From a virus, in the IMG/VR virus record IMGVR_UViG_3300048019_000010, positions 1-24,836 of that record: 24,836 bases of DNA. One strand, written 5' to 3'. How positions within the stretch are numbered: position 1 is the stretch's first letter; every line of letters begins with the position of its first letter. The notes beneath the pieces were generated by a model. It worked only from the letters and a program-made list of their open reading frames with translations, searched no databases and was not told where the DNA came from. The position numbers and the translations under genes are program-made. Shown here in pieces: positions 1 to 24,836 of the stretch.

Positions 1-459
1 GTACCCAGTAAAACCGTTATTAAAAGTAACTGTGCTACTTGAATTTTGTGTTAGAAACTGAATTTTATATGTAATAGAGGATGTTGTTGTTGGACTATCC
101 AAGTAACTAGCACTTGTTGTACTAGAAGATGAACCAGCCGTACTCCAATGAACACCTCTGTTCATTAGTTCTGTGGTGTCTCTCATTATTCTATTTACTT
201 GACCACCTGCATTTGCAGATATACCCACACCAGCATCATAAGTTATTAAAATTTTAGAAGATGTTGATGAAGGCGTAATGCTTAATGTTAAGCCAGTATC
301 TACAAATGATGTAGAGGTAGTGCTTATTGGTGCAGTAATCTTCATAGACTTAACTTGAACAATACCGCCAGTAGGATAAAACGTACCGTCTGATTTAATC
401 GTAGCCGCAGTAGTGCCGTTGGTATGTTGGAGCGTTTCAACGCCAATTATTGATGCCAT
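1..459 (-). CDS. tail-fibre-like / receptor-binding module (3' end missing)
   Basis: An open frame starts at ATG 459 behind an ideal AAGGAG ribosome site and runs 153 codons without a stop to the left edge, so the C-terminus is missing. It begins MASIIGVETLQHTNGTTAAT. It then has a stretch (GGIVQVKSM..., a Ser/Thr-rich linker, GLTLSITPSSSTSKILI, SYLDSPTTTSSITYK) that matches the domain plan of the next gene (472-1035) and of the C-terminal half of the 2765-3565 product. This beta-rich, Ser/Thr-rich domain is common in distal tail-fibre proteins of marine phages. Likely a virion surface protein involved in host binding, inferred from composition and from its place at the end of the fibre cluster. 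Confident as a gene, moderate on role. Confidence 0.75.
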   Translation of the reverse strand, partial: MASIIGVETLQHTNGTTAATIKSDGTFYPTGGIVQVKSMKITAPISTTSTSFVDTGLTLSITPSSTSSKILITYDAGVGISANAGGQVNRIMRDTTELMNRGVHWSTAGSSSSTTSASYLDSPTTTSSITYKIQFLTQNSSSTVTFNNGFTGY

Positions 460-471
460 TGTTTATCTCCT

Positions 472-1035
472 TTATCCTGCAATTTCTGTTGCACAAATCA
501 TTGAAACACCACGCTCATAACCATGACTATTGCTATCTCCGTGAGTTCTATTTAAGTTCCAATATGTTGCCGACTCATGTTGGTTTACACCCACCATGTA
601 AGTAATTTGAGATGTTGAGTTGGGTGAATCAAAGTAGGTATAGTTGGCGTGTTCAGGAGTAGAATCATTATCGGTGCTATAGTAAGTTAAAGCTGTTCCC
701 ATAAGAACACCTACATTCCTACTACCCGTTGCGGGAGCGGAAAGTTTTGTACTATCTCTGTAGAAAAACCAAGTTGAACCATGTTGTGGTCCTGCAGACC
801 CCCATTCACCATTCACCATAGCTTCAAGTTTAATAATGCTATTAGTAGACACTGGGGTAATATTAACCGCTAACACAGTGATTTGTTTATCTGTCTGCTG
901 TTGTACAGTCCACTGTGAGGTAGCAGTTACTTGTGTATACTGAACTTGAATAATAGAACCTGATGCTGGCTTTATAATAGAAGTAGTACCACCGCTAGTT
1001 TTAGGATGTATTTCATCAACGTATAATTTAGACAA
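472..1035 (-). CDS. tail-fibre-like protein, TTG start
   Basis: 187 residues, starting SKLYVDEIHPKTSGG, a short N-terminal motif I recognise from tail-fibre accessory proteins of marine phages. The start codon is TTG at 1033-1035, inside the last codons of the preceding gene (8-nt overlap), with GGAG about nine bases upstream; no ATG serves this N-terminus, so translation is probably coupled. The body repeats the module seen in its neighbours: GSIIQVQYTQV, a linker, ITVLAVNITPVSTNSIIKLE, then YFDSPNSTSQITYMVGV. No enzyme motif is seen. Probably a beta-sandwich receptor-binding or fibre tip protein. It may work as a pair with the 1028-1492 product, since the two together resemble the single 2765-3565 protein. 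Confidence 0.75.
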   Translation of the reverse strand: MSKLYVDEIHPKTSGGTTSIIKPASGSIIQVQYTQVTATSQWTVQQQTDKQITVLAVNITPVSTNSIIKLEAMVNGEWGSAGPQHGSTWFFYRDSTKLSAPATGSRNVGVLMGTALTYYSTDNDSTPEHANYTYFDSPNSTSQITYMVGVNQHESATYWNLNRTHGDSNSHGYERGVSMICATEIAG

Positions 1036-1492
1036 TGGTCAACACTCCGTTTACTGTAAGAGTAGCTGACACCTTGAAGTCACCAGACACCATCGCACGT
1101 TCATCTGCCGCAATGGTTACATCGTTGGTAAGTTCGTTGTCGTTCACTCTAATCCCTGCGTCCTTCATAATACTTGAGGACATCTTGTTAATATCTACTG
1201 AGCCATCTGTAGGGGTCACAGTATTACCTACCTCACCTAGAGCCACGATGAAGTCAATGACATCACCAGTGACTAGGTTCTCTGAGAAGGTAATAGTAGA
1301 CCCTGATACAGTGTAGGCATCAGCAGGGGCTTGTACCACGCCATTGACAGAGACAATGATTTGCTCTGCCGTGGCTGGTTTGAAGTTACTACTGTTATAC
1401 TGCATAGTATAAGCGGCCTGATTGTTGACCACAGTAATAGCGTCTAGCTTTTTGAATTGCCCAGCTAGAGGGGCTTTACCGATATAAGGCAT
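1028..1492 (-). CDS. tail-fibre anchor-like domain protein
   Basis: 154 residues, ATG preceded by GGAGAGG. The first ~95 residues (NQAAYTMQY..., IIVSVNGVVQAPADAYTVSG, GDVIDFIVALGEVGNTVTPTDGSV) are clearly paralogous to the N-terminal ~100 residues of the 2765-3565 product (EVFVNNVRQEPAVAYTVSG, DDFYVVFQGKAVGTVVPPDDSV). The tail (SIMKDAGIRVNDNELTNDVTI, then LTVNGVLTIV) resembles a short beta structure that could trimerise. Likely a structural fibre component linking a distal domain to the particle. The gene overlaps the next one by 8 nt. No catalytic motif is visible. The role is inferred from paralogy and position. Confidence 0.72.
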   Translation of the reverse strand: MPYIGKAPLAGQFKKLDAITVVNNQAAYTMQYNSSNFKPATAEQIIVSVNGVVQAPADAYTVSGSTITFSENLVTGDVIDFIVALGEVGNTVTPTDGSVDINKMSSSIMKDAGIRVNDNELTNDVTIAADERAMVSGDFKVSATLTVNGVLTIV

Positions 1493-1501
1493 ATGCCTCT
1501 C

Positions 1502-1723
1502 CTATGATGCTGGGGTTATCGTGTTGCCGTCAGCCACCCATTCTAGGATAGCCGCATAGTGGCGGTTGGCTGGGTCAAGGGGAACACGAATAGTCTCATC
1601 ATCTACTACAATATCTATTGCTATATTATCGCCAATATTTACATAAACATTCTCTTCATTTATGACTTGCGTTTCTTGATGTTTTACATATTGAGCAGAC
1701 GATATATTTAGATTATTTTCCAT
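1502..1723 (-). CDS. small protein of the tail-fibre cluster
   Basis: 73 residues, ATG with GGAG upstream. The C-terminal segment IRVPLDPANRHYAAILEWV, followed by ADGNTITPA, is a motif I associate with small proteins found beside tail fibres in marine phages; I do not know an established function. No signal peptide or membrane segment is seen, and the protein is slightly acidic. It lies two bases after the 342-residue fibre protein, so it is expressed with the fibre cluster. It could be a small virion subunit or a fibre assembly factor; the sequence does not decide between them. Confidence 0.65.
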   Translation of the reverse strand: MENNLNISSAQYVKHQETQVINEENVYVNIGDNIAIDIVVDDETIRVPLDPANRHYAAILEWVADGNTITPAS

Positions 1724-1725
1724 TT

Positions 1726-2754
1726 TTATAACTCCGCATCAAAAGCATAAATATCTCTACGACTAACTGTCCCAGATGTAACGTGCATATTTACTTGATA
1801 AGAAGCACCGTCAACATCAACAAAAGTAATGCTAGAACTATTGCAGTTACTTGCATTTATATTTTGAACATGACTTGATGATGGCGTGGCTCTCATTGTG
1901 GTAGGAAAAGAAAAGTTTGATGATAAGGAAATGTTTCCCCCATGTGTCATATATTCACTACCTTTATGTAAATAATATTTACCATAAAACCTCTGACACC
2001 TACGCAACTCATCCCCATAAGACCGATGCTCAAATGGTGTGGCCTCGCCTACCTCAAGCTGTACGCCTGTTATATACCAATCGTTGCTAGTGCTGTCTGC
2101 AAGATTTACTTGACTAGAAGAAACTCTATTACCAGTGGTTGTTGTAGCCCATGCAGAGTTGTTGAATGTGCCAGATGTGTAATCAGGCCCTGCCGCTAAA
2201 TACCAGTTTACTCGCAACTCACAAGAGTTATCGTTGGCTAGAGAAGATGCAGTATCGCCATCAATAGTTAAGGTTACCTTTTGCCAAGTGTTTGCTGTGG
2301 ATATTGAGTAGGTTTGCGAGTATTGCTTTGTATTCCCTAACTGCTCAAACTCAACAGTGTATGTTCCTGTTTTGCTAGACCTAACCCAGAAAGACAAGGT
2401 AATGCTTTCAGCAGATAAAGCTCCATACTTTAACTGCTGTAAGTCTTGGCCTTCTATGTGATGCTGTAAGATGCAATGATGATTGGCCAGCAACGATGTA
2501 TCTGCTGTAGTGCAATCCATCTTTAAGGAATAGCCAAAGCCCTCACCAGACGGAACAGTTGTTGATTGTGATTGCGTCCATGTACCGCCATTAAACAAAG
2601 ATGTTCTAAATCTATCTATGCTGTGATACCCAGTGCTGGTAAGTCCAGTTGCACTGGTGCTTCTTTGGGCAACAGCTTGTGAACCATTGATGATAAGATT
2701 TCTAGCCCCTGCGTATTGCTCTTGTGAGGCTGGTAGTATTTTAGATAATGCCAT
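1726..2754 (-). CDS. tail fibre / carbohydrate-binding-module-like protein
   Basis: 342 residues, ATG behind AAGGAGG. It begins MALSKILPASQEQYAGARNL and has the pattern NLIINGSQAVAQRS...YHSIDRFRT, then ITLSFWVRSSKTGTYTVEF, WQKVTLTIDGD, and DWYITGVQLEVGEATPFEHR plus LRRCQRFYGKYY. This is the widespread phage fibre jelly-roll module that ends in an EATPFEHR-RRCQRFY block; it resembles carbohydrate-binding modules. The C-terminal ~80 residues are the variable part expected to contact the host surface. Probably a receptor-binding protein that attaches to the 454-residue fibre. No depolymerase active site was recognised. Confident on family, inferred on receptor role. Confidence 0.78.
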   Translation of the reverse strand: MALSKILPASQEQYAGARNLIINGSQAVAQRSTSATGLTSTGYHSIDRFRTSLFNGGTWTQSQSTTVPSGEGFGYSLKMDCTTADTSLLANHHCILQHHIEGQDLQQLKYGALSAESITLSFWVRSSKTGTYTVEFEQLGNTKQYSQTYSISTANTWQKVTLTIDGDTASSLANDNSCELRVNWYLAAGPDYTSGTFNNSAWATTTTGNRVSSSQVNLADSTSNDWYITGVQLEVGEATPFEHRSYGDELRRCQRFYGKYYLHKGSEYMTHGGNISLSSNFSFPTTMRATPSSSHVQNINASNCNSSSITFVDVDGASYQVNMHVTSGTVSRRDIYAFDAEL

Positions 2755-2764
2755 TAGAGCCTCC

Positions 2765-3565
2765 TTATTGCTGTATTTCTTGAATAACTATATGACTAGG
2801 ATTACCATCTCTTTGTGCTTTAAAACTTCCTGAGTTTCTAAACCCTCTAACTTTATAAGTAGTAGTCCCTAAAGGTGCATCAATAAGAGTTAGTATTGTT
2901 GCTCTTGTTCTAAATGACTCATCCCCCGGGGCATTATGATAATATGCCGCTTGTTCTTCAGTATAAACTATTGAGCTACCATCATGTATTTCAAAAGATA
3001 CCCATGAGTCAGTTGTATAAGCTATGTCAGCTATAGCAACATTAGCTTGTATCAATAATTTATTTGAAGATGACTTAGGTGTTACAGTTATTTCTAAACC
3101 AGTTTCAGTCCCACTTCCCTTTGTCGTAGAAGTGACTGATGTTTCTGTAGTGTATGAGTTAAATAAAGTTTGAACTACAGAACCTACTGGCATCCTTGCA
3201 TCATCAATAGTTCCTGTCAGTTTAGTAGCCGCAACAGTATCAACCTTTACATTAGTCACAGCACCATCAACAATACGAGCCGTAGTCACGCTGTCATCAG
3301 GGGGAACTACAGTACCTACTGCCTTACCCTGAAACACCACATAGAAGTCGTCAGAGGCCGCTACGTTGCCTGTCATGGTCAAAGCTGTACCTGACACCGT
3401 ATAGGCCACTGCTGGCTCTTGACGGACGTTATTTACAAATACTTCAATTTCGTTAGCGTTAGCTACAGCATGGTCAAGAGTATACGCTGTACCACCATTA
3501 CCAGTAATATCTTGCTTAGTGATACTGGTGTAGGCGTTTGTAGTTTGATTACCTACATATCCCAT
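2765..3565 (-). CDS. two-domain tail-fibre protein
   Basis: 266 residues, ATG preceded by GGAG. Residues ~1-100 form an anchor-like domain (GNGGTAYTLDHAVANANEIE, VNNVRQEPAVAYTVSG, GKAVGTVVPPDDSV) shared with the 1028-1492 product. Residues ~100-125 form a connector (TARIVDGAVTNVKVDTVAAT). Residues ~127-266 are the beta-rich domain (GSVVQTLFNSYTTET, GLEITVTPKSSSNKLLIQAN, TTTYKVRGFRNSGSF) shared with the 472-1035 product and the partial gene at 1-459. It therefore fuses modules that exist as separate genes further along the cluster. Probably a fibre or tip protein. No enzymatic motif is seen. Confidence 0.78.
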   Translation of the reverse strand: MGYVGNQTTNAYTSITKQDITGNGGTAYTLDHAVANANEIEVFVNNVRQEPAVAYTVSGTALTMTGNVAASDDFYVVFQGKAVGTVVPPDDSVTTARIVDGAVTNVKVDTVAATKLTGTIDDARMPVGSVVQTLFNSYTTETSVTSTTKGSGTETGLEITVTPKSSSNKLLIQANVAIADIAYTTDSWVSFEIHDGSSIVYTEEQAAYYHNAPGDESFRTRATILTLIDAPLGTTTYKVRGFRNSGSFKAQRDGNPSHIVIQEIQQ

Positions 3566-3575
3566 AGTCTACTCC

Positions 3576-3911
3576 TTATGTGCTGATTGCATCAACGGCT
3601 GATACCCAGCAGTCCAGTGAACTTGCTGTATCTGATTTAATCCAAAGTCGGTCACCTGATTGTACTACTACCTTTGCTCCACCATCAAGTACCTGTAACG
3701 CACCACCTGCGGCAATAGGCGCACCCTTTACCAAGTAGATGTCGTTAGTACCATCGTTGATGTAGCAGTCTACGTTAATAGCATTGCTTGTAATGTTAGT
3801 CATGTGGATACCTACAATCGTATCGTAGCTATCAAAGTCAGCCCCATCAGGAATATCTGCGGCTGATGTACCGACAGCATTGAGGCTATAACGTCTAAAA
3901 TTCTGTGCCAT
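3576..3911 (-). CDS. small virion protein next to the tail fibre
   Basis: 111 residues, ATG preceded by AAGGAT. It begins MAQNFRRYSLNAVGTSAADI and contains IVGIHMTNITSNAINVDCYI, then IAAGGALQVLDGGAKVVVQSGDRLWIKSD. This pattern (an extracellular-looking beta-sandwich with a G-x-Q-V-L-D-G-x-x-K-x-V core) is common in small proteins encoded beside tail fibres in marine podo- and myoviruses; I know no proven function. It sits directly after the fibre gene with a 9-nt gap, which suggests a fibre-attached or tail-surface subunit. Membrane segments and a signal peptide are absent. Confidence 0.72.
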   Translation of the reverse strand: MAQNFRRYSLNAVGTSAADIPDGADFDSYDTIVGIHMTNITSNAINVDCYINDGTNDIYLVKGAPIAAGGALQVLDGGAKVVVQSGDRLWIKSDTASSLDCWVSAVDAIST

Positions 3912-3920
3912 TTTTTATCC

Positions 3921-5285
3921 TTATAGAGCGATTGACATAGCGATTGAGAAACCAGCAGTAGCAAAGCCAGAGGCTGTTACAGCAGTCACCTGCCATGAAG
4001 TTCCATTCCAAACGAACAAGTCATTTGAAGAGTTGTTAAAGTACAATGCACCAGTTTGTAGTGCGTTACCATCGTTATCCAGTGTAGGTGCTGATGACTT
4101 TGCACCAAGGTACGTATCATCCACGGAGTCTGCACTTGCCGCCGCTTGTTCTGCCCAGTACTTAGCTGAGTAGTTTGTGCCATCTACTGTAGTATTAGTA
4201 ACGTATGATGCACCACCACCCAAAGCCCACTGCTTTGCAGAGCCTGATGTCTGACCTGACTGAGAACCAATGGCATACTCTTTAGCAGAGTACTCAGTGC
4301 CATCTACCTGTCCTGTAGTCTTGGTAGCCCATTCTTCTGCCGCACCTGCACCTGACTGTGAGGTAACACCTGTACCACCTGTAGCCCATGCTTTAGCTGA
4401 GTAGCCTGTACTTGCTACAATACCTGTAGTCTTAGTAGCCCACTCTTCAGCTTCATCTTCGCTACTCTGTGCATCTGTTGCTGAACTTGCAGAAGCAGTC
4501 GCAGAAGTTGCACTAGCTGTAGCACTGGTAGCACTAGCTGTAGCAGATGTCGAAGCATTTGTAGCCTGTGTGGTAGCTGTAGCCGCACTAGTTGCCGCAT
4601 TAGTAGCAGAAGTAGAAGCGTTGGTAGCCTGTGTCGTAGCTGTACTTGCACTAGTAGAAGCACTCGTAGCTGACGCAGAAGCGTTAGACTCACTGGTAGC
4701 CGCATTGCTTTCGCTAGTTGCCGCATTAGTAGCACTAGTGGCGGCATTAGTAGCTGACGTAGCCGCATTGGTGGCTGACGTAGCGGCAGATACAGTCTGC
4801 GTGTCGATGTAGTCCTTGTTAGCCGCATCATTGGCGTTTACAGGTGTAGCTACATTCTTAATAACCTTTGACTGTGCATCCCACTTGTCATCAGTATCAA
4901 CTGTAATAGAGTCGTTTGCTTTGTCAATAGCTTCCTGTGCCGCAAAGAACACTTGGTCTACTGCTTCATCAAGAGATGCTTCAGTCAACACTGCACCATC
5001 TTCAAAGTCAACAGCTTTAGTAGTCAGGTCAGTATTACGTTGAATACGTACATCACTACCTGCTATTACATCAGGGCTAAAAGTAAGAGTTGTTGCACCT
5101 ACTGATTGGAAGGCAACAGTGTACGTGACACCGTTGACTGCCGTGTTTGTCGAAGCATTGTTTTCAAAGACTAAGACACCATCTACATAAGCTTTAATGT
5201 CGTTAGCGTTTAGGTATGAAAAGGGAAACGAAAAGCTTCCCTGTGCTACACTTAAATTATTGTATAGCTTCACTGAATTAGACAT
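3921..5285 (-). CDS. tail fibre protein (T7 gp17-like N-terminus)
   Basis: 454 residues. Residues ~1-150 match the T7 tail-fibre N-terminal domain that anchors fibres to the tail (SVKLYNNLSVAQGSFSFPFS, then ...TFSPDVIAGSDVRIQRNTDL, DGAVLTEASLDEAVDQVFF). Residues ~166-270 are an Ala/Ser/Thr(Asn) heptad-like repeat, probably the coiled shaft. Residues ~279-381 contain three copies of an EEWATKTTG...YSAKxWA repeat. The C-terminus has LYFNNSSNDLFVWNGTSWQ and a hydrophobic end. It lacks a large variable tip domain, which fits a design where the next genes supply the receptor-binding parts. Start ATG overlaps the stop of the core-protein gene (TAATG). Confidence 0.88.
   Translation of the reverse strand: MSNSVKLYNNLSVAQGSFSFPFSYLNANDIKAYVDGVLVFENNASTNTAVNGVTYTVAFQSVGATTLTFSPDVIAGSDVRIQRNTDLTTKAVDFEDGAVLTEASLDEAVDQVFFAAQEAIDKANDSITVDTDDKWDAQSKVIKNVATPVNANDAANKDYIDTQTVSAATSATNAATSATNAATSATNAATSESNAATSESNASASATSASTSASTATTQATNASTSATNAATSAATATTQATNASTSATASATSATASATSATASASSATDAQSSEDEAEEWATKTTGIVASTGYSAKAWATGGTGVTSQSGAGAAEEWATKTTGQVDGTEYSAKEYAIGSQSGQTSGSAKQWALGGGASYVTNTTVDGTNYSAKYWAEQAAASADSVDDTYLGAKSSAPTLDNDGNALQTGALYFNNSSNDLFVWNGTSWQVTAVTASGFATAGFSIAMSIAL
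4143..4451 (-). repeat. three EEWA...YSAKxWA repeats in tail fibre
   Basis: Three consecutive protein repeats of about 33-37 residues: EAEEWATKTTGIVASTGYSA/KAWA, AAEEWATKTTGQVDGTEYSA/KEYA and SAKQWALGGG...VDGTNYSA/KYWA. The third has drifted most and has an insertion. They follow the A/S/T shaft and may form a triple-stranded segment of the fibre. Confidence 0.8.
4476..4790 (-). repeat. Ala/Ser/Thr low-complexity repeat in tail fibre
   Basis: DNA coding for ~105 residues of short repeats such as ATSATNAATSATN, ATTQATNASTSAT and SATASATSATAS. The repeats are imperfect at DNA level, with synonymous changes, so they look old rather than a fresh tandem expansion. The repetition creates spurious long frames on both strands (for example 4415-4831 minus and 4570-4812 plus). 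Confidence 0.85.
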
Positions 5286-8200
5286 TATTCAATATCTCCT
5301 GTTAAGTCCTTAAGGAACTCATTACTATTATCTTGTACTGTTTGTCTAGCTAAAGGATTTTTTGTTGCTTCTTTAAGTAGACTATGAGTCCAATAAGCCT
5401 TTGCTAACCTTTGATTAACTGCATCTGGTACATAAAGCAAACGATAACCGTCAATGTGTGACCTATCTTCAAGAGCATATGGGTCTTCACCAATTAGTTT
5501 AGTCCACGCTTGGTCACGATAAGCTTTCACTACGTCTTGGATAATCTCTTCTTTAGTCCCTGAGAATACAAAGTCACCTACTCGTAGGTCAAGAGTTTTA
5601 TCTTTTTTGTATCCCTCAGTTTGTACTAGTTCTGTTAGAGATTCTCTTAGTGTTAGCGGTTTTGCGTTAGCAATACCTGTATCGTTAGTAGCTGTATTTA
5701 TCTTGATAGTACTAGTCATATACTGCCACATATCGTAAGCTGTTTGCTTTGGACGGTTAGGGTTCATAGGGTTACCTTCAGAGTCTAAGGTAAACTTAGA
5801 GCTTGTTAGGTCAATCCCATTCTTAGTCTTAGGTGGTAGCCCAACACTAAAGGGTGTACCTGCTTTTGCCGCTTCCATCCATGCTACTGCAAGAGGGTCT
5901 GTCTTTTTCTCAGAGAAACCCATAGGAGATGCAAACTCTAAGTTTAGACTTTTACCCCAAAACTCAGGTACATCAATAGGCTCACCAATAAAGTTACGAT
6001 TAGGGTCTAGTGCTTCACTACTGAATGTAGATGCTTTTGGATTATCAAATTCAAACCCCATGATATTTACTTTACTTGGGATACTCTTTAGATAACCTTG
6101 AGACATTTCACTAATCTTACGCATATAAGGGTCTTCGTTCAGAGAACGGAGTAGACCAGAAAATGGTACAAGAGCCGCTAGTTTGTTAGCACCATAGCTT
6201 TCTGCGTTACGTGCAGGGTCTTCTACAACACTGATAAACTCATCTAAACCTCGTAGCCAGCTTTTATCTCTAGCATATTCAGTTAGTACAAGAACTGTGC
6301 CTCTAGCAATTTCATCAGCTTCATCATACATACCATAACGATTAAGGTCACGAATAGAAGCCATGATAGTCTGTAGGTCAGTTACAGGAGATAGTCTAGA
6401 TACTTTACTGTAGTTACCTGCCTCATCGACAATAGCGTTAGTTTCGTACCCTGTAATATCTTCAAGACCTTTAACTTGGTCACGAGTAAGACCTGCACCA
6501 CTACCTGTAAGCTCATCATCTAGTGCCATGTTATAGAAGTAGCTTGCAAGACCTACACCAGTAGTAAAGCGTAAACTTGCTTCTGCCATACGCTGTTTAT
6601 TACCTGAGAACATATCTTCACGCCACCGTTTAGACAGTGGAGCAAGAGGACTACGTTGAGTAACCTCAGAAAAGATGTTAGCAGGTGTTCTAATAAACGG
6701 CATAATCTGACGTAGTAGTGGATGTCTATCAGCAATATCTTGTATACTACGTGTGATAGAACCTTTTTCTAGTTCAGTTGTGAAGGTTGCTCTACGTGCA
6801 AAATCTCTTGAACCAGTAGTTATAGGGTCAGTAGCAGAGTTTGCTTTACCATTAATAGAAGCTTGGAGTTGTTCATCAATAGCTTTATTTACTTGTTGCT
6901 TAACATAACGGTTTGCTTCTGCACCCTTAAGACCTTTAGCTCTAGCATCAGCAGAAGCCTCTGCAAAAGCAAAAGCTCTAAAATTCATCTGTTTAAAGAA
7001 CTCGTCTTCTGCCGCAAGTAAACGTGTAGGTATTCCTATAACCTTACCACCTAGAAAGTTAGGGATAGCTTGTTGCTGTAGTCCTTCTTCTAGTGTAGAA
7101 CTGTTGAAGTCTAGTATTGGTCTACCATTACGCAAAGCACTTACAGAACCTTTAACACTATCCCAAGCCGCTATGCCATACCCTTGGTATAGTTGCAAAG
7201 CTTTAAGGGCTTCTTTCTTGTTACCTGTAAGTACAGCACCAGCAAACTTTTCTAGTGGTAGTACACCCATGTTAAATGTGTTAGAGCCAATGTTTACTAC
7301 GTGTGTTTTAACACCAGATAGGATAGAGTTAATAAACAATTCGTTAAGAATGTCTACACCCTTACCACCTGCCTTACCAATTTGATAAGCGTATTTTCCC
7401 ATAAGGTTCATATAGCGACTACGCTGACTACCGTTAGTAAAAGCTGAACCGCTTTCTAAAGCTACGTTAAGGGTATTCATACCCCAACCATCAATAACCT
7501 TACTTAGGTTAAGTACACGACCTGATGTAGAAATAGCACCCTGTGTCATGTGAGTGATTTCCATTACAGCTTTAAAAGCTTTTACAGCTTCTTCTCGTGT
7601 AGCTTGACCACCCTTAAACTTTTCTACAACTGCTGTAAAGTTATTGTCTGCAAACTTAGCCATAACAATAGAGCGTTCAGCAAACTTTTGAAACTTAGGG
7701 TTTGTTTGGCGATTAAGTTTTACAAACTGTAGGATAGCATCTTCATCAGTTTCGTGGTTACTAGCCCACTTAACTACCCAATCACCACCTTCAGCTAGAC
7801 TGTCTTGCTGTTTAACAACAGTGCCAGCACCCTGTGCTTCCATCTCTTTAATTTGAGTGGTTGTCTTTTCTGCCATAGCAGAGGCACGACCTTCACCACG
7901 AGCCGCTGTACGTTCTGCACCAGTAAGTGCTGATGCTTCTTCATAGGCTTGCTTAAGTGTATCGTCAGACCTAACAAAAGCCGCAATCTCTTCATCTGTC
8001 TGAGCGATGTAATCAATAACATCACGCTCTTCTAGGTCATCTAGGGCTTTACCTAGCTCTTCTACAATCTGTTCTGTTTCTTCAAAGTTAGCTTTGTTAG
8101 CCCTTGAAGCTTTAACAGCAAGTACAAAAGGTACAGCCATAGCTTCAAGACCAGCGGTTTCCAAAGCTTGTTTAAAAATAGCTTCTGCTACAGGGTCATT

Positions 8201-8878
8201 ACGGTCTGCTGACAAGTACTCTGTTACTGGGTTTTCTAAAGCAGGAAACTCTTGAATAAAATTAGACAGTCTTGTATCATACTTATCAAAGGCAAGCAGT
8301 TCTGCCGCCATTGCATCACCAGCAAGTTTTACATTCTTACCTGCTTTAGTTGTAGGTTGAAATACTTTACCAGATACTTTACGAGTAATAGCAAGACCAG
8401 CAAGAAACTGAGTAACACCAGCAGTCATGTTACCTGCAAAGGTTTGTAGACCATCAGTTAGATATGTTTCCTGCACGTTGTCTAGTACAAACTTAGTATG
8501 CTCTGGGGTATCTTCAGCAATACCAGCTTCTTCGGCTTTACGTAGTGCTTGTTCTACACCACGAGCATAGAATACTTTACCTTCTGCATCAGTACCCAGA
8601 TGTCCAAGGTCAGCTACGTGTTCGTTCATAAAACGAGAAACTTTATCAGAAACACCAAAAGTTACAGAATTAATAAAGTCTGCACCTTCTTTACCAGCCC
8701 TAGTTAAACCTGTGGCTACACCTTCAGCCATGTCAACAATCATACTTTCGTCTTGTTGAGGTGGTTCTGGGGTAGTTTCATCTGGTAAATCAGGAGTCGA
8801 TACCTGTTCAGGCACAGCAGGGTTTGCCTCAACCTCTGCCGCTACCGACCCATCTAGGGTTTGTGTTACGTCAGTCAT
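5285..8878 (-). CDS. large internal virion / core protein (T7 gp16 position)
   Basis: 1197 residues, ATG after GGAGTCGGT. It occupies the place of T7 gp16 (1318 residues), the largest ejected core protein, which forms part of the channel through the cell envelope. The N-terminus (residues ~1-50) is Pro/Glu/Thr-rich and probably disordered. After it come Gly/Ala-rich amphipathic stretches (EGVATGLTRAGKEGADFIN, TFAGNMTAGVTQFLAGLAIT) that could interact with membranes. The middle and C-terminal parts are long helical segments (GKAGGKGVDILNELFINSIL, HPLLRQIMPFIRTPANIF). I do not see the lytic transglycosylase domain that begins T7 gp16. The role is inferred from gene order and size. Confidence 0.8.
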   Translation of the reverse strand: MTDVTQTLDGSVAAEVEANPAVPEQVSTPDLPDETTPEPPQQDESMIVDMAEGVATGLTRAGKEGADFINSVTFGVSDKVSRFMNEHVADLGHLGTDAEGKVFYARGVEQALRKAEEAGIAEDTPEHTKFVLDNVQETYLTDGLQTFAGNMTAGVTQFLAGLAITRKVSGKVFQPTTKAGKNVKLAGDAMAAELLAFDKYDTRLSNFIQEFPALENPVTEYLSADRNDPVAEAIFKQALETAGLEAMAVPFVLAVKASRANKANFEETEQIVEELGKALDDLEERDVIDYIAQTDEEIAAFVRSDDTLKQAYEEASALTGAERTAARGEGRASAMAEKTTTQIKEMEAQGAGTVVKQQDSLAEGGDWVVKWASNHETDEDAILQFVKLNRQTNPKFQKFAERSIVMAKFADNNFTAVVEKFKGGQATREEAVKAFKAVMEITHMTQGAISTSGRVLNLSKVIDGWGMNTLNVALESGSAFTNGSQRSRYMNLMGKYAYQIGKAGGKGVDILNELFINSILSGVKTHVVNIGSNTFNMGVLPLEKFAGAVLTGNKKEALKALQLYQGYGIAAWDSVKGSVSALRNGRPILDFNSSTLEEGLQQQAIPNFLGGKVIGIPTRLLAAEDEFFKQMNFRAFAFAEASADARAKGLKGAEANRYVKQQVNKAIDEQLQASINGKANSATDPITTGSRDFARRATFTTELEKGSITRSIQDIADRHPLLRQIMPFIRTPANIFSEVTQRSPLAPLSKRWREDMFSGNKQRMAEASLRFTTGVGLASYFYNMALDDELTGSGAGLTRDQVKGLEDITGYETNAIVDEAGNYSKVSRLSPVTDLQTIMASIRDLNRYGMYDEADEIARGTVLVLTEYARDKSWLRGLDEFISVVEDPARNAESYGANKLAALVPFSGLLRSLNEDPYMRKISEMSQGYLKSIPSKVNIMGFEFDNPKASTFSSEALDPNRNFIGEPIDVPEFWGKSLNLEFASPMGFSEKKTDPLAVAWMEAAKAGTPFSVGLPPKTKNGIDLTSSKFTLDSEGNPMNPNRPKQTAYDMWQYMTSTIKINTATNDTGIANAKPLTLRESLTELVQTEGYKKDKTLDLRVGDFVFSGTKEEIIQDVVKAYRDQAWTKLIGEDPYALEDRSHIDGYRLLYVPDAVNQRLAKAYWTHSLLKEATKNPLARQTVQDNSNEFLKDLTGDIE

Positions 8879-8895
8879 ACCGACTCCTTTGTAAA

Positions 8896-10554
8896 TTAAC
8901 CATTTAGAGCTTTAATCTCTTCTGTAAAAGCATCTATTATTGTTTTGTAAAGTGTACGCACTGCTTTTGATTTATCAGAAGCTGACATTAGCTGATACTC
9001 ATCAGATAAATATAAGTCCTGCATCTCATCAAGAAACTGGTTGTGATACTTAGCCCTGATTGGGAAAGTAACTTTAACCATCTTAGCTCTATCTTCAGCA
9101 GTAGTATCTGGCCTTCTATCCATAAGATTTATAAGAGCATCTGATGTTTCAATATCACCATTAGCGTCAATTTTAATAGCTAAGTTAGTTTTAAGTTTTT
9201 TATAATTTAACTGATAATTGTCATCAGAAGTGATAGAAGGTATTCCTTTTGCCTTCTGTTCTCTCTTTCGGTTTACATCCATAAAGAGTGTATTGAATAC
9301 ATCTGGATTGTTGTTTAGTTTACCACTCATTTGAAAACCAAAAAGCATTGTTAGAGCTTCTTCTGGTGTACGTGCTGTAGCTATTTGTCCTCGCATAGCA
9401 ATAATATCACTACCTTCTACTTCACGACTTTCTTTACTAAAGAAGTTTTGTTGTTCTTTATAAAACTTTCTAATGTCAGGAAAGTAAATAGCCGCTTCAC
9501 CAATTTGTTGAATACTAAGAATGTCTGATAAACCTACATCATTAGGGTCAGTAGCTGTTCCTAGTTTTTCAACAATAGTAGCAGTAATCATGTCTGTTAC
9601 TTTACGTTTGTCTCTTTGAAACTCAGTTTCTTCTAAAGACTCTTGAGCTTGCTTCTGTTTAAGAACAGCTACACGAGCTTTACCTAAAGCAATAATAGCT
9701 TGAGGACGTTGGGACAAGGGTTGATTACCTGCTTGGATAGAACCTGCTAAATCTAGGATACGATTACGTTGATTAAAGTCATAACCTTCAGCGTTCTGTG
9801 CGTAGTCTACAATAGTGTTTAGTGTAATGTCTGTAAGTTCTGCATTTGACAAGGCACTAGTTAGTTTAGTATCTGTTTCTACAAAACCTATTTCACTAGC
9901 AAAGTCTTCAGGTGCTACAGTACCATTTATTACTGCGTCAATACGTTCAGTTAAACCTGTGGTATATGTTGCAGTGTCTCTAGCTACAATGTTTTTATTT
10001 ACATTACTAATATGAGAAGCATCTAAGTTTTGTGTATAAGTACGAAAAGAACCTGCAAACCCTCTAGTTACACTAGGGCTTGAAAAAGCATCTTTGTTGT
10101 TGGCTACAAACTGTTGCCTTGCTTGTTGTTCAAACACCATAAAATCATTAGCGTTTACACTGTTACCTATACCCTGTGCTGTATACTGTTCGTTTACATA
10201 AGCACCGTACTGTCTTGACAAACGCTTACCAATGTTTTCATCAGCAAGTATTTGAGCAGGTTGTGATAAACTAGCATACTTACCAGCCGCTACATCTTTA
10301 GCAAATTGTTCTGGGTCATTAAAGAAAGCGTTGTCAACTGCTGATTTTTCTTTAGCTACTCGCTCTTCTCTGTTGCCTTGTGCTATCTTAGCAATCTGTG
10401 GACTAACTTCGGCAAGAGCTTTTAGCAACGCTGTGCCTGAGTTAGGTGACCTAGCTGGTGGTCTATATTGTACAAAGGTGTCTACTGGCCTAGCTACAGC
10501 AGTGGCAGGTGCGACCCTTTGCAGTGGTTGTACCTTACTGCGTTTAGATGCCAT
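8896..10554 (-). CDS. internal virion / core protein (T7 gp15-like position)
   Basis: 552 residues, ATG preceded by GGAGAAACCAA. It is mostly charged and helical, with an N-terminal basic and proline-rich leader (MASKRSKVQPLQRV, RPVDTFVQYRPPARSP) followed by ALLKALAEVSPQIAKIAQGN, a pattern typical of gp15-like core proteins of marine T7-like phages. It is shorter than T7 gp15 (747 residues). It lies between the gp14-like and gp16-like genes, exactly as in T7, and the three are expected to form the ejected core complex. No catalytic motif was seen. Identification rests on order, size and the N-terminal pattern. Confidence 0.78.
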   Translation of the reverse strand: MASKRSKVQPLQRVAPATAVARPVDTFVQYRPPARSPNSGTALLKALAEVSPQIAKIAQGNREERVAKEKSAVDNAFFNDPEQFAKDVAAGKYASLSQPAQILADENIGKRLSRQYGAYVNEQYTAQGIGNSVNANDFMVFEQQARQQFVANNKDAFSSPSVTRGFAGSFRTYTQNLDASHISNVNKNIVARDTATYTTGLTERIDAVINGTVAPEDFASEIGFVETDTKLTSALSNAELTDITLNTIVDYAQNAEGYDFNQRNRILDLAGSIQAGNQPLSQRPQAIIALGKARVAVLKQKQAQESLEETEFQRDKRKVTDMITATIVEKLGTATDPNDVGLSDILSIQQIGEAAIYFPDIRKFYKEQQNFFSKESREVEGSDIIAMRGQIATARTPEEALTMLFGFQMSGKLNNNPDVFNTLFMDVNRKREQKAKGIPSITSDDNYQLNYKKLKTNLAIKIDANGDIETSDALINLMDRRPDTTAEDRAKMVKVTFPIRAKYHNQFLDEMQDLYLSDEYQLMSASDKSKAVRTLYKTIIDAFTEEIKALNG

Positions 10555-10565
10555 TTGGTTTCTCC

Positions 10566-11105
10566 TTAAGCTCCAACTATATCACCCCATGATGTTTCTT
10601 TCATAGAAGCACCTGCTGATGCGGCATTAGCCCCACCCTTAACAATAGCGGTCATCATATCTGGTGGTGATGGGTCAACAATCTGTGCTAAACGACCTTC
10701 AAGTTGTGCTTGAATACCTTTAGCATCCATGTCAGCTTGTTGTGAAAAGAACTTAGATTGTTGTTCCATACGTGTTTCGTTTCTAAGTCTATCTGCTACT
10801 GCATCATTAAGTGCAAGAGTAACAGACCTACCTACAATATTATCTTCAAGTGCCGCAGTCTTTAGAGTTTCTCTAGTTTCAATACCTTTAATTAGGTTAT
10901 CAAACTTTTGCTCTAAGATGTTACCTTGTTGTTGTTCTTCTTTAAGTCTAGTTTGACTAATTTGTAATTGGCTAGAGTCGATAGCACTAGTTCTTGTTCT
11001 GTTGTTAGCATCAACTGTATCATTATATGCAGATACTTTTTCGTTATGCTCCATAACAGAACCAACAGCACTAGCTCCTGCCATAGCCGCTTGTGGATTA
11101 CACAT
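10566..11105 (-). CDS. internal virion protein (T7 gp14-like)
   Basis: 179 residues, starting MCNPQAAMAGASAVGSVMEH, the typical CNP-AxMAG start of gp14-like proteins. The N-terminus (residues ~1-18) is small-residue rich, followed by long Gln/Glu-rich helices (SQLQISQTRLKEEQQQGNIL, ALNDAVADRLRNETRMEQQS) likely to be coiled coil. In T7, gp14 is ejected first and sits in the outer membrane as part of the DNA channel. The ATG overlaps the stop of the preceding gene (TAATG), so translation is probably coupled. Confidence 0.82.
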   Translation of the reverse strand: MCNPQAAMAGASAVGSVMEHNEKVSAYNDTVDANNRTRTSAIDSSQLQISQTRLKEEQQQGNILEQKFDNLIKGIETRETLKTAALEDNIVGRSVTLALNDAVADRLRNETRMEQQSKFFSQQADMDAKGIQAQLEGRLAQIVDPSPPDMMTAIVKGGANAASAGASMKETSWGDIVGA

Positions 11106-11560
11106 TATTTTATCCTCACAAATTCGTAAAAGGGTGCTTGGCCTACTCCATAAGTTACTTCACGTATAAACTTAAAACCTAAAAACCGTAACCAGTTAAT
11201 GGCATTAGTGTTATCTACATGAACGTAATTTAGGAGTAGGCTTCTTTGATTGTTAGCTGTGGTTACCCATCTACGACTTTCACGTAAGAACTGCATACTG
11301 TAATTAGAAAGCTTACCAGTAGTCAACATCCAAGGACTGCCTACATGGTCATCAATATAACTAAGACCAAACATACCCAACAGTTCCCCCTCAGGAGATA
11401 CAATAGTAAATGCTTCGGCTGACATCTCACATGATTTAGTCAAAGCCTCAAGCGGTGTTTGTCCGTCTGATAGCATTACTTCAGTTGCATCTGCTTCACA
11501 CATTTGAGAAGCTATAGGTTCAATGTCTTCATACTTGAATGGTCTATAGTGTCCTTTCAT
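11105..11560 (-). CDS. T7 gp13-like protein, GNAT-like fold
   Basis: 151 residues from ATG 11560, preceded by AAGGATGTAAC. A longer reading up to 11638 is possible, but it would lie inside the tail-tube B gene and adds an unrelated hydrophobic N-terminus, so I chose the start at MKGHYRPFKYEDIEPIAS. The C-terminal half (LLLNYVHVDNTNAINWLRFL, GFKFIREVTYGVGQAPFYEF) matches the pattern of T7 gp13 (NYVWVGNTSHIRFL...EEY) and of GNAT acetyltransferases, where N-x-x-A-I-x-W-L-x-x-L-G-F is the acetyl-CoA side. T7 gp13 is needed for virion maturation; no acetylation target is known. Expected role: virion assembly. Confidence 0.8.
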   Translation of the reverse strand: MKGHYRPFKYEDIEPIASQMCEADATEVMLSDGQTPLEALTKSCEMSAEAFTIVSPEGELLGMFGLSYIDDHVGSPWMLTTGKLSNYSMQFLRESRRWVTTANNQRSLLLNYVHVDNTNAINWLRFLGFKFIREVTYGVGQAPFYEFVRIK

Positions 11561-11561
11561 G

Positions 11562-13928
11562 TTACATCCTTCTTGACCTAAGAACAAACTCAGATTCAAT
11601 CTCAGCACTCTGAAAAGCACAAGGTAAGTGACTATCACTCTCTAGTGTAATCTTAGCGTTCTTAGCGTTGGCTAATACAGTAAAGCGATATGTACCAGTA
11701 TCAAGAGGTACAGTACCTAGTACGTTAGTACCTGAACCAATCACCCTACCAGTAAAGGAACGAGTGTATTCGTTTCTACCAGAGCTAGGAAGGTTCTTAT
11801 GGGGTACTACTTTTACATCAAAGAAACCAGTATCAGCATAAGTAACAGACATAGTTTTAATCTGATACCTACCGCTAGTAATTGACTCTTTATTGTTCTT
11901 CATTAGTTGTTCTGAAAATTCGTATAGGAAAGTATAGGGTACTCCTGCGTACACTGTACCGCCACCAGATTGATGGGTTAGTGCTTGTGCGGCTGAAACA
12001 ATAGCTCCTGCTTCTGTTACATATACCGCATTGCTATCAGTGTAGGGAAGAGTGTCAGTGCTTGTTAGCTTGACCCTTCTATCTAGATGCACAGGAAATG
12101 TAGTATCTTCTAAAGCATCATCGTTAGATAAATTCATCCTCTCTAGGGCAACTTTAGAACCGTACTGAATTACAAAGTATATATCAGTTTGGTCAAACTC
12201 AATCCCTAGTACATCACCGCCAAAAGTCCACTTAGACCACGATGATTGTAACTTCTCTCTACCTGACCAAAAGTAACGGTAAGGGAATACAGTAGAACGG
12301 TCATCGTTTGTTTGAAGAATAAGCATATCTTCATTAGCCGCCGCTGAGATAGCAAGGGGTAACCCTTTTAGATAGGTAGGAACGTGTGCAGATATTTCTG
12401 CGGCATCGTTAGTCTCAGCATCTAAGTCAACGTAGTACTCTCTGATGCCTGTACCAGCCCCAGCAGGTGTAGCAAAGTATACATACTTACCTGCACCTAC
12501 AGGTTTAGCTGTAAGGCTTGTCTCAAAGCGTGTAGCAACGTCTATTGATACAGTCTCTGGTGATAGTATCTGAGTAGCTGACAGTTTAAACTGTGAGTAG
12601 TCAGAGAAGAGTAACAAGCTTTCGTTAAACGGTACAGCGTGTCTTAGAATCGACACTTGGTTGTTTGAAACCGCCACATCAATAGGCGCACTATCAACCA
12701 GAGTAAGTACAGTTTTACTAAAGAAGTTAAAGTATTCACCAGCCTCACTAAAGATTACATTCTCATCAGCCAGTAAACCTAATCTGTTCCTGTGAAAGAA
12801 CACATCGTTAATTTTATTACCTAAGAATGAAGGGAATGGGTTAGTTAGGTCATCACCTACTTTACGTTCTTCGTAAGTTTCTTTATCAAAAGTATAAGAA
12901 GTACCATCATAGATGAGAGTGTGCGGCATAGTTGACGCATCTAAAGCAATATCAATATTAGGTTTAGCTGTTTCTTTCCACACTCCTAAACCATTAGCAA
13001 CATTACGTGTAAACTTTACATAGTAATCGTCTTGACCTTTTTGATTATCACCTGAAACAGCAATAACAAAGTTAAGGGGTGCTTCTGCTGGTAACTTCTT
13101 AAAGTCAGGTGTTTCACCCTTAAAGCCTCGTAGTTGTTCACCACCTCTACTATCTGTTACTTCGATAGTAAAGTCATCATTAGCTGTATTACCTTGGATG
13201 TGAACTACGTTACCATAAGTAGTAAACGTCAAACCTGAAATAGAAGAACCTGCTGTAGAACCGTAGTAAGCAGTCTCAGTTGTAGTATCAAACCTTAGGT
13301 TTCTAGCAATTCTATCTGTTTGAATAGACTTCTCTGCGGTCTGTACGTCTGCATCAGAAGTATGCGTTGCCGCCATTGTAGTAATAGCACGAGTATACGT
13401 TGTACCACCCTTAGTAATCTTAACAGTGTAGGTTGTACTGTAGTCTGATTTAGCTACAAAGTATAGAGCTTCGGGATTACGTGCGTTAGATTTAGTAGAA
13501 TCTTTAGCAACTACTTTAGTTTTGTTTACTAAGAATGTATAGTCAGCTACAGTAGTAGCAGTAAGCTCTTCTGCTGGATTAGTTAATCCTGATAAGTAAG
13601 AACTTGCATTGTTAGTTATTGATTTAGTAGTACCAGAACTGTCACATATATTCATAGTGCCATCTTTTTCGATGACCATAAAGTGTAGAGTGTTGTCAGA
13701 ATTTCTGATAGGATGTACAAAAGCTTTAGCCATGTCAAGCTCTTCTTGTGCTGACAAGCCTGTAATAAAGAAATCTTTATGTTCTGTAGGTGGTCTTTTA
13801 ATCAAACCATCTACTACGCTAGACAATCCATTCTGCTGTTCTTCACCCTGTGTTTGTAGTCTGACGGACGGTGGTTGTTCTGATACACCGTTAATGAGAT
13901 TGGGAATGGATGTACTAACGAGTGCCAT
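11562..13928 (-). CDS. tail tubular protein B (T7 gp12-like)
   Basis: 788 residues, close to T7 gp12 (794). The N-terminus MALVSTSIPNLINGVSEQPP, followed by QGEEQQNGLSSVVDGLIKRP, is the signature of this family, in which the protein forms the nozzle of the short tail. Mid-protein motifs such as FPSFLGNKINDVFFHRNRLG and FFSKTVLTLVDSAPIDVAVS are also characteristic of gp12. The ATG overlaps the stop of tail tube A (TAATG), and AAGGA lies about eleven bases upstream. The gp13-like gene follows at once (stop 11562, next ATG 11560). Confidence 0.93.
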   Translation of the reverse strand: MALVSTSIPNLINGVSEQPPSVRLQTQGEEQQNGLSSVVDGLIKRPPTEHKDFFITGLSAQEELDMAKAFVHPIRNSDNTLHFMVIEKDGTMNICDSSGTTKSITNNASSYLSGLTNPAEELTATTVADYTFLVNKTKVVAKDSTKSNARNPEALYFVAKSDYSTTYTVKITKGGTTYTRAITTMAATHTSDADVQTAEKSIQTDRIARNLRFDTTTETAYYGSTAGSSISGLTFTTYGNVVHIQGNTANDDFTIEVTDSRGGEQLRGFKGETPDFKKLPAEAPLNFVIAVSGDNQKGQDDYYVKFTRNVANGLGVWKETAKPNIDIALDASTMPHTLIYDGTSYTFDKETYEERKVGDDLTNPFPSFLGNKINDVFFHRNRLGLLADENVIFSEAGEYFNFFSKTVLTLVDSAPIDVAVSNNQVSILRHAVPFNESLLLFSDYSQFKLSATQILSPETVSIDVATRFETSLTAKPVGAGKYVYFATPAGAGTGIREYYVDLDAETNDAAEISAHVPTYLKGLPLAISAAANEDMLILQTNDDRSTVFPYRYFWSGREKLQSSWSKWTFGGDVLGIEFDQTDIYFVIQYGSKVALERMNLSNDDALEDTTFPVHLDRRVKLTSTDTLPYTDSNAVYVTEAGAIVSAAQALTHQSGGGTVYAGVPYTFLYEFSEQLMKNNKESITSGRYQIKTMSVTYADTGFFDVKVVPHKNLPSSGRNEYTRSFTGRVIGSGTNVLGTVPLDTGTYRFTVLANAKNAKITLESDSHLPCAFQSAEIESEFVLRSRRM

Positions 13929-14521
13929 TATTCTATAGTCCTTGTGCTTCCGATACGGTCAATAATATTGTATGTATCAAAGTTGTTAAAGATGTTGAAA
14001 TCTTGGGCTTCAGCTTCCATATCACGTAGCTCTAGCAACGCTCTATTTTCATCTGACTCTGTAAAACCATGTAGTGTGGCAGACCCAACAACACGGTCTA
14101 GGAACATACGAGATGCTCTAAGTGTGATGTAACGCTTTGCTACTTCAGGTAGGTCTACAAACTCTAGCATTACTACGGTGTCTAGATAGACAGCACTAGT
14201 AATAGTGTAGGTGTTCTTCTTCCTGTCGTACATCTTACTGCCACGTTGTACAAGGTCTTTATTATTAGTTTTATTAGTAGTGTCTGCCCTGAGAATATTA
14301 GTAGGCAGTGTGATATTATTATTTGAATCAGGGTTAAATGTTACATCTAACTCTCTATTAAAGTTAAACCCCTGTCCTTGTACTTCACGACTTACAGATT
14401 CTAGTATTGTTTCAGCGATATCAGCTTCAACCAAACCTGAGTTAAGTTTAGTAACAGGAGCTTCACCGATTGCTGACAGCATAGTATTAATAGCTTCAAG
14501 CTTTGTTGCTGGACTTGGCAT
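13928..14521 (-). CDS. tail tubular protein A (T7 gp11-like)
   Basis: 197 residues, the same size as T7 gp11 (196). The start TKLEAINTMLSAIGEAPVTK is the usual N-terminus of the family, which forms the adaptor ring between portal and nozzle. LESVSREVQGQGFNFNREL and LVQRGSKMYDRKKNTYTI are further typical stretches. ATG is preceded by GGAGAAAACA. It is placed directly before the nozzle gene as in T7. The upstream neighbours are small basic proteins that T7 lacks. Confidence 0.93.
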   Translation of the reverse strand: MPSPATKLEAINTMLSAIGEAPVTKLNSGLVEADIAETILESVSREVQGQGFNFNRELDVTFNPDSNNNITLPTNILRADTTNKTNNKDLVQRGSKMYDRKKNTYTITSAVYLDTVVMLEFVDLPEVAKRYITLRASRMFLDRVVGSATLHGFTESDENRALLELRDMEAEAQDFNIFNNFDTYNIIDRIGSTRTIE

Positions 14522-14533
14522 TGTTTTCTCCTA

Positions 14534-14809
14534 CTACCACTTAACTTTATGTGACCAGTACTTGGCACTAAGTTTAGAAGTTGGTTTACCTTGAGCATTA
14601 TGTCTTGCATAGTAAGACTTTTTACGAGCTTTATCTTTTTTTGATGTAGGGTTTTTACCTGCACCCTTAACTCCCTGCTGACCAAACCTAATTAGCTTGA
14701 TTGTCTTACCTTCTTTAGCTAACACAGCGTGGGACTTTTTAGGATGCTTTGGAGTTCGTTTAGGTTTGTTGTAACCTGCAAAGGTTTCCCCACGATATGT
14801 AATAGCCAT
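14534..14809 (-). CDS. small basic protein with R/K-x-S-x-x-ARH...YWS motif
   Basis: 91 residues, about a quarter Lys or Arg. The arrangement of GKNPTSKKDKARKKSYYARH, then KLSAKYWSHKVKW, is the pattern of a small protein family widely encoded by marine phages (I recall DUF6321). Other members usually have Cys after ARH and in YWSC; here both are replaced (ARHN, YWSH), so a metal site would be lost. Start ATG follows GAAGGTGTAAC, one base after the stop of the 39-residue gene. Function unknown; the charge suggests DNA or RNA binding, perhaps inside the particle. Confidence 0.75.
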   Translation of the reverse strand: MAITYRGETFAGYNKPKRTPKHPKKSHAVLAKEGKTIKLIRFGQQGVKGAGKNPTSKKDKARKKSYYARHNAQGKPTSKLSAKYWSHKVKW

Positions 14810-14810
14810 G

Positions 14811-14930
14811 TTACACCTTCTTCATATATTTATTTTTTTTGATAGGCATCCCTGTTTTCTTAGCTTCTGCTTTAGCTTGGGCTACGCCTTTTTTAGTATA
14901 CTTAAATGTTTTTGTACCTACGTTTGGCAT
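14811..14930 (-). CDS. 39-residue basic protein
   Basis: A short frame: ATG at 14928-14930, stop TAA at 14811-14813. It reads MPNVGTKTFKYTKKGVAQAK and ends in MPIKKNKYMKKV, with 13 Lys in 39 residues. It fits exactly between two genes (2 nt after the upstream stop, 1 nt before the next ATG), and the end of its frame supplies the Shine-Dalgarno of the next gene. Similar TKTFxYTxKGxAxAKxxAKKTG-type miniproteins are common in phage genomes. Function unknown; with its neighbours it forms a run of four basic proteins. Confidence 0.7.
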   Translation of the reverse strand: MPNVGTKTFKYTKKGVAQAKAEAKKTGMPIKKNKYMKKV

Positions 14931-14932
14931 TA

Positions 14933-15169
14933 CTACGTCCTATATGTTGCAGTTTTCTTTGCAATCTTTAGAGGTTGACGGACAAACTGGTTACCCTTAC
15001 GTGTACCTTCACGCTTGGCTTTAGATGTGGCGGCATACTCTGAGGCTGATAAGGATTTGATAGCCGCTTCAGGTAAGTAACGCTCACCAGTATCAGCAGA
15101 CTTCTTACCAGACTTGGTGCGCCACTTTTGTTTTGTCCATTTCTTTAGGCTTTGCTGTGGGGGTTTCAT
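14933..15169 (-). CDS. small basic protein with KKWTxQKWRTKSGK start
   Basis: 78 residues, strongly basic. It contains LKKWTKQKWRTKSGKKSADT, GERYLPEAAIKSLSASEYAA and a basic C-terminus FVRQPLKIAKKTATYR. I recognise this as a family common in T4-like and T7-like marine phages (possibly DUF5872) without a settled function. It overlaps the end of the upstream gene by 4 nt (ATGA-type coupling). Candidates for its role are DNA condensation or capsid decoration, both inferred only from charge and position. Confidence 0.75.
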   Translation of the reverse strand: MKPPQQSLKKWTKQKWRTKSGKKSADTGERYLPEAAIKSLSASEYAATSKAKREGTRKGNQFVRQPLKIAKKTATYRT

Positions 15170-15360
15170 GTAGTGTACCCTCCACCAGCTTTCTTATATT
15201 TAACAGCAAGCAACTGAGCTTTACGTGCAGACCACTGATTAGCTTTACCGCCTTTAGTGCCTGACTTAATGCTATTAAAAAGTCGCTTACGCATAGTAGG
15301 TTTGGTATAGTTACCTGCCTCGTTTACACGAGACTTCTTTGGAATTTTCATTTTATTCAT
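15166..15360 (-). CDS. small basic protein KKSRVNEAGNYTKP family
   Basis: 64 residues, very basic. KIPKKSRVNEAGNYTKPTMR, then KGGKANQWSARKAQLLAVKY, is a widespread phage hypothetical family. The start is uncertain: ATG 15360 gives MNKMKIPKK, and ATG 15351 is also possible. Neither has a good Shine-Dalgarno, because the terminator after the capsid gene lies directly upstream (its U-run ends four bases before ATG 15360). Translation may therefore depend on read-through transcripts. Function unknown. Confidence 0.72.
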   Translation of the reverse strand: MNKMKIPKKSRVNEAGNYTKPTMRKRLFNSIKSGTKGGKANQWSARKAQLLAVKYKKAGGGYTT

Positions 15361-15363
15361 GGT

Positions 15364-15389
15364 AAAAAAGGGAGAGCCGAAACTCCCCC
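15364..15389 (-). terminator. intrinsic terminator after the major capsid gene
   Basis: On the minus strand GGGGGAG-TTTCGG-CTCTCCC (7 bp, one G-U) is followed directly by six T. This is the position of the T7 late terminator after gene 10. It should give excess capsid mRNA over the downstream tail genes, which would be reached by read-through. Confidence 0.88.
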
Positions 15390-15399
15390 TCTCCTATGC

Positions 15400-16509
15400 T
15401 TACGCAGACAGAAGTGCGATTGCGTTAGCTGGACGCAGGACGTTATGCCCCATTGCGTACTTAGCTACCATCAATGTACCCTGACGGTTGATTTGATACT
15501 CAGACTCTACGCCCAAGTCCAACAACTTAACTGTAGCAACAGCGTCTTGGTTCATAACTAGACCACGAGCTTTTGCCGCAATGTCAACAAGGTTTACACC
15601 ATCTGTTGTAACGTTAGTGATGTCGTATGCAGTTGTACGACCTGAACCAGCAGTGTTAGCCAGTGGGCGTTGACCCTTTGACTGACCCTTAGAAGCACCT
15701 GCTGTTTCAATCAGGTCAGATACTACTAGGTGGTTAGACATATACACAGGCATACCAGCAATCATTGGTACTGTACCAGATGCGATTGAACCATTCCCAC
15801 CGTAATCACGGTTCATGAATGTCAGCTTAGAACCGTCAGATACGTCCATAAGAGCGTAGTACTGAGCAGGTGGCAGAACAACGAAAGCACCGTCTGATGG
15901 TACGTTCTTTGTGTCCATTTCTTTCTTAGCATCAAAGATAGCTTTTGCTAGCTTGGCTGGGTCTGTAGCGTCAGCCGCCGCCGCACCGATTGTCACGTTG
16001 TCAGTGAAGTCTTCTTCAGTGAATGAAGTGTAATCCTGAACAAGTGCGCCAGCACGGGTTGCGTTGCTTGCTAGAGAAGCCTTAAGTGCCTGACGTAGGA
16101 TGTTCTTATCTGCTTCTTTAGCAAGTGCGATACCTGCTTCTTTAGAGTAGATAGAACGTACATCATAGTGGTTGATTGCTTCGTCAATGTTTGCAATGAA
16201 CTGTGAGCTAATCAACAGGTCATCAATAGACACGACACGCTCACCTGCACGAATCTGACCACCAGTGATTTCATTTCCTGGGGTTAGGTATTCAGCAGAC
16301 GCACGGCCTGTCATTGGGAATGATGCTGACTTACCTTTTGAAATAGTACGTGTACGTACCAAAGGCATCATGATGTTCTTTTCTTCAAAAGCTGTAAGAA
16401 CTTCACCAGCATATAGTTTTAGGAACAGGTTACGAACATCACCTGTATTGTTATTTTGACCCTGATAGCTTACATCATAAGCTGGGTTTGAAGCGGCTTG
16501 CATTGCCAT
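15400..16509 (-). CDS. major capsid protein (T7 gp10-like)
   Basis: 369 residues; T7 gp10A has 345. Typical stretches are NTGDVRNLFLKLYAGEVLTA, FEEKNIMMPLVRTRTISKGK, SASFPMTGRASAEYLTPGNE and VSIDDLLISSQFIANIDEAI, as in capsid proteins of marine T7-like phages (HK97 fold). The start is ATG 16509 with AGAGGT about eight bases before it. It is preceded by a 324-bp non-coding gap carrying the 23S-like element and followed by an intrinsic terminator. Codon use is richer in G+C-ending codons than in neighbours, as expected for the most highly expressed gene. Confidence 0.95.
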   Translation of the reverse strand: MAMQAASNPAYDVSYQGQNNNTGDVRNLFLKLYAGEVLTAFEEKNIMMPLVRTRTISKGKSASFPMTGRASAEYLTPGNEITGGQIRAGERVVSIDDLLISSQFIANIDEAINHYDVRSIYSKEAGIALAKEADKNILRQALKASLASNATRAGALVQDYTSFTEEDFTDNVTIGAAAADATDPAKLAKAIFDAKKEMDTKNVPSDGAFVVLPPAQYYALMDVSDGSKLTFMNRDYGGNGSIASGTVPMIAGMPVYMSNHLVVSDLIETAGASKGQSKGQRPLANTAGSGRTTAYDITNVTTDGVNLVDIAAKARGLVMNQDAVATVKLLDLGVESEYQINRQGTLMVAKYAMGHNVLRPANAIALLSA

Positions 16510-16517
16510 GATTAATT

Positions 16518-16523
16518 ACCTCT
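16518..16523 (-). promoter_or_regulatory. ribosome binding site of the major capsid gene
   Basis: Minus strand AGAGGT, eight bases before the capsid ATG. It lies in an A/T-rich leader, outside the structured part of the gap, so it should be accessible. Confidence 0.65.
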
Positions 16524-16535
16524 TAGTAAAAAATG

Positions 16536-16564
16536 TTGAGTAAAACACACTCTGCATTTATTAC
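16536..16564 (+). promoter_or_regulatory. possible sigma70-type promoter for the 23S-like RNA
   Basis: Plus strand TTGAGT, 17 bases, TATTAC (each 4-5 of 6 to consensus), about 80 bases before the closing helix. It could drive a plus-strand transcript antisense to all genes. In A/T-rich sequence such a match is not rare, and no plus-strand terminator with a U-run follows the element. Confidence 0.3.
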
Positions 16565-16641
16565 ATCCTTTATCAAAGATTGTCCCTCGCAAGGGGTCAG
16601 TGGTAATAGTTTGTAGTCTTGCTTCGTGTTAGGGGAAGTCC

Positions 16642-16789
16642 CCTTCTAAATACATAATAAGGGCGAGGACAGCATTACCTGTTTCCTCGACCTGACACCT
16701 GCCAAGAGCGACCATATATAACGTCCTAAGGTAGCGAAACTTTTGCACGAATGGCTTAACTTCAGGGGTGTATTCATGTATTTAGAAGG
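16642..16789 (+). ncRNA. miniature 23S rRNA domain IV-like RNA element
   Basis: Compared from memory with bacterial 23S rRNA, the plus strand carries, in order: TGACACCTGCC (16693-16703; E. coli ~1820-1830, UGACGCCUGCC), a helix-69-like hairpin GAC-CATATATAAC-GTC (16710-16725), TCCTAAGGTAGCGAAA (16724-16739; E. coli ~1923-1938, identical), and TGCACGAATGGC then TTAAC (16744-16760; E. coli ~1961-1972). Helix 68 and the helix 71 hairpin are missing, the latter replaced by CTTT. A perfect 14-bp helix CCTTCTAAATACAT/ATGTATTTAGAAGG closes it, in the place of H61. Inside are a hairpin CGAGGA...TCCTCG (16664-16689), ACACC/GGTGT and GCCA/TGGC (H67-like). The H69 loop keeps U1915, U1917, A1918 and A1919 but has lost U1911 and A1913. 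It is antisense to all genes. The rRNA resemblance is direct; expression and role are inferred. Confidence 0.7.
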
Positions 16790-16833
16790 AGAGAGGGACG
16801 GAAAGGAGACATCCCTCACTCCCATGAGACAGA

Positions 16834-17628
16834 TTAAAACACCGAACTACGTGCCAATTTCTGGGCAACAGTATTTCGGTAGGCAGGGTCTTTGGCGTAT
16901 CTGGGGTCACGCATAGCCGCAGTCAGTTCAGCGGCACTATCAAATTTCCCACCCGATACAGGAGCATTATTCCCTTGAATAAGCTGTGGTTCATTTCCTA
17001 CTTCGGAACGATACCTTGCCTCTAGACCTTGTATTGCAAACCGCATAAGGTCTGCATCACCTGTCTCAATAGTTGTGTTGAAAGCATCAATATCACCTTC
17101 AGACATATTCTCAGTTGCCCAAGTTGTCATCTGTTCATAATTACTTTCACCACCTACAATGTCATACATTGACTCAGTGTTCACTGCTGTCAGTGCTTCT
17201 TGTCCTTGTATGTAATTGTCTACCAGTGAGCGTGGAAAACCAGCTTCTTCTAGAACTTCATAAGCATCCGCAGATAGCTCACCATTCTCACTGTATTCTT
17301 GTTGGAACACATCAAAGTCTAGACCTACTTTATCTAGTACTTCTTCTACTTCACCACTAGAGGGTACTTCTTCTACCTCTGATGGGTCTACATCTTCAAC
17401 TTCACCCTCATCATCGTCTTCATTATTAGAGCTTAGTTTCTGTTCTAGAGAGTTGTAGGCTTGTGCCATGTCTTCTGCTGACTTAAATTTCTCAGGAAGC
17501 CACTCAGGTCTTTCTTCAGATTGATTGTTCTTTTCAATCTGGTCAGCCTTCTCTAGCATTGCGGCAGTGTGTTCTGCTGGTTCTGCCATTTCTGTTTCTG
17601 GATTATGTGTGTTTAATCTGTCTGTCAT
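16834..17628 (-). CDS. capsid scaffold protein (T7 gp9-like)
   Basis: 264 residues and strongly acidic, as expected of a capsid assembly (scaffolding) protein; T7 gp9 has 307. It has ERPEWLPEKFKSAEDMAQAY near the N-terminus, a very common start in T7-like scaffolds, followed by a Glu/Asp tract (~70-95) and helical segments. The C-terminus (ELTAAMRDPRYAKDPAYRNT, then VAQKLARSS) is the conserved capsid-binding end of the family. ATG is preceded by GAGGAT. It lies between portal and capsid as in T7. Confidence 0.92.
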   Translation of the reverse strand: MTDRLNTHNPETEMAEPAEHTAAMLEKADQIEKNNQSEERPEWLPEKFKSAEDMAQAYNSLEQKLSSNNEDDDEGEVEDVDPSEVEEVPSSGEVEEVLDKVGLDFDVFQQEYSENGELSADAYEVLEEAGFPRSLVDNYIQGQEALTAVNTESMYDIVGGESNYEQMTTWATENMSEGDIDAFNTTIETGDADLMRFAIQGLEARYRSEVGNEPQLIQGNNAPVSGGKFDSAAELTAAMRDPRYAKDPAYRNTVAQKLARSSVF

Positions 17629-17636
17629 TTAATCCT

Positions 17637-18095
17637 CTATTTTTTTGTCTCTACTTTATAAGTCCGTCCCTCAAACTTAAAAGTTTTGTTACCTTCTTTT
17701 TTTGCTTTTGCAAATGCTTCTTGAAAAGCTTTAGCTGACTTAGTACCTTTCTTATAGGTAGGGAAGTCGGAAGGGTTAGTACGCTGGTCAGGGCGTGGCT
17801 TTGGTGTAGGTGTAGATTTCTTTTCTTCTTTTTTAGTAGCGGCTTTTGTACCTGCTACACCTGCCGCACCTGCTACAGCCCCTGCTTTTACCTGTCCTTT
17901 AGCATAAGCACGTTGAGCTTTTGTAGCCTTCTCTACTTGTTGCTGACCTGACGTTGGTTTCTTAGCTAACTTTTTAGCTTTATCACCCTGTCGTACAATA
18001 GCACGTAGTGCGGCTTGTCCACCTTTTTTCAAGGCGGCTCGTGCGGCAGTACCGCCAACAATCTTAGCCGCCATCAATAGCAAAGGAACTGCCAT
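17637..18095 (-). CDS. basic protein with C-terminal SAxAFxxAFAxAKxxGxxxFxxxGRxY motif
   Basis: 152 residues. The N-terminus is Ala-rich and weakly hydrophobic (VPLLLMAAKIVGGTAARAAL). The middle is Lys/Ala-rich with a Pro/Lys linker (KKEEKKSTPTPKPRPDQRTN). The C-terminal ~40 residues form the motif TKSAKAFQEAFAKAKKEGNK, then TFKFEGRTYKVE, which I recognise as a short domain at the ends of phage virion proteins. Function unknown. It lies between portal and scaffold, starting inside the portal stop (TAATG), so it is probably a minor head or head-tail protein. Confidence 0.72.
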   Translation of the reverse strand: MAVPLLLMAAKIVGGTAARAALKKGGQAALRAIVRQGDKAKKLAKKPTSGQQQVEKATKAQRAYAKGQVKAGAVAGAAGVAGTKAATKKEEKKSTPTPKPRPDQRTNPSDFPTYKKGTKSAKAFQEAFAKAKKEGNKTFKFEGRTYKVETKK

Positions 18096-19672
18096 TATTC
18101 TTCTCCCTGTTGAGCTTGTTGTTGTGTCATATCGACACCACGTTTAATCATTTCAGGTGTACCACGAACAGCCATCTGCGCCATAGTTTGTTGTTGCATC
18201 TGTTGTTGTTGGGCTTCCATCATCTGTTGTTTTTCCATAGCCTTCTGTTCTTGAGACTTGATAAGACCATTAGTATCAATACCAAGACTTGCGCCTAGTC
18301 GGTCAATGTAATCACTTAGGTTCATCTCACTTGCAATAACCTGTGCGCCTAGTGGCTGTAGGTATTGTAAGAAAGTAGCAAGCTTGTTCAAGTCCTGTCC
18401 TCGTCCAAGTGCCTCAACACCTGTAACCACAGTAGGTTTGACAGAATCTTTAGGAAGCTTTGGCATCTTACCAGAGCGTGTCATTGATGCTAGGATACGA
18501 TTTACCAGAGGCATCTGAAGTTCTTGGGATAAGATAGAGTAAACACCGCCTAGTGCAGACTCTAGTTCCTGTGCCATGTAACGTACTTCTTCTGCCGTTA
18601 CACGTTCAGCCTGACGTTGTACACTACTATTCATAAGGAATGAGTAGGACAGTCGGTCATTAATAGTACGCGCAGTATCAAGAGCTACACGGAAGTCACC
18701 TGACTTTTGTACCTGTAGTGTAGATACATCCTGTGCATCACCACTAACGATAGCACCATTAGGGCTTTCAGCTAGTACTCTTGCTTTTGTTGTACCGTTA
18801 GGACGTACCATGAATAACACTTTAGAAGAAGCCGCCGCCCCTTCAACGATAGCCTTAGTCAAACCTTCAAGGCTCTTTAGGTCACCAATGTATTCTTCTA
18901 CATAACCACGTCCATAGTCCTCACCATCTACACGAGTAAAGCGTAGAGGAATAAAAGGACTTTCATCAATCTTAAATTTACCACGAGACTTAGGTAGCTC
19001 CATGCCAGAGACTTCTTGGTATACTTCCCAACCCTTATCAGTACGACTTAGGTGTGTATACAGGTCTAGGCTCTTAGCACCATACGCATCTGCGTCTGTG
19101 GTATTAAGCATTTCTTGTACGTCAAGCGGTAGCATCTTACTGCTAACACTTTCTTTAGTAATAATTTCAAGCACATTGCCCATTGCATCACGCTTGACTA
19201 CGTACCTGTCAAGTTTGAATACTTTCATGCCGCCTTCTTTTGGCATATAAAGCAGTGCGTTACCTGTAACAATAAGTTGTTTCAGTGCTTCAAACACTGG
19301 TACTCTCATTGCTTCAGATTCAACCTCTTGCATAGCGGCTCGTTCAATGCGAGATAGAGCTTCCTCTACCGCACCACGAGCTTCAGCCCCTGCCAATTCT
19401 TGTACATCAAAGTCATCAATAGTAAGACGAAAGAATGGACTGTTAGGTGGAAGGAGTGCAAGTAGTAGCTTGGATGCTAGGTTGTTTACACCTCTAGCTC
19501 CTACACCCTGATAAGGTGTTTGATAAATAGTACTACTACTGTGTCCATCAGGGGGCAAGAGTGTAGGAATTGTTAGCTCTGCTGACTCACGCCCACGGTG
19601 TAGGAAGGTATCTCTACCTGTCTCACACTGTGCGTAACGCTTTGCCGCACTGCCTTCAGTATTCTCTAACAT
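18095..19672 (-). CDS. portal / head-tail connector (T7 gp8-like)
   Basis: 525 residues, close to T7 gp8 (536). Near-identical blocks to T7 gp8 are seen: YQTPYQGVGARGVNNLASKL near residue 50, YGRGYVEEYIGDLKSLEGL in the middle, and ERVTAEEVRYMAQELESALG plus GVYSILSQELQMPLVNRIL. The dodecameric portal is the DNA channel of the head and the docking site for terminase and tail adaptor. The C-terminus has a Gln/Met-rich tail (EKQQMMEAQQQQMQQQTMAQ), a frequent feature of these portals. ATG is preceded by AGGGGTAACAAT. Confidence 0.95.
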   Translation of the reverse strand: MLENTEGSAAKRYAQCETGRDTFLHRGRESAELTIPTLLPPDGHSSSTIYQTPYQGVGARGVNNLASKLLLALLPPNSPFFRLTIDDFDVQELAGAEARGAVEEALSRIERAAMQEVESEAMRVPVFEALKQLIVTGNALLYMPKEGGMKVFKLDRYVVKRDAMGNVLEIITKESVSSKMLPLDVQEMLNTTDADAYGAKSLDLYTHLSRTDKGWEVYQEVSGMELPKSRGKFKIDESPFIPLRFTRVDGEDYGRGYVEEYIGDLKSLEGLTKAIVEGAAASSKVLFMVRPNGTTKARVLAESPNGAIVSGDAQDVSTLQVQKSGDFRVALDTARTINDRLSYSFLMNSSVQRQAERVTAEEVRYMAQELESALGGVYSILSQELQMPLVNRILASMTRSGKMPKLPKDSVKPTVVTGVEALGRGQDLNKLATFLQYLQPLGAQVIASEMNLSDYIDRLGASLGIDTNGLIKSQEQKAMEKQQMMEAQQQQMQQQTMAQMAVRGTPEMIKRGVDMTQQQAQQGEE

Positions 19673-19683
19673 ATTGTTACCCC

Positions 19684-19923
19684 TTACGTGGATACATTTA
19701 CTCCATTACCAGAGCCTGAACCGCCCTGTCCACCGCCAACTGACAGTGATGGGTCTTTAGGAGCTACTTTTAGTTTACCTTTACCCATCTTCTTCTTACC
19801 TGCTTGCTGTGCCGCAGTGTCTACTTCAGCTAGTTCTGTTTCAAACTCTGGTGTAGATGCAGTTACTGGTGGTGCTTGAGCAACTTTTACAGGTGTTGGT
19901 GATTTTGGTGATGACATACACAT
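19684..19923 (-). CDS. small Pro/Gly-rich protein before the portal
   Basis: 79 residues, MCMSSPKSPTPVKVAQAPPV, an acidic stretch (TPEFETELAEVDTA), a Lys-rich patch (GKKKMGKGKLKV) and a Gly/Ser tail (GGGQGGSGSGNGV). Low-complexity proteins of this layout directly before the portal gene are common in marine T7-like phages. Probably intrinsically disordered; function unknown. GAGGAT precedes the ATG at 19923; Met3 (ATG 19917) is an alternative. Confidence 0.68.
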   Translation of the reverse strand: MCMSSPKSPTPVKVAQAPPVTASTPEFETELAEVDTAAQQAGKKKMGKGKLKVAPKDPSLSVGGGQGGSGSGNGVNVST

Positions 19924-19928
19924 TGTCG

Positions 19929-20105
19929 TTAATCCTCATTCTGGTTGTACAACACTTCCAACTGTTGTATAATACTCTGCTGGCCTTGCAGATAACTAAG
20001 TTCCTCTAAGGAAACTTTACTAATTGGAAGTTTATCTGGATATTTTTCCTTGAGATGTTTAATTAATTCTATAGATGGAACTGGTTCTTGATTGAATATG
20101 TTCAT
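19929..20105 (-). CDS. small hypothetical protein
   Basis: 58 residues from ATG 20105 (MNIFNQEPVPSIELIKHLKE). An in-frame TTG at 20126 would add seven residues but has no ribosome site, whereas an AGG lies about ten bases before the ATG, so I prefer the shorter form. It is predicted mainly helical with a C-terminal amphipathic helix (LEELSYLQGQQSIIQQLEVL) that could dimerise. It is the first gene after the terminator that follows the reductase, which makes it the start of the structural operon. Function not recognised. Confidence 0.6.
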   Translation of the reverse strand: MNIFNQEPVPSIELIKHLKEKYPDKLPISKVSLEELSYLQGQQSIIQQLEVLYNQNED

Positions 20106-20130
20106 AATTAATTGCCTATAGGTCAACTTT

Positions 20131-20157
20131 AGAAATAGGGGGCGATTAAACCCCCTA
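20131..20157 (-). terminator. hairpin terminator after the ribonucleotide reductase gene
   Basis: Minus strand TAGGGGG-TTTAATCG-CCCCCTA (7 perfect bp) followed by TTTCT. The U-run is short, so termination may be partial. It marks the border between the nucleotide-metabolism and structural blocks. Confidence 0.65.
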
Positions 20158-20167
20158 ATCTAAACGG

Positions 20168-22069
20168 TTAGATGTCTACAATTTCACAAGCACCAGCCGT
20201 ACAAGCTAGAGTTTGTGACCCTGAGGTGCTGTCCTCTTTCTCATATAGAGCAAGAGATGCCCAATCAATCGTCTTAGGCATTTGTTCTTTAAGTTCTTCA
20301 TACTGTTCCTTGTCTATATCTTGGTAGGGTGCTTGTGCATATGTGTGGTCACTGTGTGGTAGGAAGGAGATACCAGAACAGATGTCAAAGTTCTCGTACA
20401 CCCATGCTCCCACTTCCATCCACTCTGCATCACGTACTGTAATAGTCACAGATGGCTTGTGTTCACACCATGCTAGTGCGTAGGTCTTCCACAGTTCAAG
20501 CTGTTCTAGTGCAGTCATATCGTTACGAGTGATAGCACCCATCGGTGAACGCATAGGAAAGCTGAAGACTGTAGTAGCATCAGGCTTCATTACACACGGT
20601 TCAGCAGGGATACCACTATCCTTCATGAACTGTGTTAGTGGGTCTTTGTTATCACCACGAACTGTACGTACATAGTACTCACTGTGACGTGCGTGGATAC
20701 CAGAGGCACTATCAACTAGCTGTGACACTGTACCAGATGGTTTGACACAGGTGATAGCGGCTGACTGTTCGATACCAAACTTCTCTGCATACTTAGCGTT
20801 AGTATTAATAGCTACCTGCTTCATCTCAGCCAGCCAGCGTGGGCTGTCCACAGACTTAGACAGTAGCCTGTTGTCCATGATACCTGTTAGTGATACACCA
20901 AGTAAACGCTCTTGCTCTGTGTTCTTCTGCCACACCTTACGCAAGTAAGGCATCTTAGTGAACGTAGATTGGATAGTACCTAGCAGTGTGGCTAGCTCTA
21001 CCTTACGCTTTAGTGTATCTAGGTTATCGCTCTCACGCACCACAACCTCAGTCAAGTTACAGAACTGGTAAGGACGTAGGATAATCTCAGAGCATGGGTT
21101 AGTACCCCACTCATGTCCTGTCTCACGTCTGCCGTTCTTCTCTACGTGCTTGTCTGCCGCAACACGGCTGAAGATACCACGCTCACCAGACTTACTCTCC
21201 ACTAGTGATAGCCACTCACGGATGAATGTCTCCATGTCTGGCTTCTCTGTGTAGGCGGCAGAGTTATTAGCCAACGCACGTTGACCCTCGTTCTCCCACC
21301 ACGAGCCTGACTTAGCATGAGCCATACGTGTGTCACTCAGGTTAGACAAGCTAATCATAGCTGACCTACGTACACCACCAACTACTACAACCTCACCAAT
21401 CTTACACATGATGTCGTGGCACTCAAGGCTGTTGAGCTTGCGACCTGTCGCACCCTTGAACTTGGCTACAACAAAGTCAAACAACTCAATCAGTGGTTCA
21501 GCACCTGATGCACGTCCACCGAATGTCTTGAGCCTTGCACCTGCTGGACGTACCTTAGATACATCCCACTTAGGAATATCACCAGAGTACAGGTGTGATA
21601 GTAGTTTATGTAGGGACTTAGCCCAACCTTCTTTACTGTCTGCAACAGAGATAACATCATCACTCTTGTTTAGTTGCTCTGGAATCTCAGGTAGCTTGGT
21701 AATAGACTGACGCTCTACTGAGAAGCCTACGCCTGTACCACATAGTAGGATATACATGGCCTCATCGAAGGCACGTATGTGGTCTACTGGTAGGTAGCTA
21801 CAGTTATAGATACAGGTGTTGTCTCGCTCTGCGGCTACCCCTGCTGTCATCAATGCTCTCATTGAAGGCATGATGTCTAGGTTTAGGATGGCAGTCTCTA
21901 GGTCATCCCATGTTTTGTTAGGTAGCTGTACGCTCTTTGATACGAAGTTAATGTATCGTGATACAGTCTCACCCCATGTCTCACGCCTGTTCTCTTCCTC
22001 TAGCCACCGTGCATAGCGGCTAGTAGCAATGAACGTCTGGTAGTCTGTTGGTAGGTGATTACTTATCAT
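20168..22069 (-). CDS. nrdJ: adenosylcobalamin-dependent (class II) ribonucleotide reductase
   Basis: 633 residues, monomeric RTPR type (Lactobacillus leichmannii enzyme, 739 residues). The radical and redox residues are in place: Cys90 (NTCIYNCSYLP) and Cys337 (FCNL) for the active-site pair, the NPCSEI motif with Asn324, thiyl-radical Cys326 and Glu328, and a C-terminal pair Cys623/Cys628 with the same spacing of five as Cys731/Cys736 in RTPR. LECHDIMCKIGEVVVVGGVRR is another family hallmark. It makes deoxynucleotides from host ribonucleotides without oxygen, using B12 taken from the host. ATG overlaps the stop of the MazG-like gene (ATGA). It is the marker gene of the cobavirus group. Confidence 0.94.
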   Translation of the reverse strand: MISNHLPTDYQTFIATSRYARWLEEENRRETWGETVSRYINFVSKSVQLPNKTWDDLETAILNLDIMPSMRALMTAGVAAERDNTCIYNCSYLPVDHIRAFDEAMYILLCGTGVGFSVERQSITKLPEIPEQLNKSDDVISVADSKEGWAKSLHKLLSHLYSGDIPKWDVSKVRPAGARLKTFGGRASGAEPLIELFDFVVAKFKGATGRKLNSLECHDIMCKIGEVVVVGGVRRSAMISLSNLSDTRMAHAKSGSWWENEGQRALANNSAAYTEKPDMETFIREWLSLVESKSGERGIFSRVAADKHVEKNGRRETGHEWGTNPCSEIILRPYQFCNLTEVVVRESDNLDTLKRKVELATLLGTIQSTFTKMPYLRKVWQKNTEQERLLGVSLTGIMDNRLLSKSVDSPRWLAEMKQVAINTNAKYAEKFGIEQSAAITCVKPSGTVSQLVDSASGIHARHSEYYVRTVRGDNKDPLTQFMKDSGIPAEPCVMKPDATTVFSFPMRSPMGAITRNDMTALEQLELWKTYALAWCEHKPSVTITVRDAEWMEVGAWVYENFDICSGISFLPHSDHTYAQAPYQDIDKEQYEELKEQMPKTIDWASLALYEKEDSTSGSQTLACTAGACEIVDI

Positions 22070-22389
22070 CGGTTATCACCTTCCCCATGTAGAGTACCTG
22101 CACTCTGACGTGCTTTAAGTTTATCTACGTTCTTAATAGCAACCATCTGCAATGATAAACCTACATCATGTGCAAGAGCCGCCAGCATCCACAGGACATC
22201 TCCCATCTCTGCTTCAATCTTTTCCTTCTGTTCTGCCAGAGGAATACCATCACGCATCATCTTAGCAATCTTACCAGCTACCTCACCAGCTTCTTCAGCT
22301 AGACCCAAGGCAGGGTATGAAATAGAATACGTCTTAGGGTACACGGCAGTCTTGACTGCTTGTTGTTGGTACTCTGTAAAGTTCATCAT
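22066..22389 (-). CDS. mazG: MazG-like nucleotide pyrophosphohydrolase
   Basis: 107 residues, a single MazG domain. The metal-binding pattern is EEAGEVAGKI (E-E-x-x-E) followed by EMGDVLWMLAALA (E-x-x-D). It would hydrolyse nucleoside triphosphates to monophosphates and pyrophosphate; in phages it is thought to clean the nucleotide pool or alter (p)ppGpp, and the substrate cannot be read from sequence. It is placed directly before the reductase and overlaps it by 4 nt, so both act on nucleotides and are co-translated. Confidence 0.88.
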   Translation of the reverse strand: MMNFTEYQQQAVKTAVYPKTYSISYPALGLAEEAGEVAGKIAKMMRDGIPLAEQKEKIEAEMGDVLWMLAALAHDVGLSLQMVAIKNVDKLKARQSAGTLHGEGDNR

Positions 22390-22655
22390 TACCAGTTTAC
22401 TCCTTTTGTTTTCTTCATTAGTTCTATCATCTTCTTCAGATACCAGATAGCTTTCTCTGCATCCTGAATGGGGTTGTTCTTCTTGAACATACGAGAGCCA
22501 GTGTATTTAATTACGTTACCCTGACAGTAGCTCAAAGCTTCATACTCACCTAGTACATCCACGATGTAATCAATGGTTTCAATCTTACCTTCAGCGTAGT
22601 GGGGTGGACTGTTTACCATATCGTCTAGCATTGACGGTTGCTCTAGCTCATCCAT
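22389..22655 (-). CDS. DUF3310 protein (T7 gp1.7-like)
   Basis: 88 residues. VNSPPHYAEGKIETIDYIVD, then YCQGNVIKYTGSRMFKKN and DAEKAIWYLKKMIEL, is the DUF3310 pattern (N-x-P-x-H-Y near the start, GNxxKYxxR in the middle, K-A-x-W-Y-L at the end). In T7 a protein with this domain, gp1.7, has been reported as a nucleotide kinase; members this short may have another role. Start ATG after AGGAGAGG, 13-nt overlap with the exonuclease; its stop overlaps the MazG start (TAATG). Confidence 0.82.
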   Translation of the reverse strand: MDELEQPSMLDDMVNSPPHYAEGKIETIDYIVDVLGEYEALSYCQGNVIKYTGSRMFKKNNPIQDAEKAIWYLKKMIELMKKTKGVNW

Positions 22656-23359
22656 AACTTTACCTCTCCTGTGTCTGTATCATATTCACCATCACGTAGG
22701 ATACGTGCTAGCCTTGCTTGTTCGATTGCTACATCTTCTGATAAACCTTGTTTAGAAAACGCAGTGACAACTGTGTCCCATGAGCTACTAGCTCCAAGAA
22801 GTTTATGGGCAGTAACAGCCCCAACTTTAGGACAGCCTTTGTAGTTGTCTGTACTATCACCAACAAGAGTTTGGTAATAGAAGTTATAGTCTGCACCATC
22901 TTGGTCTTGTTCATATACTTCTCCATCAATCCAGTGTTTGGCAGGGATTGTGAGTAAGTCTTTGTCCTCTGACCATATGATGGTATTCGAGGTAGGGTTG
23001 CTACCAAGTATCCCAAGGACATCATCAGCCTCCAATCCTTTGTAAATTATTGTGTTGTATTTGTCAATCAGATACTGCCTAGCCCAAGGTAAAAGCATAG
23101 GCTTACGCACATCTGTTCTGTTAGCTTTGTAGTAAGGTGCAACCTCTTTACGAAAGTTGGTCTTGTCCGACAAAGCAAGTACGCAATCTTGTACAGGTGC
23201 TTCATCTGTTAGCTTGGATATCTGGTCATCAAGTCTTACAGCTACTTCATCTTCAAAGCAGTGTAGTGTCCATAAACCATTACCCCAATTTACTGGTGTC
23301 TCAGCAGAAGCACAAGCTTTGAAGGCTATGATGTCTGCATCAATGAGCAAAAGGGTCAT
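22643..23359 (-). CDS. 5'-3' exonuclease (FEN / T7 gp6-like)
   Basis: 238 residues. The metal sites of the FEN/PIN-like family are visible: Asp7 and Asp9 (LLLIDADIIAF), NFRKEVAPYYKANR (68-81, the helical arch region), GLEADDVLG (Glu110, Asp112, Asp113), SEDKDLLTIP (Asp132, Asp134) and VGDSTDNYKGCPKVG (Asp168, Asp171) leading into the helix-hairpin-helix DNA-binding turn. It would remove RNA primers and degrade host DNA, as gp6 does in T7. GGAG lies eight bases before the ATG, inside the end of the membrane-protein gene (20-nt overlap). Confidence 0.9.
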   Translation of the reverse strand: MTLLLIDADIIAFKACASAETPVNWGNGLWTLHCFEDEVAVRLDDQISKLTDEAPVQDCVLALSDKTNFRKEVAPYYKANRTDVRKPMLLPWARQYLIDKYNTIIYKGLEADDVLGILGSNPTSNTIIWSEDKDLLTIPAKHWIDGEVYEQDQDGADYNFYYQTLVGDSTDNYKGCPKVGAVTAHKLLGASSSWDTVVTAFSKQGLSEDVAIEQARLARILRDGEYDTDTGEVKLWMS

Positions 23360-23546
23360 CGTTATTCTCCTCTCTGTCTTCTCTTAGTTCTTTGTCTTTC
23401 AACTCTGCATGGGTAATCACTTTAATACCTGTCGTTACTTGTAAGTAATCAAGATATGATTCAACAATCCACTTGATACATAGTACAAAGGTAACCCCTG
23501 CAAAGCTGATGGTACAAACCATCTTGAAAAAGAAATCAAAGTCCAT
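23340..23546 (-). CDS. small single-pass membrane protein
   Basis: 68 residues. One N-terminal transmembrane helix (residues ~5-28, FFFKMVCTISFAGVTFVLCI, then KWIV) is followed by a hydrophilic tail rich in Asp, Glu and Lys (HAELKDKELREDREENNDDP). The gene is wedged between its neighbours with overlaps of 11 and 20 nt, which supports that it is translated. It could be an inner-membrane protein that acts on the host. A holin role is possible in principle, but the position among replication genes does not favour it. No family recognised. Confidence 0.6.
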   Translation of the reverse strand: MDFDFFFKMVCTISFAGVTFVLCIKWIVESYLDYLQVTTGIKVITHAELKDKELREDREENNDDPFAH

Positions 23547-24126
23547 GCTGTATGCACTCCTTTGCTTGTGCTACTGACATCTTGAACCACTCACCCCTAC
23601 GCTCTGCAATCTTACCAGCTTGCTTATGGGCAAGAGCTTCTGCCTTACGTCTGTCTTCTGTAGACACAGAGTACATCAACTTGTAGTCACGCATTGGACT
23701 GCTAGTCTGGTAACCATTGAGCCTGTCTTCTGCGTCAATAGCCATACCAATCTTTACCCACTCAGGCCATGCTGAGTTAGTAATGATGTACACCTGACCT
23801 TCTTTACTACTAGTGTAGTTCTGCAAACTAGAGAAAGCGGCATCATTGAATGACTTGTACCTACCTGCTTTCCACAGAGGGTGTGACTTAGACACGTACT
23901 TACCATTAACATACATATGAATGTTCTTCTTGTTGTGTGAGTCTAGTCTACGTCTACCGTTAGCTTGTCCGTAGTACCACCACTCACCGTCTTCAAAGAC
24001 ACAGTTAATGTTAGTGGGTGTCTGCCCAGTTACTTCCGTACTTGTAGTCACTGTCAAGTCTGCATCTGAAGTTGAACTGCTGTTCTGTGTCTCGCATACA
24101 TCGTTGAATAATTCTGCCTGTCTCAT
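23536..24126 (-). CDS. GIY-YIG-like (T5orf172 / MUG113 type) protein overlapping DNA polymerase
   Basis: 196 residues. Residues ~110-185 fit the T5orf172/MUG113 branch of GIY-YIG nucleases: GQVYIITNSAWPEWVKIGMA (VYII...KIG in place of GIY...YIG), RLNGYQTSSP, an Ala-Glu-x-x-x-H helix and ERRGEWF with the metal-binding Glu. Residues ~46-105 (DGEWWYYGQANGRRRLDS, MYVNGKYVSKSHPLWKAGRY) may be a DNA-recognition part. Residues 1-~39 are Ser/Thr-rich and encoded inside the polymerase C-terminus (116-nt overlap). AAAGGA seven bases before ATG 24126 supports this start. It is likely a homing-type or DNA-repair nuclease, unproven. Confidence 0.75.
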   Translation of the reverse strand: MRQAELFNDVCETQNSSSTSDADLTVTTSTEVTGQTPTNINCVFEDGEWWYYGQANGRRRLDSHNKKNIHMYVNGKYVSKSHPLWKAGRYKSFNDAAFSSLQNYTSSKEGQVYIITNSAWPEWVKIGMAIDAEDRLNGYQTSSPMRDYKLMYSVSTEDRRKAEALAHKQAGKIAERRGEWFKMSVAQAKECIQHGL

Positions 24127-24836
24127 CTTCTTGTCCTTTCTTAACTAGTAGCTGTACCTCATCATGTACAAACGCTACGATTGTTGCATCTAAGTTAGCT
24201 TCCTTGATAGCTTCGGCAATACGAACATACCAAGTTTTACAAATGATTGCACCACAACTTTGAAGTAAAGTATTAAGTGCGGCATGGCTGTGACGTATCG
24301 GAATGACACGTCCGTCAAGTCCCTTAATCCAACCACGTTTTTCTGCCGCATCAGATACGGCATCCTTCAGGTACTTTAGTGCAGGTAGTTTAGTTAGAAA
24401 TTTTTTCTTGATTTTCCTACCTTCACCTGAACCCTTACCAATAATCTTACCAATCTTCTCGTCACCTGCACCATACAAAAATCCATAGATGAATGTCTTG
24501 GCATTGGAACGTGTAGGTAGACCAGCCGCTTCTTGGTTTGTGGTATGCACATCACCCTCAAGGACTACCTGAGAGTAGCTACCATCATCGTATGATGCCA
24601 TGTAGTGAGCAAGGCAACGTAGCTCTAGTCCAGAAGCGTCAGCCCCCAGAAGACTATACTCATGAGGAGCATGAAACAAAGACCGACACTCAGTCCCATA
24701 CTCTGCCCCAACGCTAGGGACTTGAGCAATGTTTGGGTTGTTGTGCGTACAGCGTGAAGTAACTGCACCCATATGATTGACACGTCCATGTATCTTACCA
24801 TCCTTCTGTAGTTTAAGCCATGCTTGTTTGCCAGTA
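24011..24836 (-). CDS. family A DNA polymerase, C-terminal part (T7 gp5-like)
   Basis: The open frame runs to the right edge, so the N-terminus is missing; about 274 residues are visible. It begins TGKQAWLKLQKDGKIHGRVN, then HMGAVTSRCTHNNPNIAQVP, matching the start of the T7 gp5 polymerase domain. Motif A is DASGLELRCLA (metal Asp first). Motif B (O helix) is RSNAKTFIYGFLYG, with the Tyr that gives T7-type enzymes little discrimination against dideoxynucleotides. Motif C is VAFVHDEVQL with the second metal Asp. The end (FRCRLDSDYKYGSNWADTH) is the gp5-type C-terminus. The last 116 nt are shared with the next gene in another frame. Confidence 0.93.
   Translation of the reverse strand, partial: TGKQAWLKLQKDGKIHGRVNHMGAVTSRCTHNNPNIAQVPSVGAEYGTECRSLFHAPHEYSLLGADASGLELRCLAHYMASYDDGSYSQVVLEGDVHTTNQEAAGLPTRSNAKTFIYGFLYGAGDEKIGKIIGKGSGEGRKIKKKFLTKLPALKYLKDAVSDAAEKRGWIKGLDGRVIPIRHSHAALNTLLQSCGAIICKTWYVRIAEAIKEANLDATIVAFVHDEVQLLVKKGQEDETGRIIQRCMRDTEQQFNFRCRLDSDYKYGSNWADTH

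Follow-up and report, generated by a model that had tools for sequence, protein, structure and literature searches.

Trans-encoded antisense sRNAs of bacteria and phages, such as the phage c4 RNA, are structured, present a complementary loop and often end in an intrinsic terminator (PMC12197685). The elements described here are similar in structure and loop, and many of those in phages outside the window lineage run into such a terminator. Known trans-encoded antisense sRNAs target mRNAs, whereas the predicted target of these elements is 23S rRNA, and a 2025 review of phage sRNAs does not mention rRNA (PMC12197685). Among synthetic molecules, a peptide nucleic acid directed against H69, the same target helix, inhibits the growth of E. 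coli by pairing (PMC7038079). This oligomer is man-made, while the element is natural, encoded by a phage, and spans H67 to H71.

In archaea and eukaryotes, box C/D and H/ACA guide RNAs are likewise structured and carry antisense loops against rRNA. However, they guide rRNA modification together with partner proteins. To our knowledge, these partner proteins are not known in bacteria. Domain IV of bacterial 23S rRNA (Rfam LSU) is matched by the complementary strand of the element, but the element itself lies on the opposite strand and has no covariance-model match. A natural phage RNA that would target rRNA by base pairing appears not to have been described: no phage RNA directed at rRNA was found in the open-access papers searched or in Rfam.

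A 23S-like stretch between the scaffold and capsid genes

The analysed stretch of DNA (24,836 nucleotides, IMG/VR record IMGVR_UViG_3300048019_000010; hereafter the window) belongs to a T7-like phage. PHROGs matches identify the major head protein, scaffold, head-tail adaptor, tail and internal virion proteins, and the main genes are on the minus strand. One 552-aa protein of the structural region (8896-10554, minus strand) has no PHROG match at E = 1e-8. The gap between the scaffold and capsid genes is 324 bases long and houses three 23S-like pieces on the plus strand, in rRNA order: TGACACCTGCC (16693-16703), GCGACCATATATAACGTCCTAAGGTAGCGAAACT (16708-16741), and TGCACGAATGGCTTAA (16744-16759). 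Positions 16723-16739 are an exact 17-mer of E. coli 23S 1922-1938 (E = 0.004 for the window alone against E. coli rRNA), and five bases past it an exact 12-mer, 16744-16755, corresponds to E. coli 23S 1963-1974.

An earlier, sequence-only reading of the window had placed these pieces on the strand opposite to the genes, with the order and sense of 23S, and the letters confirm this. It was also right in seeing that a phage carries a genuine, extended and non-coding match to 23S domain IV, linked to H67, H69, H71, and subunit joining. The 68-base stretch that it delimited (16693-16760) is real, but it forms part of a longer element (16642-16789) that folds on the minus strand. A partial local match to the Rfam LSU models had been expected and was not obtained: none of the LSU covariance models reached the gathering threshold in the window, and none gave a match up to E = 10 in 16510-16833. 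More generally, no Rfam family reached its gathering score in the window or in the antisense elements of 20 loci, and known ribozymes and other Rfam RNAs were dropped as candidates on this ground. Contamination was also considered and dropped.

Structure and folding strand

The features of the element and its two flanking genes are collected in Table 1. The covariance model gives the window element, a training sequence, a score of 175.9 bits.

Table 1. Coordinates of the element, its stems, its antisense blocks, and the flanking genes in the window.
Feature	Position	Strand	Remarks
Whole structured antisense RNA element (predicted), 148 nt	16642..16789	- (gene direction)	Alignment of 11 distinct relatives, pair counts, covariance model
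Closing stem P1, 5' arm CCTTCTAAATACAT	16776..16789	-	Partner 16642-16655
Closing stem P1, 3' arm ATGTATTTAGAAGG	16642..16655	-	Partner 16776-16789
Hairpin P2 GGTCGAGGAAACAGGTAATGCTGTCCTCGCC	16662..16692	-	Stem letters vary with compensation among relatives
Stem P3, 5' arm ACACC	16767..16771	-	Opens antisense loop; alignment and pair counts
Stem P3, 3' arm GGTGT	16695..16699	-	Closes antisense loop; alignment and pair counts
Antisense block 1	16744..16759	-	Predicted to pair with 23S 1963-1978 (after H71, 3' strand of H67)
Antisense block 2	16708..16741	-	Predicted to pair with 23S 1904-1940 (H69 and H69-H71 linker), two small gaps; includes the 16-mer
Antisense block 3	16693..16703	-	Predicted to pair with 23S 1825-1835 (5' strand of H67); overlaps P3
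Major capsid protein gene	15400..16509	-	Downstream of element; PHROG 267, E 8.7e-82
Scaffold (head assembly) protein gene	16834..17628	-	Upstream of element; PHROG 1052, E 2.1e-68

On the gene strand all 14 pairs of P1 are held, with 100% pairing in 11 of 11 distinct sequences. Three of these pairs show compensatory changes, and there are 3 G-U cells, which become A.C mismatches when read on the 23S-sense strand. For P1, P2, and P3 together, 96.7% of the gene-strand pairs are standard and 6 pairs are doubly changed. Neither the covariation score nor the number of doubly changed pairs was equalled by any of 500 shuffles. With so few sequences, all of them close relatives, this covariation supports a gene-strand structure but does not by itself prove it.

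The stems also form on the sense strand, where the folding z-score is -1.3 and many shuffles are as good, and a comparison of consensus folding on both strands did not tell the strands apart. Since the stems covary and obey the G-U rules only on the minus (gene) strand, this is the strand on which the element probably folds. As judged from the aligned sequences, the pair pattern shows a folded, RNA-like element in gene direction. An automatic stem search across families gave mixed stems and was left out of the evidence.

Complementarity to 23S rRNA

The 70-nt loop of the gene strand is antisense to E. coli 23S rRNA in three colinear antiparallel blocks within 1825-1978. H68 and H71 are skipped by the blocks and in the predicted pairing are left as looped-out hairpins. 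The region complementary to the loop is, of all contact surfaces on the bacterial large ribosomal subunit, the most conserved. Hybridisation energies were predicted as the gain beyond the own folding of both partners, with E. coli 23S as a stand-in for the 23S of the actual phage hosts. For the window element and 23S 1815-1985 the prediction is -39.7 kcal/mol, compared with -9.1 +/- 3.5 for shuffles and -3.3 for the opposite strand. Elements from other viruses gave -66.0 (L029), -49.2 (L005), -50.0 (L014), and -55.0 (L083) kcal/mol, a Staphylococcus phage -36.4 and an E. coli Jilinvirus -29.1 kcal/mol; across elements, shuffles are at about -9 and the opposite strand at -2 to -13 kcal/mol. In the Vibrio phage L074 the gain is not significant.

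The departures from E. coli 23S are also biased. Over all families, 45 transitions are wobble-compatible vs 11 incompatible, a count in which related sequences are recounted, and for distinct site changes the numbers are 22 vs 8 (p = 0.016). In single cases all changes are wobble-compatible (2/2 in the Vibrio phage L071 and 3/3 in the Staphylococcus phage L069), while the Jilinvirus counts are even (7 vs 7). Base pairing with 23S rRNA is well supported by sequence, and the loop looks built to pair with the host 23S rRNA, not to imitate it.

Distribution in related viruses

The exact 16-mer is found in 23 places in IMG/VR. About 20 are expected by chance by the author's estimate, which would suit a chance match or a captured fragment of rDNA, and because it is so near this expectation the count alone proves nothing. 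The two-block pattern TGACACCTGCCN{8,38}CTAAGGTAG has 30 loci in IMG/VR with about 2 expected by chance (also an estimate), and nearly all of them align as one family over 140-150 nt. The family comprises about 30 viral contigs with at least two genomic contexts: the scaffold-capsid gap in related phages, and directly after the terminase large-subunit gene in others. A covariance model built from capsid-context members retrieves non-training members with E = 1e-23 to 7e-9. The main neighbouring genes run against the 23S-sense strand at all phage loci of this family. A second, diverged family (L014, L016, L058-L062) is located immediately before a terminase gene. On contig L014, which also bears a family B element, a type II hammerhead ribozyme was detected at 1829-1890 of the minus strand (Rfam RF02276, E = 4e-5).

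A search of related phages, as the first reading had proposed, showed many of them to carry the element at this locus, which excludes an assembly artefact or a one-off capture. The origin by chance or from captured rDNA is refuted by this conservation, and its probability is practically nil: besides the 30 two-block loci, the conserved structure, the independent families, and the controls described below stand against it.

In 84,980 bacterial and archaeal genomes the two-block pattern gave no prophage copies; all its matches were coincidences in coding sequence or true 23S with rearrangements (L052, L054). The rearranged sequences, on contigs of MAGs (L052 467-523 and L054 2877-2918, reverse-strand coordinates), are 23S genes missing the sequence between TGACACCTGCC and H69. 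They are either assembly errors or truncated rRNA genes.

Antisense elements in unrelated phages

The H69-70 16-mer is located in non-coding DNA at 18 of its 23 viral loci and is antisense to the 5'-side gene in 17/17 loci having one. An intrinsic terminator directly follows the 16-mer element in, for example, L001, L002, L008, L009, and L022. The H71 16-mer has at least 80 loci in IMG/VR, most of them coding (GTYPT-like motifs) and set aside; among the matches listed, about 15 distinct non-coding families were recognised by inspection. For both 16-mers, again among the matches listed, terminators are on the antisense (gene) strand at 17 loci and on the rRNA-sense strand at 0. Terminator-ended elements are those of Jilinvirus, L001, L002, L008, L009, L022, L077, L139, L140, L150, and others. 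In the window lineage (L003) no terminator adjoins the element. At four loci (L001, L002, L008, L011) the H69-70 antisense loop lies between a protease-like gene and tRNA-Ile(TAT), directly before a strong terminator.

Among named phages, weak matches to 23S H69-H71 are mostly in non-coding DNA and come from about five phage groups. They were found in Jilinvirus phages of E. coli, Enterobacter, Klebsiella, and Salmonella, in two Guernseyvirinae, in Sextaecvirus-type Staphylococcus phages and in Vibrio phages. Marine phages, too, carry non-coding elements antisense to this 23S region. In the Jilinvirus-type E. coli phage HeidiAbel_Bas97 the element is at 24467-24659 of PQ850606.1. All of the named-phage elements inspected are antisense to the gene on their 5' side. 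Several families were retrieved through 23S-like sequence, so their complementarity was selected for by the search, while non-coding location, strand, terminators, and wobble bias were not. On contigs lacking annotation, gene calls followed a simple ORF rule.

A phage contig with a GroEL-like gene (L025, about 300-560) has a longer 23S target than the other families. Its blocks are permuted, running from 1938 to 1825 and then from about 2000 to 1967 (the latter part by eye). This order fits antisense pairing, which tolerates permutation as a miniature rRNA fold would not.

These features bear on the sequence-only reading's own interpretation, a reduced sense copy of 23S domain IV that would act as a decoy, drawing off an rRNA-binding protein, a toxin or an enzyme that modifies rRNA. 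The letter-for-letter similarity to 23S in sense order agrees with such a mimic, as do the stems that fold on the sense strand, though many shuffles do as well. A sense copy is nevertheless probably not what the element is: the stem wobbles are valid on the gene strand and would be A.C on the sense strand, the departures from 23S are mostly of the kind that preserves pairing, and all family members have their genes on the strand opposite to the sense strand. The decoy is disfavoured and very improbable, as similar elements are read with the genes into terminators, the L025 blocks are permuted, and there is no Rfam LSU match.

A DNA-level element (a homing-endonuclease, recombination or attachment site) would accord with the position of the 16-mer within the I-CeuI target region of rDNA and with the Jilinvirus elements near an integrase. 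It is scarcely credible given that the RNA stems covary, the changes follow a wobble pattern, and several families match H71 only, without the 16-mer; a homing-endonuclease site in particular is disfavoured on these grounds.

Controls with other rRNA regions

A 16-mer of the sarcin-ricin loop was used as a control and gave 10 loci. The single non-coding one (1/10) is true rRNA, and antisense non-coding elements were found at 0/10 loci. When phages were searched with the peptidyl-transferase window, with the 16S 3' end, and with 23S 1200-1277, weak matches outside rRNA records were few or absent. One of them is in the T4-type Aeromonas phage AP1 (L166 901-1163), where the 16S rRNA 3' end is present in sense orientation, followed by tRNA-Ile and tRNA-Ala. 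This locus is apparently a captured host rrn spacer.

Proposed action on the ribosome

With moderate confidence, the element is proposed to specify an antisense RNA of the phage that attaches to the intersubunit face of 23S rRNA, so that late maturation of the 50S or the joining of the subunits is blocked. The RNA would be produced as a portion of the late transcript or be released from it by cleavage, and in other phages it would end at its own terminator. Pre-50S particles or free 50S subunits would be its site of action: by invading H67, H69, and H70 of 23S there, it would keep the intersubunit face from folding. As an outcome, new 50S maturation or subunit joining would be stopped, or the rRNA would be marked for RNase III. 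The benefit to the phage would be to shut down, late in infection, the production of ribosomes or the translation by the host. Several points count against the proposal: in mature 50S subunits the target region is either buried or base-paired; phages need ribosomes too, so the inhibition must be timed; with no terminator beside the window element, a free RNA is only a candidate there; and the Vibrio phage L074 and the even Jilinvirus wobble counts do not conform.

H68, H69, and H71 are flexible in pre-50S particles (PMC11260487). Late in assembly the docking of H68 limits the rate, and the 30S subunit is unable to join while H68 is flexible (PMC11260487). Because of this flexibility and docking step, and because of the inhibition by the anti-H69 peptide nucleic acid (PMC7038079), pairing to pre-50S particles or free 50S subunits would be the most natural mechanism. 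If true, phages would have a novel way of taking over the host, the H67-H71 intersubunit face would be marked as one universal vulnerable site, and anti-ribosomal oligonucleotides would have a natural template. An isolated, catalogued phage of E. coli makes the proposal clearly testable.

The alternatives are that RNase III cleaves the hybrid, that the element acts in cis on the translation of late mRNA, or that it protects the target site. In the cis-acting case, pairing between late mRNA and 23S would tether ribosomes or 50S subunits and help or time the translation of the capsid gene or another neighbour. The place of the window-lineage element within a late structural operon, in the scaffold-capsid gap, is in keeping with this, and highly translated genes would profit. 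But the position of the element varies (before the capsid gene, after terminase, beside tRNAs, after integrase, between convergent genes), and in many phages a terminator follows, so that there is no gene downstream; a cis role is unlikely.

The 23S target region holds several modified and toxin-cut positions. A protective or counter-defence antisense RNA could hide H69-H71 from a cutting or modifying enzyme of the host or of a rival phage, with toxins acting at H70, RluD, RlmD, and RlmH as candidates. A covered subunit interface would halt translation as well, and protection is considered quite unlikely.

Returning to the antisense inhibitor, it is conceivable, if somewhat short of probable, that unrelated phage groups independently evolved antisense RNAs to 23S H67-H71 which trap late pre-50S particles or split the subunits, and that some of them (Jilinvirus), through added pairing with the 16S 3' end, could bind both subunits. 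The Jilinvirus RNAs are predicted to pair with 23S 1935-1977, and the one of L073 additionally with 16S 1529-1542. Since the dual 16S and 23S pattern occurs in only two records of IMG/VR, both Jilinvirus, such dual targeting is not general.

In the Jilinvirus loci L067 (850-1150), L066 (about 1201-1241), and L073 (about 1201-1234) a AGGAGGTGATCC-like stretch, the complement of the 16S rRNA 3' end, is found in addition to the H71 antisense block, shortly before the terminator. Weaker AGGAGGTGATCC-like motifs are present after the block in the Guernseyvirinae-like L070, L072, and L140, and before the H71 block in L150.
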